Shown here one piece after another: positions 1 to 64,000 of a stretch of DNA of 64,000 nucleotides. Within the stretch, counting starts at the first letter, position 1; every line of letters begins with the position of its first letter. Made by a program: the position numbers and the translations under genes. The DNA is from Kitasatospora sp. NBC_00240 (GTDB lineage: Bacteria > Actinomycetota > Actinomycetes > Streptomycetales > Streptomycetaceae): the NCBI RefSeq assembly GCF_026342405.1, contig NZ_JAPEMU010000001.1:1674001-1738000 (forward strand). Reading direction: 5' to 3'. Below the pieces are notes generated by a model. The model did no database searches. It worked only from the letters and a program-made list of their open reading frames with translations, and was not told the DNA's origin.

Positions 1-203
1 GGCTGCTGGTCGGCGGGGCGATCGCCTGGATCACGCTCGTCCCGATCGCCCGCGGCGTCACCGGCGCCGGCCCGTACGTCCCCGTGGGCACCGCCCTGCC
101 GTTGGCGGCCGGTGCGGTGGCCCTCAGCCTGGCCGCCACCGGGCTGCCCGCCCGGGCGCTGCTCAGGATCCGACCGATCGAGGCCGGTGCCGGGCGGCAT
201 TGA
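1..203 (+). CDS. C-terminal fragment of an FtsX-type ABC transporter permease
   Basis: The open frame enters from the left edge and stops at TGA 201-203, giving about 66 residues. It shows a hydrophobic stretch (LLVGGAIAWITLVPIARGV), a second hydrophobic stretch (LPLAAGAVALSLAATGL), and then the tail LPARALLRIRPIEA. That ending is typical of the last membrane segment and cytoplasmic tail of FtsX/MacB-type permeases, where an R-x-x-P-hydrophobic motif follows the final helix. The start and the partner ATPase lie outside the window. The family assignment rests on this short tail only. Confidence 0.6.
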   Translation, partial: LLVGGAIAWITLVPIARGVTGAGPYVPVGTALPLAAGAVALSLAATGLPARALLRIRPIEAGAGRH

Positions 204-308
204 GAGTGCGGCGCAGCTGATTTCGACCTTCCGACCGGCACGCTGACGGTCCGCCCCGCACCTGCGGGGCGGACCATCGGCGTTCCCCCGGACGGGCCGC
301 CGGGCTGC

Positions 309-1010
309 TCAGACCGGCTGGCCGATCGGCCGGATGATGACGTTGTTGACGTCGACGCCGGCCGGCTGCCCGAGCGCCCAGACGATCGAGCCGGCGATCT
401 GGTCGGCCGTCAGCAGCAACCCCTCGGGCAGTCCGCCCGTCCCGTCCCAGAACGGGGTCTCCACCCGGCCCGGCGCGATCAGGGTGACGCCCACCCCGTC
501 GGCGGTGACCATCCGCCGGGTGTTCTCGGCCAGGCCGGTGACCGCCCACTTGGTGGCCCCGTAGATGTTGCCGGGGGTGTGCACGAAGCCGGCGACGCTG
601 CCGACCAGGACGATCCGGCCTCGGCTCGCCAGGAGCGCGGGCAGCGCGGCCCGGATCAGCAGGGCCGGCCCGAGCACGTTGGTGAGCACCATCTCGCGCC
701 AGCCCGCCGGGTCGCCGTCGGCGAGGGTGTCGTGGGTGGCGACCCCGGCGTTGGCGACCACGGCGTCCAGCCGCCCGAACTCCTTCACCGTGGCCTCGAC
801 CGCCGCTTCGACGGCATCGTGGTCGGCGGCGTCCCCGGTCAGCGCCAACAGGCTTGCCGGCCGCCCCAGTTCTTCGGCGAAGCGCTCCAGCCGGCCCTGG
901 TCGCGCCCGGTGACGGTCACCCGGTGCCCGAGGTCCAGCAGCTGCCGGGCGGTCGCCGCCCCGATGCCGCTGCCACCGCCGGTGATCAGTGTGACGGGCG
1001 AGTCGTTCAT
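309..1010 (-). CDS. SDR family NAD(P)-dependent oxidoreductase
   Basis: A 233-residue classical short-chain dehydrogenase/reductase. It has the N-terminal Rossmann motif TGGGSGIG (residues about 10-17), the NAG motif (VVANAGVA), the catalytic serine in LVGSVAG and the Y-x-x-x-K pair in IYGATKWAV. These support a soluble NAD(P)H-dependent carbonyl/alcohol oxidoreductase; the substrate cannot be read from sequence. I chose the ATG at 1008-1010 because the Rossmann strand follows directly and an upstream extension has no SDR features. Two palindromes 90-130 bp upstream (1103-1118 and 1120-1139) probably form its promoter and operator; the second resembles MerR-family operators. The neighbouring alpha/beta hydrolase ends 211 bp upstream on the same strand. 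Confidence 0.9.
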   Translation of the reverse strand: MNDSPVTLITGGGSGIGAATARQLLDLGHRVTVTGRDQGRLERFAEELGRPASLLALTGDAADHDAVEAAVEATVKEFGRLDAVVANAGVATHDTLADGDPAGWREMVLTNVLGPALLIRAALPALLASRGRIVLVGSVAGFVHTPGNIYGATKWAVTGLAENTRRMVTADGVGVTLIAPGRVETPFWDGTGGLPEGLLLTADQIAGSIVWALGQPAGVDVNNVIIRPIGQPV

Positions 1011-1102
1011 CTGTACCCCCAGGGTCCCGCGGCCACGGCCGGACGGCAGTGCGCGGACAGCCGCCGGGCAGCTGCCCGCCAGCCGTCGGCGTGGCCGGTG
1101 TC

Positions 1103-1139
1103 GTGGGACGGATCCCACCACTTGGAGTGCTCTCCAAGT
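1103..1139 (-). promoter_or_regulatory. Twin palindromes: MerR-like operator/promoter of the SDR gene
   Basis: Two adjacent perfect inverted repeats are visible: GTGGGA-N4-TCCCAC at 1103-1118 and ACTTGGAG-N4-CTCCAAGT at 1120-1139. The second has the form of MerR-family operators of the CTTGGAGTGC-x-CTCCAAG type that sit between the -35 and -10 elements of oxidoreductase genes in actinobacteria. The minus-strand gene starting at 1010 lies downstream. No MerR gene is in the window, so the regulator would act in trans. Confidence 0.5.
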
Positions 1140-1221
1140 CAACGGCCGCTCCACCGGCTTCAGCCGTTCGGCCTCGGGCGACGGGCCCGGCGGGTACGAC
1201 CGGGTGTCCCACGAACCGGTC

Positions 1222-2070
1222 TCACGGCCGGTCGAGGAAGTCCGCGATCCGGCGGTTCGACGCCGGCGCCCCGACGGAGGGGATGCCGTGATGGGTGAGG
1301 CCGTCGAGCACGGCGGTCTCGACGCCGGGGAGCCGGCGCCGGGCCGCCTCCTCGACCCGCCGGCTGTCGTGCGCCCGGCTGTCCCCGGCCAGCAGGACCA
1401 GGGCCGGCACGGTCGAGGCCCGCAGCCGCTCCGCCGCCGGCCGCCGCCCCAGCACCACCCGCGCACGCGGCAGTTCGGCGCCGAGGCCGTACAACTCCAG
1501 CCATCGCCGGTCGAGTTCGGCGCCACCGGTCTCCCAGGCGAGGAAGGACCGGGCCCGCCGGGCGGTCGGCCGGAGCAGCATGGGCAGAGCCCGCAGCAGG
1601 TACCGGGGGCGGAATCCGGCGAAGCAGTTGGTGGGGTCGAGGAGGACCAGCCGGCGGACCCGCTCCGGTGCGCGCAGGGCGTACGTGAGGGCGATCCAGC
1701 CGCCGTAGGAGTGCCCGCAGAGGTCGGTGCGGCCGAGACCGAGCGCGTCGAGGACGCCGTCCAGCCAGTCGTGCAGGTCCTCGGCCGTCCGGATCGGCCG
1801 CTCGCCGGCCACGCTGCGGCCGGGCTCGCCGATCCGGTCGACGGCGTGCACCCGCCTGGTGCGGCTCAGCTCCGCCACGTTGGCGAACCACACCGTCGCG
1901 GTGGTCCCGCCGCCGTTCAGCAGCACCAGCGGCTCGCCGTCCTCGGGGCCGCAGAGCAGCACCCGGGTGGTGCCGTGGGCCGAGGGGAGGTCCAGTCGCT
2001 CGACGGGCACCGGCCACGCGTCGAGGACCGCGTCGTAGGCCGCGAGGAAGCGGGTCAGGCCGTCGGTCAT
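1222..2070 (-). CDS. Alpha/beta hydrolase
   Basis: A 282-residue alpha/beta-hydrolase-fold protein with no signal peptide. The nucleophile elbow is GHSYGG (Ser as nucleophile), preceded by an oxyanion-hole stretch LLNGGGTTATVWF. The probable acid is in LLAGDSRAHD and the catalytic His in GLTHHGIPS near the C-terminus. The substrate is unknown (ester, lactone or haloalkane-type families share this layout). It is divergent from the MarR regulator at 2173, and the 9-bp-arm palindrome at 2101-2123 sits between the two start codons. Control by that MarR protein, with autoregulation, is therefore likely. Confidence 0.88.
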   Translation of the reverse strand: MTDGLTRFLAAYDAVLDAWPVPVERLDLPSAHGTTRVLLCGPEDGEPLVLLNGGGTTATVWFANVAELSRTRRVHAVDRIGEPGRSVAGERPIRTAEDLHDWLDGVLDALGLGRTDLCGHSYGGWIALTYALRAPERVRRLVLLDPTNCFAGFRPRYLLRALPMLLRPTARRARSFLAWETGGAELDRRWLELYGLGAELPRARVVLGRRPAAERLRASTVPALVLLAGDSRAHDSRRVEEAARRRLPGVETAVLDGLTHHGIPSVGAPASNRRIADFLDRP

Positions 2071-2100
2071 GGAACGCCCCCAGATTTAGGTCACCCAGCG

Positions 2101-2123
2101 AGTATCTCGCTCAACGAGATACT
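2101..2123. promoter_or_regulatory. MarR operator in a divergent promoter
   Basis: A perfect inverted repeat AGTATCTCG-N5-CGAGATACT lies between the hydrolase start (2070, minus) and the MarR start (2173, plus). Its length, near-perfect symmetry and AT-rich content against a GC-rich background fit the operators MarR-family dimers bind. It probably represses both genes, with release by a small-molecule ligand. Confidence 0.7.
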
Positions 2124-2172
2124 ATGCACCCCGGACCCGCTGGGGGAAGCACCCGCGACGGAAGGCGAGAAC

Positions 2173-2682
2173 GTGACCGACGAGGCCGAGCCCGACCTGC
2201 GGCTGGTGCACCAGCTCCGCGCCTTGACCATCGAACTCAATCTGCTCGGAGGCGAGTTCGCGCAGCGCAACGGCCTGCACCCGACCGACCTGCGGGCCCT
2301 GATCTGCCTGCTGGACGCTGCCCGGGCGGGCACCCCCGCGACTCCCGGCCTGGTCGGGGCGCAGCTCGGCCTGAACTCGGCCGGCACCACCGCCCTGCTG
2401 GACCGGCTGGAGCGGCTCGGCCACATCCGTCGGGTACGGGACACCCGCGACCGGCGGCGGGTGCTGCTGGAGGTGGAGGACCGGGCGGTCGCACTCGGAC
2501 AGGCCTTCTTCGGCCCGCTGATCAGCGGCATCGTCGCCATCGGCCAGGACTGCACCGAGCCGGAGCTCGCGACGATCCGGCGCTTCCTGGGCTCCGTGCA
2601 GGGGGTCGTCACCGAGCAGCGCGCGGCCACGGCGGGACGACCCCCGGGCACCCCGCCACCGGCAGGCCGCCCGGATCGCTGA
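2173..2682 (+). CDS. MarR family transcriptional regulator
   Basis: A 169-residue winged-helix repressor. The HTH is visible as TPGLVGAQLGLNSAGTTALLDRLERLGHIRRV, followed by the wing RDTRDRRRVLLEV with the DxRDxR motif characteristic of MarR proteins. I use the GTG at 2173, preceded by GAAGGCGAG; longer in-frame starts exist far upstream but run across the hydrolase gene. The C-terminal 15 residues are low-complexity Pro/Gly/Arg. Divergent neighbour and palindrome at 2101-2123 suggest autoregulation and control of the hydrolase. Confidence 0.88.
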   Translation: MTDEAEPDLRLVHQLRALTIELNLLGGEFAQRNGLHPTDLRALICLLDAARAGTPATPGLVGAQLGLNSAGTTALLDRLERLGHIRRVRDTRDRRRVLLEVEDRAVALGQAFFGPLISGIVAIGQDCTEPELATIRRFLGSVQGVVTEQRAATAGRPPGTPPPAGRPDR

Positions 2683-2753
2683 GCCCGGATCGCTGAGCCC
2701 GGACCGACGCCGGCCGTCCGGCGCGGACACCGGCGCCCCGGCAGGCCACCGCC

Positions 2754-3383
2754 TCAGACGGCCGGCCGCTCCCGCTCCAGCCGTACCAGGGTGTCGATCG
2801 CCTCCGCCCGGCGCCCCTCGGCCGTCACCGCCGGACGGCGCACCTCCTCCGCCCGGACGGTGCGCAGCCCATGATCGGCCAGGTCGGCGACGATGTCCGG
2901 CGGGCTGTAGAGCACTCCGGCGTCCTGCGGCCCGCCGACCCCCTCGGTCAGGTTGGCGGTGGCGTGGCCGACCACCAGCAGCGTGCCGCCGGGCGCCAGG
3001 GCCCGGGCCGCATGCGCCAGCACCACCCGTCGCTGATCGGCCGGCAGGTGCAGGTACACCACCAGCACCAGCTGGTGGGCGCCCGGCTCGGGTTCGTGGT
3101 GGAGCGCGTCGGCGTGGACCCACTCCAGCCGCCCGGCCACCTCGGCCGGCCCGGCGGCAGCCAGCCGGCGGCCGCGCTCCACGGCGACCTCCGAGAAGTC
3201 GACGGCCGTCACCCGCCACCCCCGCCCGGCGAGCCAGATGCTGTTGCGTCCCTCCCCCGCCGCGAGGTCCAGCGCCCGCCCGGCGGGCAGGTCGGAGGCC
3301 TCGCGGACCACCCACCGGTTGGGCTCGGTGCCCCAGACGAGTTCGGTGGCGCCGTACCGCGCGTCCCAGTCGTGGCTGTCCAT
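2754..3383 (-). CDS. Class I SAM-dependent methyltransferase
   Basis: A 209-residue protein starting MDSHDWDARYGATELVWGTEPN, an N-terminus typical of the tellurite-resistance/thiopurine-type methyltransferase families. SAM-binding motif I is ALDLAAGEGRNSIWLA, with the motif II acidic region in VTAVDFSEVAVERG and post-I motifs in VHADALH. The ATG at 3381-3383 follows a strong ribosome site (AGCGAGGAGGA). The acceptor substrate is not evident; tellurite or thiol S-methylation is suggested only by family resemblance. It appears monocistronic. Confidence 0.88.
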   Translation of the reverse strand: MDSHDWDARYGATELVWGTEPNRWVVREASDLPAGRALDLAAGEGRNSIWLAGRGWRVTAVDFSEVAVERGRRLAAAGPAEVAGRLEWVHADALHHEPEPGAHQLVLVVYLHLPADQRRVVLAHAARALAPGGTLLVVGHATANLTEGVGGPQDAGVLYSPPDIVADLADHGLRTVRAEEVRRPAVTAEGRRAEAIDTLVRLERERPAV

Positions 3384-3529
3384 CGGGGTCCTCCTCGCTG
3401 CGCCCGGCGGGCCGCTGCCCGGACCGGCGCCGGCCGGCCCTTCCGGCAGCGTAGTGCGCGGGCGGCCCCGGGCGGGTGAGCAGGGCGGGACGGCGGGCGG
3501 GTGAGCAGGGCGGGACGGCGGCCCGGCGG

Positions 3530-4591
3530 TCACCGCTGCGGCGCCGGCCCGGTGCTGCCGCGGACCACCAGGGAGACGCCCAGCGGCGGGCGGTCCGCCG
3601 GCGTGTCCTCGACGACCAGTTGGACGGCCCGCTCGCCGGCCTCCTCCAGCGGCAGCCGGACGGTGGTCAGGGCCGGCCGCAGGTCCACGGCGAAGGGGAC
3701 GTCGTCGAACCCGACCACCGAGATGTCACCCGGGACGGCCCGGCCCAGATCGTCCTGCACCGCGGCCAGCACGCCGGCCGCCATCACGTCGTTCAGGGCC
3801 AGCACGGCGGTGAGGCCCGGTTCGCGGGCGAGCAGCCCCAGCGCCGCCTCGCGGCCGCCGGCCCGGGTGAAGTCGGCGAACACCACGTGACTGTCGGGCA
3901 GTTCACCGCCCAGCTGGGCCAGTGCCCGGCGGGCGCCGGCCAGCCGCTGCTGCACGGTGATCAGCTCCTCGGGGCCTGCCACCACGCCGATCCGCCGGTG
4001 GCCGAGCCGCCAGAGTTCGGTCGCCGCCCGGGCGGCTCCCTCGGCGTGGTCCAGCGGGACGGCCGGCCCGGCGCCGCGCTCGCCGATGCAGGCCACCCGG
4101 CCGCCGTCCTCGCGGAAGCCGTCCAGTTCGGCCGCCAGCCGGTCGGTGAGCGAGCGGTCGTCCGTACCGCTGCCGGCCAGCAGCAGGGCGCGGGCGCGCT
4201 GGGCGCGCAGGCTGCGGACGTACTCGATCTCCAGCTCCGGGTCGCGGAAGGTCGCGGCGATCATGATCATCAGGCGTTGGCGGCGGGCGGCCCGCATCGC
4301 GCCCGCCGCGATGGCGGCGAAGTACGGGTCGGCGACGTCGTGCACGATCAGCCCGACCACCGAGGTCGCCGAGCGAGCCAGCGCCTGGGCGGGCGCGTTG
4401 GAGACGTAGCCCAGCTCCCGCGCGGCGCTCTCCACCCGCCGGCGCAACTCCTCGCCGACCGTGCGCGAGCCGCCGCCGTGCAGCACCCGGGAGGCGGTGG
4501 CAATGGACACCCCGGCGTGCTCCGCGACGCGCTGCAGGGTGACGGCGCCGGTGGACCGGCCGGCGCGAGTGGTTGACCTGGGGTTCGCCAT
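3530..4591 (-). CDS. LacI family transcriptional repressor
   Basis: A 353-residue LacI/GalR protein. The N-terminal HTH is VTLQRVAEHAGVSIATASRVLHG with hinge region ELGYVSNAPAQALARSATSVVGLI; the periplasmic-binding-protein-like sugar sensor follows and ends in the usual VVGFDDVPFAVDLRPALTTVRLP block. It is divergent from the sugar-catabolic operon starting at 4723. The palindrome GGTAAGCGCTTACC (4610-4623), a canonical LacI-family operator, lies 19 bp upstream of its ATG. The same palindrome recurs before the GH35 gene at 15790, so this protein probably senses a sugar released by that pathway and represses both units and itself. Confidence 0.92.
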   Translation of the reverse strand: MANPRSTTRAGRSTGAVTLQRVAEHAGVSIATASRVLHGGGSRTVGEELRRRVESAARELGYVSNAPAQALARSATSVVGLIVHDVADPYFAAIAAGAMRAARRQRLMIMIAATFRDPELEIEYVRSLRAQRARALLLAGSGTDDRSLTDRLAAELDGFREDGGRVACIGERGAGPAVPLDHAEGAARAATELWRLGHRRIGVVAGPEELITVQQRLAGARRALAQLGGELPDSHVVFADFTRAGGREAALGLLAREPGLTAVLALNDVMAAGVLAAVQDDLGRAVPGDISVVGFDDVPFAVDLRPALTTVRLPLEEAGERAVQLVVEDTPADRPPLGVSLVVRGSTGPAPQR

Positions 4592-4609
4592 GCTCGTAAC
4601 GTACCTCTT

Positions 4610-4623
4610 GGTAAGCGCTTACC
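4610..4623. promoter_or_regulatory. LacI operator, copy 1
   Basis: Perfect 14-bp palindrome GGTAAGCGCTTACC with the central CG of LacI-family sites. It lies in the 131-bp divergent region between lacI (start 4591) and the Gfo/Idh/MocA operon (start 4723). An identical site is at 15722-15735. Confidence 0.85.
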
Positions 4624-4722
4624 GGCCGCACCGTTCCGCACGCCCCAGCGCCCCCGCCCCGCCCACCTCCGCCGGCGCCGTCCGCATCCGCCCCCGCCGG
4701 CCACCGCACGAAGGAGCCCGCC

Positions 4723-5874
4723 ATGGCCATCCGGCCGATCGGCATCATCATGAACGGCGTCACCGGACGCATGGGCTACCGCCAGCACCTGGTCCGGTCG
4801 ATCCTCGCGATCCGCGAGCAGGGCGGGCTCGTACTGCCGGACGGCACGGTCGTCCACCCCGAGCCCGTGCTGGTCGGCCGCAACGAGGACCGGCTGCGGG
4901 CCATCGCCGAACGGCACGGCATCGAGCAGTGGACCACCGACCTCGACAAGGCGCTCGCCGACCCGGCCAACGAGATCTACTTCGACGCCCAGCTGACCCA
5001 GGTCCGGGAACAGTCGATCCGGGCCGCGATCGCCGCCGGCAAGCACATCTACACCGAGAAGCCCACCGCCGAATCGCTCGACGCGGCCCTGGAGTTGTCG
5101 CGGCTGGCGCGGGCCGCCGGGGTCCGCGACGGCGTGGTGCAGGACAAGCTCTTCCTGCCCGGCCTGCGGAAACTGAAGCGGCTGGTGGAAAGCGGCTTCT
5201 TCGGCCGGATCCTCTCCGTCCGGGGCGAGTTCGGCTACTGGGTCTTCGAAGGCGACTGGCAGAGCGCCCAGCGCCCGTCCTGGAACTACCGGGCCGAGGA
5301 CGGCGGCGGCATGGTGCTGGACATGTTCCCGCACTGGCAGTACGTCCTGGAGCAGACCTTCGCCCCGATCACCTCGGTGTACGCGCACACCGCCACCCAC
5401 ATCCCGGAGCGCCGGGACGAGGCGGGCCGCCCCTACCCGGCCACCGCCGACGACGCCGCCTACGGCATCTTCGAGCTGGAGGGCGGCATCGTGGCCCAGA
5501 TCAACTCCTCCTGGGCGGTGCGGGTCGACCGGGACGAGCTGGTCGAGTTCCAGGTCGACGGCACCGAGGGCAGCGCCGTCGCCGGACTGCGCAACTGCCG
5601 CTTCCAGCACCGGGCCGGCACCCCCAAGCCGGTCTGGAACCCGGACCTGCCGGTCACCGAGCCGTTCCGCGAGCAGTGGCAGCAGGTGCCCGACAACGCC
5701 GAGTTCGACAACGGCTTCAAGGCCCAGTGGGAGCAGTTCCTGGCCCATGTGGTCGCGGACGCGCCGTTCCCCTACGACCTGCTGGCCGGTGCCAAGGGCG
5801 TCCAACTCGCCGAGCTGGCGCAGGAGTCGGCCCGAACCGGCCAGCGGCTGCCGATTCCGCCGCTGGCCCGCTGA
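4723..5874 (+). CDS. Gfo/Idh/MocA family sugar oxidoreductase
   Basis: A 383-residue NAD(P)-dependent dehydrogenase, first gene of a four-gene operon. The dinucleotide-binding region begins IGIIMNGVTGRMGYRQH and the family's conserved E-K-P triad is at residues 112-114 (YTEKPTAE). The C-terminal half is the Gfo_Idh_MocA beta-sheet domain (DGGGMVLDMFPHWQYVL). Such enzymes oxidise a sugar or inositol hydroxyl, often at C3 or C1, to a keto sugar or lactone. The ATG at 4723 follows AAGGAG. The operator at 4610-4623 is 100 bp upstream. The substrate is not known; the partner genes suggest catabolism rather than biosynthesis. Confidence 0.9.
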   Translation: MAIRPIGIIMNGVTGRMGYRQHLVRSILAIREQGGLVLPDGTVVHPEPVLVGRNEDRLRAIAERHGIEQWTTDLDKALADPANEIYFDAQLTQVREQSIRAAIAAGKHIYTEKPTAESLDAALELSRLARAAGVRDGVVQDKLFLPGLRKLKRLVESGFFGRILSVRGEFGYWVFEGDWQSAQRPSWNYRAEDGGGMVLDMFPHWQYVLEQTFAPITSVYAHTATHIPERRDEAGRPYPATADDAAYGIFELEGGIVAQINSSWAVRVDRDELVEFQVDGTEGSAVAGLRNCRFQHRAGTPKPVWNPDLPVTEPFREQWQQVPDNAEFDNGFKAQWEQFLAHVVADAPFPYDLLAGAKGVQLAELAQESARTGQRLPIPPLAR

Positions 5875-5927
5875 GCCACTCCCGGCCGAAGTCCCCGACC
5901 TCCCGCCCGCCAGATTCGAGGCCAGTC

Positions 5928-7091
5928 ATGTCCGACGAGATCCTGCTCCCCCGGCCCTCCGGGGAGCTCCTGCGCTACCGGGTCCCCGAGCCGCCGTCCT
6001 GGCCCGCGCCGGGCGGCCCGGCCCGCAGCCGCACCGTGTTCGCGGCCGCCCACGTGGTCGCCGACCCCGCCCGGGAGCACCGGCCGGGCGCGCCCGCCGC
6101 GCTCGACTGGGAGGCCACCCTGGCCTTCCGCGAGCACCTGTGGTCGCTCGGACTGGGCGTCGCCGACGCGATGGACACCGCACAGCGCGGCATGGGCCTG
6201 GACTGGGCCACCACCCGCGAGCTGATCACCCGCTCCGGCGCCGCCGCCCGGGCCTGCGGCGGGCGGCTGGCCTGCGGCGCGGGGACGGACCAACTGACCG
6301 TCACGGCACCCGGCTTGAAGGAGATCACCGAGGCCTTCCAGGAGCAGGTGGAGGTGGTCGAGGCAGCCGGGGCCCAGGTGATCCTGATGGCCAGCCGGGC
6401 ACTGGCCGCCACCGCGACCGGCCCGGAGGACTACGCCGAGGTCTACGGCCGACTGCTGGCCGGGACGGACCGGCCGGCCGTCCTGCACTGGCTCGGCACA
6501 CCCTTCGACCCGGCCCTGGAGGGCTACTGGGGATCGGCCGACCTGGACGAGGCGGCCGCCCACGTGCTGGAGATCATCCGCGACAACGCGGCCAAGGTGG
6601 ACGGCATCAAGGTCTCCCTGCTGGACGCCGACCGGGAGATCGCGCTGCGCCGCGCGCTGCCCGAGGGCATCAAGATGTACACCGGCGACGACTTCCACTA
6701 CCCGGAGCTGATCCTCGGCGACGACCGCGGCTTCAGCCACGCCCTGCTGGGGGTCTTCGACCCGCTCGCCGGCCACGCCGCGGCCGCCCTGGACGCCCTG
6801 GACCGGGGCAACACCGCCGCGTACCGGGCGATCCTCGACCCCACCGTGCCGCTGGCCCGGCACATCTTCGGCGCGCCGACCCGCCACTACAAGACCGGCG
6901 TGGTCCTGCTGGCCCATCTCGCCGGCCACCAGGACCACTTCACCATGGTCGGCGGCGAGCAGGACAGCCGCGACGTCGTCCACCTCGCCGAGGTGTTCCG
7001 CCTGGCCGGGGAGGCCGGGGCGCTGCCCGACCCGGACCTCGCGACCGCGCGGATGCGGGCCTTCCTCGCCTCGAAGGGAGTGGCCGCATGA
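5928..7091 (+). CDS. DUF993 family, dihydrodipicolinate-synthase-like protein
   Basis: A 387-residue protein matching the DUF993 family, whose members have a TIM-barrel fold related to DapA-type aldolases. Recognisable blocks are TAQRGMGLDWATTRELI, GAGTDQL, VILMASRALAA and GIKVSLLDADREI; the conserved lysine in KVSLL is a candidate Schiff-base residue by analogy with DapA (inference). The ATG at 5928 follows GAGG at about 6 nt; longer in-frame starts overlap the upstream gene. Its stop overlaps the next start in ATGA (7088-7091), so the two proteins are probably made in fixed ratio. A plausible role is carbon-carbon cleavage of the keto-sugar made by the upstream dehydrogenase. Confidence 0.85.
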   Translation: MSDEILLPRPSGELLRYRVPEPPSWPAPGGPARSRTVFAAAHVVADPAREHRPGAPAALDWEATLAFREHLWSLGLGVADAMDTAQRGMGLDWATTRELITRSGAAARACGGRLACGAGTDQLTVTAPGLKEITEAFQEQVEVVEAAGAQVILMASRALAATATGPEDYAEVYGRLLAGTDRPAVLHWLGTPFDPALEGYWGSADLDEAAAHVLEIIRDNAAKVDGIKVSLLDADREIALRRALPEGIKMYTGDDFHYPELILGDDRGFSHALLGVFDPLAGHAAAALDALDRGNTAAYRAILDPTVPLARHIFGAPTRHYKTGVVLLAHLAGHQDHFTMVGGEQDSRDVVHLAEVFRLAGEAGALPDPDLATARMRAFLASKGVAA

Positions 7092-7975
7092 CCGCCGGCA
7101 CCCTTCCCCGCCCGGCCGGCGGCCCGAACGCCGCCCCCGGGCTCGAACGGCTCTCGCTCAACACCGCCACCACCAAGCGCTGGACCCTCCCCGAGGCCGT
7201 CGACGGCTGCGTACGGGCCGGCATCCCCGGCATCGGACTGTGGCGCGACCGGGTCGCCGAGACGGGCGCCGCGAAGGCCGCCCGACTGGTCCGCGACGCC
7301 GGGCTGACCGTCACCAGCCTCTGCCGCGGCGGCTTCCTCACCGCGCCGGACGCCGCCGGGCGGGCCGCCGCCCTGGACGACAACCGCCGCGCCGTCGAGG
7401 AGGCGGCGACGCTCGGCACCGGCGTGCTGGTCCTGGTCTGCGGCGGACTGCCCGAAGGCAGCCGCGACCTGCCCGGCGCGCGCCGCGCGGTCGCCGACGC
7501 GCTCGCCGAACTCGCTCCGTACGCCGGGGAGCACGGCGTCCGGCTGGCGATCGAACCACTGCACCCGATGTTCTGCGCCGACCGGGCCGTGGTCTCCACC
7601 CTCGGGCAGGCCCTGGACCTCGCCGAGGCGGTCGGGGCCCGGACGGGCGAGAACGGGGTGGGCGTGGTCGTCGACACCTACCACGTCTGGTGGGACCCTC
7701 AGGTGGAGGAGCAGATCGCCCGCGCGGCCGACCGGATCCTGGCCTTCCAGGTCTGCGACTGGACGCTGCCGCTGCCCGCCGACGCGCTGCTCGGCCGCGG
7801 CCACGTCGGCGACGGTCTGATCGACATCCCGCGGCTGGCGGCCGCCGTGACCGCCGCCGGATACACCGGGTTCACCGAGGTGGAGATCTTCAACCAGGAG
7901 GTCTGGGACACCCCGGGCGACCTGACCCTGCGTACCCTCGTCGAACGCCACCGCACCCACCTCGCCCGGATCTGA
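7088..7975 (+). CDS. Sugar phosphate isomerase/epimerase (xylose-isomerase-like TIM barrel)
   Basis: A 295-residue protein of the AP-endonuclease-2/xylose-isomerase-like fold. The metal-binding acidic and histidine residues characteristic of the fold are visible in AIEPLHPMF, VVVDTYHVWWDP, FQVCDW, GRGHVGDGLIDIP and TEVEIF. Members include isomerases, epimerases, 3-keto-glycoside lyases and dehydratases, so the exact reaction is open. It overlaps the DUF993 gene by ATGA. In this operon it likely rearranges or eliminates the keto-sugar produced by the first gene before the DUF993 protein acts. Confidence 0.87.
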   Translation: MTAGTLPRPAGGPNAAPGLERLSLNTATTKRWTLPEAVDGCVRAGIPGIGLWRDRVAETGAAKAARLVRDAGLTVTSLCRGGFLTAPDAAGRAAALDDNRRAVEEAATLGTGVLVLVCGGLPEGSRDLPGARRAVADALAELAPYAGEHGVRLAIEPLHPMFCADRAVVSTLGQALDLAEAVGARTGENGVGVVVDTYHVWWDPQVEEQIARAADRILAFQVCDWTLPLPADALLGRGHVGDGLIDIPRLAAAVTAAGYTGFTEVEIFNQEVWDTPGDLTLRTLVERHRTHLARI

Positions 7976-8080
7976 CACCCGCACCGGGCGCCCCGGCACA
8001 CCGGCCCGGCCCCACCGCCCACGCGGGACGGGGGCCGGGCCCGCCGCCGGAGCGCCTTCGTCCCGTCCCCGGAGGACTTC

Positions 8081-9280
8081 GTGAACCCTCGCACCGCCCG
8101 TCGCTTCCTGGTCGCCCCCGACAAGTTCAAGGGTTCGCTGACCGCCGCCCGGGCGGCCGACCACCTCGCCGCCGGACTGCGCGACCGGGCCCCGGGGGCG
8201 GCCGTGCGCGTGCTGCCCGTCGCCGACGGCGGGGAGGGCACGGTGGACGCCGTGGTGGCGGCCGGGTTCGAGCGCCGCACCCTGCTGGTCGAGGGCCCGC
8301 TGGGCAACCCGGTCGAGGCCTCCTTCGCGCTGCGCGACCGGACGGCGGTGGTCGAGCTGGCCCAGGCCTCCGGTCTCGACCGGCTGCCCGGCCGGCGGCC
8401 CGACCCGCTACGGGCCGGCACCCGCGGCACCGGGCAACTGATCGCCGCCGCACTCGACGCGGGCGCCGGGACGGTCGTGCTCGGCGTCGGCGGGAGCGCC
8501 TCGACGGACGGCGGCACCGGAATGCTCACCGCCCTCGGCGCGCGCTTCACCGACGCCGCCGGCCACCCGCTCGCCCAAGGCGGCGGGGCGCTGGCCGGGT
8601 TGGCGCGGGCGGACCTGTCCGGGCTCGACCCCCGGCTGGCCGCGACCAGGATCGTGCTGGCGAGCGACGTGGACAATCCGCTGCTCGGGCCGGACGGCGC
8701 CGCCGCCGTGTACGGCCCGCAGAAGGGGGCCTCCACCCAGCAGGTCCGGCAGCTGGAGCAGGGTCTGCGCCGGCTGGTCGAGGTGCTGGCCGGACCGGCC
8801 GGGGCGGCGGCCCGGCGGCCCGGGGCCGGCGCGGCAGGCGGCACCGGGTTCGCCGCGCTGGCCTGCCTGGGGGCCGTCCGCCGTCGGGGCATCGACGTCC
8901 TGCTGGAGGCCACCGGCTTCGGCCCGGCGCTCGCCGCCACCGACCTGGTGATCACCGGCGAGGGCTCGCTCGACGCGCAGACCCTGCAGGGCAAGGCACC
9001 CGCCGGGGTGGCCGCCGCCGCCCGGCGGCAGGGCGTGCCGGTGGTCGCGGTCTGCGGCCGGCTCAGCCTGGACGCGGCGGGCCTGGCGGCCCTCGGCGTC
9101 AGCCGCGCGTACCCGCTCAGCGCCCTGGAGCCCGACCCGGCGCGCTCGATGGCCGGGGCCGGCCCGCTGCTGGAGCGGCTCGGTGCCCGGATCGCGGAGG
9201 ACTTCGGCGCGGGCCCCCGACAGCCGGGCCCCCGCGACCCGGGCAACACCCCCGCGCCGGGTGTCGGACCCGTTGACTAG
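8081..9280 (+). CDS. Glycerate kinase (GlxK/GarK family)
   Basis: A 399-residue type-1 glycerate kinase. The signatures are APDKFKGSLTA at the N-terminus, LPVADGGEGTVDA, GVGGSASTDGGTGML (phosphate-binding), LASDVDNPLLGP and VITGEGSLDAQT. It phosphorylates D-glycerate with ATP, feeding the product into glycolysis. The GTG start at 8081 has a clear ribosome site (GGAGGA, 8071-8076). The gap to the upstream gene is 105 bp, so it may be co-transcribed. Its presence implies that the pathway ends in glycerate, for example after aldol cleavage of a C6 aldonate or keto-acid (inference). The C-terminal ~25 residues are Pro/Gly-rich and probably disordered. Confidence 0.92.
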   Translation: MNPRTARRFLVAPDKFKGSLTAARAADHLAAGLRDRAPGAAVRVLPVADGGEGTVDAVVAAGFERRTLLVEGPLGNPVEASFALRDRTAVVELAQASGLDRLPGRRPDPLRAGTRGTGQLIAAALDAGAGTVVLGVGGSASTDGGTGMLTALGARFTDAAGHPLAQGGGALAGLARADLSGLDPRLAATRIVLASDVDNPLLGPDGAAAVYGPQKGASTQQVRQLEQGLRRLVEVLAGPAGAAARRPGAGAAGGTGFAALACLGAVRRRGIDVLLEATGFGPALAATDLVITGEGSLDAQTLQGKAPAGVAAAARRQGVPVVAVCGRLSLDAAGLAALGVSRAYPLSALEPDPARSMAGAGPLLERLGARIAEDFGAGPRQPGPRDPGNTPAPGVGPVD

Positions 9281-9290
9281 GCTCCACGGC

Positions 9291-9797
9291 ATGTCCGACG
9301 CTCACGACCACACCTGCTCCTGCTGCGCCGAGCCGCAGTCCGGCCCGCCGATGTCCTACGGCGCCCCTGCCCCCGTGGTCTGGAAGGACCGGTACGCCCG
9401 GCGCCGGGACAGCGAGCTGACCGCCGACGTCTGCATGATCAAGGGGAAGCACTTCTTCGTGCACGGTCTGGTGGAGATCCCGGTGCTCGACAGCGGCGAG
9501 GTCTTCTCCTGGGGTGTGTGGGTCTCCCTCAGCGAGCCGAACTTCGCCCGCACGCACGACCTGTGGGAGGACCCGGCGCGCGAGCAGGAGCCGCCGTACT
9601 TCGGCTGGCTCACCACCGAGCTGCCCGTCTACGCCGAATCGACACTGAACCTCAAGACCCACGTCCGCACCCGGGCCGTCGGCCTGCGCCCGCTGATCGA
9701 ACTCGAACCCACCGACCACCCGCTCGCGGTGGAACAGCGGGAGGGCATCACCATGGCCCGGGTCCACGAGCTGGCCGACCGGCTGCTGCGGGGCTGA
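9291..9797 (+). CDS. DUF2199 domain-containing protein
   Basis: A 168-residue soluble protein matching DUF2199. It begins with a Cys-rich segment (HDHTCSCCAEP) and carries the family blocks VHGLVEIPVLD, FSWGVWVSLSE and HPLAVEQREGIT. The function of the family is unknown. No good ribosome site precedes the ATG at 9291; a TAGGCT-like -10 about 10 nt upstream suggests a leaderless transcript (inference). It starts 10 bp after the glycerate kinase stop and could also be read through from that operon. Confidence 0.8.
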   Translation: MSDAHDHTCSCCAEPQSGPPMSYGAPAPVVWKDRYARRRDSELTADVCMIKGKHFFVHGLVEIPVLDSGEVFSWGVWVSLSEPNFARTHDLWEDPAREQEPPYFGWLTTELPVYAESTLNLKTHVRTRAVGLRPLIELEPTDHPLAVEQREGITMARVHELADRLLRG

Positions 9798-9896
9798 TCG
9801 CGGCTCGGCGTCCCACCCGGGGCCCGCCACAGGTTGCCGCTCCGCAGCGTGAGCCGACCGCCGATCAATCGGGTGTCGCGGCGGCAGTCGGGGCTG

Positions 9897-9916
9897 GGAT
9901 GATCTACAGATCATCC
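9897..9916. promoter_or_regulatory. Perfect palindrome upstream of a lipoprotein gene
   Basis: GGATGATCT-AC-AGATCATCC, 9-bp perfect arms with a 2-nt centre, lies 41 bp upstream of the TTG start at 9958. Its AT-rich core and near-continuous symmetry suggest a repressor operator (GntR- or TetR-like). No regulator is encoded next to it. Confidence 0.55.
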
Positions 9917-9957
9917 GTCCTCCGGGTCGGTTCCGGTCCGACCGTCAGGAGATTTCC

Positions 9958-10767
9958 TTGACACCGCGTGCTGTGCTTGCGGCGCCGATCGTTCTCGTAC
10001 TGGCCCTCCTGGGAGCCGGTTGCACGGGCAAGGACACAGCCACCCCGGTCGCCGACCCGGCCGCGAGTCGGACTACCGCTGACTCCGCACCGGCCGCGAC
10101 CACACCGACCGCCGCCCCTTCCGGCTCCGCGCCCGCATGGCGGGAAGCCGCCGCGCTCTCCGCCGAGCAGCTGACGGCGGCGCTGCTGCCCGGTACCGAG
10201 CTGCCGGCGGGCAGCACCACCGAGCCTTACTCGACCGCCCACGACGCCGCGACGACCACGCTGTACGAGACGGCCGCCAAGGCCTACCCGGCCTGCGCGC
10301 CGGTCCTGGCCGTGCTCTCGGAGACGCCGTCGGCACGGGCCGGAGTCCTCTACGTCACCGGGAACAACGTGCTGGGCAACCGGACGGCGGTGGACCTCGC
10401 CAGCTTCCCGCCCGGCCGGGTGCGGGAGCGTTTCGACGCGCTGAAGGCGGCCGTCCACGGCGGCTGCACACAGTTCAGGGTCAGGAGCGACGGCCCGACC
10501 TTCACGGTCCGGTCCGCGGCCGCCGACGTGGCGGGCATCCCTGCCGTGGCCTTCACCTGCACCACCCCCACCGGCGCGGTCACCTCGCCGGGCGGCATCA
10601 CCCGGACCGTCCTGTACGCCGCCGCCGGTGACAACAGGCTCCTGTTCGCCCTCACCGACGACACCGCGCTGCACCCCGTCCTGCGGGCCGACCTGGTGAA
10701 CGCGCAGGTGAACCGGTTCCTGGCGGCGACCGGCTCACCGGTTCCCTCGGCCCCCGCGGCCGGCTGA
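9958..10767 (+). CDS. Predicted secreted lipoprotein, function unknown
   Basis: A 269-residue protein with a lipoprotein signal: a hydrophobic core (VLAAPIVLVLALLGA) ending in the lipobox LGAGC, so the mature protein is lipid-anchored at about Cys22. A Thr/Ala/Pro-rich linker to about residue 60 precedes a globular part resembling actinobacterial surface lipoproteins of the PknH-sensor/LpqN-like kind, but I cannot place it firmly. I chose TTG 9958 because AGGAGA lies 5 nt upstream. Hairpin-forming repeats overlap the stop codon (10758-10791). Confidence 0.75.
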   Translation: MTPRAVLAAPIVLVLALLGAGCTGKDTATPVADPAASRTTADSAPAATTPTAAPSGSAPAWREAAALSAEQLTAALLPGTELPAGSTTEPYSTAHDAATTTLYETAAKAYPACAPVLAVLSETPSARAGVLYVTGNNVLGNRTAVDLASFPPGRVRERFDALKAAVHGGCTQFRVRSDGPTFTVRSAAADVAGIPAVAFTCTTPTGAVTSPGGITRTVLYAAAGDNRLLFALTDDTALHPVLRADLVNAQVNRFLAATGSPVPSAPAAG

Positions 10768-10844
10768 CAGGACTCGCTCGTCCTGCCGGCCGTGGGTTCC
10801 GTACGCTCCCTGCTCCGCCGGACAGGCCCGACCCGCGGCCCTGG

Positions 10845-11312
10845 TTACTTGGGCCAGCGCAGGCTGTGCGCGCCCATCCCCAGCAGCCGGCCGGGCCCGC
10901 GGACGCCGTCCTCGTGCCACCAGCGGCTCAGTCCCACGACCGCCGCCACACCGCCGCCGAGAAAGAGCGGGACGAGCAGGTCGAGCGGGTTCTCCTGTCC
11001 CTCCTCCAGCACGTCACCGCCGAGCGCGAAGGTCTGGAACCCGAAAACGACCGCGGCCACGAGTCCGACGATCGCCACGGTGAGCCAGGCGGCGCGGCGG
11101 GCTCTCGTCCCCGCGAGGCTGAGCACGGTGTAGCGCAGCTGCTGCCGGCAGGTTCCGCACCGCAGCCACTCGGCCTTGCGGCCCTTCGCCGGCCGCGCTA
11201 TCGGCAGGGGGTGGACGGCGAAGGTGTGCATCTTGACGTTGCCGCCGCGCTGGACGTCGATCAGATGCGCGTACAGCAACCCTGGATAGGGCCCCAACTC
11301 CCGCTTGCCCAT
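10845..11312 (-). CDS. Two-TM membrane protein with zinc-ribbon-like CxxC
   Basis: A 155-residue hypothetical protein. Residues 1-50 are hydrophilic, followed by a CGTCRQQL motif, where only one Cys pair is present so metal binding would need a partner. Two predicted membrane helices follow (WLTVAIVGLVAAVVFGFQTF and LLVPLFLGGGVAAVVGL), and a short basic tail. The ATG at 11310-11312 follows GGGGAGGGG. I do not recognise the family. Confidence 0.7.
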   Translation of the reverse strand: MGKRELGPYPGLLYAHLIDVQRGGNVKMHTFAVHPLPIARPAKGRKAEWLRCGTCRQQLRYTVLSLAGTRARRAAWLTVAIVGLVAAVVFGFQTFALGGDVLEEGQENPLDLLVPLFLGGGVAAVVGLSRWWHEDGVRGPGRLLGMGAHSLRWPK

Positions 11313-11502
11313 GATGGCGTGCCCCTCCCCTGCCCGGCCGGCCGGGCCCGTCGGTGATCTACCCGGCTTCTCTTCCCCGTCGGGGGCGGTTCGCAACATC
11401 GGGCGGGTCGTCCGGACGGACCCGGCGCGGCCGGGCGACGTGCCCCGCCCGGCTCGCGGCGCCGGACCAACCATTTTTGTCAGTACATGTCCTGACGAAT
11501 GA

Positions 11503-11781
11503 TCAGGCTGACCGGTCGATGTCTCCCGGACCCACCGGGTGGGCGAAGGGGAGCCGAGGGTCCAGCGCTCGAGCTCGTCGGCTGCGGCCGCCGCCATCCG
11601 GCAGCTCGCCGCCCAGGGAGCCGGCGACGTGCGGGGTGAGCAGCACGTTCGGCAGGTCGTAGAGCGGGGAGTCGGCCGGCAGCACCTCGGGGACGGTGAC
11701 GTCCAGCACCGCGTTCAGCCGGCCCGCGGTCAGCTCGGCGACCATGGCGTCCTGGTCGATCAGCGACCCACGGGAGGTTCC
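11503..11781 (-). pseudogene. Remnant of a D-isomer-specific 2-hydroxyacid dehydrogenase (C-terminal part)
   Basis: The minus strand encodes SRGSLIDQDAMVAELTAG, then LDVTVPEVLPADSPLYDLP and NVLLTPHVAG. These are the catalytic-Arg, Asp/Glu and His regions of the NAD-binding domain of 2-hydroxyacid dehydrogenases. Everything N-terminal of the SRGSLID block is missing. Downstream of VAGSLGGEL the natural continuation (MAAAAADELERWTLGSP) is in another frame and the last residues (GPGDIDRSA) return to the first, implying two small indels. The piece abuts a truncated VOC-domain remnant on the opposite strand at about 11790. Confidence 0.75.
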
Positions 11782-11797
11782 GGCGACGATCGCGGCC

Positions 11798-11878
11798 GGC
11801 GGACGTCTGCTGAGCGACGCCGAGGCGCCGTCGAACTACGTGCTGGCCGACCCCGAGGGCAACGAGGCGTGCGTCGGC
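11798..11878 (+). pseudogene. Remnant of a VOC/glyoxalase-like protein (C-terminus)
   Basis: The plus strand reads LLSDAEAPSNYVLADPEGNEACV, the terminal strand and DPEGN-E-CV signature of glyoxalase/bleomycin-resistance (VOC) proteins. Nothing upstream continues the domain; the sequence switches into the opposite-strand dehydrogenase remnant at about 11790. The frame stays open past the fragment into a Gly/Arg-rich repeat, so the native stop is also lost. Confidence 0.6.
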
Positions 11879-11903
11879 GCGGCCGGCCCGCCGGAGGCCG
11901 GCC

Positions 11904-11953
11904 GGCGGGTGGCGGGGTGGCGGGTGGCGGGGTGGCGGGGTGGCGGGTGGCGG
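11904..11953. repeat. G-rich tandem repeat (GGCGGGTGGCGGGGT-type)
   Basis: About three imperfect copies of a 15-bp G-rich unit. Several G-runs on the plus strand could form a G-quadruplex. It separates the VOC remnant from the end of the DeoR/LacI regulator gene and has no coding role. Confidence 0.75.
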
Positions 11954-12006
11954 CCGGCCGGAGGGGCCGGAGGGGCCGGGACACGGCCTCCGCAGGCCGG
12001 CGCCGG

Positions 12007-13119
12007 TCACTCCCCCTGTGCCGGCCCCTCGGCAGGCACCGCGGCGACCTGGGCGCCGCAGGAGCCGCGGACCTTCAGGCCGGCCAGCAGCTCGATGTGG
12101 TGGACGGGCAGCGAGGCGCCGCCGCCGAGCCGGCGCAGCAGCAGGTCCAGGGCGGCCCCGCCGACCGCCCGCTTGGGCGGGGCGACGGCCGTCAGCGGCG
12201 GCGCCGCCAGGGCCGCGAACACGTCGTCGTAGGAGATCAGCGCCAGGTCGTCCGGGATCCGCAGGCCGCGGGCCCGCATCAGCGGCGCCAGCTGGATGGC
12301 GTCCTGGTCGTTGTGGACGAGCGCGGCGCGCACGCCCTGCCCGACCGCCCGGGCGATCTGGTCGGCCACGTACTCCAGGTCCGGCGCGGCGGCGGTCGCC
12401 CCGGGCCCGGCCAGCCGGATGTCGGTCACCGGGTACGCCTCCATGCCCAGGTACTGCATGCCCTTGGCGTAGCCGGTCCGGACCCGCTGCGCCGTCCAGG
12501 TGTCCTCGCGGGCGGCCAGCAGCACCGACCGGTGGCCGAGCGAGGCGAGGTGGCGCAGGGCCAGCAGCACGCCGTGCTGGTGGTCGGAGGAGACCGCGTC
12601 CAGCTCCGCGCCGGCCGTACCCGGCCGGGCCTTGCGCTCCACCAGGACGGTCGGCACCGGGAGTTCGGCCAGCCACTCGCTGTCGGCGGGCCGGCTGCCG
12701 GGCCGCCAGTTGGGGGTGAGCAGCAGTCCGTCCACGCCGGACTCCAGCAGGCGCTCCACCTGGGCCCGGTCGTCGCGGGCCTCGTAGGGCGAGATCGCCA
12801 GCACGAGCTGGGCGCCGGCGGTGGCCGCGGAGGCGCGGGCGCCGGCGATCACCTCGTTGAAGTACGAGGCCACCGTGGGCACCAGCATGCCGATCACCCG
12901 GTCGCGGCCCTCGGGTTTGCCGAACGCCCCGGTGTCGGGGAGCGCGACCGAGCCGTGCACGCGGTGCAGCAGGCCGGCGTCCGCCAGCGCGGCGACGTCG
13001 CGGCGGGCCGTGACGGCGGAGATCCCGATCCGGGCGGCCAGGTCCACCACCCGTACGGTCCCGGCGTCGCGCACCACCTCAAGGATCCGCGCGCGGCGTT
13101 CCTCGGACGAGAGGGTCAT
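12007..13119 (-). CDS. DeoR-type HTH / LacI-type sensor hybrid regulator
   Basis: A 370-residue regulator. Residues 1-55 form a DeoR-type winged helix (RRARILEVVRDAGTVRVVDLAARIGISAVTARRDVAAL). From about residue 70 on it carries a LacI-type periplasmic-binding-protein-like domain (IGMLVPTVASYFNEVIAGA, GVDGLLLTP, SSDHQHGVLLALRHLASLGHRSVLL, ISYDDVFAALAAPPLTAVAPP). It is divergent from the secreted beta-helix protein (13554). The intergenic region holds two copies of TGATCGAGT-N-ATAC-like sites (13175-13226) that could be its operators. It is probably a sugar-responsive regulator of the adjacent polysaccharide genes. Confidence 0.88.
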   Translation of the reverse strand: MTLSSEERRARILEVVRDAGTVRVVDLAARIGISAVTARRDVAALADAGLLHRVHGSVALPDTGAFGKPEGRDRVIGMLVPTVASYFNEVIAGARASAATAGAQLVLAISPYEARDDRAQVERLLESGVDGLLLTPNWRPGSRPADSEWLAELPVPTVLVERKARPGTAGAELDAVSSDHQHGVLLALRHLASLGHRSVLLAAREDTWTAQRVRTGYAKGMQYLGMEAYPVTDIRLAGPGATAAAPDLEYVADQIARAVGQGVRAALVHNDQDAIQLAPLMRARGLRIPDDLALISYDDVFAALAAPPLTAVAPPKRAVGGAALDLLLRRLGGGASLPVHHIELLAGLKVRGSCGAQVAAVPAEGPAQGE

Positions 13120-13174
13120 GGCGTTCTTCCCCGATCCCGGGCTCGATTCGACGTGAGTCCAACTGGTCGCATTC

Positions 13175-13226
13175 GTATCACTCGATCAATATACGATCCA
13201 GTGCTCTCAATGTATTGACTCGATCA
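13175..13226 (-). promoter_or_regulatory. Repeated operator-like element in the DeoR/LacI divergent region
   Basis: On the minus strand TGATCGAGT occurs at 13226-13218 and again at 13188-13180, each followed within two bases by ATAC. The 38-bp spacing (nearly four helical turns) and low GC content compared with the surroundings suggest tandem operator sites for the hybrid regulator whose start is at 13119. Confidence 0.45.
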
Positions 13227-13553
13227 GCCTACCGACCCTACGGTGCCGTCGACGGCCGCTTCCGGGCTCTGCCCCGGCACGCCGCCGAGCACCCCCGGCC
13301 CGGCAACGTCCGGGCCGGGCGCCCGCACCGGGCCGGCCGAACCGGCCAGCGGCCGCCCGTAAAGGTCCGATCGCCCCGCACGATCGCCCCGCACGATCGA
13401 ATGATCCGGCCGAACCACCGGGCAGACACCACCTGCCCCTTCCCCGGCCCGGCCGCACAACCCCTCCCGCACCCGCCGCGAGTCCACCCGGCGCGGCTGC
13501 AGCACCACCGCTCGACTCCCGCGACACCCCACCCACGACTGCGGAGTCCCCTC
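13227..13553. other. Long leader region upstream of the beta-helix gene
   Basis: No gene is supported here. It contains a 13-bp direct repeat, CGATCGCCCCGCA, at 13368-13380 and 13381-13393, followed by a third partial CGATCG, about 160 bp upstream of the ATG at 13554. The remainder is GC-rich sequence with no convincing coding signal. Promoter and activator sites of the secreted enzyme are expected here. Confidence 0.4.
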
Positions 13554-15554
13554 ATGTTCCTGCCCCGCCCCCACCGGCTCAAGGCGTTCGCCGTCGGCGC
13601 CGCCCTGACCGCCGCCCTGGGCGCGCTCAGCGCCCCGCCCGCGGCGTCCGCCGCCCCCACCACCTGGTACCTGGACTGCGCCGCGGGCAGCGGCGGCTCC
13701 GGCAGCCAGGCCACCCCCTGGAACAGCCTTGCCGCCGCCAACGCCCACCTGTTCGGCCCGGGCGACCAGCTGCTGCTCAAGCGTGGCAGCACCTGCACCG
13801 GCACCCTGAAGCCCCAGGGCTCCGGCACCGCCGGCGCTCCCGTCACCCTGGCCGCCTACGGCCCCGGCAGCGCCCGCCCGGTGGTCGCCGGCGACGCCGC
13901 CACCGGCGAGAAGGCCGCCGTCCACCTCTACAACGTGGAGCAGTGGGAGATCCGCGACCTGGAGATCACCTTCCAGGACACCGGCGCCGCCAGGAAGGAG
14001 CGCAACGGCCTGCTGGTCGAGATCGCCGACCTCCCCGACGGGGTGGGCACCCACTACGTGGTCGACGACGTCCACGTGCACGACGTCAACGGCGACAACG
14101 GGAAGTTCAGCAACGGGATCCAGTTCCGGGTCAGCGGTGCCACCACCCCGACCAACTTCGACGACGTCCTGGTGCAGAACTCCCGGATCTCCCGGGTGGA
14201 CCGCGAAGGCCTCACCAACCGCTCGACCTGGATGTGCCGCCCCTCCTACGGCAGCGGCGACGGCTGCGGCAGCACCGTCAACTGGCGGGCCAGCACCCGG
14301 ATCGTCTTCCGCGGGAACACCCTGAACGACATCGGCGGCGACGGGATCGTGGTGCGCGCGGCCGACCACGCGCTGGTCGAGCACAACACCGCCTACGACC
14401 TGGCGATGCGCCCGATGGGCTCCAACGCCGGTATCTGGACGATCAATTCGGACCGGTCGACGATCCAGTACAACGAGGTGCACCACGTCCGCCGGCTGTC
14501 CGACAACAACGACGGCATGGCCTTCGACTCCGACTACGGCAACACCGACGCGCTGTTCCAGTACAACCACAGCCACGACAACGAGGGCGGCTTCATGCTG
14601 TTCTGCGGGGCCTGCGGCGCGGGTTCCAGCAGCACGGGGACGGTCGTCCGGTACAACCTGAGCAGCAACGACAGGACGCGCTGGCTCTTCGCGGTCGGCG
14701 AGAAGAACGCCCGGATGTACAACAACACCGCCTATCTGCCGCCGGGTTCGACCGCGCCGGTGATCCAGCAGGGCGGCGGCAGCTCGGTCACCCGGCTGAG
14801 CGGCAACATCTTCTCCAACCTCGGCACCGGCGGGTACTCCGGCTGGGGCGGCAACGCCTACAAGCCCGCCGACTTCAGCTGGGACTCCAACGTCTTCCAC
14901 GGCAACCACCCCGCGAACGAACCGGCCGACCCGCGCAAGGTCACGGCCGATCCGGGCCTGCTGAACCCGGGCGGCAGCACCGCCGCCGACTACCGGCTGG
15001 GTGTCGGCTCCCCCGCCCGCGGGGCCGGCGCCACCGTCGCGGCCAACGGCGGGCTGGACTGGTTCGGCTCGGCGGTGCCGGCCGTCTGCCGCCCCGACAT
15101 CGGCTTCCATCAGGCGAGTTCCTTCGACGACGCCGCCTGCTCGGCCGCCGACCTGGTGGGCAACCCCGGCTTCGAGACCGGCGCCCTGGCCCCCTGGACG
15201 TGGTACGGCGGCGCGGTCGCCGACCCGGCGGGCGCCCACACCGGCGGCTTCGGCGTCCGGGTCGGCCCCTCGCCGGCCGCCGCCGAGCAGGTCGTCACGG
15301 TCGCGCCCAACACCACGTACCGGCTGTCGGGTTGGGGCAGGGTGTCGGCCACCGGCACCGAGGTCTCGCTCGGGGCCAAGCAGTACGACGCCGCCGGCTC
15401 CAGCACCAGGGCCGGCTTCACCGCGACCACGTACGCCCTGGGCAGCACGCAGTTCACCACCGGCCCGGGCGCGACGACGGCCAGAATCTACTGCTACGCC
15501 CGCAGCGGCACCGGTTACGGGTACTGCGACGACATCACGCTCGTCCCGTCCTGA
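13554..15554 (+). CDS. Secreted right-handed parallel beta-helix protein with C-terminal carbohydrate-binding-like domain
   Basis: A 666-residue exported protein. Residues 1-34 are a Sec signal (basic start, hydrophobic core, APPAASAAP cleavage region). Residues about 40-520 show parallel beta-helix rungs (WEIRDLEITF, FDDVLVQNSRISRV, ADHALVEHNTAYD, DRSTIQYNEVHH, DALFQYNHSHDNEGG), as in pectate-lyase-like polysaccharide lyases and GH28-type enzymes. From about 525 a jelly-roll module starts NPGFETGALAPWTWYGG and ends YGYCDDITLVPS, typical of CBM4/9/22-like modules. The catalytic residues cannot be assigned. The ATG 13554 is chosen because the signal peptide starts there. Likely acts on extracellular polysaccharide under control of the divergent regulator. 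Confidence 0.85.
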   Translation: MFLPRPHRLKAFAVGAALTAALGALSAPPAASAAPTTWYLDCAAGSGGSGSQATPWNSLAAANAHLFGPGDQLLLKRGSTCTGTLKPQGSGTAGAPVTLAAYGPGSARPVVAGDAATGEKAAVHLYNVEQWEIRDLEITFQDTGAARKERNGLLVEIADLPDGVGTHYVVDDVHVHDVNGDNGKFSNGIQFRVSGATTPTNFDDVLVQNSRISRVDREGLTNRSTWMCRPSYGSGDGCGSTVNWRASTRIVFRGNTLNDIGGDGIVVRAADHALVEHNTAYDLAMRPMGSNAGIWTINSDRSTIQYNEVHHVRRLSDNNDGMAFDSDYGNTDALFQYNHSHDNEGGFMLFCGACGAGSSSTGTVVRYNLSSNDRTRWLFAVGEKNARMYNNTAYLPPGSTAPVIQQGGGSSVTRLSGNIFSNLGTGGYSGWGGNAYKPADFSWDSNVFHGNHPANEPADPRKVTADPGLLNPGGSTAADYRLGVGSPARGAGATVAANGGLDWFGSAVPAVCRPDIGFHQASSFDDAACSAADLVGNPGFETGALAPWTWYGGAVADPAGAHTGGFGVRVGPSPAAAEQVVTVAPNTTYRLSGWGRVSATGTEVSLGAKQYDAAGSSTRAGFTATTYALGSTQFTTGPGATTARIYCYARSGTGYGYCDDITLVPS

Positions 15555-15721
15555 CCGGCCCCGCCCTGACCGACCCCGGGCGGGACGGTTCCCCCTCGGG
15601 ACCGGACCTCGCCGGGACCGGACCTCGCTGCCCCGTCCACCGGGGCGGCGAGGTCCGGCGCGGGCCGCGCCGGCCCGCACGCTCTTGACCTCCCGACGCG
15701 GGGCTCGTACCGTTCCGAGTC

Positions 15722-15735
15722 GGTAAGCGCTTACC
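15722..15735. promoter_or_regulatory. LacI operator, copy 2
   Basis: GGTAAGCGCTTACC, identical to the palindrome at 4610-4623, lies 54 bp upstream of the GH35 ATG at 15790. Exact identity over 14 bp argues for binding by the same LacI-family protein. Confidence 0.8.
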
Positions 15736-15789
15736 AGCATCGCGCACCAGCCCTGCCTCGCCCAGCCCCGTCCCGGCCCCAGGATCCCC

Positions 15790-17589
15790 ATGCACCAGCC
15801 AGCCCCCCGCCTCACCCTCACCGACACCGGCTTCCTGCGCGACGGCCGGCCCCACCGGATCGTCTCCGCCGCCGTCCACTACTTCCGGGTCCACCCCGAC
15901 CTCTGGCAGGACCGGCTCCTGCGGCTGCGCGCGATGGGGGTGAACACCGTCGAGACGTACGTCGCCTGGAACGTCCACGAACCCGTACGCGGGCGCTACG
16001 ACTTCAGCGGCGGGCAGGACGTCGTGGCCTTCGTCCGTACCGCCGGCGATCTGGGGCTGGACGTGATCGTCCGGCCGGGGCCGTACATCTGCGCCGAGTG
16101 GGAGTTCGGCGGCCTGCCCGGCTGGCTGCTCGCCGAGCCCGGGATGCGGCTGCGCCGGGTCAACACCCCGTACCTGGCCGCCGTGGACGCCTGGTTCGAC
16201 GTCCTGGTGCCCGTCCTGCTCCCGCTGCTCGCGGGCAACGGGGGCCCGGTGGTCGCGATGGGCGTCGAGAACGAGTACGGCAGCTACGGCAACGAGACGG
16301 CGTACCTGGAGCACCTGCGCGCGGGCCTGGTCCGACGCGGCGTCGACTGCCTGCTGTTCACCGCCGACGGCGCAGCCGACGGGTTCCAGCTCGGCGGACG
16401 GCTGCCCGGGCTGCTCACCACCGGCACCTTCGGCTCCCGCCCGAAGTCCGCGCTGGACTGCCTCCGCCGGCACCAGCCGACCGGGCCGCTGGTCTGCATG
16501 GAGTTCTGGCACGGCTGGTTCGACCACTGGGGCGAGCCGCACCACACCCGGGACGCCCGGGAGGCGGCCGCCGTGCTGGACGAACTCCTCGCAGCAGGCG
16601 CCTCGGTGAACATCTACATGGGTCACGGCGGCACCAACTTCGGCTGGTACAACGGCGCCAACCACACCGGGCAGGTCTACCAGCCGACCGTCACCAGCTA
16701 CGACTACGACGCCCCGGTCGGCGAGGCGGGTGAACTCACCGAGAAGTTCCACCGCTTCCGCGAGGTGATCGAGAAGCACACCGGCCCGGTCGCCCACACT
16801 CCCCCGCCGCCGCCCGCCCGACTGACCCCGCGAAGCATCGTCCCGGACGCGCGGGCCGCCCTGCTGCCCGCGCTGGACGCGCTGGCCGAGCCGGCGTACC
16901 GCTCCGAGCCCGAGCCGATGGAGTCGCTCGGCCAGTCCCTCGGCCTGATCCACTACCGCACCCGGCTGCGCGGCCCGCTGGAGCACGTGGAGCTGCGGGT
17001 CGACGGCCTCGCCGACCGCGCCCAGGTCTTCCTGGACGGGGTGGAGCTGGGCGTGCTCGACCGCAACCGGCCCGGCCAGGCGCTGCCGCTGACCGTCCCG
17101 GCCCACGGCGCCGAACTCAACCTCCTGGTGGAGAACTTGGGCCGGATCAACTACGGCCCGCTGCTCGCCGACCGCAAGGGCATCACCGGCGGGGTCCGGC
17201 TGGACAGCCAGTACCAGTTCGGCTGGGAGATCCGCCCGCTGCCGCTCACCGACCTCTCCGCGCTGCCGTTCGAGGAAGATCCGGCTCCGTCCGGCATCCG
17301 GCCCACCGGCCCGGCCTTCCACCGGGCGGTGCTGGACCTCGACGCGCCCGCCGACGGCTTCCTCGCCCTGCCCGGCTGGGGCCGGGGCACGCTCTGGCTC
17401 AACGGCTTCGCGCTCGGCCGCTACCGGGAGGAGGGGCCGCAGCGCACCCTGTACGCGCCCGCGCCGCTGTGGCGGGCCGGGCGGAACGAGATCGTCGTGC
17501 TGGAGCTGCACCGCCCGGGCCCCGCCGTCGAACTGCGGGACACCCCCGACCTCGGCCCGGCCGAACCGGCCCCGATCCCGGCCTGGTGA
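15790..17589 (+). CDS. GH35 beta-galactosidase
   Basis: A 599-residue glycoside hydrolase family 35 enzyme without a signal peptide, so cytoplasmic. The N-terminal TIM barrel shows AAVHYFRVHPDLWQDRLLR, AWNVHEP and PGPYICAEWEFGGLPGWLL. Glu162 in VENEYGSYG is the predicted acid/base and Glu238 in CMEFWHGWFDHWG the nucleophile, by analogy with human GLB1. The C-terminal beta-sandwich region includes GWGRGTLWLNGFALGRY. It cleaves terminal beta-galactosyl residues from imported oligosaccharides. Operator copy 2 is just upstream, which links it to the LacI regulator at 3530. Confidence 0.93.
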   Translation: MHQPAPRLTLTDTGFLRDGRPHRIVSAAVHYFRVHPDLWQDRLLRLRAMGVNTVETYVAWNVHEPVRGRYDFSGGQDVVAFVRTAGDLGLDVIVRPGPYICAEWEFGGLPGWLLAEPGMRLRRVNTPYLAAVDAWFDVLVPVLLPLLAGNGGPVVAMGVENEYGSYGNETAYLEHLRAGLVRRGVDCLLFTADGAADGFQLGGRLPGLLTTGTFGSRPKSALDCLRRHQPTGPLVCMEFWHGWFDHWGEPHHTRDAREAAAVLDELLAAGASVNIYMGHGGTNFGWYNGANHTGQVYQPTVTSYDYDAPVGEAGELTEKFHRFREVIEKHTGPVAHTPPPPPARLTPRSIVPDARAALLPALDALAEPAYRSEPEPMESLGQSLGLIHYRTRLRGPLEHVELRVDGLADRAQVFLDGVELGVLDRNRPGQALPLTVPAHGAELNLLVENLGRINYGPLLADRKGITGGVRLDSQYQFGWEIRPLPLTDLSALPFEEDPAPSGIRPTGPAFHRAVLDLDAPADGFLALPGWGRGTLWLNGFALGRYREEGPQRTLYAPAPLWRAGRNEIVVLELHRPGPAVELRDTPDLGPAEPAPIPAW

Positions 17590-17788
17590 CCGCCCGACCG
17601 CCCCGACGCCCCCGCCGCCGCCCCCGACGCCCCCTCTGCCGACGCCACCCCCGACGCCCCGGCCCGCCGCTGTCACCCGTACGCCTCGGCGTCGGCGACC
17701 GCCCCGGTGCCCACCGGCCTGGACAATCCCGAGGTGAGCCCCCTCCCTCCCCCGGCGCGCCCGCGCCGCGCCCGGAAGGCAGCACCCG

Positions 17789-20086
17789 ATGCCCCTTCGC
17801 CCCCGCCGCGGCCGGCCCGAGACCGCCGCCGGACCCGCCGGAGCACCCTCGAATCCGGCGGTGCCGGCGGTCCTGACGTTCCTGACCGCCCTGGCGGCCT
17901 GCTGCGCCCTGCTGCCGGCGGCCGTCCCGGCCGGGGCAGCCGCCCTGCCCGGCGGCACGCAGCGGGCCGCCGCCGTGCACCAGGCCGCCGCACCCTTCGA
18001 CACCGCGCCGGCCGTCGCCGCGCTGGCGCGCCTGCTGCCCACCCGGGCGGCCCAGTTCACCCTGACGGCGGCCCCGCCGGGCGGAGCCGCCGACAGCTAT
18101 TCCGTCTCCGGCACGGCGGGCGCCGTCGCCGTCCGGGGCACCTCCCCCGCCGCGCTGCTGACCGGCGTCGGCTGGTACCTGGAGAACGTGGCCAAGGTCG
18201 ACATCGGCCTGCCCGGCGACTCGACGGCGGCCCTGCCCGCCGTCCTGCCGGCCGTCCCGGCCCCGGTCACCCGCGCGGCCGTCGTCCCGCACCGCTACGC
18301 GCTCAACGACACCGACGACGGCTACTCGGGCGCCTACCGGGACTTCGCCTCGTACCAGCACGAGATCGACGTCCTGGCACTGCACGGCGTCAACGAGGTC
18401 TTCGTCCAGACCGGCGCCGAACACCCCTACTACCGGGCCCTGCAGGAGTTCGGCTACGGCGCGGACGAGCTGCGCGACTGGATCCCGGCGCCGTCGCACC
18501 AGAGCTGGTGGCTGCTGCAGAACATGAGCGGCTTCGGCGGGCCGGTCTCCGGGCACCTCCTGGACGCCCGGGCCGCGTTGGGCCGGCGCATCACCGACCA
18601 ACTGCGCTCACTGGGGATGACCCCCGTGCTGCCGGGGTTCTTCGGCACCGTGCCGCCGGGCTTCGCCGCCCGCAACCCCGGTGCCCGGACCGTCCCGCAG
18701 GGCGACTGGGTCGGCTTCACCCGGCCCGACTGGCTGGACCCGACCGGCCCGGTGTTCGGCCGGCTGGCCGCCGCCTACTACCGGGCGCAGAGCGAGGCCT
18801 TCGGCGACAGCGCGATGTTCAAGATGGACCTGCTGCACGAGGGTGGCGTGGCCGGCCCGGTGGACGTCACGACGGCCGCGACCGCCGTCCAGCGCGCGTT
18901 GCTCACCGCCCACCCCGGAGCGACCTGGGCCATCCTGGGCTGGCAGGACAATCCCTCGGACGCGCTGCTGGCCGGCGTCGACCGGTCCAGGATGCTGATC
19001 GTGGACGGCCTGTCCGACCGGTACGAGGGCCTCGACCGGGACGCCGACTGGCACGGCACCCCGTACGCCTTCGGCAGCATCCCCAACTTCGGCGGCCACA
19101 CCACGATCGGCGCCAACGCGGGGGTCTGGGCGCGACGTTTCCAGGAGTGGCGCAGCCGGCCGGGCAGCGCCCTGAAGGGCATCGCCTACCTGCCGGAGGG
19201 GACCGGCACCGATCCGGCCGCGTTCGCCCTGTTCAGCCGGCTGGCCTGGCAGGACGGGCCGATCGACCTGGCGGGCTGGTTCGGCGGCTACGCGGCCCGG
19301 CGCTACGGCGGCGCCGACCCGCACGCGGCCGCCGCCTGGGACATGCTCCGTCAGGGTCCGTACGCGATGCCCGCCGACTCGTGGAGCGAGGCGCAGGACG
19401 GCCTGTTCGCCGCGCGTCCGAGTCTGACCGCCACCAGCGCGGCCAGCTGGAGCCCGCCGTCGATGCGCTACGACCCCGCCCTGGTGCGCCGGGCGCTGGA
19501 CGAACTGCTGGCGGTGTCACCGGCGTTGCGGACGAGCGACGCGTACCGCTTCGACCTGGTGAACCTCGCCCGGCAGGCGCTGGCCGATCACGGCCGCGCC
19601 CTGCTGCCCCGGATCAGGGCCGCGTACGAGGCGGGCGACCTGGCGGGGTTCCGCTCGACGGCCGCCGAGTGGCAGGACGAACTCGGCCTGCTGGACGAAC
19701 TGCTGGGATCCGACCGGCGGTTCCTGCTCGGACCGTGGCTGGCGGCGGCCCGGGCCCAGGGCGCCTCGCCGGCCGAGGCGGACCAGCTGGAGTACGACGC
19801 CCGCTCCATCCTCACCAGTTGGGGCGGGCGCGGCCCGAGCGACGGCGGCGGGCTGCACGACTACGCCGGCCGGGAGTGGTCCGGGCTGGTCTCGGGGCTG
19901 TACGCGGAGCGCTGGGGGGTGTACTTCGACTCGCTGGACGCGGCCCTGGCCACCGACACCCCGCCGGCGCCGGTCGACTGGTTCAGCATCGACGACGACT
20001 GGGCCCGGCGGACCGACGGTCACCCTACCGCCGCCACCGGCGACCCGGTCGAGCTGGCCCGGGCAGCGGCGGCGGCGGTCGGGTGA
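17789..20086 (+). CDS. GH89 alpha-N-acetylglucosaminidase, secreted
   Basis: A 765-residue NAGLU-type enzyme. A signal peptide occupies about residues 1-50 (hydrophobic core PAVLTFLTALAACCALLPAAV). The small N-terminal domain (to about 160) is followed by the GH89 TIM barrel with HPYYRALQEFGYGADELRDW and PAPSHQSWWLLQNMSGFGGP. The predicted catalytic glutamates are Glu351 (DLLHEGG) and Glu470 (YLPEGTGTDP), matching the two-Glu retaining mechanism. An alpha-helical C-terminal domain completes it. It removes terminal alpha-linked GlcNAc from glycans outside the cell. It starts 199 bp after the GH35 gene and may share its transcript. Confidence 0.93.
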   Translation: MPLRPRRGRPETAAGPAGAPSNPAVPAVLTFLTALAACCALLPAAVPAGAAALPGGTQRAAAVHQAAAPFDTAPAVAALARLLPTRAAQFTLTAAPPGGAADSYSVSGTAGAVAVRGTSPAALLTGVGWYLENVAKVDIGLPGDSTAALPAVLPAVPAPVTRAAVVPHRYALNDTDDGYSGAYRDFASYQHEIDVLALHGVNEVFVQTGAEHPYYRALQEFGYGADELRDWIPAPSHQSWWLLQNMSGFGGPVSGHLLDARAALGRRITDQLRSLGMTPVLPGFFGTVPPGFAARNPGARTVPQGDWVGFTRPDWLDPTGPVFGRLAAAYYRAQSEAFGDSAMFKMDLLHEGGVAGPVDVTTAATAVQRALLTAHPGATWAILGWQDNPSDALLAGVDRSRMLIVDGLSDRYEGLDRDADWHGTPYAFGSIPNFGGHTTIGANAGVWARRFQEWRSRPGSALKGIAYLPEGTGTDPAAFALFSRLAWQDGPIDLAGWFGGYAARRYGGADPHAAAAWDMLRQGPYAMPADSWSEAQDGLFAARPSLTATSAASWSPPSMRYDPALVRRALDELLAVSPALRTSDAYRFDLVNLARQALADHGRALLPRIRAAYEAGDLAGFRSTAAEWQDELGLLDELLGSDRRFLLGPWLAAARAQGASPAEADQLEYDARSILTSWGGRGPSDGGGLHDYAGREWSGLVSGLYAERWGVYFDSLDAALATDTPPAPVDWFSIDDDWARRTDGHPTAATGDPVELARAAAAAVG

Positions 20087-20162
20087 CCGGCCGCTCCTGA
20101 GCCCCGCCGGGCGGGTCGAAATCCAGGTGCCCGGGCCCGCCCCGTTCCCTACGCTGGGCGCC

Positions 20163-20753
20163 ATGGACGACGGGGGCCGGCTGTGGAACGTGGTGGACGT
20201 CGAGGCGACCTGCTGGGACGGGCAGCCGCCGCCGGGTGCGGTCAGCGAGATCATCGAGATCGGGCTGACCGTGCTCGACCTCGGCAGCGGTGAGCGGGTC
20301 GGTCGGCACCGGATCCTGGTCCGGCCGTCGCGCTCGGCCGTGAGCGGGTTCTGCACCGAGCTGACCGGGCTGACCCAGGCCGAGGTGGACACCGGTCTCG
20401 GCTTCACCGAGGCCTGCCGGCTGCTGGCCGCCGAGCACCGGGCCGGCGTTCGCCCGTGGGCCAGTTGGGGCGACTACGACCGGCACCAGTTCACCCGCCA
20501 GTGCGCCGCCACCCGCACCGAGTACCCCTTCGGGCGGGCGCACACCAACGCCAAGGCGGTGTTCACCGAGGCGCACGGGCTGCGCAGGCGGCCCGGCATG
20601 GCGCAGGCGCTGGAGATCGCCGGACTGCCGCTGGAGGGGCGCCACCACCGCGGCGAGGACGACGCGTGGAACATCGCCGCGCTGGTCCTCGGCCTGTCCG
20701 CCCGGGGCGCCTGGCCGGCCGGACCGGCCGGCGGCCGGCCGCCGACCTGGTGA
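20163..20753 (+). CDS. 3'-5' exonuclease, DEDDh type
   Basis: A 196-residue exonuclease of the DEDDh (RNase T / ERI-like) fold. The metal ligands are visible in VVDVEATCWDG (D-x-E), SWGDYDRHQF and HHRGEDDAWNIAAL, the last holding the His and Asp of the DEDDh motif. Similar stand-alone actinobacterial proteins are annotated as exonuclease of the KapD/ERI type and may trim RNA 3' ends. I use ATG 20163 over GTG 20127 because the exonuclease fold begins right after it. Confidence 0.85.
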   Translation: MDDGGRLWNVVDVEATCWDGQPPPGAVSEIIEIGLTVLDLGSGERVGRHRILVRPSRSAVSGFCTELTGLTQAEVDTGLGFTEACRLLAAEHRAGVRPWASWGDYDRHQFTRQCAATRTEYPFGRAHTNAKAVFTEAHGLRRRPGMAQALEIAGLPLEGRHHRGEDDAWNIAALVLGLSARGAWPAGPAGGRPPTW

Positions 20754-20776
20754 CCGCGGGGCCGACCGGGCCCGGT

Positions 20777-21283
20777 TCAGGCGCCGACGACCCCGTCGAT
20801 GCCCTCGCGCAGGAAGTCCGCGTGCCCGTTGTGCCGGGCGTACTCGTGCATCATGTGCAGCATCACCAGGCGCAGCGAGACGTCCTCGCCCCAGCGCGGC
20901 TGGTGGCCCGTCACCTCGAGCGACTCGGCGGCCGCTTCGATCCGGCGGGAGTGCTCCACCTCGGCCTGCCAGGCCGCGAAGGCCTCCGACCGGGTGGCGG
21001 AGCTCGCGTCGTAGGCGGCCTGGTAGTCGTTCTGGTCCGACCAGACGAGCGGGACGTCCTCGGCCCCGATCACCCGCCGGAACCAGGTCCGCTCGACCTC
21101 GGCCATGTGCCGCACCAGCCCGAGCAGGGAGAGCGTCGACGGCGGGCTGGACTGCCGGCGCAGCTCCTCGTCGGAGAGGCCGTCGCACTTCATCGCGAGG
21201 GTGGCCCGGTGGAAGTCGAGGAAGGCGCGCAGCATCTCGCGCTCGCCGCCGGTCAGGGGCGGGCCGATCCGTTCGGTGGTCAC
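20777..21283 (-). CDS. DinB superfamily protein (DUF664, mycothiol-transferase-like)
   Basis: A 168-residue four-helix-bundle protein. The metal-binding histidines typical of DinB/DUF664 proteins are in LLGLVRHMAEVERTWF and in MLHMMHEYARHNGHADFLRE. Actinobacterial members transfer mycothiol or bacillithiol to electrophiles, though many have unknown substrates. The GTG at 21281-21283 is preceded by GGAAGGA. It is convergent with the exonuclease gene, with 23 bp between their stops. Confidence 0.87.
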   Translation of the reverse strand: MTTERIGPPLTGGEREMLRAFLDFHRATLAMKCDGLSDEELRRQSSPPSTLSLLGLVRHMAEVERTWFRRVIGAEDVPLVWSDQNDYQAAYDASSATRSEAFAAWQAEVEHSRRIEAAAESLEVTGHQPRWGEDVSLRLVMLHMMHEYARHNGHADFLREGIDGVVGA

Positions 21284-21440
21284 TGCTGGTCCTTCCGCCC
21301 GCGGCGCGCCGCGGCGCCTGTCACCCGTTGGACGGGCGGCCCGAGTTGACATGCCAGGCTACCCCGCGGGGCGGCCGGGCGATCAAGGGGTTTTTCGCTG
21401 CCCCGCCGCCTGCCCCGGCCGCCGCTGCCACCGCGCGGCT

Positions 21441-21524
21441 CGGGGTCGCCGGACGGAGCGGGGTCGCCGGACGGAGCGGGGTCGCCGGACGGAGCGGAGC
21501 GGTGCCGGTGCCGGTGCCGGTGCC
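21441..21524. repeat. Tandem repeats: three 18-bp units then (GGTGCC)4
   Basis: Three exact 18-bp copies (CGGGGTCGCCGGACGGAG) span 21441-21494, followed by four copies of GGTGCC at 21501-21524. They lie immediately downstream of the ku stop codon (21530, minus strand). The pattern looks like slippage-prone intergenic repeat, not coding and not CRISPR since there are no spacers. Confidence 0.85.
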
Positions 21525-21529
21525 GATGC

Positions 21530-22651
21530 TCAGGAGGCTGCCCGCAGGTGCCGGCGGGGTTTGGCGGCCGGGCGGTCGCCGCCCTGCGCGGCCGCGGCTT
21601 CCTCCAGCGCGGCCTGGAGCTGGTCGCGGGTCATCGTCGAGCGGTGCGGGATGTCGAGGTCGCCGGCCCGCTTGTAGAGCTCGGCCTTGGTGAGCTGCGA
21701 GAGGTCCTCGGCGGCGGCCTTCTTCCCCGTGTTCTTCCCCTTGCTGCTCCCGGCGGCGGGCGCGTTGCGGCTCGCGGCGCCCTTGCCGCCGGCGGGCGCG
21801 GTGGCGGTCCGGCCGCGCCGGGCGGGCGCCGCGGGCTCCACCTCCTCGGCCTCGGCCGCCCCGGCCGGCCGGCCCGCGCTCTCCAGGCTGCGGCTGAGGA
21901 TGTCCATCAGGTCGATGACGTTGCTGGGCTTGGGCGCGGCCTCGGGGGCGGCGTAGTCGGCGCCGGACTGCTTGGCGGCGATCAGCTCGTGCACCTTCTG
22001 CTCGAAGGTGTCGTGGTAGTCGTCCGGGTTCCAGTCGACGGCCAGCATCTCGATCAGCTGCTCGGCCATGGTCAGCTCGCGGTCGCTGACCGCGCTGTCG
22101 CCGTCCGGGAGGTTGCCGATCTCGTGGTGCGGGTCGCGCACCTCGTCGGCGAAGTGCATGGTGTGGGCGGTGAGGATGCCGTTCTCGGCCCGGACGGCCG
22201 TCAGGTACTCCTTGCCGCGCATCGAGAACAGCGCGATCCCGGCCCGGTTGGCCTGTTCCAGCGCCTTCTGCAGCAGGGTGTAGACCTTGCCGTACTCCTT
22301 GCCCTTGGGGCCCAGGTAGTAGGTCTTGTCGAAGAAGATCGGCTTCACCTGGTCCAGGTCGACGAAGCCGGTGATCTCGATGGTCTTGGAACGCCCGGGG
22401 GAGATCTGTTCCAGCTCCTCGGGCTCGACCACCACGTACTCGCCCTCGGCGGTCTCGAAACCCTTCACGATGTCGCCGAAGGCGACCTCCTCACCGGTGC
22501 GCTCGTTCACCCGCAGGTTGCGCACCCGGTCGGAGGTGCCGCGCTGGATCTGCCGGAAGTGCACGGTGTGGTCCTCGGTCGCCGCGTACAGCGACACCGG
22601 TACGGACACCAGGCCGAAGCTCAGGATCCCGCTCCAAATCGGTCGGGCCAT
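21530..22651 (-). CDS. ku: Ku protein, non-homologous end joining
   Basis: A 373-residue bacterial Ku. The core beta-barrel domain starts MARPIWSGILSFGLVSVPVSLYAAT and includes FRQIQRGTSDRVRNLRVNERTGEEV, ITGFVDLDQVKPIFFDKTYYLGP and LQKALEQANRAGIALF. It runs to about residue 255. A Lys/Ala/Gly-rich linker then leads to a C-terminal SAP-like helix pair (LTKAELYKRAGDLDIPHRSTMTRDQLQAAL) that can contact DNA. Ku homodimers ring broken DNA ends and recruit LigD, encoded next upstream. ATG 22649-22651 follows GAGGAGG. Confidence 0.96.
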   Translation of the reverse strand: MARPIWSGILSFGLVSVPVSLYAATEDHTVHFRQIQRGTSDRVRNLRVNERTGEEVAFGDIVKGFETAEGEYVVVEPEELEQISPGRSKTIEITGFVDLDQVKPIFFDKTYYLGPKGKEYGKVYTLLQKALEQANRAGIALFSMRGKEYLTAVRAENGILTAHTMHFADEVRDPHHEIGNLPDGDSAVSDRELTMAEQLIEMLAVDWNPDDYHDTFEQKVHELIAAKQSGADYAAPEAAPKPSNVIDLMDILSRSLESAGRPAGAAEAEEVEPAAPARRGRTATAPAGGKGAASRNAPAAGSSKGKNTGKKAAAEDLSQLTKAELYKRAGDLDIPHRSTMTRDQLQAALEEAAAAQGGDRPAAKPRRHLRAAS

Positions 22652-22796
22652 CACTGGCCTCCTCTCGAACGACCGCCCGGGCGCGCCGCGCGCTGCCGAG
22701 GTCCTGCATCCATGGGACCACTTTCGACGTGGTCGGCGCACGTGTCCGTCCGGGCTGGTCCGTCGGTGGCCGCGCCCTTGCGGGCGCCCGGCCGGG

Positions 22797-24662
22797 TCAG
22801 TCGCCGCGCAGCCGGACGAAACGGGCCCGCAGCACCCGTCCGGTGTCGATCCGGACCTCGGCCCGCAGCGGCCCGGCCAGCGGGTGCACCGGGCCGTGCT
22901 CGGGGTCGGTGCGCGGCTCGCCGAGCAGGCCGGCGGCCGCCTCGGCCACCCGGCGGGCCTGGACGGGGGTGAGCTGCGGGGAGCTGAGCACCTCGCGGCC
23001 GTCCGCCAACCGCAGCAGCAGGGCGCGCGGCCGGGTGGCGGTCCCGGTGAGGGCGGTGACGGTGGCGTCGGTGGTGTCGTGCGGGCGGTACTTCACCCAG
23101 ACCCGGCCGGCGCCCTTCGCCCGGTACGGGGAGGCCGCGCTCTTGCAGACCAGACCCTCGACGCCGGTCGCGGCGAGCCGCTCGACCCAGCTGAGCGCCT
23201 CGGCGCGGTCGGTGGTGGCCATCACCTGCTGGATCGGTGGCGGCACCCCGGCCAGCACCTCGGCGAGCAGGCGGCGCCGGTCGGCGAGCGGCAGCCCGCG
23301 GACGTCCTGCCCGCCGGGCAGCGCCAGCACGTCGAAGGCGATCAGGCCGAGCACCACCGCGTCCGCCTCGCGGGCGGCGCGGGTGCGCAGCAGTTCCTCG
23401 AAGGCGAAGCGCCCGTCCCGCCAGGCGACCAGTTCGGCGTCCAGGACCAGGCCGGCGGGCAGCCGGGCGACGGCCAGCGCGATCGTGGGGAAGTCGGCGG
23501 AGAGGTCGCGCCCGGAGCGGGACTGCAGGTAGGGCGCCTGCTCCCCGCGGGCGAAGGCCAGGCAGCGGAAGCCGTCCAGTTTCAGCTCGTGGACGATGCC
23601 GGAGCCGCCGAGGCCGTCCGGCCCCGGCACCTCGTCGACGGCGGCCGGGCGCATCACCTCCAACGGTGGTTGCAGCGGCCGCACCGCGGCGGAGACCTCC
23701 ACGACCGGCGCCACGGCCAGCGCCACGACCGGCGCCTTGCCAGGACGGGCCGCGGGCGCCGCCCGCCCCGGCGTGGCGGCCTCGGGCAGCGGGCGGGCCC
23801 GGGACGGGAGCAGCAGCGGGGCGAGCAGGTCGCCGTCGGCCCGCAGCCGGCCGGGGACGTCGGCGATGGTGAACTCCAGGTCCTCGGCGGACCGGGCCCG
23901 GTCGAGTTCGTCCCAGCTGATCGGGGTGGAGACGGTGGGGCGGGCCCGGGCCCGGACGGTGTAGGGCGCGGCCGTGGTCTTCTTCGCGGCGTTCTGGGAC
24001 CAGTCGACCAGGACCCGGCCGACCCGGCGGGCCTTCGCCATGGTGTGCACGACCAGATCCGGGTGGAGCCGCTCCAGCTCCGCGGCGACGGCCTTGGCGT
24101 ACCCGGAGACCTCGTCCCCCGGGGTGGGGGTGATCGGCACCAGCAGGTGCAGGCCCTTGGAGCCGGAGGTCTTGACCCAGCTGGTCAGACCGTCGGCGGC
24201 GAGCCGCTCGCGCAGCAGCCGGGCGACCGCCCGGCAGGTCAGGATGTCGGCGCCCTCGCCCGGGTCGAGGTCCAGCACCAGCCGGTCGGCCACCGCCGGC
24301 TCGGCGCCGTGCCACTGCGGCACGTGGAACTCGACGCAGCCGAGGTTGGCCGCCCAGACCAGCGTGGCGCCGTCCTCCACCACCACCTGGCGGAGCCCGC
24401 CGGCGGTGCTCGGCACGGCGACGGTGCGCACCCACCCCGGGGTGCCGGCCGGCGGGCTCTTGGCGAAGAACCGCTCGCCCTCCACACCCTCGGGGCAGCG
24501 CAGGAAGGACAGCGGCCGGTCGCGCAGGTGGGGCAGCAGCGCCGACTGCACGGTGGCGTAGTAGGTGATCACCTCGCCCTTGAGGGTCCCGGTCTGCGGG
24601 AAGTACACCTTGTCGAGGTGGGACAGGCTGAGCCTGCGCCCCTCCACCACCGTCATCGGCAC
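22797..24662 (-). CDS. ligD: ATP-dependent DNA ligase LigD (polymerase-ligase form)
   Basis: A 621-residue two-domain LigD. The N-terminal primase-polymerase (PolDom) has the metal-binding LVLDLDPGEG and the motif VKTSGSKGLHLLVP. The C-terminal ligase starts after a Pro/Ala linker with the nucleotidyl-transfer motif HELKLDGFR (adenylated Lys) and continues with VLDAELVAW, EGLVCKSAASPY and the OB-fold KYRPHDTTDATV. The phosphoesterase module of larger LigDs is absent. I prefer GTG 24662 because AGGAGG-like GGGAGGTGG lies 8 nt upstream; ATG 24656 is two codons in. It fills and seals ends held by Ku. Confidence 0.95.
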   Translation of the reverse strand: MPMTVVEGRRLSLSHLDKVYFPQTGTLKGEVITYYATVQSALLPHLRDRPLSFLRCPEGVEGERFFAKSPPAGTPGWVRTVAVPSTAGGLRQVVVEDGATLVWAANLGCVEFHVPQWHGAEPAVADRLVLDLDPGEGADILTCRAVARLLRERLAADGLTSWVKTSGSKGLHLLVPITPTPGDEVSGYAKAVAAELERLHPDLVVHTMAKARRVGRVLVDWSQNAAKKTTAAPYTVRARARPTVSTPISWDELDRARSAEDLEFTIADVPGRLRADGDLLAPLLLPSRARPLPEAATPGRAAPAARPGKAPVVALAVAPVVEVSAAVRPLQPPLEVMRPAAVDEVPGPDGLGGSGIVHELKLDGFRCLAFARGEQAPYLQSRSGRDLSADFPTIALAVARLPAGLVLDAELVAWRDGRFAFEELLRTRAAREADAVVLGLIAFDVLALPGGQDVRGLPLADRRRLLAEVLAGVPPPIQQVMATTDRAEALSWVERLAATGVEGLVCKSAASPYRAKGAGRVWVKYRPHDTTDATVTALTGTATRPRALLLRLADGREVLSSPQLTPVQARRVAEAAAGLLGEPRTDPEHGPVHPLAGPLRAEVRIDTGRVLRARFVRLRGD

Positions 24663-24699
24663 CGCCGCCACCTCCCGCGCGCCGGCCGCGCGCCGCGGC

Positions 24700-24750
24700 T
24701 GCGGCCGCTCCGACCGGGGGTGCGGCCGCTCCGACCGGGGGTGCGGCCGT
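24700..24750. repeat. 21-bp direct repeat between ligD and the small upstream gene
   Basis: Two exact 21-bp copies at 24700-24720 and 24721-24741 and a partial third (24742-24750) fill the space between the ligD start region and the stop of the 73-residue gene. Each contains the palindromic core GCGGCCGC. No coding role is evident. Confidence 0.8.
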
Positions 24751-24972
24751 TCAGTGGGTGCGGTCCTGGAGGTCGGCCATCGCGACCGCCCAGCGGATGT
24801 ACTTGTTGCGGCCGAGGTCACCGACGGTCTTGATGCGCAGCGCGCCGAGCGCCTCGCCGTGGGCGTCGGTGAGGCCGGCCAGGGCGGCGACCGGCGCGTC
24901 GAGCACCTCCGGCAGGGTCAGGTTCTCGTACTTCTTGTCCAGCACCTTGTCGAGGTCGGCGGTGACGGTCAT
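24751..24972 (-). CDS. Small conserved protein upstream of ligD
   Basis: A 73-residue protein beginning MTVTADLDKVLDKKYENLTLPEVLDAP and containing an IKTVGDLGRNKYIRWAVAM segment, which resembles a helix-hairpin-helix-like 'domain of relation to DUF4332' found in small actinobacterial proteins. It sits 88 bp upstream of ligD on the same strand, so co-transcription with ligD-ku is likely. A DNA-end-binding accessory role is only a guess from the context. Confidence 0.75.
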   Translation of the reverse strand: MTVTADLDKVLDKKYENLTLPEVLDAPVAALAGLTDAHGEALGALRIKTVGDLGRNKYIRWAVAMADLQDRTH

Positions 24973-25074
24973 GACGGGGCTCCTCGGGGGACGGGGATGA
25001 TGCCCCCAGGCTCCGGCCGGGCCGGGCCGGCTGCCATCCCCGTCGGCCGATCGGGCGATGCCCGGCCCTGGCTG

Positions 25075-25662
25075 CTACCCGCCGGCCGGCCTGCCCCAGC
25101 GGACGTTCCACCGGCCGGACCGTCCGGTCAGCTCGGTGACCGACAGCGGCTGCACGTCGAGCCGCCAGAAGGCCGGCCCGGGTACCCCCAGGGCGTGCAG
25201 CGCGGCGGCGCGGACGACGTCCGGCTCGACCACGGCGGTCACCGGGCCGCGTTCCGCGCCGGACGGCGCGTCGGCGGGCAGCGCGTCCAGCCAGCCGGCG
25301 ACCCGGGCGAACAGGTCGAGCAGGCTCTCGCCACCGTGCGGGGCGGCCGCCGGGTCGCCCAGCCAGCGGGCCACCGCCTCGCCCTCGGCCGCCGCCACCT
25401 CGGCGAGGGTCAGGCCGGTCCAACGGCCCATCGCGCACCCGGCGAGGGCCGGCGCCGGCTCGGCCCGCAGTCCGAGCGCGGTGGCGGTGGCGGCGCAGCG
25501 CGGCGACGGGGAGGCGTACGACCGGCCGCCGGCCGGCAGGGCCCCGGCGGCCTGCTCGGCCTGCCGGAGTCCGGCCGGCTCCAGCGGCCCGCCGTCGTCG
25601 AAGCGGGCCTCCCGCAGTGCGGTGCTCATCGCCGCTGAGACCAAGGTCACGCGGACGGTCAT
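25075..25662 (-). CDS. Degenerate histidine phosphatase family protein linked to cobalt uptake
   Basis: A 195-residue protein with the histidine-phosphatase fold: LVSAAMSTALREARFDDGGPLEPAGLRQAEQAA, the conserved second Arg in SPSPRCAATATALGL (R55), GRWTGLTLAEV and HGGESLLDL. The catalytic R-H-G at positions 9-11 is replaced by S-A-A, and the second catalytic His in the VSHGGVIRA-like strand is Glu146 (VVEPDVVRAAAL). It therefore lacks the phosphoryl-accepting His and is probably not a phosphatase. ATG 25662 follows GGAG at about 7 nt. It diverges from the B12-riboswitch/cbtB-cbtA unit, as similar proteins do in related actinobacteria, so a role in cobalt or cobalamin physiology is likely. Confidence 0.8.
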   Translation of the reverse strand: MTVRVTLVSAAMSTALREARFDDGGPLEPAGLRQAEQAAGALPAGGRSYASPSPRCAATATALGLRAEPAPALAGCAMGRWTGLTLAEVAAAEGEAVARWLGDPAAAPHGGESLLDLFARVAGWLDALPADAPSGAERGPVTAVVEPDVVRAAALHALGVPGPAFWRLDVQPLSVTELTGRSGRWNVRWGRPAGG

Positions 25663-25799
25663 CGCTCGCTCCATCCTGTCCAACTCCTCTGCTGCCGGGG
25701 TGAATCACTCCGTGCACCGGGCGCCCGGCGGGGGCGCCCGCGCGGTACTGCCCCAAGAGCGCCGCCCCGCGCCCTTGGCGGACCCGACCGCAGACGGTA

Positions 25800-25930
25800 C
25801 CTTCAAGCCCGATACGACGACGGTATGACGGAAGTCCGGTGAGAATCCGGCACGGTCGCGCCACTGTAAGCCCGCAGCACCGGCCCGTACGGGCCGATCT
25901 GCCGGGGAGTCAGACCCGATGCCGTCGTTT
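25800..25930 (+). ncRNA. Cobalamin riboswitch
   Basis: The leader of cbtB contains the hallmarks of an adenosylcobalamin riboswitch: GGTGAGAATCCGGCAC, followed by the B12 box CGCCACTGTAAGCCC at about 25859-25873, and the closing element GGGGAGTCAGACC. The outer P1 helix pairs ACGACGG (25817-25823) with CCGTCGT (25922-25928). It should switch off cbtB-cbtA when cobalamin is plentiful. The ribosome site of cbtB (GAGGAGG, 25960s) lies about 35 nt after P1, consistent with control of translation initiation. Confidence 0.95.
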
Positions 25931-25974
25931 CTGCACCATCTAGCGGGACGCGAGTTCCCGAGGAGGTTCCAGTC

Positions 25975-26190
25975 ATGGCACAGTCCGCCGCCCCCGCCGC
26001 CGTACCGGCCGCACCACTGACCCTGCCGCTCAAGGCGATCGCCCCCTGGGCGGTGTTCTTCGGCATCCTGATGCTGGCCCTGATCTACTTCGTCGGCGCC
26101 GAGCAGGGCGCCACGTCCCTCATCTCCGGCGAGAGCGTGCACGAATGGGTGCACGACGGCCGCCACCTGCTCGGTTTCCCCTGCCACTGA
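25975..26190 (+). CDS. cbtB: Cobalt transporter subunit CbtB
   Basis: A 71-residue membrane protein with one transmembrane helix (IAPWAVFFGILMLALIYFVGA) and the His/Cys-rich tail HEWVHDGRHLLGFPCH that characterises CbtB and probably binds Co2+. It partners with CbtA, encoded 20 bp downstream. Expression is under the cobalamin riboswitch immediately upstream, so the pair imports cobalt for B12 synthesis. Confidence 0.92.
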   Translation: MAQSAAPAAVPAAPLTLPLKAIAPWAVFFGILMLALIYFVGAEQGATSLISGESVHEWVHDGRHLLGFPCH

Positions 26191-26210
26191 AATCCCGGGG
26201 GAACCGCTCC

Positions 26211-26978
26211 ATGAACTCCACAGCTGTCAGATCCCTGCTCGTCCGCGGCATGCTCGCGGGTCTCGCCGCAGGGGTGCTCGCCCTGATCGTCGCCTACCTG
26301 ATGGGTGAGCCGCACATCGACGCGGCGATCGCCTTCGAGGAGGCGCACGCCCACGAGCACGGCGAGGTCGAACTCGTCAGCCGGGCCATGCAGTCGACCG
26401 CGGGTCTCGCCACCGGCGTTCTCGTGTACGGCATTTCGCTGGGCGGTTTCGGCGCGCTCGCGTTCTGCTTCGCGCTGGGCCGGGTCGGCCGGTTCGGCGC
26501 GCGCGCCACCGCCGCGCTGCTCTCCGGCGCGGCGCTGCTCGCGGTCTACGTCGTCCCGTTCCTCAAGTACCCGGCCAACCCGCCGTCGGTGGGCGACCCG
26601 GAGACGATCGGCAAGCGCACCACGCTGTACTTCCTGATGATGGCGCTCAGCATCCTGCTGGCGGTCGCCGCGGTGATCGTCGGCAAGCGGCTGGCGCCGC
26701 GTCTGGGCACCTGGTACGCGACGGTGGTCACGGCGGCCGGCTTCGCCCTGGCCGTCGGCCTCGCCTACGTGTTCCTGCCCGCGATCAACGAGGTGCCGGA
26801 GGACTTCCCGGCCACGCTGCTCTGGCAGTTCCGGCTCTCGGCCCTCGCCATCCAGGCCACCCTCTGGGTGTCCTTCGGCCTGCTCTTCGGCCACCTGGCC
26901 GAGCGGGTCCTCAACCCGAAGCCGGTGACCGCCGCCGAGCGGAGCACCGCGCCGGAGGTCACCGCCCAGGCGGTCTGA
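26211..26978 (+). CDS. cbtA: Cobalt transporter CbtA
   Basis: A 255-residue membrane protein with about six hydrophobic helices, for example LLVRGMLAGLAAGVLALIVAYLMG, GVLVYGISLGGFGALAFCFALG, LYFLMMALSILLAVAAVIV and FALAVGLAYVFLPAI. The acidic/His loop EEAHAHEHGEVEL after the first helix is the predicted metal-binding segment of CbtA proteins. ATG 26211 is 20 bp after the cbtB stop, in one transcript controlled by the riboswitch. A strong hairpin follows (26998-27043). Confidence 0.92.
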   Translation: MNSTAVRSLLVRGMLAGLAAGVLALIVAYLMGEPHIDAAIAFEEAHAHEHGEVELVSRAMQSTAGLATGVLVYGISLGGFGALAFCFALGRVGRFGARATAALLSGAALLAVYVVPFLKYPANPPSVGDPETIGKRTTLYFLMMALSILLAVAAVIVGKRLAPRLGTWYATVVTAAGFALAVGLAYVFLPAINEVPEDFPATLLWQFRLSALAIQATLWVSFGLLFGHLAERVLNPKPVTAAERSTAPEVTAQAV

Positions 26979-26997
26979 CCCCCGAAACCCGGCACGG

Positions 26998-27043
26998 GAC
27001 GGGGCCGGTGGAGGCGACAGTCGTCGCCGCCACCGGCCCCGTC
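26998..27043. terminator. Bidirectional hairpin between cbtA and the CsoR/CstR gene
   Basis: A long inverted repeat with outer arms GACGGGGCCGGTGG and CCACCGGCCCCGTC and inner arms GGCGAC/GTCGCC lies between the convergent stops at 26978 and 27063. There is no clear T-run. The stability alone suggests a shared transcription terminator. Confidence 0.65.
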
Positions 27044-27062
27044 CGGCTTCTCCGGACGCCGC

Positions 27063-28682
<1,620 letters not shown>

Positions 28683-28683
<1 letters not shown>

Positions 28684-28887
28684 GCCGTCGGGCTGCTGCT
28701 GCCCTGCAACGTGGTGGTCCGCCGCGACGGCGACGAAGTCCTCGTCCAGGCCCTCGACCCGAACACCATGGTCGCGTTCACCGGGCTGCCCGACCTGGAG
28801 CCGGTCGCGGCCGAGGCGACGGCGCGACTCGACGCCGCCCTCGCGTCGGTCGCCGGCCCGGGCGCAGCTGGCCCGGGCCAGAAGTGA
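28683..28887 (+). pseudogene. DUF302 domain protein, C-terminal remnant
   Basis: The plus strand reads RAVGLLLPCNVVVRRDGDEV, then VQALDPNTMVAFTGLPDLEPVA and an Ala-rich helix to TGA at 28885-28887. LLPCNVVV and DPNTM are conserved C-terminal DUF302 motifs. The N-terminal half of the domain and the start codon are missing, replaced by the opposite-strand MMPL fragment. Confidence 0.75.
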
Positions 28888-28995
28888 TCCCAGGCTGAGA
28901 AGTCATCTCGTTCAGGCGGTCGAGCAGGCCGGCGCAGGCCCGGCCCCGGGCCGCACCTCCCCCGGGGCGACCCGCCGGCCCCGCCCGAGGGCGAC

Positions 28996-30000
28996 TCAGT
29001 GCCCCGGCAGGTCGTCCGGACGGACGGCGATGTGGTCGGCGCCCAGATCGACCGCCACCCGGTGCTCCATACCGAGCGCCTCCAGGAACTTCGCCGGCAG
29101 CTGCACCCGCCCGGTGCGGTCCAGCATCACGTACTCGCGCTCGCTCATCGACTCCTCGCCGTGCTCGTCGGTGACGGTGCGGCGCAGCACCTCGCTGCTG
29201 GTCCGCCCGTCGCGCACGGCGACCGTACGACGCACCTCGCCCGCCACCAGCGGGTCGTGGGTGACGATCACCACCGTGGCGCCGAGCTCGCGGTTGACCG
29301 TCCGGAAGGCCTCGAACACGCCCGCGCCGGTCTCCGAGTCGAGTTCCCCGGTGGGCTCGTCGGCGAGCAGCACCGCCGGGTCGTTGGCCATCGCCACCGC
29401 GATCGCGGCCCGCTGCTGCTGGCCGCCGGACAGCTCCGCGGGGCGGCGGGCGGCCAGCTCGCCGATGCCCAGCGCCTCCAGCAGCTCGCCCACCCGGGCG
29501 GCGCGCGCCGCGGTACGGGCGCGACCGCCCCGCTCGCCGCGCAACTGCATCGGCAGTGCGATGTTCTGAGCGATCGTCAGGAAGGGCAGCAGGTTGCGGG
29601 CGGTCTGCTGCCAGATGAAGCCGACCACGTCCCGGCGGTAGGTCAGCCGCTCCTTGGCGGACATGCCCAGCAGGTCCCGGCCGGCCACCGTGGCGGTGCC
29701 GGCGGTCGGGACGTCCAGGCCGGCCAGGATGTTGAGCAGGGTGGACTTCCCGCTGCCGGAGGCGCCGACCAGGGCCATCAGGTCGCCCTGCTCGACCTGC
29801 AGGTCCAGCCCCTGCAGGGCCTGCACCTCGACACCGTCCGCGCTGAAGATCCGGACCAGCCGCTCGCAGACGATCGCCGCACCGGCGGCGTGCGCGCGCG
29901 GCGCCGCGGCCGCCAGCGCCTTCTGCCGCAACTCCTGCAGGGTGGGCGGGCGGTGGGCGGGCGCCTCCTCGACGGCCTGGCCGTGCGGCGCGCTGTTCAT
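28996..30000 (-). CDS. ABC transporter ATPase (MacB/LolD type) with AbrB-like C-terminal tail
   Basis: A 334-residue ATPase of the FtsX/MacB-associated class. Walker A is GASGSGKST (79-87), Q-loop region FIWQQTARNLLPFL, signature LSGGQQQR (190-197), Walker B VLLADEP and the H-loop VTHD. After the ATPase core, residues about 288-328 (REYVMLDRTGRVQLPAKFLEALGM) resemble a SpoVT/AbrB swapped-hairpin domain, which is unusual for an ABC ATPase. Its ATG overlaps the stop of the upstream permease (ATGA, 29997-30000), so the two are translationally coupled. Confidence 0.92.
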   Translation of the reverse strand: MNSAPHGQAVEEAPAHRPPTLQELRQKALAAAAPRAHAAGAAIVCERLVRIFSADGVEVQALQGLDLQVEQGDLMALVGASGSGKSTLLNILAGLDVPTAGTATVAGRDLLGMSAKERLTYRRDVVGFIWQQTARNLLPFLTIAQNIALPMQLRGERGGRARTAARAARVGELLEALGIGELAARRPAELSGGQQQRAAIAVAMANDPAVLLADEPTGELDSETGAGVFEAFRTVNRELGATVVIVTHDPLVAGEVRRTVAVRDGRTSSEVLRRTVTDEHGEESMSEREYVMLDRTGRVQLPAKFLEALGMEHRVAVDLGADHIAVRPDDLPGH

Positions 30001-32765
30001 CGGCTGTCCCCTGCTCTCAACTCGGTGGTGATCTGTCGCCGCCCGGAGACCGCGGCCTCGGCCAGCACCCCGGCGGACACCAGCGCCGCCAGGCCCAGGG
30101 CCTGGGTCAGCACCGGCAGCACGGCCGGCCGCAGCCCGGCCGGTACCGCCGCGCCGACCAGCGAGGTCAGGTCGACGGCGGGCCCGAGCAGGGCCACGGC
30201 GGCGATCGCCAGCAGCATCCCGCCGGCCGCCGCCACCAGGGTCTGCGGCAGGGCCTCGGCCAGGATCAGTGACAGCCCCTGCCGCGGTCGCAGGCCCATG
30301 GTGCGCAACCTGGCCAGCAGTGCGGCCCGTTCGGGCGCCGCCCGGACGAGGGTGAGCAGCACCGCCAGCAGCGCGAAGCCCCCGGCACCGGCCACCGAGG
30401 CCTGGAAGAGCCGGCCGGCGGAGTGCTGCAGCGGGTCGGCGCCGAGCTTCGCCGTCATGGCGGCGCTGGTCAGCACCGTCGGGCCGGTCGCCGGTACCGG
30501 TCGCGAACCCGCGGCCGGTACCGGTGCCGGAGCCGCGGTCGTGTCCCGGACCAGGGCCCGCAGCCGCTCGTCCTCGATCGCGCCGAGCGCGTACCAGCGG
30601 TTGGGGCGGCCCACCGCGGGGACCTTCAGCGCCGTCGGGCCGGCCGGCAGCACGATCAGGGCCGTGGTCGCTTCCGGCCGGGCCGGTGTGCCGTCGACCA
30701 CGCCGGCGACCGTGGCCAGGAACTCGGTCCCGCCCGCCAGCCGCAACGGGAAGGCCTCCCGGCCGAGCCGCCCGGCGAGGTCGGCGCTCACCAGCGCGGG
30801 CACCGGGGCGCCGGGCCCGGCGCCGGCCAGCAGCGCCGGGTCGAAGCGCCCGCGTCCGACCGTCCGGGCCAGCTCCGCGTACCCGGCCGGGTCGGCGACC
30901 ACCACGGTGGCCTGGTCCCGGCCGGCGGCGGGGGGCAGCGCGATGTCGTCGTCCGTCCAGAGCGCGGTCGCGGTCCGTACGCCGGGCAGTTCGGCCGCCG
31001 CCCGGGTGAAGGCGTCCGAGAGGCTGCCCCGGGCGGGCGCGGTGACGGCGGCGTCGCCGCCGACCGCGAGCCGAGCCACCCGCAGCCGGGAATGGTCCAC
31101 CGCGTCCAGCACGGTGGCGCCGAAGCCGGCCGTGGTCACGGCGAGCAGCAGGGCCAGCAGCGGCAGCACCGAGACGCCGCGGCGGGCCCCGGTGCCCCGG
31201 GCGGCGCGGGCCAGGCCCAGGAAACCGATCGCGCCGGGCCCGCGCCCGGCCGCCCGGGCCAGCGCGCCCACCAGCGCCGGCTGCAGCCGGGCCAGCAGCA
31301 GCGCTCCGGACAGGGCCAGCAGCAGGGGGGCGGCGACCAGCAGCGGGTCCAGGCCCTCGCCGGGCGGGGCGACACCCCGGCGGCGGACTTCCGACACGGC
31401 GGCCACCGTGGCGGCCAGCACGGCGAGTTCGGCGACCGCCCGGCGCCGTCCGCCGGCCTGCCGCGGGGCGGCGAGCAGCACGGCGGCCCGGACCGGCAGG
31501 GCCAGCAGGGCCAGCAGCGTGGTGGCGAGGGCCCCCAGCAGGGCGGCCGTCCAGCGCGGCGTGGGCAGCAGCACGAAGGCGAGCAGGGTGGCGACCGCCG
31601 CGGCGGGCAGCACGGTCACCGCGCCCTCGCCGAGCAGCCGGCCGAGGATTCCCGCGCGTGATCCGCCCCGGGCCCGGAGCAGGCGCAGCTCCCCGGCGCG
31701 GCGGTCGGCCGTGAGTCCGGCCGCCAGGCAGAGCACCACCAGGGCGACCCCGGCCACGCCGGCCGGGCCGACGGCGGTCAGCGGCGCGGCGGCGAACCGC
31801 CGGGTCAGCGCCCGGGCGAAGAGGTCGGGCAGGTCGGAGGCGACCCGAAGTTCGGATCGCCCGGTGGCGGTGGCCAGTTCGGCGGCGTCGGGGCCGGCCA
31901 CGAAGGAGGCCACCTCGGCCTGCGTCCCGGCCAGCCGGTCGGCCCGCAGCGCGCCGGGGTCCAGCGGCAGCCGCCAGAAGTCCTCCGCCCGGACGCCCCA
32001 GTCGAGGAGCCGGCCGACGGATTCCGGCCCGACCAGGCCGGCGGTCGTCCAGAAGGTCTCGGCCGGCAGGACGCTGGTCAGGCTGAGGCAGGCCTCGGTG
32101 AGGCAGGACAGGCCGGTCCAGTAGGTCTCCGCCGGGTCGCCGGCCCGGTAGAGGCCGACCACCTGGGCCTGCAGCGGGACACCGACCGAGGACGGGGCCT
32201 CCAGAACGGAACCGACCCGTGCGCCGAGGGTCGCGGCGGCCTCGGCGGCGAGCGCGACGGGGATGGGACCGTCGGCGGTGCCGCCGGCCGGCCAGTTCCC
32301 CTCGACCAGCTGGACGTGGTCGGCGACGGCGGGCAGGAAGTACAGGCCGAGTTGGGGCGGCACCGTTTCGGGGCGGGCGAGTTCGGGGTTGGAGAGGCTG
32401 CGCGGGTGCAGTCCGCGGGCGCCGTGCACCGGGCCGCTCGGGTCGAGCCGGAACGCGGCGCCGACCCGGCTCCGAAGAGTGGCCAGCGCGGTGGCCAGCC
32501 GCTCGGGCGAGTCCTGGCCGGACTTCGCCGGGGCGCTGATCAGCAGGCTGGTCGCGGCCGGGCCGGCGTCGCGCAGGTAGGTACGCAGGGCGCTGTCGGC
32601 GCCGCGGTCCAGGGCGCGCGGCAGGGCTGCGGCGAGCAGCACCAGGACGAAGGCGAGGGCGGCGCCGAGCAGGACGGCCGGCGGCGCCGCGCGCAGCCGG
32701 GTGCGCACCCAGGGCGCGGGCCGCCGGGCACGATCGGCCCGTCCGGCGTGGTCGCGGGTGCTCAC
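29997..32765 (-). CDS. FtsX-like ABC transporter permease (second of two)
   Basis: A 922-residue permease with about ten helices. A first helix (AVLLGAALAFVLVLLAAALPRAL) is followed by a large extracytoplasmic domain and two FtsX-type helix bundles (VGPAGVAGVALVVLCLAAGLTADRRAGELRLLRARGGSR and AGGFALLAVLLTLVRAAPERAALLARLRTMGLR), the latter repeats being diagnostic. The GTG start overlaps the stop of the preceding permease (GTGA, 32762-32765). With the adjacent ATPase it should form a MacB/Lol-like system that moves or processes envelope molecules using cytoplasmic ATP. The substrate is unknown. Confidence 0.88.
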   Translation of the reverse strand: MSTRDHAGRADRARRPAPWVRTRLRAAPPAVLLGAALAFVLVLLAAALPRALDRGADSALRTYLRDAGPAATSLLISAPAKSGQDSPERLATALATLRSRVGAAFRLDPSGPVHGARGLHPRSLSNPELARPETVPPQLGLYFLPAVADHVQLVEGNWPAGGTADGPIPVALAAEAAATLGARVGSVLEAPSSVGVPLQAQVVGLYRAGDPAETYWTGLSCLTEACLSLTSVLPAETFWTTAGLVGPESVGRLLDWGVRAEDFWRLPLDPGALRADRLAGTQAEVASFVAGPDAAELATATGRSELRVASDLPDLFARALTRRFAAAPLTAVGPAGVAGVALVVLCLAAGLTADRRAGELRLLRARGGSRAGILGRLLGEGAVTVLPAAAVATLLAFVLLPTPRWTAALLGALATTLLALLALPVRAAVLLAAPRQAGGRRRAVAELAVLAATVAAVSEVRRRGVAPPGEGLDPLLVAAPLLLALSGALLLARLQPALVGALARAAGRGPGAIGFLGLARAARGTGARRGVSVLPLLALLLAVTTAGFGATVLDAVDHSRLRVARLAVGGDAAVTAPARGSLSDAFTRAAAELPGVRTATALWTDDDIALPPAAGRDQATVVVADPAGYAELARTVGRGRFDPALLAGAGPGAPVPALVSADLAGRLGREAFPLRLAGGTEFLATVAGVVDGTPARPEATTALIVLPAGPTALKVPAVGRPNRWYALGAIEDERLRALVRDTTAAPAPVPAAGSRPVPATGPTVLTSAAMTAKLGADPLQHSAGRLFQASVAGAGGFALLAVLLTLVRAAPERAALLARLRTMGLRPRQGLSLILAEALPQTLVAAAGGMLLAIAAVALLGPAVDLTSLVGAAVPAGLRPAVLPVLTQALGLAALVSAGVLAEAAVSGRRQITTELRAGDSR

Positions 32766-35700
32766 ATCTCCTCCACGAGTCGCAGCCGGGCGGCCGGGTT
32801 CCGGCGGCGGCGGGCGCCGAGGAAGGCCGACAGCAGCGGAAGGGCGCCGATCGCGGCCGCGAGCAGCAGGGTCTGGCCGAGCGGCGGCCCGACCAGGACG
32901 TCGGGTACGGGCCGGCGGGCGGCCGGGGTGAGTACCACCAGCGGGACGATCAGACGGACGATCAGGGCGCCCAGTCCGATCCCGACCGTCGTGCCCAGGC
33001 CGACCAGGACGGCCTGCTCGGCGGCGACCGTCCGGGTCAGTCGGCGCCGTGGCACCCCGAGGGCCAGCAGGACGGCGAACTCCCCCGCCCGTTCGGCCGA
33101 GGCCGCGGCCGCGGCCGCCGCGAACCCGATCGCGGCGAGCACCGCGGTGGCGACGGCCAGTGCGGCCAGCGCGGTCTGCGGGGCGGCGCTCACCGGATCC
33201 TCCAGCAGCCCGGCGACGATCTCCTCCCGCAGGTGCAGGAGTTGGCTGCCCGGCGCGGAGCGGAGCACGGCCGCGGCCGCCGCGGGCCGGGGGTCGTGCG
33301 CGGAGGCGGCGGGCAGCCACCACTCGTTCGGGACGGGGGTCTCCACCCCGGTGGCGGCCAGCAGCCGCCCGGCGGAGGCCAGGTCGAGGACGAGCGCGGT
33401 GCGGCCCGCCACCGGCACCGAGTCGACGGCGGCGGTGATCCGCACCGGCAGGCGGGCGCCGCCGAACGGCACCCGGACGAGGTCGCCGACGGAGGCGCCG
33501 ACGGCCGTCAGGTAGTCGCGGGTGGCGAGGCCGGGCAGTTCACCGCCGGCGGACGTCAACGGGGCGCCGGCGGCCGGGGCCATCGGGACGCGTACGCCGC
33601 GGAAGTCCGCGGGGGTGCTGTGGTAGCGCAGGCGGAACAGCGTTCCGGCTGCCCGCTGGTCCGCCGGAAGGCTCTCCAGGGTCACGGGTGCACCGGCGCC
33701 GCCCTGCGCGGGCGTCGGTGACCAGTCGGCCCCGACCGGGGCGGCCACGGCCGGGCCGTCCACGGTGTCGGCCACCGCGATCCGGCCCACCGTCAGCTCG
33801 CCGTCGATCCGCTCACCGCCCGGCCAGCCGTAGCCGACCACCAGGCCGGTCAGGGTCAGCGGCGTGGCGACCGAGCCGAGCGGGGCGTCCGTCAGCGCGG
33901 CCAGGTCGACGGAGACCTTCGCGTCGCCCTCGGTCGGCAGGCCGGGGACGAGGGTGCGGTAGGTGGTGCCGAAGCGGTCGCGCAGCATCAGCCACAGGCC
34001 CGGGCGGACCGGCCCGCCGGCGGACGACGGGTCGGCGGCCCCCGCCACGACCGAGCGTTGCAGCACCCGCACGCCCACCTCCAGGTCGATCCGCGCCGGG
34101 TGGCCCGGCAGCGGGACGCCGGCCTCCGGGCCTTGCGGCTCGGGACTCACCAGGGGGGCCAGCAACGCGCCCGTGCCGCGACCGTCGAACAGGTCGGACC
34201 GGACTTGCAGGTGCGCGGCCGCGCCCGCCGCGTCCAGCGCCAGCAGCCGGCCGGTGCCACCGCCGGGCAGCGACTGGTCGGCCCGTACGACGGGGATCAG
34301 CCGCTCGCCGCCGGGCAGCGCCGCGTAGCGGCCGCCCTGACCCATCGCAGCCAGGCCGGAGCCGGTGATCCGCAGCCCCCCGGCGGTCGCGAAGTCGGCC
34401 TGGTCGCGCTGCGAGGCGGACCACGCGCTGTGCTGACCGAGCGCCAGGACACCGGTGGAGACGGCGAGCACCAGGAGCAGGACCGGCCCGGTGGCCCGGC
34501 CGGGCCGGCGCGCGAACTGCCAGCCCACCAGGGCCGGTGCCAGGCCCCGGCCGCGAGCCGCCCAGCGGCCGCCCAGCCGGGCGGCGAAGGGCAGCAGGCG
34601 CAGGACGAGCAGGGTGCCGGCGCACAGTGCCAGGGTCGGCGCGGCGACCAGCACCGGATCGACGCCCAGCCGCCCGGCGGTCTCCGCCGCGAGGGCGCCC
34701 CCGCTCTGGCGGGCCAGTTGCCGGTAGGCCAGGAAGGCGAGGGCGAGCAGGGCGAGGTCGGCGCCGGAGCGGGCCGCGCCGGCCACCGCCGCCTGTCGGC
34801 GGCCGGCGCGGCGCAGCGCGGCGACGCCGGCCCCGCGGACCAGCCCGGGCAGCGTGGTGAGCAGTACGCAGGCCAGCGCGCAGGCGGCCGCGACGGGCCA
34901 GAGGATCCACGGCAGGGAGGTGTCCAGCGACACCCGGGAGAGCGGTCCGAAGCGGCCCAGCAGGTGCAGCAGCGGCGGGGTCAGCAGGGGTGCGAGCACG
35001 GCCGCGGGCAGCGCCAGCAGGACGGATTCGGCGGCGGTGAGCAGGCCGATCCGGCCGCGTGAGGCGCCGCGGGCGGCCAGCAGCGCGTTCTCGCTCTCCT
35101 GGCGGCCGGTCAGCAGGGTGACGACCAGCAGCAGGGCCGCCGCACCGAGCACGGCGAGTTGCAGGGCGCCGATCAGTACGGTCGACCGGGCCACCACCGC
35201 AGCGGACTTCAACTCACCGAGCAGGTCGGCGAGTTCGGTCTGGACGCGGAGTGCGGCGGTGTGCTGCAGGGCGGCGGAGGCGGGATCGGTCCGCAGCCGC
35301 AGGGCCTCCGCCTCGTCGGGTCGGACGGCGCCGAAGTCGGCCCGGACCAGCCAGCTGCGGCCGCTCTGGAGCAGCGGGCCGGAGGTGAACTCGGCGTCGT
35401 CCACCAGCATCGGCCCGTAGGTGGTGAAGCTGCTGACCTGCACCTCCGCGCCGCCGAGCGGGTCGAGCCGCCAGTACGGGTCAGTGCGGTCGGCGGCCTG
35501 GTAGACGCCGGTGACCAGGACCGCCAGCGGGCCCCCCTGGAACCGGTCGGCCAGGGTCACGGAGGCGGGCAGCGCCGCGGCCGTCAGCCCCAGCCGGGCC
35601 AGCGCGGCCGGCGGCACCGCGACCTCCACGGCGGCGCCGGCGACGGCCGATCCGGCGGCCTGGAGGGGCGCTCGGGCGGACGACTGCGGCCAGCGACCGG

Positions 35701-36136
35701 CCAGCAGGTGGGCCTGCCCGCGGTCCAGGGCCACCAGAACGGTGAGGTCGGGATCCTTGCCGGTGGCGGCCCGGTCGTCGGTGGCCCGGCCCGCGCCGGG
35801 TCCGGCGGCCTCGGGCCCGGCGGCGGGCAGACCGTACGAGCGGCTGCGGGCGACGCTCTCGACCCTGGCCGGGAGCGGGCCGAACAACTCGTCGGCGAAG
35901 GCCCGTACGGCCGCGTCGTCGGCACTGCGGGCCGGGGCGGCGCGCTCGCCGGTGACCAGGACGGTGGTCCGGTTCCGGCCCGGCCCTTGGAGTGCCTGGC
36001 GCAGACCGGCCTCGCCGACGGTGCGGTTGAACGCCACGATCGCGGTGAGCATCGCCGTGGTGATCAGCACCGTGACCAGGACCGCCGCGGCGAGCGGGAG
36101 TCGCCCGCGCAGGCGGCGAAGGACGAAGCCGAGCAT
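32762..36136 (-). CDS. FtsX-like ABC transporter permease (first of two)
   Basis: An 1124-residue permease, first gene of the three-gene minus-strand operon. It begins MLGFVLRRLRGRLPLAAAVLVTVLITTAML (helix 1). A large extracytoplasmic domain and FtsX bundles follow: LQLAVLGAAALLLVVTLLTGRQESENALLAARGASRGRI and ALAVATAVLAAIGFAAAAAAASAERAGEFAVLLALGVPRRRL. ATG 36134-36136 follows GGGGAGGAA; an in-frame upstream ATG exists (36250) but has no ribosome site and no hydrophobic start. It ends in GTGA overlap with the second permease. The two permeases probably form a heterodimer. Confidence 0.88.
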   Translation of the reverse strand: MLGFVLRRLRGRLPLAAAVLVTVLITTAMLTAIVAFNRTVGEAGLRQALQGPGRNRTTVLVTGERAAPARSADDAAVRAFADELFGPLPARVESVARSRSYGLPAAGPEAAGPGAGRATDDRAATGKDPDLTVLVALDRGQAHLLAGRWPQSSARAPLQAAGSAVAGAAVEVAVPPAALARLGLTAAALPASVTLADRFQGGPLAVLVTGVYQAADRTDPYWRLDPLGGAEVQVSSFTTYGPMLVDDAEFTSGPLLQSGRSWLVRADFGAVRPDEAEALRLRTDPASAALQHTAALRVQTELADLLGELKSAAVVARSTVLIGALQLAVLGAAALLLVVTLLTGRQESENALLAARGASRGRIGLLTAAESVLLALPAAVLAPLLTPPLLHLLGRFGPLSRVSLDTSLPWILWPVAAACALACVLLTTLPGLVRGAGVAALRRAGRRQAAVAGAARSGADLALLALAFLAYRQLARQSGGALAAETAGRLGVDPVLVAAPTLALCAGTLLVLRLLPFAARLGGRWAARGRGLAPALVGWQFARRPGRATGPVLLLVLAVSTGVLALGQHSAWSASQRDQADFATAGGLRITGSGLAAMGQGGRYAALPGGERLIPVVRADQSLPGGGTGRLLALDAAGAAAHLQVRSDLFDGRGTGALLAPLVSPEPQGPEAGVPLPGHPARIDLEVGVRVLQRSVVAGAADPSSAGGPVRPGLWLMLRDRFGTTYRTLVPGLPTEGDAKVSVDLAALTDAPLGSVATPLTLTGLVVGYGWPGGERIDGELTVGRIAVADTVDGPAVAAPVGADWSPTPAQGGAGAPVTLESLPADQRAAGTLFRLRYHSTPADFRGVRVPMAPAAGAPLTSAGGELPGLATRDYLTAVGASVGDLVRVPFGGARLPVRITAAVDSVPVAGRTALVLDLASAGRLLAATGVETPVPNEWWLPAASAHDPRPAAAAAVLRSAPGSQLLHLREEIVAGLLEDPVSAAPQTALAALAVATAVLAAIGFAAAAAAASAERAGEFAVLLALGVPRRRLTRTVAAEQAVLVGLGTTVGIGLGALIVRLIVPLVVLTPAARRPVPDVLVGPPLGQTLLLAAAIGALPLLSAFLGARRRRNPAARLRLVEEM

Positions 36137-36216
36137 CCCGTTCCTCCCCCAAGGCCGGTTGCTTGACACCGGATAGCGGACGATCCTGTCAGATTCGATC
36201 ATCACATGGAAGGGTC

Positions 36217-36233
36217 TTGCGCAATTCGCGCAA
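36217..36233. promoter_or_regulatory. Palindrome in the divergent ABC promoter region
   Basis: TTGCGC-N5-GCGCAA lies in the 167-bp region between the permease operon (start 36136, minus) and the second ATPase gene (start 36304, plus). It is a candidate operator for coordinated control of both transcripts. No regulator gene is adjacent. Confidence 0.45.
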
Positions 36234-36303
36234 AGGATGAGCAAATTCAAACCCTCACGAACAAAACGACCGGCCTGCGGGCCGACCCCCGGGGGGACTC
36301 AGC

Positions 36304-37047
36304 ATGAGCCAGCGAGCGGCAAGCACACCGGCGGCTGCAACGGCAGCCGCACCGGCACCCATGGTGCTGGTGGAGGACCTGCGGCGGAGCTTCGGCAGCG
36401 GACCGCAGGCCGTGCACGCCCTGCGCGGGGTCAGCTTCTCCGCCGCCCGCGGCGAACTCACCGCGCTCAAGGGCAGGTCGGGCTCCGGCAAGACCACCCT
36501 GCTCAACCTGGTGGGCGGCCTGGACACCCCGACCGGCGGGCGCGTCGAGCTGGAGGGCACCGACCTGGCCGGGCTGGACGAGGACGGCCGGCTCGCGCTG
36601 CGCCGGGACCGGATCGGCTTCGTGTTCCAGTCCTTCGGCCTGATCCCCGTGCTCACCGCCGCCGAGAACGTCGGTGTCCCGATGCGCCTGCGCAAGCTGC
36701 CCGCCAAGCAGCGCGAGGAGCGGGCCCACACCCTGCTCGCCCTGGTCGGCCTGGCCGACCACGCCGGCCGGCGGCCGGGCGAACTCTCCGGCGGCCAGCA
36801 GCAACGCGTCGCCATCGCCCGGGCGTTGGCCAACGAACCGGCCCTGATCATCGCGGACGAGCCGACCGGCCAGCTGGACTCCGAGACCGGCCACTCGGTG
36901 ATGGAGCTGCTCCGCGCGGTGGTCCGCAGCGAGGGCGTCACCGCCCTGGTCGCCACCCACGACCCCGCCCTGATGGAACTCGCCGACCGGGTGGTGGAAC
37001 TGCGCGACGGTCGGATCGCCGAGCAGGAGCTGTCCGGTCGATCCTGA
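36304..37047 (+). CDS. ABC transporter ATPase (MacB/LolD type)
   Basis: A 247-residue ATPase. Walker A is GRSGSGKTT (57-65), with the LolD-type segment FQSFGLIPVLTAAENV, signature LSGGQQQRVAIARAL, Walker B LIIADEP and H-loop THD. It has no extra C-terminal domain, unlike the ATPase at 28996. It is transcribed divergently from the two-permease operon and could supply alternative energising subunits for those permeases, or serve another permease elsewhere. Confidence 0.93.
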   Translation: MSQRAASTPAAATAAAPAPMVLVEDLRRSFGSGPQAVHALRGVSFSAARGELTALKGRSGSGKTTLLNLVGGLDTPTGGRVELEGTDLAGLDEDGRLALRRDRIGFVFQSFGLIPVLTAAENVGVPMRLRKLPAKQREERAHTLLALVGLADHAGRRPGELSGGQQQRVAIARALANEPALIIADEPTGQLDSETGHSVMELLRAVVRSEGVTALVATHDPALMELADRVVELRDGRIAEQELSGRS

Positions 37048-37224
37048 CGGGAGCCGCCGGGGCGCCGGCTGCTGGTGGTCGCGCCGCCGGCCGAACCGAC
37101 CGGCGCTCACCGGCCCTTACCGGCCCTTACCGGTAATCGGCGGCGGGAACAGCCGCAGCCGGTCCGCTCGGCGGCCGACGGATCAGCACGTCCGTCCCGT
37201 CCCCCGTAACCGGCACGCCCGGGC

Positions 37225-37269
37225 GGTCAGGGGGTCAGGGGGTCGGGGGGGTCGGGGGGTCAGGGGGCC
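37225..37269. repeat. G-run repeat (GTCAGGGGG-type)
   Basis: Five runs of 4-7 G separated by GTC or GTCA, just upstream of the end of the S53 peptidase gene. The spacing allows an intramolecular G-quadruplex. The rest of the 277-bp interval (37048-37324) contains a short CTTACCGGC-type repeat at about 37110-37132 and no gene. Confidence 0.7.
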
Positions 37270-37324
37270 AGGCGAACGTCAGCCGATCGGCCGGCAACTC
37301 CCGTGCACGGCGGGGCCGTGAGCC

Positions 37325-39031
37325 TCAGCCGAGCTTGCGCAGGCCGTCCAGCAGGGCCTGACCGCCGGGGCTGCCGAAGCCGGTGCAGGCGTCCCATCCG
37401 GGCCCGGAGCCGAACGCGCCGTTGGCGCCGAGCGTGATGTCCCGCAGCACGCCGTCCGACAACTCGGTGTAGAGCAACGGGTTCAGGAAGCCCACCGGCG
37501 CGCCGAGCCCCTGGTTCACCCGGGCCAGCAGCGCGGACCACTGCGGGGCGGCCGCGCTGGTACCGCCGATCTTGTACAGGGTCCGGCCGTCCACGCTGAG
37601 GATCATCACGCCGGTCACCGGGTCGGCGAGGCCGGACACGTCCGGCACGCCGCGGCCGGCGATGTGCGGCAGGTCGGGCGTCAACGGCAGGGTGACCCCC
37701 TGCTGCCACGGAGGTACCGGGAACACCCGGCTGATCCCACCACCGGTGGAGCTGTCGGGGCCGTCGTCCCAGACGATCTCCGCGGCGATGGTGTGGTCGT
37801 CCTGCGCGAACAGCCGGGTCCCGCCGACACCCAGCACGTGCGGACTGGACGCCGGGAAGTCGGCGTGCGAGCGCGGGCGCAGGTTCAGTTCCCGGACGAG
37901 TGCCGTCGGAATGTCGCCGGAGCCGTTGTCGCCGCTGGCGCAGCAGATGCTGACGTTGCCCGCCGCGGCCAGCGTGAAGGCCTCGTCGGCGTGCCTGACC
38001 CCCGACGCGGTCCAGGCCAGGCCCGGGGCGTCCTCGGGATTGCCGTAACTGCAGGAGACCACGGACGCCCGGCGGTCGCTGACGATCCGGTTGATGACGT
38101 CCACCCAGCCCTGCTCGCTGAACCGGCTGAAGTAGACGACGATCTCCGCTTCGGGAGCCAGCGCGCCGATCACCTGGAGGTCGAGCATGATCTCGATGGT
38201 GACGTCGTTCTGGTCGGCCGCGGCGAGGTCACCTCCGGGGTCGTTGCCCGGCCCTTGTACGACCACGTCGGTGATCTGCGGCGGCGGGTCGATGTGCAGG
38301 ACGTTGTGGAAGTAGGTGTTCAGGGCGGTCTGCGAGTAGCCGCCGGACGGTCCGCTCGCGGTGTCGCCGTTGAACGCCAGCACCGCGATGGTCTGACCGC
38401 TGCCGTCCGTGCCGGTGGGGTAGTCGTAGAGCCGGTCCAGGGCGTTCGGCAGGAAGGTGCCCGACGGCAGGCCGATCGCGGCCTCGTCGACCGACAACGC
38501 GGTGGCCGCCTGCGGTCGCCGGGTCATCAGACTGTTGCCGATCGGCCGGTTGTCGAGGCCGAACACACCGGTGACCACGTCGCCGAGATCGGCCGGCACG
38601 TGGATCGAGCCGACCCGGCCGCGGTAGGTGCGCCAGCGTTCGTTGCGGTCCTGGTACTGGTAGCGGGCCAGCGGCACCTGGAAGGCGTCCGCGAGGTCGC
38701 CGACGGTACCCTCCAGCTCGATGCTCCGGGCCAGTTCGTCCACCCGGCCGACGGCCAGGTTCCGCTCGGCGGCGAAGTCACGGACCGCGGTCACGTCGGC
38801 GGGGGACGCCCGGTTGACGTCCGCGAGACGGGCCTCGGTCGGCGTCTCGCGCTCGGTCGGCGGGGTCATCGCCAGTTCGAGGACGTCGGGCATCGGTGGG
38901 GCGCTCGGGTCGCGCCGCAGATAGACGGTGACGTTGATCTCTTCGTTGGGGTTGACCGGACCGGCCACGGTCGCGCCGCGGCGCGGAACCCGGTGACTGT
39001 CCGGAAGGGTCGTGTACTGGGTGTGCGACAT
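37325..39031 (-). CDS. S53 family serine-carboxyl peptidase (sedolisin/kumamolisin type)
   Basis: A 568-residue peptidase. Residues about 1-170 form the activation pro-domain (VNPNEEINVTVYLRRD, ADVTAVRDFAAERNL, FQVPLARYQ). The catalytic domain follows with Glu280 and Asp284 (TIEIMLDLQVIG), oxyanion Asp368 (CASGDNGSGD) and nucleophile Ser492 (GGTSAAAPQW). A C-terminal calcium site is in DITLGANGAFGSGPGWDACTGFG. Such enzymes are acid-active endopeptidases. There is no signal peptide at the N-terminus, as in kumamolisins, so export is by an unclear route. It diverges from a TetR gene. Confidence 0.92.
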   Translation of the reverse strand: MSHTQYTTLPDSHRVPRRGATVAGPVNPNEEINVTVYLRRDPSAPPMPDVLELAMTPPTERETPTEARLADVNRASPADVTAVRDFAAERNLAVGRVDELARSIELEGTVGDLADAFQVPLARYQYQDRNERWRTYRGRVGSIHVPADLGDVVTGVFGLDNRPIGNSLMTRRPQAATALSVDEAAIGLPSGTFLPNALDRLYDYPTGTDGSGQTIAVLAFNGDTASGPSGGYSQTALNTYFHNVLHIDPPPQITDVVVQGPGNDPGGDLAAADQNDVTIEIMLDLQVIGALAPEAEIVVYFSRFSEQGWVDVINRIVSDRRASVVSCSYGNPEDAPGLAWTASGVRHADEAFTLAAAGNVSICCASGDNGSGDIPTALVRELNLRPRSHADFPASSPHVLGVGGTRLFAQDDHTIAAEIVWDDGPDSSTGGGISRVFPVPPWQQGVTLPLTPDLPHIAGRGVPDVSGLADPVTGVMILSVDGRTLYKIGGTSAAAPQWSALLARVNQGLGAPVGFLNPLLYTELSDGVLRDITLGANGAFGSGPGWDACTGFGSPGGQALLDGLRKLG

Positions 39032-39242
39032 GGTGTCTCCAGCGTGAGACCGGGGCGGGAGGGTCGGGCTCCGCCCGGTCGACGGCCGTGGTGCGAAGGC
39101 CCGCCCTCTTCGGGATGCCTCCGCCGGGTGCGCCGGACGCCGGGGCGTCGCCTGGCTCGGTCGGGCGTCGCCAGGCGCCTCGCGTACGACACACGCTTCA
39201 CCGATCCGCGTACTGCCGAAATGTACTTTGTATACTTAGCTT

Positions 39243-39263
39243 CTCCCTCGGCGAACGAGGGAG
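39243..39263. promoter_or_regulatory. Inverted repeat in the S53/TetR divergent region
   Basis: CTCCCTCG-N5-CGAGGGAG lies 56 bp upstream of the TetR GTG. A near-consensus -10 (TATACT, 39231-39236) on the plus strand is just before it, so the repeat lies at the start of the tetR transcript. It could be an operator or a leader hairpin. Confidence 0.4.
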
Positions 39264-39318
39264 TCAAGTGCTCCAGGGATCGGGGCGGCGTGGGGCCACG
39301 GCGCCGAAGGAGGCGATC

Positions 39319-40026
39319 GTGAGCGACGACGAGAGCGGCGAGGCGGTCGGACCTGGTGCTTCCGCGTCCGGGCGCGGCCGGCTCAGCCGGGCGCGGGTGC
39401 TGGCGGCGGCGGTCGCCCTGGTGGACCGTGCGGGCATGCCGGCGCTCACCATGCGCCGGCTGGCCACCGACCTGGGCGTGGAGCCGATGGCGCTCTACCG
39501 CTACGCCGCCGGCAAGGACGCGCTGTTGATCGGCATGATCGAGGCCTTCTACGCGGAGGTGAACGAGCGGCTCGGCCCGGTGCCGCCGGATGTCGACTGG
39601 CGTGCCGAGGTGCACCGGGTCGCCGCGGTGTTCTGCGCGGTGGCCGACAGGCATCCGGCCCTGCTGCCGCTGGTGATCGCCCGGCCGCTCTCCGTCCCGC
39701 TGGCCCGGCGGCCGACCTCGATGCTCCGGCTGAACGAGCGCTTCCTCGGCCTGATCGGCCGGGGCGGCTTCGACGGGGCGCAGGCGCTGTGGATCTACCG
39801 TGCCCTGGTGGGCTGGATCCTGGGCTACCTGCTGGTCGACAAACGGCAGATCGTCGACAACCCCGACGAGCCGGAACCGCTGCTGCGGCTCGGCCTGCAC
39901 CGCCTCCCGGCCGCCGAGTACCCGCGGCTGCGCGCGCTGGCCCCGCTGCTGGCCGAGCACGACGCGCCGGCGGAGCTGGCGGCCGGCCTGGACATCCTGC
40001 TGGACGCGCTGACCGCCCGGCGCTGA
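39319..40026 (+). CDS. TetR family transcriptional regulator
   Basis: A 235-residue repressor. The N-terminal HTH is RARVLAAAVALVDRAGMPALTMRRLATDLGVEPMALYRYAAGKDALL; the remainder is the all-helical ligand and dimer domain of the TetR_C type. The GTG at 39319 has a good ribosome site (AAGGAGG, 6 nt spacing). It is divergent from the S53 peptidase, so it may regulate it, though ligand and target are unknown. Confidence 0.9.
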   Translation: MSDDESGEAVGPGASASGRGRLSRARVLAAAVALVDRAGMPALTMRRLATDLGVEPMALYRYAAGKDALLIGMIEAFYAEVNERLGPVPPDVDWRAEVHRVAAVFCAVADRHPALLPLVIARPLSVPLARRPTSMLRLNERFLGLIGRGGFDGAQALWIYRALVGWILGYLLVDKRQIVDNPDEPEPLLRLGLHRLPAAEYPRLRALAPLLAEHDAPAELAAGLDILLDALTARR

Positions 40027-40090
40027 CGGCCGCAGGTGGCGGCCGACCGGGTGGTGAGTGCCGGTGGCGCGGGCCGGGTGGCGCGGGCCG

Positions 40091-41102
40091 TCAGCCGAAG
40101 GTGACGACCGAGCGCGCGCTTCCCTGGCCGGCGGCCATCGCGTCCAGTGCGGCCGGCGCCTGGTCGAGGGAGATCGGGGTCACCGCCGGCAGGATGCCGT
40201 GCGCGGCCGAGAAGGCCAGCGTGTCCCGCAGATCGTGCGGCGAGCCGGACGGCGAGGCCATCACCCGCAACCGGTCGAGCACCATCGGCTGGGTGGGCAG
40301 CACCAGCGGCTCACTGCCGTAGCCGCAGAGCAGCAGGGTGCCGTCGGGCGCCAGGCCGCCGAGGGCGGCGGTCGCGGCGGCGGTCGAGGGCGCCGCGTTG
40401 AGCACCAGGTCCGCTCCACCGCCCCAGGCCTTGAGGGCCGCGGCGGGATCGCTCCCGTCGGTGGCGACGAACAGCTCGGCGCCGAGTTCGGCGGCCCGGT
40501 CCGCGCCCCGACGGGACCGGCCGACCACCGCCACCCTGGCCCCCATCGCCAGCGCGTAGCGGACCGCCAGCGCGCCGATGCCGCCGGCGCCGATCACCGC
40601 GACCCGGGAGCCGGCCCGAGCCCCGCCGAGCCGCAGGCCGTTGAAGGCGGTCAGTCCCGCGCACATCAGCGGCGCGGCCGCGACCGGGTCCAGGCCGGCC
40701 GGCAGCGGGGTGACGAAGCCGGCCTTGAGCACGGCGTACTCGGCGTAGCCGCCGTCCACGACCACGCCCGGTGATCCGCTTCGCCGGGCAGAGGATCTGC
40801 TCGCCCCGCACGCAGTGGTCGCAGTGGCCGCAGGAGTCCTACAGGAACTGCGCCCCGACGGCGCTGCCGACCTCAAACCGGCTCACGCCGGATCCGAGCG
40901 CCACCACCGTGCCGGTGATCTCGTGGCCCGGGACGACCGGGAAGCGGGCGAACGGGTAGTGGCCGCGGAGCAGGTTCAGGTCCGAGAAACACACTCCGCA
41001 GGCGGTGATCCTGACCAGGACCTCGCCCGGCCCGGGCTCCGGGGTCTCCCGCCCGGTCAGCGAGAGCGGGGCTCGGGCGGCGGTCGCGACGGCAGCGCGC
41101 AT
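40091..41102 (-). pseudogene. Zinc-dependent alcohol dehydrogenase, inactivated
   Basis: The intact N-terminal part reads MRAAVATAARAPLSLTGRE, ITACGVCFSDLNLL and VPGHEITGTVVALGSG, which includes the catalytic-zinc Cys and GHE motifs. In-frame TAG at 40839-40841 interrupts it just before DSCGHCDHCVRGEQILCP (structural-zinc Cys cluster); CAG to TAG explains it. The frame then shifts by one base at about 40766-40772, after KRITG, and continues as VVVDGGYAEYAVL to the Rossmann motif VIGAGGIGALA and the C-terminus (40091). Two independent lesions argue against a sequencing error. Confidence 0.85.
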
Positions 41103-41210
41103 GATGCGGACTTCCTTGCCTCGACGGGTGGTTCACCGGCCGGCCCGACTCCCCCGGCCGGTCGGACGCGGGAGTCGTGGGCGGGGCGACCGGCCGGGCC
41201 GCCCGGACGG

Positions 41211-41660
41211 TCAGACGTGGGTGTTCTCCGACCAGCTGTCGACACCCGGGTCGCCGCCCTCGGCGAGGACGACCAGCCGGTCCAGGTAGTGCACCCAGCC
41301 CTCGTGGTGCGGGGCGCAGGCCTCCGGCGGCAGGTCGCGGTGGACCAACCGGACCCAGGTGCCGTCACCCTCGGGCTCGAGGGTGATCTCGACCGTGCTG
41401 GAGCCGGGCGGCACGGGCATCCCGCCGCTCTCCCAACCCCAGGTGAACACCACCCGCTTCGGCGGGTCGATCTCCACGAAGTGCCCCGACGCGTGGTTGT
41501 CGGCGGCCACGTGGGTGCGGTAGGCGCCGCCCGGGGTGAACGCGAAGTCGCCGCCCTTGCCCATCCAGGACAGCCAGCGGTCACGGTCGGCGAAGAAGGA
41601 GAACACCGTTTCGGGCCGGGCGGCGATCCGCCGCTCCACGGTCACCACGGGTTCGGTCAT
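41211..41660 (-). CDS. SRPBCC / AHSA1-like domain protein
   Basis: A 149-residue START-like protein with the typical elements VTVERRIAARPETVFSFFAD, GGAYRTHV, VEIDPPKRVVFTWGWE and STVEITLEPEGDGTWVRLVHRDLP. It is the usual partner of ArsR regulators: the arsR gene lies 52 bp upstream on the same strand, so they form a two-gene operon. It probably binds a hydrophobic ligand; the ligand is unknown. Confidence 0.88.
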   Translation of the reverse strand: MTEPVVTVERRIAARPETVFSFFADRDRWLSWMGKGGDFAFTPGGAYRTHVAADNHASGHFVEIDPPKRVVFTWGWESGGMPVPPGSSTVEITLEPEGDGTWVRLVHRDLPPEACAPHHEGWVHYLDRLVVLAEGGDPGVDSWSENTHV

Positions 41661-41712
41661 GGCTGGGGTCCTTCCGTTCGGCCCGGGCGGGCCGGTTCGG
41701 CCTGGCGGTCCG

Positions 41713-42051
41713 CTAGCGGGCCCGCTCGGCGCGGTCGGTGTCTTCCGTGCCCCCGGCCCGCTCCGCCTGCTCGGCGAGTTCGGCCAGGGCGTCCAGTCTG
41801 GTGGCCCACATCGTCCGCAGGTACGCGGCCAACGGGCCCATCGCGTCCTGGTCGGCCCGGTAGTAACGCCGGCGGCCGTCCTGGCGCAGCGTAACCAGCC
41901 CGGCGTCGCGGAGCACCTTCAGATGTTGCGAGACAGCGCCGAACGTGACGTCGAACCGCTCGGCTATCTCGCCGGCGGACAGCTCCTCGTCCCAGATCAG
42001 CCGCAGGATCTCGCGCCGTCTGGGTTCGGCGACCACGCGCACCGCATCCAT
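41713..42051 (-). CDS. ArsR family transcriptional regulator
   Basis: A 112-residue winged-helix regulator: AEPRRREILRLIWDEELSAGEIAERFDVTFGAVSQHLKVLRDAGLVTLRQDGRRRYY. No Cys or paired His for metal sensing is present, so it belongs to the non-metal branch that pairs with SRPBCC proteins. Two 19-bp repeats (42059-42077 and 42098-42116) in the divergent promoter are probable operators for itself and the plus-strand gene at 42169. Confidence 0.9.
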   Translation of the reverse strand: MDAVRVVAEPRRREILRLIWDEELSAGEIAERFDVTFGAVSQHLKVLRDAGLVTLRQDGRRRYYRADQDAMGPLAAYLRTMWATRLDALAELAEQAERAGGTEDTDRAERAR

Positions 42052-42058
42052 ACGGACA

Positions 42059-42116
42059 TTTTAGTCATGGCTTCAGCTTGCGGTCGGCGATCCATCGTTT
42101 TAGTCTCGACTTAAGC
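42059..42116. promoter_or_regulatory. Twin ArsR operators
   Basis: Two related 19-bp elements, TTTTAGTCATGGCTTCAGC (42059-42077) and TTTTAGTCTCGACTTAAGC (42098-42116), are spaced 39 bp start to start. The second is an imperfect palindrome (TTTAGTC-N2-GACTTAA). They lie between the arsR start (42051, minus) and the start at 42169 (plus). Confidence 0.65.
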
Positions 42117-42168
42117 GAATGGGCCCGCAACCCCAGGGCCGCAACCCCTCCCCGCAAGGACCACCGCC

Positions 42169-42720
42169 ATGCGCACCGCACTGAGCGAACTCGCCACCCT
42201 GTTCGCCGCCACCGCCGACCGGATCACCCCCGAACAGCTCGACCGCCGCACCCCCTGCCCGGACTGGTCCGTCGGCGACCTGCTCACCCACCTCGGCGGC
42301 GTCCTGGCCGACTCCGAGCGGGCCGCCCGCAAGGAGCCCCGCCCCACCGAACCCTCCGCGCCGCCGACCCACCCGGCCGCCGTCGCCCGCGCCGCCGAGC
42401 GCGCCGCCGACGCCTGGCTCGCCCCCGAGGCGCTCTCCGGCACCACCGAATTCGGGCCCGGCACACTGCCGGCCGAAGTCGCCGCAGCCATCACCATGCA
42501 GGAACTCGCGTTGCACGGATGGGACTTGGCCCAGGCCGCCGGCCTCGACCACCAGGTCGGCGAGCACACCGCGAAGACCGTCCTGGGCGTCGTCGAGCAG
42601 CTCGCCGGACAGGCCCGCGCCAACGGCTCGTACGGACCTCCCGTCGACGTCCCGGCCGACGCCGACCCGTTCGACCGCGCCCTCGGCGCCAGCGGACGCA
42701 CCCCGGGCCGGCGCTCCTGA
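42169..42720 (+). CDS. TIGR03086-type / maleylpyruvate-isomerase N-terminal domain protein
   Basis: A 183-residue DinB-like helical-bundle protein. The family blocks are TPCPDWSVGDLLTHL, MQELALHGWDLAQAAG and the metal-binding His in LLTHLGG and LHGWD. Members are mycothiol-dependent enzymes or metal-binding proteins of unknown substrate. It is divergent from arsR and shares the twin-operator promoter, so it is likely coregulated with the ArsR/SRPBCC pair. Confidence 0.87.
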   Translation: MRTALSELATLFAATADRITPEQLDRRTPCPDWSVGDLLTHLGGVLADSERAARKEPRPTEPSAPPTHPAAVARAAERAADAWLAPEALSGTTEFGPGTLPAEVAAAITMQELALHGWDLAQAAGLDHQVGEHTAKTVLGVVEQLAGQARANGSYGPPVDVPADADPFDRALGASGRTPGRRS

Positions 42721-42884
42721 CCGACCGACCGGTGCCGGTGGAGGCTGCGCGGCGGCCTCCACCGGCACCGGACATGCCCCCCGGCCGGCCCGCTCCCGAG
42801 TTCCCGGGTAAATACCTTGCCCCACCCGCGGCCCTGTTGCAGAGTGGGCGCATCGCCACCGAACGACGCAGGAAGGAACGCATC

Positions 42885-42977
42885 ATGAACGCCATCGCCA
42901 GTGTCCGGTCGTACCAGCGGTCGTATCAGCGCTCCTCAACTTCTCAGCGCAGTTCGGGAGTTCTCCCCGCACGGTGA
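42885..42977 (+). CDS. Small Ser/Gln-rich ORF (leader-peptide-like) upstream of tRNA genes
   Basis: A 30-residue ORF (ATG 42885, TGA 42975-42977) with a good ribosome site (AGGAAGGAACGC). Ser makes up 8 and Gln 3 of its residues, with a duplicated SYQRSYQRS core. It uses codons that are rare in such genomes (TCA, TCT, TAT, ACT, AGT). An intrinsic terminator starts 15 nt after its stop and tRNA-Gln and tRNA-Ser follow. A leader peptide controlling attenuation is possible; it may equally be a small protein or spurious. Confidence 0.45.
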   Translation: MNAIASVRSYQRSYQRSSTSQRSSGVLPAR

Positions 42978-42992
42978 CCGGCCGACGGCCGA

Positions 42993-43027
42993 GCCGCCCC
43001 GGGGATTCCCCGTGCGGGCGGCTTTTT
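42993..43027 (+). terminator. Intrinsic terminator after the small ORF
   Basis: GCCGCCC (42993-42999) pairs with GGGCGGC (43016-43022), enclosing an inner CGGGG/CCCCG helix, and is followed directly by TTTTT (43023-43027). It is the clearest Rho-independent terminator in the window and lies between the 30-residue ORF and tRNA-Gln. Confidence 0.85.
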
Positions 43028-43042
43028 CAGGTCGCCCTCCCA

Positions 43043-43115
43043 TGCCGGATGGTGCAACTGGCAGCACGCCTGACTCTGACTCAGGAGACTCGAGGTTCGA
43101 ATCCTCGTCCGGCAG
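43043..43115 (+). tRNA. tRNA-Gln (CTG anticodon)
   Basis: A complete 73-nt cloverleaf: acceptor TGCCGGA/TCCGGCA with G discriminator, anticodon arm CCTGA-CTCTGAC-TCAGG with anticodon CTG (reads CAG), and T-arm GAGG-TTCGAAT-CCTC. CCA is not encoded. Confidence 0.95.
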
Positions 43116-43119
43116 CGTT

Positions 43120-43204
43120 GGAGAGTTGGCCGAGTGGTAAGGCAGCGGCTTGCTAAGCCGTCGTCGGGTGAAAGCCCGCGCGCGTTCGATCCGCGCACTC
43201 TCCG
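43120..43204 (+). tRNA. tRNA-Ser (GCT anticodon)
   Basis: An 85-nt class II tRNA. The acceptor is GGAGAGT/ACTCTCC with G discriminator. The anticodon loop TTGCTAA gives anticodon GCT (reads AGC/AGT). A long variable arm (CGTCGGGTGAAAGCCCG) and T-arm CGCG-TTCGATC-CGCG complete it. It lies 4 nt after tRNA-Gln and is co-transcribed. Confidence 0.95.
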
Positions 43205-43221
43205 CGCAGTGACGTCATGAA

Positions 43222-43259
43222 CCGCAGGCCTGAACCCTTCATCGGGTTCAAGCCTGCGG
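43222..43259 (+). terminator. Strong hairpin downstream of tRNA-Ser
   Basis: CCGCAGGC-C-TGAACCC pairs with GGGTTCA-A-GCCTGCGG around a 6-nt loop, with one base opposite on each strand unpaired. No T-run follows. It could be a terminator or processing signal for the tRNA transcript. A second small hairpin, GAAGTGC/GCACTTC, is at 43291-43317. Confidence 0.6.
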
Positions 43260-43415
43260 AACCAGGATTTCGTTGGTCATCACCAGGAATGAAGTGCTCT
43301 CCGAAGAAAGGCACTTCGCATGTCCGGAGGACCGGGCCGGCCGCTGCGGCCGCGCCGGGGCCGGGGGCTCCCGGGACGCCGAGGCGTCCGGGGCGGCCCT
43401 CGCCTCCTCCATCGA

Positions 43416-43495
43416 GGGTGAGCTGGGCACCGGTGAGCCCAAGGGCCTGTAAAGCCCCCGCTTCGGCTGTGACGGTTCGACTCCGTCCTCGCCCA
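43416..43495 (+). tRNA. Class II tRNA-Tyr-like gene (GTA anticodon)
   Basis: An 80-nt cloverleaf can be drawn. The acceptor is GGGTGAG with CTCGCCC (one G-T pair) and an A discriminator. The D-arm is GGGC-ACCGGTGA-GCCC with conserved A14, GG and A21. The anticodon stem GGGC/GCCC has loop CTGTAAA, giving anticodon GTA (Tyr). The variable region is 12 nt with a small CCG/CGG helix, and the T-arm is GACGG-TTCGACT-CCGTC. Oddities are C instead of the near-universal T at position 8 and an A-C mismatch closing the anticodon stem. It may be a functional tRNA-Tyr, a diverged copy or a tRNA-like RNA. Confidence 0.55.
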
Positions 43496-43538
43496 CCCAC
43501 GGCCGGCCCCCTCCCTCGGGACGGGCGCCGGCCGCCCG

Positions 43539-44672
43539 TCAGGCCACCCGGACCGCACCGGCCCGCGGCCGGGCACTCCCGGCGCGCCCGGCCGCCGAAG
43601 GCTCCCGGGCCGCGATGTGCTTCGCGACGATCCGGGCGTCCCGGCCCGCTCCGCCCACCAGCATCGAGCTGAAGGCCCGCTGGAAGGACAGGCCGGCGAA
43701 GTACAGCCCGGGCGAGGCGGCCACGATGCCGCAGTCCTCCTCCGGCCAGCCGTCCGCCCGGAACACCGGGATGTCGATCCAGCTGAAGTCCTGCCGGAAC
43801 CCGGTGCACCAGACCACGTTCGCCACGTCCAGGACCCGCCCGCCGTCCAGCAGGGGCCGGCCGTCCCGTACTCCCGCCATCCGGTCGGTGACGCGTTCCA
43901 CGCCGGCGGCGGCCAGGTCCGCGGACCTGACCCGGAGCAGCGGGCCGCCGTGTGCACGGATCTCGGCGGCGGCCTTGCGCCCGACGGGCGTGCGCACGGT
44001 CAGCACGTGTCCGGCGAGCAGCCAGAGCAGCGGAGCGACGGCCCTCATCGGCCGCGAGCCGAGCCGGAACGGGATCTGCCCGGTGTCCCGGCCGCACAGG
44101 ACGGTCCGATGCCGGCCGGACGCCTCGTAGGCGATGTCCGCCCCGGAGTGCGAGGCCCCGACCACCAGCACCGGCCCGGACCGCAGTTGGGCGTCGTTGC
44201 GGTAGGAGGCCGAGTGGAGCTGGCGGATCCCCGCGTCCAACTCCCGGGCGAACGACGGGACGTACGGCTCGCGCCCGAAGGTGCCGGTCGCCACCACGAC
44301 GTTCTCGGCCCGCAGTTCACCGTCCCCGACGGTGACGCGATAGCCGTCGCCGTCGGGCCGGACCTGCCGGACCCTCGCCCCCGTCCGGACGGGCAGCCGG
44401 TACCGCTCGGCGTACGCGGCGAGGAAGTCCCCCATCGCGTCCTTGCCGGGGAAGGACCAGCGCGGCCCGGGGAACTTCATGCCCGGCAGGCCGTCGTAGC
44501 GGGCCGGGGTGTAGAGGCGCAGCGAGTCCCAGTGCGCCCGCCAGTTGTCGCCGACCTGCCGGCCGCCGTCCAGGATCACGAACTCCCGTCCCCGCGCGGC
44601 CAGATGGTAGCCGACACTGAGGCCGGCCTGGCCACCGCCGATGATCACCGTCTCGAAGCGCTCCTCGTTCAT
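43539..44672 (-). CDS. Flavin-dependent monooxygenase (NAD(P)/FAD)
   Basis: A 377-residue two-dinucleotide-binding flavoprotein of the flavin monooxygenase/TrkA-like group. The FAD motif is VIIGGGQAGLSVGYHLA and the NADPH motif VLVVGASHSGADIAYE. The linker ATGTFGREPYVP and the C-terminal VVWCTGFRQDF match this group. It probably hydroxylates or Baeyer-Villiger-oxidises a small molecule, substrate unknown. Its ATG overlaps the stop of the upstream TPR gene (ATGA, 44669-44672), placing it in an operon led by the LuxR regulator. Confidence 0.88.
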   Translation of the reverse strand: MNEERFETVIIGGGQAGLSVGYHLAARGREFVILDGGRQVGDNWRAHWDSLRLYTPARYDGLPGMKFPGPRWSFPGKDAMGDFLAAYAERYRLPVRTGARVRQVRPDGDGYRVTVGDGELRAENVVVATGTFGREPYVPSFARELDAGIRQLHSASYRNDAQLRSGPVLVVGASHSGADIAYEASGRHRTVLCGRDTGQIPFRLGSRPMRAVAPLLWLLAGHVLTVRTPVGRKAAAEIRAHGGPLLRVRSADLAAAGVERVTDRMAGVRDGRPLLDGGRVLDVANVVWCTGFRQDFSWIDIPVFRADGWPEEDCGIVAASPGLYFAGLSFQRAFSSMLVGGAGRDARIVAKHIAAREPSAAGRAGSARPRAGAVRVA

Positions 44673-45049
44673 GACTGCTCACTTCTCCGTTCGTGCTCCT
44701 GCCACCGGGCGCCGTCCTCGACCAGGGCGAGCACCCGCAGCGACAGCGCCTGCGCCTCGGCGAGGCCGCCACGGGCCGCGCGGATCGCGGCGAGGGCGCG
44801 CAGCGGCGGCGCGAGGCGGGGATCGTCCGGTCCGTGGGCGGCCTCGCCGAGGCGGATCGCGCGCCGCAGGACGGCTTCGGCCCCGGCGTAGTCGCCCTGG
44901 TCCGCCAGCGTCGCCCCGCGCAGGACGGCGCCGGCCGGCCGTGCCGGCTCGTAGTCCGCCCGCTGCTCGGACGCCGGGCCGGCGAGGCGCGTCCCGTTCG
45001 GCGCCCTGGCCGGCCCGTCCGTCGCCCTGGTCGTCCCGTCCGTCGCCAT
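44669..45049 (-). CDS. Small TPR-like protein
   Basis: A 126-residue protein. After a Thr/Ala/Gly-rich N-terminal ~35 residues it has a TPR-like helix pair (GATLADQGDYAGAEAVLRRAIRLGEAAHG and RLAPPLRALAAIRAARGGLAEAQAL). ATG 45049 follows TTGGAG. It overlaps the monooxygenase start and lies 49 bp after the LuxR stop. The arrangement suggests an accessory or regulatory role for the flanking genes. Confidence 0.75.
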   Translation of the reverse strand: MATDGTTRATDGPARAPNGTRLAGPASEQRADYEPARPAGAVLRGATLADQGDYAGAEAVLRRAIRLGEAAHGPDDPRLAPPLRALAAIRAARGGLAEAQALSLRVLALVEDGARWQEHERRSEQS

Positions 45050-45098
45050 GATCGGCTCCAAGGTCTTGCTGCGGGTCCCCGTCGTCACGCCTCCGACG

Positions 45099-46880
45099 CT
45101 ACGGATCGGGGCCCGGCCCGGCATCGGCAGAACCGTGCAACCCGGTGCCGGCGACGTGGGTGGTTCTGCGCACCCGGGCGCCGGTCCCCGCCTGGCGGCC
45201 CGGCGGCGGCCGGGTGAGCCCATGCTCGAAGGCGTACGCCGCCGCGGCCGTCCGCGAGCCCACCCCGAGCTTCCGGAAGATGTTGCTGAGGTGCCGGGCG
45301 ACGGTCTTCTCGCTGAGCACCAGCTCCCGCGCGACGGCCTGGTTGGTGTCCCCCGCCGCGACCAGCCGCAGCACCTCCCTCTCGCGGGCGGTGAGGCCGG
45401 CCGGCCGCTCGTCGGCCCGGGCTCCCACCTCGTCACCGGGCCGGGCCCGGGCGAGCACCTCCGTCCGGGCCCGGTCCGGCTCCGCGCCGAGCTCCGCGAA
45501 CCCGCGCAGCGCGGCCTCGAACTCACCGGCCGCCGAGTCCTCGTCACCCAGCCCCCGACAGGCCAGCCCCACCAGGACCCGCGAGCGGGCCGCCTCGTAC
45601 GGAACGTCCAGCTCCCGCCAGAGCCGCCAGGCGCTCCGGGCCGCGGTCAGCGCGGCGGCGCTGTCGCCCCCGGTGAGACGGACGGCCGCCCGGGCGTACT
45701 CGGTACGTGCCCGCATCGCCGGACGGTCGTACGCCTGCGCGACGGCGGCCAGCTCGGTGACCGCCTCCGCCGCCGCATCCGGCTCGCCCGCGGCCAGCAT
45801 GATCTCCGCGTAGGCCGGCAGCAGCTTCGCCCTGGCCGGCCGGGTCGCGGCCTCGGCGAGCGCCCGGCGGACACCGCTCACCGCGGGCTCCGGCAGCTGC
45901 TGCGCCAGTCGCAGCAGGGCCAGGCCGGGCTGGGCGTCGCAGCCGTAGCGGCCGGCCCGGCGGTACGCCTGCTCGGCGGCGGGCCAGTCCCCGCGCAGCC
46001 GGTCGACCTCGCCGAGCTGGTAGAAGGCCGCGCCGGCGAGCATCTCCGCGAAGCCCTGGGTGAGGCGCTCGCACGCCGTCCGCGCCTGCAGTGCCGCCTT
46101 CTGCCACTGCCCGAGCAGCCGCATCAGCTCCGAGCGGTGGATCAGGCAGATTCCGGAGTAGCCGCCGACGAACTGCGGGCGGCCGGCCATCCAGGCGTCC
46201 AGCGCGGTCGTCCACTCCCTGGCCCGGCGGAGCTCCTGCAGTTCGCCGCAGGCCGCGATCACGCTGCAGTAGACCCACCCGGTGACCCGCGGCGAGGTCT
46301 CCCCCGCCGTCACCGCGAGCATCGCCTCGTCCAGCAGCGCCAGTCCCTCCTCGACCCGCTCCTGCCGGATCCGCACCAGGCCCTGGATGTGGGTGGCGGC
46401 GACGGCCAGGTCGCGGTCGCCGCAGCGGACGGCCAGCTCCAGCGCCCGCGCGGCGGTCCCGAACGCGGCGTCGGCGTCCTGTGCCAGCTGCCGCTCCGCC
46501 TCCGGCAGCAGCAGGTACCCCTCCTCCGCGCACCCGGGCCCGGCCCGCGCCAACCGGGCGGCCCGCGCCAGCCAGCCACCGGCGTGCCCGAACTCGCCGC
46601 GCATCGTCAGCGCCTCGTGCAGCCAGAACGCGCACCGGATCGCGTCCCCGACCTCGCCGGCGTCCGCCCGGGTCCGGTACGCGCGCTCCAGCAGCCGGCA
46701 GGCCTCCGGGCCACGCCCCAGGATGTGCGCGCTCTCGGCCCACGCCTCCAGGTCCTCGATGCCCAGCGGAGCGCCCCCGTCGGCCCGCGCGAACGCCTCG
46801 CAGGCGTCCTGCCACCGCTGCAGTTCGTGCGAGCGGCGGGCGTCCACCAGCGTCGCAGCCGCGTCGGTCACGTCCATCAC
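45099..46880 (-). CDS. LuxR family regulator with TPR-like N-terminal region
   Basis: A 593-residue regulator. Most of it is an all-helical TPR-like array (repeated A-x-x-x-Y/L-G patterns such as [29 protein letters not shown]). The C-terminal LuxR HTH is [45 protein letters not shown], followed by a low-complexity tail. It lacks a Walker-A ATPase domain, so it is not a full LAL regulator. It heads an operon with the TPR-like and monooxygenase genes and probably controls it. Confidence 0.87.
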
Positions 46881-47002
46881 GCCTCCTGACCCGCAGAAGG
46901 CTGCCGGACTCCATTAGACCGCCGACGGGGGCGCGCTGTCAGCCCGCGGCGCACCGGCGGACCACCTGCCCGCCTGCCGCCCCCGTCGGGGCCCGGACCG
47001 CC

Positions 47003-48385
47003 TCAGTGGCCGGCCCCGTCGTCGTACTCGGCGGCGCCGGCGTCCAGGGTGGCGGCCTGCGGGTGCTTCATGTGGGCGGGGGCCGCCAGGCGCAGGCCGT
47101 GGTAGCCGAGGACGACGATCAGGGTGCCCAGGGCGATCCCGCCGAGCTCGAAGGTCTCGGTGAATTTGAGGGTCACTCCGCCGATGCCGACGATCACGCC
47201 GGCGGCGACCGGGACGAGGTGCAGGGGGTTGGTCAGGTCGACCCGGTTGTGGATCCAGATCTGGGCGCCCAGCAGGCCGATCATGCCGTACAGGACGACG
47301 GTGATCCCGCCGAGCACGCCGCCCGGGATCGCCGCCACCACGGCCCCGAACTTGGGGCAGAGGCCGAACAGGATCGCGAAGCCGGCGGCGCACCAGTAGG
47401 CGGCCGTGGAGTAGACCCGGGTCGCGGCCATCACGCCGATGTTCTCCGCGTACGTGGTGGTCGCCGGCCCGCCGACGGCGGTGGACATCATGGTGGCGGC
47501 GCCGTCGGCCATCACGGCCTGGCCGAGGCGGTCGTCCAGCGGGTCACCGGTCATCTCGCCGACCGCCTTCACATGGCCGGCGTTCTCAGCGATCAGCGCC
47601 ACCACCACCGGCAGCGCCACCAGGATCGCCGAGGCCGAGAAACTCGGGCCGTGCAGGGTGGGAAACCCGATCCAGTCCGCCCGGCCGACGCCCGACAGGT
47701 CGAGGCGCCAGTGGTCGGTCACGGCGCCGGAGCCGTCCGCGGAGTGGATCCGGCCGAAGATCCGGTCGAACAGCCAGGACACCGCGTAGCCGAAGAGCAG
47801 GCCGAGGAAGATCGCGATCCGGGACCAGAAGCCCCGCAGCACCACCAGCGCCAACCCGGTGAAGGTCATCGTCAGCAGGGCCGTCCACTGGTCCTGCGGC
47901 CAGTAGGTGCCCGCCGCGACCGGGGCGAGGTTGAAGCCGATCAGCATGACCACGGCGCCGGTCACCACCGGGGGCAGCACGGCGTGGATCACCCGGGCGC
48001 CCGCGGCCCGCACCACCGCGCCGCAGGCCGTCAGGACGGCGCCGACCACCAGCAGGGCGCCGGTGAGGGTGGCCGAGTCGCCGCCCTGGGCGCGGATCAC
48101 GGCGGCCACCCCGACGAACGACAGGCTGCTGCCCAGGTAGGAGGGGATCCGGCCGCCGGTCGCCAGCAGGAAGAAGACCGTCGCGACACCGGAGACCAGC
48201 ACCGCGAGGTTCGGGTCCAGCCCCATCAGGACGGGCGCCACGAAGGTGGCCCCGAACATCGCCACCACGTGCTGCGCGCCGAGGCCGACCGTCCGGCCCC
48301 AGGTCAGCCGCTCGTCCGGCTTGACCACCTCCCCCACGGCGGGGTTGCGCCCGTCACCGTGCAGCTTCCACCCGAAGCGGCCCAT
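47003..48385 (-). CDS. Nucleobase:cation symporter-2 (uracil/xanthine permease)
   Basis: A 460-residue NCS2 permease with about 12-14 helices. Diagnostic blocks are GLGAQHVVAMFGATFVAPVLMG, IPSYLGSSLSFVGVAAVI, IAENAGHVKAVGEMTG and TTTYAENIGVMAAT, the last two being the nucleobase-binding signatures. It is most like the uracil (UraA) branch. ATG 48385 is used because GAGGAG lies 5 nt upstream. It has no obvious partner genes here. Confidence 0.9.
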   Translation of the reverse strand: MGRFGWKLHGDGRNPAVGEVVKPDERLTWGRTVGLGAQHVVAMFGATFVAPVLMGLDPNLAVLVSGVATVFFLLATGGRIPSYLGSSLSFVGVAAVIRAQGGDSATLTGALLVVGAVLTACGAVVRAAGARVIHAVLPPVVTGAVVMLIGFNLAPVAAGTYWPQDQWTALLTMTFTGLALVVLRGFWSRIAIFLGLLFGYAVSWLFDRIFGRIHSADGSGAVTDHWRLDLSGVGRADWIGFPTLHGPSFSASAILVALPVVVALIAENAGHVKAVGEMTGDPLDDRLGQAVMADGAATMMSTAVGGPATTTYAENIGVMAATRVYSTAAYWCAAGFAILFGLCPKFGAVVAAIPGGVLGGITVVLYGMIGLLGAQIWIHNRVDLTNPLHLVPVAAGVIVGIGGVTLKFTETFELGGIALGTLIVVLGYHGLRLAAPAHMKHPQAATLDAGAAEYDDGAGH

Positions 48386-48665
48386 CGACACTCCTCGCGC
48401 TCGGCGTCCGCGGCAGACACAGGTGATCAGGAGCCGATCACAGCTGACGCGAGGTCACCAGCGGGGACGGCCGATCGTGCGCGGACGGGCCCGGGCGCCC
48501 CGACCCGGGCGGCGCGGCTGCGTGCCGGCGGGCGGGTAGGGAGGGTGCCGACGGCGGGGCGGGTGCGTACCGGCGGGCGGGACGAGGCGGCCGCGGCCGC
48601 CTTCGACGAGCCGTGGCCGGAAGAAATCGATTGCACCCGAAGAGGTCGGCGGAAATGATCGCCGG
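48386..48665. other. Intergenic region between NCS2 permease and phosphotransferase
   Basis: This divergent region contains GTGATC-N7-GATCAC (48423-48441), a possible operator near the NCS2 start, and a low-complexity stretch of repeated GCCGGCGGGCGGG-like units (48525-48590). No gene is supported. Confidence 0.4.
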
Positions 48666-49577
48666 ATGGTCGAGAGCCACTACAAGGACGGTCGTGCCGG
48701 GATCGACGCGGAACTGGTGCGGCGGTTGATCCGCGCCCAGTTCCCGCAGTGGGGGGCCCTGCCGGTGCGGCCGGTCGCCGTCGACGGGTGGGACAACCGC
48801 ACCTACCGCCTCGGGGACACGATGACGGTGCGCCTGCCCACCGCCGCGGGCTACGCCCCTGCCGTCGACAAGGAGAACCGGTGGCTGCCGGTGCTCGCGC
48901 CGTCCCTGCCCGTCCCGGTGCCCCGGATCCTCGCGCGGGGCGTGCCGGGCGAGGGGTACCCGTTCACCTGGTCGGTCCGCGGCTGGCTGGAGGGCGAGAG
49001 CGCCGACCGCGGCCCGATCGACGACCTACCGCGCTTCGCCGTCTCGGTCGGCGAGTTCCTGCTCGCCCTGCAGCGGATCGAGGCGGCGGACGGGCCGGCG
49101 GCGGGGGCGCACAGCTTCCACCGGGGCGCGCCGCCGGCCCACTACGACGAGGAGACCCGGACCGCCCTCGCCGCCCTGACCGGCCGGGTCGACACCGGGC
49201 GGGCCGCCGCCGTCTGGCAGGCCGCGCTGGCGGCGGGCTGGCAGGGCTCGCCGGTCTGGTTCCACGGGGACATCGGGGGCGGCAACCTGCTGGTCAGGGA
49301 CGGGAAGCTGGCCGCGGTGATCGACTTCGGGACGTCCGGGGTGGGCGACCCCGCCTGCGATCTGGTGATCGCCTGGACGATGTTCTCGGGCGACAGCCGG
49401 GAGGCCTTCCGGGCCACCGTCGGCCAGGACGGCGCGATGTGGGCGCGGGCCCGCGGGTGGGCGCTGTGGAAGGCCCTGATCTGCCTGGCCGAGTTCCTCG
49501 ACAGTGACCCGGTGACCGCCGCCGAGCACCGCCGGGTGCTCGATGAAGTCCTGGCCGACCACGACCTGTTCGGCTGA
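48666..49577 (+). CDS. Aminoglycoside phosphotransferase (APH) family kinase
   Basis: A 303-residue APH/choline-kinase-like protein. The N-lobe contains VAVDGWDNRTYRLGDTMTVRLP, and the C-lobe has the catalytic WFHGDIGGGNLLV (Brenner-type HGD-x-x-x-x-N) and the metal-binding VIDFGTSGVGDPACDL. It phosphorylates a small hydroxyl substrate; this subgroup is often annotated as macrolide/aminoglycoside phosphotransferase, but resistance cannot be inferred. Confidence 0.88.
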   Translation: MVESHYKDGRAGIDAELVRRLIRAQFPQWGALPVRPVAVDGWDNRTYRLGDTMTVRLPTAAGYAPAVDKENRWLPVLAPSLPVPVPRILARGVPGEGYPFTWSVRGWLEGESADRGPIDDLPRFAVSVGEFLLALQRIEAADGPAAGAHSFHRGAPPAHYDEETRTALAALTGRVDTGRAAAVWQAALAAGWQGSPVWFHGDIGGGNLLVRDGKLAAVIDFGTSGVGDPACDLVIAWTMFSGDSREAFRATVGQDGAMWARARGWALWKALICLAEFLDSDPVTAAEHRRVLDEVLADHDLFG

Positions 49578-49691
49578 TCCGCCACCTGGCTCCGGTCCGG
49601 GCGCCGGCTCGGGTCCGAGCACCGGCTCGGTCGGGGGCTGAGGCTCGGGGCATCGGCTCAGGCCCGGCTTCGCATCGGGCCCGGCTTCGGC

Positions 49692-50765
49692 TCAGTCCGG
49701 CAGCAGCAGGTTCACGTCGCCGAACTCGTGCCAGAGGTAACGGTGTTCGATCGCCTCGGCGTAGCAGCGTTCGAGCAGCGCGTGGCCAGCCACCGCCTCC
49801 AGCATCAGCAGGTGCGAGGCCTGCGGCTCGTGCCAGCCGGTGAGCAGGCCGTCCACGGCGCGCACACCCCGCTCCGGGGTGATCACCAACTCCGTCCAGC
49901 CGTCGGCCTCCCGGACCACGCCGTCCGCACCGCTGGCCGACTCCAGGGCCCGGACCACGGTGGTGCCGACCGCGATCACCCGGCCCCCGGCGGCCCGGAC
50001 GTGCCCGGTCAGCGCGGCGGTACTGGCGGGGACGGTGAACCGTTCGGCGTACGGCGCCTCGTGGGCCTCCGGCGAGGCGACGCCGGTGTGCAGGGTGACC
50101 GGCGCGACCAGGACGCCCCGACCGGCCAGCCGGGCCACCACCTCGGCGGTGAACGGCCTTGCCGCACTGGGCATTTCGCTGCTGCCCGGCACGGTCGCGA
50201 AGACCGTCTGGTAGGCCTCGACCGGCCAGTCCCGGTCCACGTAGCCGTACCGCACCGCCCGGCCGTACCGGGCCAGGTAGGCCGGCAGCGCGGCGGGCAG
50301 GGTGAGCCGGACGTGCCACAGCCGGGCGGTGAACGCCTCGCCCAGCTCGGCGCCGGCGCCGCCGGGCAGCGCGATCCGCAGCCCCGCCCGGGCCGGGGTG
50401 ACCTCCGGCGGGTAGTGGCCGGCGGCGCCGCCCGGTACGTCGGGGGCGCGCCGCAGCTCGACCAGGTGGGTCCCGTTCGGGCCGGGCTCGGCGGAGGACA
50501 GGTGCAGGGCGAGGGCGGTGCCGTCGGGGAGGCGGCCGTCCAGGGCAGCCGGCAGGGTGGCCGAGTTGTTGACCACCAAGAGGTCACCGGCCCGCAGCAC
50601 CTGCGGCAGATCGGTGAAGCGGTGGTGCTCGACGGCCCGGCCGCTCCGGTGGCCCACCAGCATCCGGACGCCGTCCCGGCCGATCCCCCGGGCCTCGGCC
50701 GGGGCCCGGGCGGAGAGTTCGGGCGGCACGGTGAAGTCGAAGCGGCTGCCGAGGGCTGTGCTCAT
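49692..50765 (-). CDS. queA: S-adenosylmethionine:tRNA ribosyltransferase-isomerase (QueA) homologue
   Basis: A 357-residue QueA-family protein. Conserved segments are FDFTVPPELSARAPAEARGIGRDGVRMLV, DLLVVNNSATLPAALDG, ARLWHVRLTLPAALPAYLARYGRAVRYGYV and VTLHTGVASPEAHEAPYAERF. QueA makes epoxyqueuosine in tRNA from SAM. No other queuosine gene is in the window. Its ATG overlaps the stop of the SDR gene upstream (ATGA, 50762-50765), a coupling not expected for a queuosine enzyme, so a different substrate or product is possible. Confidence 0.85.
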   Translation of the reverse strand: MSTALGSRFDFTVPPELSARAPAEARGIGRDGVRMLVGHRSGRAVEHHRFTDLPQVLRAGDLLVVNNSATLPAALDGRLPDGTALALHLSSAEPGPNGTHLVELRRAPDVPGGAAGHYPPEVTPARAGLRIALPGGAGAELGEAFTARLWHVRLTLPAALPAYLARYGRAVRYGYVDRDWPVEAYQTVFATVPGSSEMPSAARPFTAEVVARLAGRGVLVAPVTLHTGVASPEAHEAPYAERFTVPASTAALTGHVRAAGGRVIAVGTTVVRALESASGADGVVREADGWTELVITPERGVRAVDGLLTGWHEPQASHLLMLEAVAGHALLERCYAEAIEHRYLWHEFGDVNLLLPD

Positions 50766-51670
50766 CGGTGCTCCTCGTCGGTCGTGGGGGCGGCGGACGG
50801 ACCGGTGTCCGAGCGGGTGCCCGGGCCGGTGTCCGGACGGGTGCCCGGGCCGGTGTCCGGACGGGTGAGCAGGTCGGCGGCGCGGTACCGGCCGGAGGCG
50901 GGGCGTTCGCGCAGCAGGGCGAGGAAGGCGGGGACGACGGTGTGCGGCAGCGGCCGGTCCGAGATGTCCTCGCCGGGGAAGGCCTCCTGGTGCATCCGGG
51001 TGCGCATGTCGCCCGGGTCGACGGCCCAGACCCGCAGGTCCGGCTCCTCCGCCGCCAGCACCGCCGAGGCGTGGTCGAGCGCGGCCTTGGAGGCGCCGTA
51101 GCCGCCCCAGCCCTCGTACGCCTCCACGGCCGCGTCCGAACTGAGGTTGACCACCGCGCCCGTGTGTTCGCGCAGCTGGGGCAGGACGAGCTGGGTGAGG
51201 GCGAGCGGCCCGAGGACGTTCACCTCGAAGGTCTCCAGCAGGCCGGGCAGCGGGAAGTCCGCGAGCCTTGGCAGCGCGGCGCCGGCCAGGTCGTAACCGG
51301 TCAGTGTGGAGGCGTTGTTGATCAGCAGCTCGGCCCCGCCGAGCGCGGCGGCGGCCTCGGCCAGCCGCTCCCGGTGGTCGTCGTCCACCACCGATCCGGC
51401 CAGCGCGACGACCTTGGTGACGGCGGCCAGTTCGGCCTCGGCGGCGGCGAGTTCGGCCCCGTTGCGGGCGGTCAGCACCAGGTGCCGGCCTTCGGCGGCC
51501 AGGGCCCGGGCCAGCTCCAGGCCCAGCCCGCGCGAGGCCCCGGTGATCAGGACCACCCGGGGGCCGGACTCGGGAACGGGCCCGGATGCGGGCTCGGAGG
51601 CAGGCCCGGGCGCGGCGGACGGGCGGGTTCCGGCGGGGGTCTGCGCGGGCGGCGTCTGCGATGCGTTCAT
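50762..51670 (-). CDS. SDR family oxidoreductase coupled to queA
   Basis: A 302-residue short-chain dehydrogenase. The Rossmann motif is VVLITGASRGLGLELARAL, NNAS in LLINNASTL, catalytic Ser in VVNLSSDAAVE and Y-x-x-x-K in GYGASKAALDH. The first ~35 residues are a Pro/Ala/Thr-rich extension and the C-terminus is a repeated RPDTGPGT tail encoded by a 24-bp tandem repeat (50802-50870). It overlaps queA. The substrate is unknown. Confidence 0.88.
   Translation of the reverse strand: MNASQTPPAQTPAGTRPSAAPGPASEPASGPVPESGPRVVLITGASRGLGLELARALAAEGRHLVLTARNGAELAAAEAELAAVTKVVALAGSVVDDDHRERLAEAAAALGGAELLINNASTLTGYDLAGAALPRLADFPLPGLLETFEVNVLGPLALTQLVLPQLREHTGAVVNLSSDAAVEAYEGWGGYGASKAALDHASAVLAAEEPDLRVWAVDPGDMRTRMHQEAFPGEDISDRPLPHTVVPAFLALLRERPASGRYRAADLLTRPDTGPGTRPDTGPGTRSDTGPSAAPTTDEEHR
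50802..50870. repeat. 24-bp tandem repeat inside the SDR C-terminal tail
   Basis: Nearly three copies of a 24-bp unit (50802-50825, 50826-50849, 50850-50870), in frame, encoding RPDTGPGT repeats. Copy-number change would lengthen or shorten the tail by eight residues without breaking the frame or the queA overlap. Confidence 0.85.
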
Positions 51671-51798
51671 GGCACAACTGTCGCTCCGCGAGGCCCCCCT
51701 GCGGATCGGCCGTCGGCCGGTCCGCTGCTTGGTCCCTTGGGCCTAGGCCGGACCTAGGCCGGCGCGGCAGCGGCCCCGCCGCTCCGGCCGGGCCCCGC

Positions 51799-52767
51799 TC
51801 ACAGCGCCCGGGCCTGCTCCTGGTCGGCCTCCGGAAGCCAGTCGCGCTCGGGCCGGTACTCCAGCCAGCGCCGGCGGCGGCCGACCTCCGCGCAGGCCCA
51901 CAGCAGCGCGTCCACGGCGGGGGCCGGCCGGCCCGCCGGCCGGAGCAGCGACCAGGCGTACAGCGGGGTCGGCTCGACCAGCGGCACGGCGACCAGGCCG
52001 CAGCCGTCCGGGAGCGGGACCTCGGCGGGGAAGAGCGTGAAGCCGCCGGGTGTCGAGCGGATCCGGGCCAGCAGGTGGTCGAAGCCGAGGTTGGCCTCCC
52101 CCGGGAGCATCGGCACGGCGAACTCCTCGGCGAACCGCCGCAGGAAGTCCAGCCGTTCGGCGGCGGCGGGCAGCACCAGCCGGCCCACCCCCAGCTCGGC
52201 CGGGCGCAGCGCGGGGCGGTGGGCCAGCGGGTGGTCGGCGGCCATGATCGCGTCGACCGGCTCCAGCCGGACCAGGCGGTGGCTCAGCCCGTCGTCCCGG
52301 CCGTCGCCGAACGGGTGGTGCCGGCCGAACCCGGCGTCGCTGTCACCGCGCAGCAGGGCCGCCGCGACGGCCGGCAGGTCCCGGGCCGGGCCGACCTCGG
52401 TGTGCACGGCGGCGGACGCCGGATCGTCGAGGACCTCGCGGAGAGTGCGCAGCGGGGCGAAGAGGTGGCCCCAGACGTCCAGCCGGACGGGCCGCTCCTG
52501 CTGGTGGACGGCGGCGACGGCGAGCTCGCCGGCGGCGAGCAGGGCCCGCGCCGGGGGGAGGAGCCGGACGCCGGCCGGGGTGAGGGCGACCCCGCCGGGG
52601 CCGCGCTCGAACAGCAGGGCGCCGAGGCCCTCCTCCAGCCTGGCGATCCGTTTGGAGAGCGCCTGCTGGGTCAGTGCGAGGTGCTGCGCCGCGCGGCCGA
52701 AGTGCAGGTGGTCGGCGGTCGTCACGAAGGCGCGTACCTGGGCGAGGTCGAGATCCACGCCCGTCAT
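51799..52767 (-). CDS. LysR family transcriptional regulator
   Basis: A 322-residue LysR protein. The N-terminal winged helix is LAQVRAFVTTADHLHFGRAAQHLALTQQALSKRIARLEEGLGALLFERG; the rest is the two-lobed effector domain. The family usually starts with DLxQVR near residue 3, so GTG five codons in (VDLDLAQV) could be the true start; ATG 52767 is given. It is divergent from the oxidoreductase at 52887 and a 17-bp palindrome lies between them. Confidence 0.88.
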   Translation of the reverse strand: MTGVDLDLAQVRAFVTTADHLHFGRAAQHLALTQQALSKRIARLEEGLGALLFERGPGGVALTPAGVRLLPPARALLAAGELAVAAVHQQERPVRLDVWGHLFAPLRTLREVLDDPASAAVHTEVGPARDLPAVAAALLRGDSDAGFGRHHPFGDGRDDGLSHRLVRLEPVDAIMAADHPLAHRPALRPAELGVGRLVLPAAAERLDFLRRFAEEFAVPMLPGEANLGFDHLLARIRSTPGGFTLFPAEVPLPDGCGLVAVPLVEPTPLYAWSLLRPAGRPAPAVDALLWACAEVGRRRRWLEYRPERDWLPEADQEQARAL

Positions 52768-52774
52768 CCTGGCC

Positions 52775-52791
52775 GACAACCGACGGTTGTC
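52775..52791. promoter_or_regulatory. LysR operator
   Basis: GACAACCGACGGTTGTC, a perfect 17-bp palindrome with one central base, sits between the LysR start (52767) and the oxidoreductase start (52887). A looser copy (ACCACCGG-CAT-CCGGTTGT) follows at about 52793. Two such sites are typical of LysR recognition and activation elements. Confidence 0.7.
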
Positions 52792-52886
52792 ACCACCGGC
52801 ATCCGGTTGTTGGACCGCCCCCGGGGCCGGGCGGTTTGCTGGTGTTCGGCCGGGGAGCACCGGTCGGGACGGCGAGGAGCAGGGCG

Positions 52887-53807
52887 ATGAAGGCGTTTGT
52901 GGCGACCGGGGATCCGGCGGCGGCGATCCGGCGTACGGAGGTCGCGGAGCCGGTGCAGCGGCCCGACGAGGTGCTGGTGAAGGTGGACGCGTTCTCGGTG
53001 AACCGGGGCGAGATCTTCCAGCTGGAGGGTGCGGCGGGCGGCGCGCGGCCGGGCAAGGACGTCGCCGGCCTGGTGGTCCAGGCGGCACCGGACGGCTCCG
53101 GGCCCGCGGTCGGGCAGCGGGTGGTCGGCCACCCTGCGGACGGGGGGTGGGCCGAGTTCGTGGCGGTGCCGGCCGGGTCGCTGGCCGTACTGCCGCGGTC
53201 CGTCCCGGCGGTGTCGGCCGCTGCCCTGCCGCTGGCCGGCCTGACGGCGCTGCGACTGCTGCGTACGGCGGGATCGGTGACCGGTCGGCGGATCCTGCTC
53301 ACGGGGGCGTCCGGCGGGGTCGGGCACTACGTCACGGAGCTGGCCTCGGCGGCCGGCGCCTCGGTCACGGCGGTCACCGCCTCGGCCGAACGCGGCGAGC
53401 GGCTGGCCGAGTTGGGCGCGTCCTCGGTGGTCCGCGGGGTCGAGGAGGCGGAGGGCGTCTTCGACCTGGTGCTGGAGTCGACCGGCGGCAAGAACCTCCC
53501 CCTCGCGCTGTCCCGGCTGGCGCCGCGCGGCGAGCTGGTCTGGTTCGGCCAGGCCGGCCGCCAGCCGGCCGTGCTGGACTTCTTCGACTTCTTCGCGGGC
53601 CCGGTCTCCACCACCGTCCGGCACTTCAGCTACGCCGACCACGACGGGCCGAACGCCCCGGACCTGGCGACCCTGGTCCGCCTGGTCGCGGCGGGCCGGC
53701 TGCACCCCGAGATCGGGCTGACCGAGGACTGGCTGCGGACCCCGGAGGTCCTCCTCGACCTGCGGGACCGCCGGATCCGCGGCAACGCCGTCCTCACGCT
53801 GTCCTGA
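52887..53807 (+). CDS. Zinc-independent medium-chain dehydrogenase/quinone-oxidoreductase-like protein
   Basis: A 306-residue MDR protein. It has the N-terminal catalytic domain (FSVNRGEIFQL, PGKDVAGLVVQ) and the NADPH Rossmann motif ILLTGASGGVGHYVTELA. There is no structural-zinc Cys cluster, so it belongs to the quinone-oxidoreductase/zeta-crystallin-like group. ATG 52887 follows GAGGAGCAGGG. It is divergently arranged with LysR and probably its activated target. Confidence 0.9.
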   Translation: MKAFVATGDPAAAIRRTEVAEPVQRPDEVLVKVDAFSVNRGEIFQLEGAAGGARPGKDVAGLVVQAAPDGSGPAVGQRVVGHPADGGWAEFVAVPAGSLAVLPRSVPAVSAAALPLAGLTALRLLRTAGSVTGRRILLTGASGGVGHYVTELASAAGASVTAVTASAERGERLAELGASSVVRGVEEAEGVFDLVLESTGGKNLPLALSRLAPRGELVWFGQAGRQPAVLDFFDFFAGPVSTTVRHFSYADHDGPNAPDLATLVRLVAAGRLHPEIGLTEDWLRTPEVLLDLRDRRIRGNAVLTLS

Positions 53808-53922
53808 ACCCGCTCCGCCCGGCCGGACCCGCTGCGACCGTCCCCGGCCGACGACCCGGCGACGACCCCGCTGCGACCCCGTTGCGACCCGCTTCCGATC
53901 ACCGAACCCGAGGAGTTACGAG

Positions 53923-54357
53923 ATGACCGCCACCGACCCGACCGCGACCGACCCCCGTACCGTCGTCGTGCGCTACGTCAATGCCGTCGCCGAGGGCGAC
54001 CTCGACACCGTCCGCGCGAGCTTCGCGGCCGACGCCACCTGGACGTACCCGGGCGACGTCCCGCTGACCGGGGTGTACCGCGGCCGCGACACCATCGTCG
54101 ACGAGTTCCTGCTCGGGGCGGGCGTGCTGTTCGCGCCCGGCGGCGCCCCGGCCGTGACGCTCACCAATGTGATCGCCGACGGCGGGCAGGTGGTGGCCGA
54201 GTGGACCTCCAAGGGCCTGGCCGCGACCGGCCACGTCTACGACAACGCCTGCCTGGGGATCTTCACCGTGGTGGACGGCCTGATCACCTCGGTCCGGGAG
54301 TACGCCGACACCCAGCATGTGGAGCGGAGCTTGTTCGGCGGCCCGCAGCCGGGCTGA
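53923..54357 (+). CDS. SnoaL-like / NTF2-fold protein
   Basis: A 144-residue cone-fold protein: VVRYVNAVAEGDLDTVRASFAADATWTYPGDVPLTGVYRGRDTI, then GQVVAEWTSKGLAATGHVYDNACLGIFTVVDGLITSVREY. This matches ketosteroid-isomerase-like SnoaL proteins. Function is undefined without partner genes. The 115-bp gap upstream contains an imperfect CGACCCCG(C/T)TG repeat (53862-53890). Confidence 0.85.
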   Translation: MTATDPTATDPRTVVVRYVNAVAEGDLDTVRASFAADATWTYPGDVPLTGVYRGRDTIVDEFLLGAGVLFAPGGAPAVTLTNVIADGGQVVAEWTSKGLAATGHVYDNACLGIFTVVDGLITSVREYADTQHVERSLFGGPQPG

Positions 54358-54388
54358 GAGCGGCGCCCACCCGCCCGGCGGGCCCCGG

Positions 54389-55330
54389 TCACCCGGCCGG
54401 CGGGCCCGCGGGCGGCTCGGCCGCGAGCCGGCGACGGCTCTCGAAGCGGCGCCGCTCGCCGGTCACCGGGTCGGTGAACTCCAGCACCGCCGCCAGCAGC
54501 TGCAGGGGCCGGCCGAAGTCGTCGGGGGCCGGCTCGGCCAGCAGCACCGGGTACACCGGGTCACCCAGGATCGGGATGCCGAGGCCGCTCATGTGCAGCC
54601 GGAGCTGATGGGTGCGCCCGGTGCTCGGGCTGAGCCGGTAGCGGCCGATCCCGTCGGCGTGCCCGGCCAGTTCGATCAGGCTCTCGCTGTTCGGCGGGCC
54701 GGCCACCTCCTGCGCGGCGATCACCCCGCGCTCCTTGACGATCCGGCTGCGGACCGTACGCGGGAGCTCCAGGCCGGGTACGTACGGCGCCAGTGCCCGG
54801 TACTCCTTGCGGACCAGCCGGTCGCGGAAGAGGTTCTGGTACGCGGCGCGCTCACCGGGCCGGACCACGAACATGGCCAGCCCGGCGGTGAGGCGGTCCA
54901 GCCGGTGCGCGGGGCTGAGCGCGGGCAGGCCGAGCTCGTGCCGCAGCCGGGACAGCGCCGTCTGGGTGACGTGCCGGCCCCGGGGCGTGGTGGCCAGGAA
55001 GTGCGGCTTGTCGGCGATCACCAGGTGCTCGTCCTGGTGCAGCACGTCCACCGCGAAGGGGACGGGGATCTCCTCGGGCAGGTCCCGGTAGAACCACAGG
55101 TGGGCGCCGGGCACGAAGGCGGCGTCCGGGGCGACCGGCCCGTCGGTGCCGTGGATCTCGCCGCCGTCCAGCATCGCGTCGATCCTGGCCGGGTCGACGG
55201 CGGGCAGCCGGTGCGCCAGGTACGCGCGCAGCGTGTCCCAGGCGCCGTCGCCGGGCAGCTTCAGCCGTACGGGGTCGACGCCCTGGCGCTGCGGGAGCGG
55301 GGCGGGCGGTGTCGCGGTCTTGCGTCTCAT
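54389..55330 (-). CDS. RluA-family pseudouridine synthase
   Basis: A 313-residue pseudouridine synthase. The catalytic Asp is in AHRLDRLTAG (HRLDxxTSG family motif), with RTHQLRLHM and the GDPVYPV block downstream. An N-terminal ~80 residues form an S4-like region with the YRDLPEEIPVPF linker. It isomerises specific uridines in rRNA or tRNA. It is divergent from the SpoIIE-type phosphatase gene, 250 bp away. Confidence 0.9.
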   Translation of the reverse strand: MRRKTATPPAPLPQRQGVDPVRLKLPGDGAWDTLRAYLAHRLPAVDPARIDAMLDGGEIHGTDGPVAPDAAFVPGAHLWFYRDLPEEIPVPFAVDVLHQDEHLVIADKPHFLATTPRGRHVTQTALSRLRHELGLPALSPAHRLDRLTAGLAMFVVRPGERAAYQNLFRDRLVRKEYRALAPYVPGLELPRTVRSRIVKERGVIAAQEVAGPPNSESLIELAGHADGIGRYRLSPSTGRTHQLRLHMSGLGIPILGDPVYPVLLAEPAPDDFGRPLQLLAAVLEFTDPVTGERRRFESRRRLAAEPPAGPPAG

Positions 55331-55411
55331 CGCCGCTCAGCCTAGACGCACCCGGCCGCCGTCCCGCCCGGGTCGCCGCGACCGCCGGTCCCGGTCCCGC
55401 CGGCCGCCGAC

Positions 55412-55447
55412 CCCGCCCGTCCCGCCCGTCCCGCCCGTCCCGCCCGC
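55412..55447. repeat. 9-bp tandem repeat (CCCGCCCGT)
   Basis: Four copies of CCCGCCCGT, the last ending in C, lie in the 250-bp divergent region between the pseudouridine synthase and the phosphatase (55331-55581). Promoter elements for both genes should be nearby, but none stand out. Confidence 0.8.
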
Positions 55448-55581
55448 GCCGGGCCACCGGTGCCGGCCCGGGTGTTCCGTCCGGCGTGGCCGCCCGGGCG
55501 CGCGCGGTGGAGAGTGGACGGTGGTGGGAGAGACCCGGTGCCGCTCCCGTGCCCGTCCGCCGTGCCCGGAGGAGTGATGCC

Positions 55582-56673
55582 TTGACCAGCGGCGCCCGCA
55601 AGGACGTGACGCTCCCGCCGGCCCACCTGCCCCGGCGGGCCCGGCGGCTGATCACGGCCGCCTACCTGCTGCTGATCGCCGCGGTCGTCACCGACGCGCT
55701 GTCCGGGCCGGGCACCACGGTCTCCCCCGTGCTGGCGGCGGTGCCGGTGCTGGCCGGCGCGAGCACGCGGGCGGCCCGGGTGCCGCTGCTGGCCGGCGTG
55801 GCCGCCGTCGTCTCGGTGGGCCTGCTGGCGATCGCCAACCGCGACATCCCCAGTTCGGTGCACGTCACCGCGCTGATCGCGGTGGTGGCCGCGACCCTGG
55901 CCAGCGTGGCCAACGTCGTCCTGGTGACGGCCCGCGAACGGGAGCTGCTGCAGGTCAGGACGGTCTCCGAGGCGGCCCAGCGGGCCCTGCTGCGCCCGCC
56001 CCCCGAACAGGTGGGGCGGGTGCGGATCGCCGTCCGGTACGCCGCCGCGGCGGCCGAGGCCCGGATCGGCGGCGACCTGTACGACGTGATGGAGACCGCG
56101 GACGGCCTGCGGATCATCCTGGGCGACGTGCAGGGCAGCGGCCTGGGCGTGGTGGAGACGGCGGCCGACGTGCTGGGGGTGTTCCGGGACGCCGCCCGGA
56201 CCGAGCGGGAGCTGACCGGGTTGGCCGGCCGGCTGGACGCCGCGCTGGCCCGGCGCCCGTCCAACGCGCGGTTCGTGACGGCGGTGCTGGCCGGGATCCC
56301 GGCCGGCACCGGCCCGGTCGAGCTGGTCAACTGCGGTCACCCGCATCCGCTGCTGCGCCGGGCCGGCGTGGTGTGCGAGCTGGCACCGCCGGAGCACGCC
56401 CCGCCGCTGGCCCTGCTGGACCTGGTGGGCGGCCGGTACGGGGTCGGCCTGTTCGACCCGCGCCCGGGCGACCTGCTGCTGCTGTACACCGACGGCGTCT
56501 CGGAGGCGCGGGACGCCGGGGGCCGGTTCTACCCGCTGGCCGAGCGGCTGGCCGCGCTGCCCGCCCAGGACCCGGACGAGGTGCTGGAGGCCCTGCTGGC
56601 CGATGTCCGGGCCCACACCCGGACCGGGCTGGACGACGACGCGGCGATGTTGGCCGTCCGCTGGACGCACTGA
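55582..56673 (+). CDS. Membrane-bound SpoIIE-type PP2C phosphatase
   Basis: A 363-residue protein. Three to four hydrophobic helices occupy residues about 20-110 (LITAAYLLLIAAVVTDALS, VSPVLAAVPVLAGAST, VHVTALIAVVAATLASVANVVLV). The PP2C/SpoIIE catalytic domain follows: RIGGDLYDVMETADGLRIILGDVQGSG, LLLLYTDGVSEARD and DDDAAMLAV, which carry the metal-binding Asp residues. Substrates of such enzymes are usually anti-anti-sigma factors. I use TTG 55582, 7 nt after GGAGGAG. Confidence 0.87.
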   Translation: MTSGARKDVTLPPAHLPRRARRLITAAYLLLIAAVVTDALSGPGTTVSPVLAAVPVLAGASTRAARVPLLAGVAAVVSVGLLAIANRDIPSSVHVTALIAVVAATLASVANVVLVTARERELLQVRTVSEAAQRALLRPPPEQVGRVRIAVRYAAAAAEARIGGDLYDVMETADGLRIILGDVQGSGLGVVETAADVLGVFRDAARTERELTGLAGRLDAALARRPSNARFVTAVLAGIPAGTGPVELVNCGHPHPLLRRAGVVCELAPPEHAPPLALLDLVGGRYGVGLFDPRPGDLLLLYTDGVSEARDAGGRFYPLAERLAALPAQDPDEVLEALLADVRAHTRTGLDDDAAMLAVRWTH

Positions 56674-56686
56674 GCCGGACGCCACC

Positions 56687-56728
56687 GCCCGCCGTACCCC
56701 ACCCGCCGTACCCCGCCCGCCGTACCCC
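56687..56728. repeat. 14-bp tandem repeat after the phosphatase gene
   Basis: Three 14-bp copies (GCCCGCCGTACCCC and one starting with A) lie between the convergent stops of the phosphatase (56673) and the DUF1295 gene (56763). Confidence 0.85.
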
Positions 56729-56762
56729 GCCCGGCAGGCCCACCGGGCGCCGGCGGACGGCC

Positions 56763-57581
56763 TCAGCCGGCCCCGCCCCGGCGCCGCGGCGGCAGCGGGA
56801 CGAAGCCGCTGGTCCGGGCCGCGTACTCGGCCCAACCGGGCTTGCTGCCACTCAGCTGCCGCTCCAGCATCGGCTTGCCACTGCCGTTGACCAGCAGGTA
56901 CGTCATCAGCAGCGGGCTGAGCAGGGTGGCCCACCCGATCGGCGCGTCGGCCGCGAGCAGGAACAGGCCCCACCAGACACAGGCGTCGCCGAAGTAGTTC
57001 GGATGCCTGGTGTACCGCCACAGCCCCCGGTCCATCACCCGGCCGCGGTTGGCCGGATCGGACTTGAAGCGGCCCAGCTGGGCGTCCCCGACCGCCTCGA
57101 AGAACAGTCCGACGGCCCACAGCCCGGCACCGGCCCAGGCGAGCGGGCCGGGCGGCCGCGGCAGTTGCTGGGCCACCTGCACCGGCAGCGAGACGAACCA
57201 GAGGATGCCCGCCTGGAGCAGGTAGACGATTCGCAGCGCGTACATCGTCCGGCGGCCGCCGGGGGCCTTGGCGAGCATCCGCTCGTAGCGCGGGTCCTCC
57301 GCCGCGCCGCGCGAGCGCCACCGGATGTGGGCGGACAGCCGCAGGCCCCAGACCAGGACCAGCACGGTGGCCAGCAGCCGGCGCCCCGGGTCGCCGTGCC
57401 CGGCGGAGACGGCGTACCCGGTCAGCGCGACGGCCGCGAAGCCCAGCCCCCAGGCCACGTCCACGCCGCGGTGGCGGCCGGTCCGCACGCCGACGGCGAA
57501 GGCGGCCAGCATCACGGCCAGTGCCGCGCCGAGAGTGGCCACCAGGCCGGTCAGCAGCGCGCCCACGTCCACCCCGCTCAT
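56763..57581 (-). CDS. DUF1295 membrane protein (steroid 5-alpha-reductase-like)
   Basis: A 272-residue membrane protein with about seven helices. The C-terminal DUF1295/ICMT-like signature is GRVMDRGLWRYTRHPNYFGDACVWWGLFLLAA, where His, Asn and Tyr bind NADPH or a quinone-like substrate. It is the last gene of the SigK locus, as in mycobacteria, where the order is FAD oxidase, DUF1365, cyclopropane synthase, DUF1295. It starts 40 bp after the CFA-synthase stop. Its role is probably fatty-acid or lipid reduction. Confidence 0.88.
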   Translation of the reverse strand: MSGVDVGALLTGLVATLGAALAVMLAAFAVGVRTGRHRGVDVAWGLGFAAVALTGYAVSAGHGDPGRRLLATVLVLVWGLRLSAHIRWRSRGAAEDPRYERMLAKAPGGRRTMYALRIVYLLQAGILWFVSLPVQVAQQLPRPPGPLAWAGAGLWAVGLFFEAVGDAQLGRFKSDPANRGRVMDRGLWRYTRHPNYFGDACVWWGLFLLAADAPIGWATLLSPLLMTYLLVNGSGKPMLERQLSGSKPGWAEYAARTSGFVPLPPRRRGGAG

Positions 57582-57621
57582 AGCCGCGCCCGCCCGACCG
57601 CCCGCGCCTGCGCCTGCGCCC

Positions 57622-58950
57622 TCATCGGACCTGCTCCTCGCGGGTGAACAGCAGGTGTTGGACGTCCAGGTAGCCGGTCCGGAAACCGGCCTCGGAGTAG
57701 GCCAGGTACAGCTCCCACATCCGGTGGAAGACATGGTCGAAGCCGAGCGCGGCGACCTCGTCGGCCCGCGCGGTGAACCGCTCGCGCCACAGCCGCAGGG
57801 TCTGCGCGTAGTGCGGGCCGAACGCCTGCCGGTGGGTCAGCCGCAGCCCGGTGTGCCCGGCGGCGGCCTGCGCGAGGCCCTCGACCGAGGGGATCTGGCC
57901 ACCGGGGAAGATGTATTTGAGGATCCAGGTGTAGGTGTCCGAACTGGCGAGCATCCGCTCGTGCGGCATGGTGATCGCCTGCAGCACGGCCCGGCCGCCG
58001 GGGGCCAGCACTCGGTCCAGGGTGGCGAAGTAGGCGGGCCAGTACGCCCGGCCGACCGCCTCGATCATCTCGACGCTGACCACCGCGTCGTAACTGCCCT
58101 GGGCCGTACGGTAGTCGCAGAGCCGGACCTCGACCCGGCGGGCGTGGCCGGCCTCGGCGATCCGGCGTTCGGCGAGCTGCCGCTGCTCCTCGGAGAGGGT
58201 CAGCGTGACCACGTCGGCGCCGCGGCCGGCCGCCCGCAGGGCGAGTTCCCCCCAGCCGGTGCCGATCTCCAGCACCCTGCTGCCGGGACCGACCCCGGCC
58301 AGGTCGAGCAGATGGTCGATCTTGCGGTGCTGGGCGGGCACCAGGTCGTCCCAACCGGCCCGGGCCGGGTCCGCGACGCCGTCCCGGCCGGGCGGGAAGA
58401 GGGCCGCCGAGTACGTCATGGTGGGGTCGAGGAAGAGCGCGAAGAGGTCGTTGGAGAGGTCGTAGTGCCGCTGGATGTTGCGGCGGGTGTTCGCCTGGGT
58501 GCCCAGTTCGGCCAGCGGGGGTCGCTGGGCGTGCCAGCGCCGCAGCCCCTGCAACCGGGGCGGCACCAGGGTGCCGGGCGAGGCGGCCAGGGCGGTGAGC
58601 AGGGTGACCAGGTCGGGCGAGTCCCAGTCGCCCGCCTGGTAGGACTCGCCGAAGCCGATCAGGCCGTCCGCGCCGATCCGCCGGTGGAAGTCCCGCGGAC
58701 GGTGCAGGCGCAGCGTCGGCGCCTGCTCGGGGGCGGGCACCAGCAAGCGCCCGCCGGGCAGTTCGACGCGCAACCCGAGCCGGCGGGCGACGCTGCGCAG
58801 CAGCTGCCCGGCGACGGCCGCCCGCACCGGAGCGCCCGGCACGCGGGCCACGTCGGGCCAGCGCAGCAGATCGACCTCGGGGGTCTCGAACGGCGGCGTC
58901 TGCGGCCGTCCGGGTGCGGGGGTGGGTCGGTAGGTGCTGTAGGTCGTCAC
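57622..58950 (-). CDS. Cyclopropane-fatty-acyl-phospholipid synthase family (UfaA1-like)
   Basis: A 442-residue SAM-dependent methyltransferase. The N-terminal domain contains GLIGFGESYQAGDWDSPDLVTLL, followed by HYDLSNDLFALFLDPTMTYSAALF and the SAM motif VLEIGTGWGELALRAA. Later blocks are VVSVEMIEAVGRAYW and AFGPHYAQTLRLWRERF, all family hallmarks. It modifies unsaturated acyl chains in membrane lipids with SAM. GTG 58950 overlaps the DUF1365 stop (GTGA, 58947-58950). In M. tuberculosis the equivalent is ufaA1 in the sigK locus. Confidence 0.92.
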   Translation of the reverse strand: MTTYSTYRPTPAPGRPQTPPFETPEVDLLRWPDVARVPGAPVRAAVAGQLLRSVARRLGLRVELPGGRLLVPAPEQAPTLRLHRPRDFHRRIGADGLIGFGESYQAGDWDSPDLVTLLTALAASPGTLVPPRLQGLRRWHAQRPPLAELGTQANTRRNIQRHYDLSNDLFALFLDPTMTYSAALFPPGRDGVADPARAGWDDLVPAQHRKIDHLLDLAGVGPGSRVLEIGTGWGELALRAAGRGADVVTLTLSEEQRQLAERRIAEAGHARRVEVRLCDYRTAQGSYDAVVSVEMIEAVGRAYWPAYFATLDRVLAPGGRAVLQAITMPHERMLASSDTYTWILKYIFPGGQIPSVEGLAQAAAGHTGLRLTHRQAFGPHYAQTLRLWRERFTARADEVAALGFDHVFHRMWELYLAYSEAGFRTGYLDVQHLLFTREEQVR

Positions 58951-59930
58951 GAGGGCGGGGCTTCTTCCTTGACGTCGGACGTGGCCGTGGAGGTGGAGGT
59001 GGAGGTGGAGGTGGAGCGAGAGGGTGCGGCGGGGCCGGGTGTGCGGTGGCCGGGTCCTGGTCCGGATCCGCCCGGCGCCGGACCGGCCTTCGCCGGGCAC
59101 GAGTTCGCCGGGCGCGAGTTCGCCGGGCGCGGGTGGACCGGGCGCGGGTGGACCGGCAGGCCGCGCAGCAGCAGGCGGATGCCCTGGTACCGGATGTGCA
59201 GGGAGACCGCCAGGGTGGACAGCGGGTGCCGGACGACCGCCCGGAGCAGCCCGAGCGGGGTCGCCGGCCGCCGGGTGCCGCGCAGGGTGGCGGTGAACAC
59301 CCGCTGCTCGCCGCGCCGCAGGTGGATGGTGAGGTCCAGCAGGGCGCCCGGCTCCGGCACCCGCATCAGGTACTCGCCGTCCACCGGGAAGAACGGCGAG
59401 ACGTAGAACTCCTTGCCGGCCGTCGCCCGGCCCTCCTGGTCCGGGCGCAGCAGGTAGCGGTGCCGCTCGCCGTAGGTGTTGTGCACCTCGGCCACCGTGC
59501 AGAGCGGCGTGCCGTCGGCGGCGTGGCACCAGTAGACGGTGAGCGGGTTGAAGACGTGTCCGAAGGAGCGGGCGTGGGCCAGCATCAGCACCTGCCCGCC
59601 GGCCAGGTCGATGCCGTGACCGGCCAGGAACTCCTCGATGTCCTCGCGCGGCGGGCGCCGTCCGTCGCCGTGGTCGGCCGGCCGGAACCGGGCCAGCGGG
59701 CGCAGCGGGGCCGGCAGCCGGGGCAGCTGGTCGAGGTCGACCAGCCACAGGTAGGTGCGGTGGCTGAAGGAGTGCCGGACGGCTTCGGTGCGCACATGGG
59801 TCGTCCGGCAGTCGTAGAGGGCCGCGCCCCAGGGTCCGGGGAGCTCCGTCCGGAGCGCCTCGACCGGCGCCGCGGCCGGTTCCCTGACGACGGCGGGCCC
59901 GCCGGGCGGCGCAGCGGCGGGCCGGTTCAT
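58947..59930 (-). CDS. DUF1365 family protein
   Basis: A 327-residue protein matching DUF1365 (ALYDCRTTHVRTEAVRHSFSHRTYLWLVDLDQLP, ARSFGHVFNPLTVYWC, AEVHNTYGERHRYLL, YVSPFFPVDGEYLMR). The C-terminal ~75 residues are Pro/Arg-rich and end in an STSTSTST tail from a hexanucleotide repeat (58987-59016). Its ATG overlaps the FAD-oxidase stop (ATGA, 59927-59930). It is always found between the FAD oxidase and CFA-synthase genes and its function is not established. Confidence 0.9.
   Translation of the reverse strand: MNRPAAAPPGGPAVVREPAAAPVEALRTELPGPWGAALYDCRTTHVRTEAVRHSFSHRTYLWLVDLDQLPRLPAPLRPLARFRPADHGDGRRPPREDIEEFLAGHGIDLAGGQVLMLAHARSFGHVFNPLTVYWCHAADGTPLCTVAEVHNTYGERHRYLLRPDQEGRATAGKEFYVSPFFPVDGEYLMRVPEPGALLDLTIHLRRGEQRVFTATLRGTRRPATPLGLLRAVVRHPLSTLAVSLHIRYQGIRLLLRGLPVHPRPVHPRPANSRPANSCPAKAGPAPGGSGPGPGHRTPGPAAPSRSTSTSTSTSTATSDVKEEAPPS
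58987..59016. repeat. (GTGGAG)5 hexanucleotide repeat in the DUF1365 tail
   Basis: Five exact GTGGAG copies, in frame, encode the (Ser-Thr)n tail of the DUF1365 protein. A neighbouring block (59100-59160) repeats segments such as AGTTCGCCGGGCGCG. Copy changes would lengthen the tail by two residues each. Confidence 0.85.
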
Positions 59931-61285
59931 GGCGCCACGGCCCCGGTGAGGGCCCGGGCCGCCAGCACCCCCGAGCGGCAGCCGTCCTCGTGGAAGCCCC
60001 AGCCGTGGTACGCCCCGGCGTAGGCGGTGCGCCCGGTGGTGAGTTCGGGCAGCCGGCGCTGGGCGGCGACGCTCTCCGGGGTGTAGACGGGGTGGCGGTA
60101 GACCATCCGGGCCACCACGTGCTCCGGCGGCACCGGCCGGCCGGCGTCCTCGTTGAGGGTGACCAGGTAGTCCTCGGCGGTGTCGAGGCCGAGCAGCCGG
60201 TTGAGGTGGTAGCTGACCTCGACCCGGTCGGCGCGGCCGGCGCAGTCGGCCATCCGGTAGTTCCAGGAGGCGCGGGCCCGGGCGGCGGTGGGCAGCAGGC
60301 TCGCGTCCCGGTGCAGGACGGTCGGGTTGAGCGAGTACCGGAAGGCGCCGAGCACGTCGCGCTCTGCCTCGGTGGGGTCCGCCAGCAGGCTGAGGGCCTG
60401 GTCGGGGTGGGTGGCGAGGACCACCGAGTCGAAGGACGTCCGCTCACCGCCGCCGGTGACGATCTCCACCCCGTCGAGGTGGCGCCGCACCGCGCGCACC
60501 GGGGTGCCCCGGTGGACGGCGGTCAGCCGGTCGGCAATCTTCTCCACGTACCCGCGGGAGCCGCCGACCACCGTCCGCCAGGTCGGCGAGCCGGTGACGC
60601 CCAGCAGGCCGTGGTTGTCGAGGAAGGCGAAGAGGTAGCGGGCCGGGTAGTCGCCCGCGACGTCCGGCGCGCAGGACCAGACCGCCGAGACCACCGGGGT
60701 CATGAAGTGGCTGACGAAGTAGGGCGAGAAGCCTCCGTCGGCGAGGAAGCCGCGCAGGGTCGGGGCGTCCGCCGCGGGGCTCGGGTCGGCCAGCAGCCGG
60801 CGGGCCCGGCGGTGGAAGCGCGGCACCTCGGCGAGCATCCTGAGGTAGTCGCCGCGCAGCAGCCGGGACGGCTGGGCGAACAGGCCGCCCGGCCCGCGGG
60901 CGCCGGCGTACTGCAGCCCGCAGCCCCGGCAGTGCACCGACATGCTCATCTCGCTCGGCCGGGTGGCCACCCCCAACTCGTCGAACATCTCGATGAGATG
61001 GGGGTAGGTCCGCTCGTTGTGCACCAGGAACGCGGTGTCGACGGGCACGCTGCGCCCGTCGGCACCGGTGACGTCCTGGGTGTGGGCGTGGCCGCCCAGC
61101 CGGGTGTCGGCCTCGAACAACTCGACCTCCATGCCGGCCAGGTGCAGCCGGTACGCGGCGGTGAGGCCGGCCACCCCGCTGCCGACGACCGCCGTGCGGC
61201 GGCCCCCCGCGTGGTGGCGCGCCCGGCGCCGTCCGGCGTCGTCACCCGCGATCCCGGCCGCTTCGGCAAGTTCGGGCACGCTCAC
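59927..61285 (-). CDS. FAD-dependent amine-oxidase-like protein
   Basis: A 452-residue flavoprotein. The FAD motif is RRTAVVGSGVAGLTAAYRL, with GGHAHTQDVTGADGRSVPVDTAFLVHNERTYPHL and the C-terminal AYAGAYHGWGFHEDGCRSG. This is the lycopene/amine-oxidase-like family that heads the SigK operon in mycobacteria. The GTG at 61285 has GGGAGGGG upstream. An in-frame ATG at 61348 lies just 6 nt after the predicted -10 box, so a leaderless form 21 residues longer is possible. It is transcribed with DUF1365, CFA synthase and DUF1295. Confidence 0.9.
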   Translation of the reverse strand: MSVPELAEAAGIAGDDAGRRRARHHAGGRRTAVVGSGVAGLTAAYRLHLAGMEVELFEADTRLGGHAHTQDVTGADGRSVPVDTAFLVHNERTYPHLIEMFDELGVATRPSEMSMSVHCRGCGLQYAGARGPGGLFAQPSRLLRGDYLRMLAEVPRFHRRARRLLADPSPAADAPTLRGFLADGGFSPYFVSHFMTPVVSAVWSCAPDVAGDYPARYLFAFLDNHGLLGVTGSPTWRTVVGGSRGYVEKIADRLTAVHRGTPVRAVRRHLDGVEIVTGGGERTSFDSVVLATHPDQALSLLADPTEAERDVLGAFRYSLNPTVLHRDASLLPTAARARASWNYRMADCAGRADRVEVSYHLNRLLGLDTAEDYLVTLNEDAGRPVPPEHVVARMVYRHPVYTPESVAAQRRLPELTTGRTAYAGAYHGWGFHEDGCRSGVLAARALTGAVAP

Positions 61286-61307
61286 GCACGCCCCTCCCGT
61301 TCCGTCG

Positions 61308-61331
61308 GGCCCACCCGTTCCCGGGTGGGCC
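61308..61331. other. Perfect hairpin in the leader of the FAD-oxidase operon
   Basis: GGCCCACCCG-TTCC-CGGGTGGGCC lies between the predicted SigK promoter and GTG 61285. No T-run follows on the minus strand. It is either a leader structure or a weak terminator for the upstream rskA transcript. Confidence 0.55.
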
Positions 61332-61353
61332 GCCTTTCCCCTGGACATCAGGT

Positions 61354-61381
61354 ATTCGGAGCGGTCGGGCAGGCGGATTGG
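61354..61381 (-). promoter_or_regulatory. Predicted SigK promoter of the FAD-oxidase operon
   Basis: On the minus strand, CCAATC (61381-61376), a 16-bp spacer and CCGAAT (61359-61354). As I recall, the mycobacterial SigK consensus is CCATCC-N16-CCGAAT. A promoter of the same spacing lies upstream of sigK (62911-62938). The predicted start point is about 7 nt after the -10. Confidence 0.75.
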
Positions 61382-61416
61382 CCGGGCGGCAGGTCCACTC
61401 GGAGGCGGCCCGCCGG

Positions 61417-62172
61417 TCAGACGAACGGCATCAGCATCACGGGGGCGCCGGTGGGCGCCGGCGAGCCGCCGGCCGGCTCGACCGTCACACCGACGCCGAC
61501 GGCGCCGTCGATCCCACCGGTGAGCAGCAACGAGCCGGTGGTGGTGGGCAGCAGGCCGGCGGGCCGCATGGTGCCGGAGTCGTTGAACCAGAGTTCGTAG
61601 ACCTTGTCCTGCGGCAGGTGCGGCAGGCCGGCGGCGAGGAATCCGGCCTGTCCGCGGCTCTCGGACCAGACCACGGTGCCGACGCCGGAGCCGGCCGTGG
61701 CCGTCCTGGTCCGGGCGTCCGGTGCGGTCAGCAGGGAGCTGAACGCGGTTGCCTGCTGCTGCAGTTGGGCCGCGCGCTGGTCGGCCTGCCGGGCCTGCTG
61801 GTGTTCACCGACGGCGACGCCGCCGAGGCCGACCGCGATCGCCACCGAGGCGGCCAGCGCGAACTTCGGCCAGGAGCGGGCGAGTCGGCCGGGCCGCTCG
61901 CCCGCCGCCGGCTCGTGCTCGTCCAGCGGTCCACCGGGCCCGAGTTGGCGCACCGACCCGATGCCGGCCATCACCCGCAGCTTCAACTCGGGCGGTACCG
62001 GCGTCGCTTCGGCGGCGCCGAGCCGGGCCAGCGCGGCCCTGAACTCCTGCACCTCCAGGGCGCAGGCCGGGCACTGGGCCAGGTGGCGCTCGAAGGCGAG
62101 GCTCTCCGCCTCCGGTAGTGCGTGCGCCGCGTACGCGCCGGTGAGCGTGTGCAGATCGGCGGCCGTGCTCAT
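61417..62172 (-). CDS. rskA: Anti-sigma-K factor RskA
   Basis: A 251-residue anti-sigma factor. The N-terminal domain carries the zinc-anti-sigma pattern H-x3-C-x2-C (RHLAQCPACALEV). One transmembrane helix is near residue 110 (KFALAASVAIAVGLGGVAVGE), followed by an extracytoplasmic RskA C-terminal domain (DKVYELWFNDSGTMRPAGLLP). It holds SigK at the membrane. Its ATG overlaps the sigK stop (ATGA, 62169-62172), giving coupled synthesis. Confidence 0.93.
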   Translation of the reverse strand: MSTAADLHTLTGAYAAHALPEAESLAFERHLAQCPACALEVQEFRAALARLGAAEATPVPPELKLRVMAGIGSVRQLGPGGPLDEHEPAAGERPGRLARSWPKFALAASVAIAVGLGGVAVGEHQQARQADQRAAQLQQQATAFSSLLTAPDARTRTATAGSGVGTVVWSESRGQAGFLAAGLPHLPQDKVYELWFNDSGTMRPAGLLPTTTGSLLLTGGIDGAVGVGVTVEPAGGSPAPTGAPVMLMPFV

Positions 62173-62753
62173 GACCCCACCCCCAGGCAGTCGCGCAGCC
62201 GGATCAGACCGTCCCGCATGCGTGTCTTGACGGTGCCGAGCGGCACCCCGAGCATCTCGGCGGTCTCCCGGTAGGAACAGCCCCGGTAGTACGCCAGGGT
62301 GACCGACTCGCGCTGGAGTTCGGTCAGCATCTTCAGGCAGCGGCGGACCTGCTCGCGCTCCAGCCGGTTCTCGACCTGCTCGGCCACCTCGTCGTAGGCC
62401 GGTACGTGGGCCTGGGCCGCGGCCCGCCGGTCCCGGTCGGCGGCGGCCTGGGCGCTGCGCACCCGGTCCACGGCGCGCCGGTGGGCGAGGGTCATCACCC
62501 AGGCCATCACCTCGCCGCGCTCGGGCTGGTAGCGGGCGGCGGTGCGCCAGACCTCCAGCATGACCTCCTGGGTGACCTCCTCGGACTGCGCCGGGTCCCT
62601 GAGCACCCGCCGGACCAGGCCGAGCACCGGGGCGGCCACCACGTCGTAGAGCCGGCCGAAGGCCTCCTGGTCGCCGAAAGCGACCTTGGTCAGCAGCTCC
62701 CGCAGGTCGGGCCCGCGGCGTTGCGGGCCGGACAGATGGACCACCGTGTTCAC
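62169..62753 (-). CDS. sigK: ECF RNA polymerase sigma factor SigK
   Basis: A 194-residue ECF sigma factor. Region 2 is RLYDVVAAPVLGLVRRVLRDPAQSEEVTQEVMLEVWRTA and region 4 is VRRCLKMLTELQRESVTLAYYRGCSYRETAEMLGVPLGTVKTRMRDGLIRLRDCL. Cys139 and Cys189 have the same 50-residue spacing and offset as the redox pair Cys133/Cys183 described for M. tuberculosis SigK, so redox-controlled release from RskA may be conserved. GTG 62753 follows GGGAGGT. It overlaps a short upstream ORF in GTGA and rskA in ATGA. Confidence 0.94.
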   Translation of the reverse strand: MNTVVHLSGPQRRGPDLRELLTKVAFGDQEAFGRLYDVVAAPVLGLVRRVLRDPAQSEEVTQEVMLEVWRTAARYQPERGEVMAWVMTLAHRRAVDRVRSAQAAADRDRRAAAQAHVPAYDEVAEQVENRLEREQVRRCLKMLTELQRESVTLAYYRGCSYRETAEMLGVPLGTVKTRMRDGLIRLRDCLGVGS

Positions 62754-62839
62754 CGCGCCACCTCCCGACGGCCGGCGCCGGGCGCCGTCGGTCGCTGGGA
62801 CAGGACCGACGGGCGGTCCTGCGGTGGGGTCGCGGGCAT
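62750..62839 (-). CDS. Short ORF overlapping the sigK start
   Basis: A 29-residue ORF (ATG 62839) with a consensus ribosome site (AGGAGG, 6 nt spacing) whose TGA overlaps the sigK GTG (GTGA, 62750-62753). It is Pro/Arg-rich (starts MPATPPQDRPSVLSQ) and has no homologous motif that I know. A leaderless GTG at 62905, 5 nt after the predicted -10, is in the same frame and would give 51 residues. The overlap suggests it controls sigK translation; a protein role is less likely. Confidence 0.5.
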   Translation of the reverse strand: MPATPPQDRPSVLSQRPTAPGAGRREVAR

Positions 62840-62910
62840 GACTGGCCTCCTGCCGAGGGTGGAACGTCCGGGCCGGCCGCCGAGCGCTGCGCGGGGGGCG
62901 GGCACCTGTT

Positions 62911-62938
62911 GTTCGGACCAGCCTGGCCGGTGGATTGG
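62911..62938 (-). promoter_or_regulatory. Predicted SigK promoter of sigK-rskA (autoregulation)
   Basis: On the minus strand, CCAATC (62938-62933), exactly 16 bp, then CCGAAC (62916-62911). It has the same -35 and spacing as the FAD-operon promoter and differs by one base in the -10. It implies SigK transcribes its own gene. The remaining sequence to the LuxR stop (62939-63141) shows no gene. Confidence 0.72.
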
Positions 62939-63141
62939 CCGCGTCCGGGGATTTTTCGCGGATCCGATCACATACTCGATGTGCCGCTGCCGCTGCCGGC
63001 GCTGCCGCATCCGACAGCGGTGTCCGGGTCGCCCGCGCGGCCTGGCGACCGCTGCCCCCGTCAGGGTCGGCACGGTGGCGGCCGCCGAACACGACCACGC
63101 GGGAACCCGCGGACGCAGCGGCCCCGAAGGTGGCGAGATCC

Positions 63142-64000
63142 CTAGGGCGTCCGGCCCTGGGCAAGCCCTGACAGGTCCGCCATCACCACGGCGACCAGCT
63201 CGCGGCGGCTTCGGACACCGAATTTGTCGAAGACGGCGGTCAGGTGCTCCTGCACGGTGTTGGCGGAGATGTGCAGCTCGTCGACCAGCTGGCGGGTGGA
63301 GTACCCCCGGACGACCAGGGCCGCGACCCGGGTCTGGGCGTCGGTGAGTCCATGGGCGCTGAGCAGGACCGCTCCGAGTTCCGCCGGGCGGGCCGGCTCC
63401 ACCACCACGCCGATCTGCGGGCCCAGGCGGCTGGTGTGCAGGGCGAGCCACCGGCCGGAGCGCCCCCGGACCCGGACGGTCGAGGGCACCGGGCCGGCGG
63501 CGGCCGCGAGCACGCTGACCGGGAGCAGCCCGGCGCCCTGCCGGTCGCCGTCGGGGAAGTCGGTCAACCACTGTTCGGCCTCGGGGCTCATGGAGACGGT
63601 CCTGAGCGCGGAGTCGAGCAGGATGAGACCCACCCCGTCCGGGCCGATGGTGGCCTCGGGAGGCGGTGCCGCGGTCACCGCCTTGCGCAGACCGGCCGCC
63701 AGCACCGGGGCGATGCGTCGGACCAGGGCGATCTCCTCGTCGGTGAAGGCCGAGGAGGAGGCCTCCCGGTGCAGGCAGAGCACTCCCCAGCAGCGGTGGC
63801 CGGTGACCAGCGCGGCGCGCAGTTCGTCGCCGAGCCCGAGGGGAGCCATGATCTCCCGGTGGCGAGCGCTTTCCGTCCGGTCGCCTTCGGTGGCCCGGTC
63901 CAACGAGCCGACCGGATCCGCCGCCCGGGCGAGGTCGGCGAACTTGTTGACGTCCGCCCGCCCGAACTCGTTGTCCAGGAACAGCGCCGTCGCGGGGCCC
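63142..64000 (-). CDS. GAF-domain LuxR family regulator, N-terminally cut by the window edge
   Basis: About 286 C-terminal residues are inside the window; the frame is open to base 64000. A GAF-like sensor part is visible (ATALFLDNEFGRADVNKFADLA, RCWGVLCLHREASSSAFTDEEIALVRRIAPVLAAGLR), then a PAS-like stretch, then the LuxR HTH (HGLTDAQTRVAALVVRGYSTRQLVDELHISANTVQEHLTAVFDKFGV). It is transcribed towards sigK, with 203 bp from its stop to the sigK promoter. The ligand and targets are unknown. Confidence 0.88.
   Translation of the reverse strand, partial: GPATALFLDNEFGRADVNKFADLARAADPVGSLDRATEGDRTESARHREIMAPLGLGDELRAALVTGHRCWGVLCLHREASSSAFTDEEIALVRRIAPVLAAGLRKAVTAAPPPEATIGPDGVGLILLDSALRTVSMSPEAEQWLTDFPDGDRQGAGLLPVSVLAAAAGPVPSTVRVRGRSGRWLALHTSRLGPQIGVVVEPARPAELGAVLLSAHGLTDAQTRVAALVVRGYSTRQLVDELHISANTVQEHLTAVFDKFGVRSRRELVAVVMADLSGLAQGRTP

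What the first reader, a model, noticed from the sequence alone, without database searches (positions are those of the whole stretch)
4723..9280. Possible undescribed sugar-degradation pathway ending in glycerate
Four linked genes encode a Gfo/Idh/MocA dehydrogenase, a DUF993 TIM-barrel protein of unknown activity, a xylose-isomerase-fold enzyme and glycerate kinase. A route can be imagined: oxidation to a keto-sugar, rearrangement or elimination, aldol-type cleavage by DUF993, then phosphorylation of the glycerate formed. The reaction of DUF993 has, to my knowledge, not been established, and no standard pathway uses this combination.
Basis: inference. Interest (0 to 1): 0.72.

Follow-up and report, generated by a model that had tools for sequence, protein, structure and literature searches.

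The report
Uncharacterised sugar-acid breakdown operon with DUF993
An actinobacterium carries a conserved but apparently never-tested set of enzymes, sharing a control site with genes for enzymes that cut acidic polysaccharides, that probably breaks a sugar acid down to glycerate using an aldolase-like protein of unknown function.

Summary
In detail: LacI, Gfo/Idh/MocA, DUF993, xylose-isomerase-fold (TIM) and glycerate kinase genes lie together. The conserved unit is the trio Gfo-DUF993-TIM (158 of 170 DUF993 loci). Yet it directly follows TIM in 24 of 26 loci of the window's genus, is in 0 of 40 control regions, and seems recruited repeatedly: two PF02595 lineages and an unrelated MOFRL-type kinase in proteobacteria. 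A D-2-hydroxyacid dehydrogenase joins in 14 of 26 genus loci, suggesting hydroxypyruvate to glycerate to phosphoglycerate.

The operator GGWAAGCGCTTWCC occurs three times in the 10.4-Mb genome: before this operon, before a GH35 gene at 15,790, and before a PL8 polysaccharide lyase 6.6 Mb away. Some relatives place PL8, GH35 or DUF2264 (glucuronate-dehydratase-like) genes by the trio. DUF993 folds like DHDPS/NAL Schiff-base lyases, with an invariant lysine on strand 6, but lacks their carboxylate motif.

Most likely: a LacI-controlled pathway degrading a uronic or related sugar acid to glycerate, with DUF993 as carbon-carbon lyase. Substrate and reactions are unproven.

The parts
3530..4591 (-). 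LacI-family regulator, probably of this operon
   Evidence: PF00356, PF13377, PF00532; a LacI gene within 6.5 kb of DUF993 in 14 of 26 genus, 21 of 28 other actinobacterial and 70 of 80 collection loci
4610..4623 (.). operator GGTAAGCGCTTACC
   Evidence: one of three GGWAAGCGCTTWCC sites in the 10.4-Mb genome; AAGCGCTT-centred sites upstream of Gfo in 14 of 15 Gfo promoters read
4723..5874 (+). Gfo/Idh/MocA NAD(P)-dependent dehydrogenase
   Evidence: Pfam; closest solved structure 3oqb, named only 'Oxidoreductase'; E112-K113-P114, D200 and H204 invariant among 160 aligned sequences, window included
5928..7091 (+). DUF993, putative Schiff-base C-C lyase
   Evidence: PF06187; AF2 model pLDDT 92.5; 4dnh Z 55.7, DHDPS-family chains Z about 30; K228 on strand 6 and H187 invariant in 170 of 170 aligned, window included
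7088..7975 (+). xylose-isomerase-like TIM barrel (isomerase/epimerase type)
   Evidence: PF01261; closest structures 7vpf, 3ju2 (SMc04130), 3qc0; E156, D196, H199, E264, E266 invariant among 167 aligned sequences
8081..9280 (+). glycerate kinase (PF02595)
   Evidence: in a tree it groups with the genome's other PF02595 kinase (100/100), not with 18 operon kinases of its genus
11506..11832 (-). C-terminal remnant of a D-2-hydroxyacid dehydrogenase gene, whole at this place in the closest relatives found
   Evidence: residues 253-360 of 360 only; whole gene there in L261 and hit of similar strength in L263
15722..15735 (.). second exact copy of the operator
15790..17589 (+). GH35 glycosidase gene with the operator in its promoter
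   Evidence: PF01301 1e-111; homologues (71% and 63% identical) directly after TIM in L064 and L266
17861..20086 (+). NAGLU-type alpha-N-acetylglucosaminidase, possibly in the same transcript as GH35 (271-bp gap, no operator of its own seen)
   Evidence: PF05089, PF12972; promoter read; co-transcription not tested

Best explanation
The operon is the intracellular end of a LacI-controlled pathway for an acidic sugar, most likely a uronic acid or its derivative released with the help of a PL8 lyase and a GH35 glycosidase. Proposed steps. (1) The Gfo enzyme oxidises a hydroxyl or hemiacetal to a keto acid or lactone (family inference). (2) DUF993 forms a Schiff base through K228 and splits a carbon-carbon bond in a retro-aldol reaction (inference from fold and invariant lysine). 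(3) The TIM enzyme isomerises either the keto substrate before the cleavage or the three-carbon product after it (inference). (4) The three-carbon acid, hydroxypyruvate or tartronate semialdehyde, is reduced to glycerate by the D-2-hydroxyacid dehydrogenase, which is encoded beside the trio in many genus members and at another locus in this genome. (5) Glycerate kinase makes phosphoglycerate. Shown here by sequence: gene order, conservation, fold, shared operator, and glycerate kinases of separate lineages in the same place. Not shown: any substrate, any reaction, or their order.
For: Trio in 158 of 170 loci. Glycerate kinase directly after TIM in 24 of 26 genus loci (one, L246, only partly held at a contig end), none in 40 controls. 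Separate recruitments: the window clade groups with the genome's other PF02595 kinase at 100/100, apart from an 18-row genus operon clade at 99/96 (several long branches, midpoint root); an unrelated MOFRL kinase in L148 and L149 (Pfam) and in L201 and L205 (tblastn). D-2-hydroxyacid dehydrogenase within 6.5 kb in 14 of 26 genus loci, plus L039 and L051. Operator: 3 genomic sites, before this operon, GH35 and PL8+CBM96. PL8 next to the trio's operon in L051 and L244 and a few genes away in L266; DUF2264, whose solved relatives are named glucuronate dehydratase (two) and beta-galactosidase (one), in 12 of 26 genus regions. L047 and L048: trio in one gene run with a 5-dehydro-4-deoxyglucarate-dehydratase-type gene (over a subfamily model's cut-off in L047), a talarate/galactarate-dehydratase-like gene (below cut-off) and an NAD-epimerase-family gene that could be a uronate dehydrogenase (recalled). 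DHDPS-type fold, invariant K228 on strand 6.
Against: Most DUF993 loci lack a nearby glycerate kinase (134 of 170) and D-2-hydroxyacid dehydrogenase (154 of 170). DUF993 lacks the GTTGE-type carboxylate motif and strand-5 tyrosine of DHDPS/NAL enzymes (motifs recalled; strands), so a pyruvate-type aldolase mechanism is uncertain; profile comparison with DHDPS relatives was not significant. Proteobacterial variants with acyl-CoA-dehydrogenase, SDR, CoA-transferase or AroE-like genes fit a plain uronate pathway poorly. PL8 lies 6.6 Mb away and the operator core is typical of LacI-family sites (recalled), so other LacI proteins could act there. PL8, GH35 and DUF2264 genes are rare next to the trio outside the window's genus. 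The genome shows only a 79-position partial match to the unsaturated glucuronyl hydrolase family, leaving release of the uronate unexplained.
Confidence: 0.5

Rival explanations
1. The trio opens a glycosidic or anhydro bond by transient oxidation (3-keto-sugar chemistry): Gfo oxidises, TIM eliminates or isomerises, DUF993 hydrates or rearranges without carbon-carbon cleavage. Glycerate kinase serves a glycerate group or a by-product.
For: Gfo shows weak NCBIfam similarity to levoglucosan dehydrogenase and disaccharide 3-dehydrogenase models; ThuA-type genes inside the gene run in L253 (Pfam) and L211 (tblastn); second Gfo-type genes of one cluster in 7 loci.
Against: No model cut-off is reached; ThuA is in few loci; a DHDPS-type barrel with invariant lysine is unusual for hydrolysis; the hydroxyacid dehydrogenase plus kinase pair points to a C3 acid.
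Confidence: 0.2
2. The module acts on alicyclic hydroxy acids (cyclitol-, quinate- or shikimate-like); uronate genes are lineage-specific partners.
For: AroE-like gene beside DUF993-TIM in Paraburkholderia; acyl-CoA dehydrogenase with best matches to acryloyl-CoA reductase and cyclohexane-1-carbonyl-CoA dehydrogenase models, below cut-off, and a CoA-transferase in Sagittula; TIM is weakly like QuiC; carboxylate-type (Tct) transporter in L156, and transporters that I take for Liv and Ssu types by eye or recall elsewhere.
Against: PL8, GH35, DUF2264 and sugar ABC genes in the window's genus; the QuiC match is far below cut-off.
Confidence: 0.15
3. Glycerate kinase is an unrelated neighbour; the trio has another product.
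For: GlyK absent within 6.5 kb in 134 of 170 loci; in the window it has a 105-bp gap and its own ribosome-binding site.
Against: 24 of 26 genus loci adjacent, 0 of 40 controls, kinases of separate lineages and two unrelated families at the same module.
Confidence: 0.1

Closest known systems
garD-garL-garR-garK route of glucarate/galactarate catabolism (E. coli; recalled)
   Same: Sugar acid cleaved by an aldolase to a C3 acid, reduced to glycerate and phosphorylated by a PF02595 glycerate kinase (the window kinase matches NCBIfam's glycerate 2-kinase model NF007668 at 3e-83, 280 bits against a cut-off of 686; that this model is GarK is recalled).
   Different: DUF993 (DHDPS-type fold) in place of GarL; a D-2-hydroxyacid dehydrogenase, not a GarR-type enzyme, in the relatives; Gfo and a xylose-isomerase-type TIM added; a LacI gene beside it.
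S. meliloti SMc04130 / SMc04132 / SMc04133 gene group
   Same: Close relatives of TIM (3ju2, SMc04130) and DUF993 (4dnh, SMc04132); SMc04133 is called a putative oxidoreductase.
   Different: No assay found; PMC12542648 (one passage seen) lists SMc04132 and SMc04133 in a table of a study of the regulator PhaR. A second paper that held the string 4dnh (PMC13209948, search listing only) was not opened.
DHDPS/NAL superfamily of class I aldolases
   Same: Fold (Z about 30); lysine on strand 6.
   Different: No GTTGE-type motif, histidine-tryptophan instead of the strand-5 tyrosine (motifs recalled); 12-18% identity in the structural alignments shown.
Chondroitin degradation locus of Bacteroides caccae with glucuronate dehydratase (PMC12269599, passages seen, including part of the abstract)
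   Same: A DUF2264 protein of a relative (L255) matches the solved glucuronate dehydratases 9nwf and 9o4u; uronate chemistry linked to a polysaccharide lyase.
   Different: That system uses a GH88 unsaturated uronyl hydrolase; only a partial GH88/GH105 match was found in this genome. The term DUF993 is in no paper of the held library.

Membership tests
DUF993 (PF06187) | Pfam model match over cut-off | tested here: met
   590 bits against a cut-off of 24, nearly whole length
DHDPS/NAL class I aldolase family | DHDPS-type TIM-barrel fold | tested here: met
   model pLDDT 92.5; Z about 30 over about 285 residues to many DHDPS chains
DHDPS/NAL class I aldolase family | Schiff-base lysine on strand 6 | tested here: inconclusive
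   a lysine is there: K228 lies in strand 224-230 and is invariant in 170 of 170; the alignment to DHDPS puts lysine on lysine but is not significant; Schiff-base formation itself cannot be tested here
DHDPS/NAL class I aldolase family | GTTGE-type carboxylate motif after strand 2 and tyrosine on strand 5 (recalled) | tested here: not met
   AMDTAQRG after strand 2; H187-W188 on strand 5
DHDPS (PF00701) sequence family | Pfam match | tested here: not met
   only DUF993 reported at E 0.001
Gfo/Idh/MocA dehydrogenases | Pfam domains and EKP / DxxxH catalytic motifs (motifs recalled) | tested here: met
Glycerate kinase family PF02595 | Pfam and TIGR00045 match over cut-off | tested here: met
   421 bits against 23.3; 377 against 168; 2- or 3-kinase specificity not testable
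garL-type aldarate pathway | class II aldolase GarL plus GarR reductase genes in the operon | tested here: not met
   neither is among the operon genes; elsewhere in the genome not tested
KduI-KduD route for unsaturated uronates | KduI (PF04962) in the genome | tested here: not met
   0 matches in the own genome, 6 of 14 control genomes positive; other isomerase types not tested

The most novel reading that the evidence does not exclude
DUF993 founds a new class of Schiff-base lyases that release hydroxypyruvate (or tartronate semialdehyde) instead of pyruvate from an oxidised uronic acid. With Gfo and TIM it forms a glycerate-making route for uronic acids that replaces the KduI-KduD-KdgK-Eda route after PL8 polysaccharide lysis, and the same DUF993-TIM core has been re-wired with other dehydrogenases for other acids in proteobacteria.
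Probability: 0.3. Interest if true: 0.75.

Novelty: new variant of a known kind. Interest (0 to 1): 0.6.

Why it matters
A family known only as DUF993, with a crystal structure released in 2012 (4dnh) but no function found here, is placed in a concrete metabolic setting. The trio is found in records from Actinomycetota, Pseudomonadota and Gemmatimonadetes. The setting predicts assays that are simple to run, a regulon of three sites, and a polymer class to grow the bacterium on. If right, it adds a glycerate-forming branch to uronic-acid metabolism and corrects annotations such as 'dihydrodipicolinate synthase family protein', the name most of the annotated plasmid copies listed carry.

Tried and rejected
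Glycerate kinase as part of the conserved core: rejected (36 of 170 loci, one of them, L041, on the other strand). The kinase as mere chance neighbour: thought unlikely (0 of 40 controls; separate lineages). Sequence link of DUF993 to DHDPS by profile comparison: not significant, so the claim rests on fold. Loss of the hydroxyacid dehydrogenase in this strain: first thought, then corrected, because an intact relative (76% identical) lies with transporter, DUF2264 and regulator genes at C1:885-893 kb. My first gene-level scan found no kinase in loci L064-L143; the tblastn scan found 2 of 80 (L106, L135), and the latter is used. Controls were not empty for other families: within 20 kb, one region had a weak D-2-hydroxyacid dehydrogenase hit (L279, 90 bits), and a few had LacI or acyl-CoA-dehydrogenase hits. 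Operator search with one mismatch gave one hit of the reversed control pattern on each strand, the relaxed exact pattern none.

Paper searches for DUF993, its Pfam/InterPro names, structure codes, S. meliloti locus tags and pathway word sets gave no functional study; only an open-access library was searched, without supplements. Loci without Gfo (11 of 170) or without TIM (4 of 170) were kept in all counts. Dropped before counting: one region (L061) with a marginal PF06187 match and no DUF993 hit in my scan, and three fragment matches of two genus genomes (G728, G733) that were not fetched at length. The window itself is not among the 170. The 80 collection loci are the best 80 of 591 (a capped list) and lean to close relatives; the 9 plasmid loci were chosen from 60 listed of 147 records; the kinase tree holds 31 rows, and 3 genus operon kinases (L248, L262, L264) and the partial L246 were not in it.
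Full report
What is there. The window lies at 1,674,001-1,738,000 of contig C1 of a 10.4-Mb genome. Between 3.5 and 9.3 kb there is a divergent LacI gene, then Gfo/Idh/MocA, DUF993, a xylose-isomerase-like TIM barrel and a PF02595 glycerate kinase on the + strand. DUF993 and TIM overlap at ATGA; glycerate kinase follows after 105 bp. The genome has one DUF993 and two PF02595 kinases.

Conservation. DUF993 was found in 29 of 396 genomes drawn from the phylum, 27 of 70 of the window's genus and 25 of 289 of the class of Harenicola maris, each count including the centre genome; and in 147 of 72,556 plasmid records. I examined 170 loci that carry DUF993: 26 of the genus, 27 other loci of the phylum sample, 80 from a named genome collection (mostly Streptomyces, the best of a capped list), 26 of the class sample, 9 on plasmids and 2 others; a few are duplicates. 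TIM lies within 6.5 kb in 166, Gfo in 159, both in 158. The order Gfo-DUF993-TIM is kept in nearly all actinobacterial loci. Eleven loci lack Gfo. In seven of them other oxidoreductase genes stand nearby, in varying sets: SDR with an acyl-CoA-dehydrogenase-type gene (L148 S. meliloti pSymA, L153 Sagittula, L154 Rhizobium, L206), SDR without it (L201, L205), or an AroE-like gene (L151 Paraburkholderia); CoA-transferase or electron-transfer-flavoprotein genes go with several. L191, L194, L204 (a contig end) and L209 were not resolved; L191, L194 and L201 also lack a TIM hit, as does L060.

Glycerate kinase. It is within 6.5 kb of DUF993 in 36 of 170 loci (35 on the same strand), so most relatives lack it there. 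But it directly follows TIM in 24 of 26 genus loci (L246 only in part, at a contig end), and also in L045, L046, L106, L135 and the Paracoccus plasmid L149; 40 control regions have none. The two genus exceptions are L253 and L266; L266 has GH35 in that place. The kinases of L149 and L148 are MOFRL-type (PF13660 + PF05161), as are those of L201 and L205 by tblastn; blastp found no similarity between this type and PF02595. In a tree of 31 PF02595 kinases the window's enzyme and those of L261 and L263 group with the genome's other kinase, L211 and L041 (100/100), apart from 18 other genus operon kinases (99/96) (several branches are long and the root is at the midpoint). I read this as the same slot being filled more than once, which is the best evidence that glycerate is a true product.

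The reductase step. Fourteen of 26 genus loci, and L039 and L051, carry a D-2-hydroxyacid dehydrogenase near the trio (Pfam-checked in L241 and L039, the rest by tblastn). In 12 of the 14 it stands between a sugar ABC transporter and Gfo. Hydroxypyruvate reductase is one known activity of this family (recalled); the closest models are phosphoglycerate dehydrogenase and glyoxylate reductase, all below cut-off. In L261 and L263, the closest relatives found (LacI 96-97%, Gfo 95-96% identical), this gene and the transporter follow downstream of glycerate kinase on the other strand, then DUF2264. In the window only the last 108 codons remain, at 11,506-11,832, followed by a different set of genes. 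An intact relative (76%) lies at C1:892 kb with a transporter, DUF2264 and a regulator related to the one at 12,007, and a further protein that looks TIM-barrel-like by eye, so the step is not missing from the genome.

The regulon. A perfect palindrome, GGTAAGCGCTTACC, lies between LacI and Gfo. Its relaxed form GGWAAGCGCTTWCC occurs three times in the genome, the reversed control pattern none: here, 55 bp before the GH35 gene at 15,790, and at C1:8,266,209, about 107 bp before a PL8 polysaccharide lyase with CBM96. AAGCGCTT-centred sites stand before Gfo in 14 of the 15 Gfo promoters I read (chosen from a larger number; L045 is the exception). In Streptacidiphilus (L064) and one genus member (L266) a GH35 homologue follows TIM directly; PL8 genes lie next to the operon in L051 and L244 and a few genes away in L266; DUF2264 is in 12 of 26 genus regions. 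These genes are rare beside the trio outside the genus. The L255 DUF2264 protein matches solved structures named glucuronate dehydratase (two) and beta-galactosidase (one); a 2025 paper (PMC12269599, passages seen, including part of the abstract) proposes that GH154 enzymes are uronate dehydratases. That DUF2264 equals GH154 is recalled and fits. In L047 and L048 the trio is in one run with genes like 5-dehydro-4-deoxyglucarate dehydratase (over a subfamily cut-off in L047), talarate/galactarate dehydratase (below cut-off) and an NAD-epimerase-family protein that could be a uronate dehydrogenase (L048 by similarity to L047). All this points to uronic or related sugar acids. KduI is absent from the genome, only a 79-position GH88/GH105 match is present, and two PF01081 (KDPG-type) aldolases exist.

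DUF993 itself. The AlphaFold model (pLDDT 92.5) matches 4dnh, a hypothetical protein of S. meliloti, and then DHDPS-family enzymes. K228 lies on strand 6, where these enzymes carry the Schiff-base lysine (recalled), and is invariant in all 170 aligned sequences, window included, as are D83, T84, R87, H187, W188, D254 and D255 (170 or 171 aligned). The carboxylate motif and the tyrosine of pyruvate-type members are replaced. So it may work like a class I aldolase but should not be filed as a DHDPS/NAL family member.

Mechanism. Two chemical schemes fit. (a) A 4-deoxy-5-keto-uronate from lyase action is oxidised at C1 by Gfo; DUF993 cleaves 5-keto-4-deoxyglucarate into pyruvate and tartronate semialdehyde; TIM converts this to hydroxypyruvate (it is weakly like the hydroxypyruvate isomerase model, far below cut-off); the dehydrogenase and kinase finish. 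(b) Gfo and TIM make a keto acid that keeps its hydroxyl next to the keto group, and DUF993 releases hydroxypyruvate directly. The lost pyruvate-type motif favours (b) slightly; linkage to lyase and dehydratase genes favours (a). Neither is tested.

Judgement.

Noticed in passing
11506-11832: Remnant of a D-2-hydroxyacid dehydrogenase gene where the closest relatives found have the whole gene followed by a sugar ABC transporter and DUF2264; the window carries other genes from there on.
   Followed up: yes
12007-13119 and 13554-15554: A regulator with a DeoR-type DNA-binding part and a LacI-type sensor part, next to a beta-helix protein with a CBM; relatives of the regulator (63-67% identical) stand beside the DUF993 operon in L255 and L260 and at C1:885 and 894 kb of this genome.
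   Followed up: partly
L185 12504-13556 (also L187, L192, L193, L196, L197, L199, L200, L203): A second, weakly DHDPS-like family (about 350 aa, PF00701 at 1e-5 in L185) is found near DUF993 in these loci; its LYTGNDD and AIK motifs resemble those of DUF993 by eye and may bridge the two families, though the profile comparison was not significant.
   Followed up: partly
L148, L153, L154, L206: DUF993-TIM with acyl-CoA-dehydrogenase-type and SDR genes, and in some CoA-transferase or ETF genes, in place of Gfo: a different chemistry around the same pair.
   Followed up: partly
genome G008, C1:379764-380957 (L027, L030): DUF993 appears in three pieces in different frames, probably a decayed or mis-sequenced copy.
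   Followed up: no
9261-9797: DUF2199 protein directly after glycerate kinase; a gene of similar size follows the kinase in L261 and L263 (not scanned). Function unknown.
   Followed up: no
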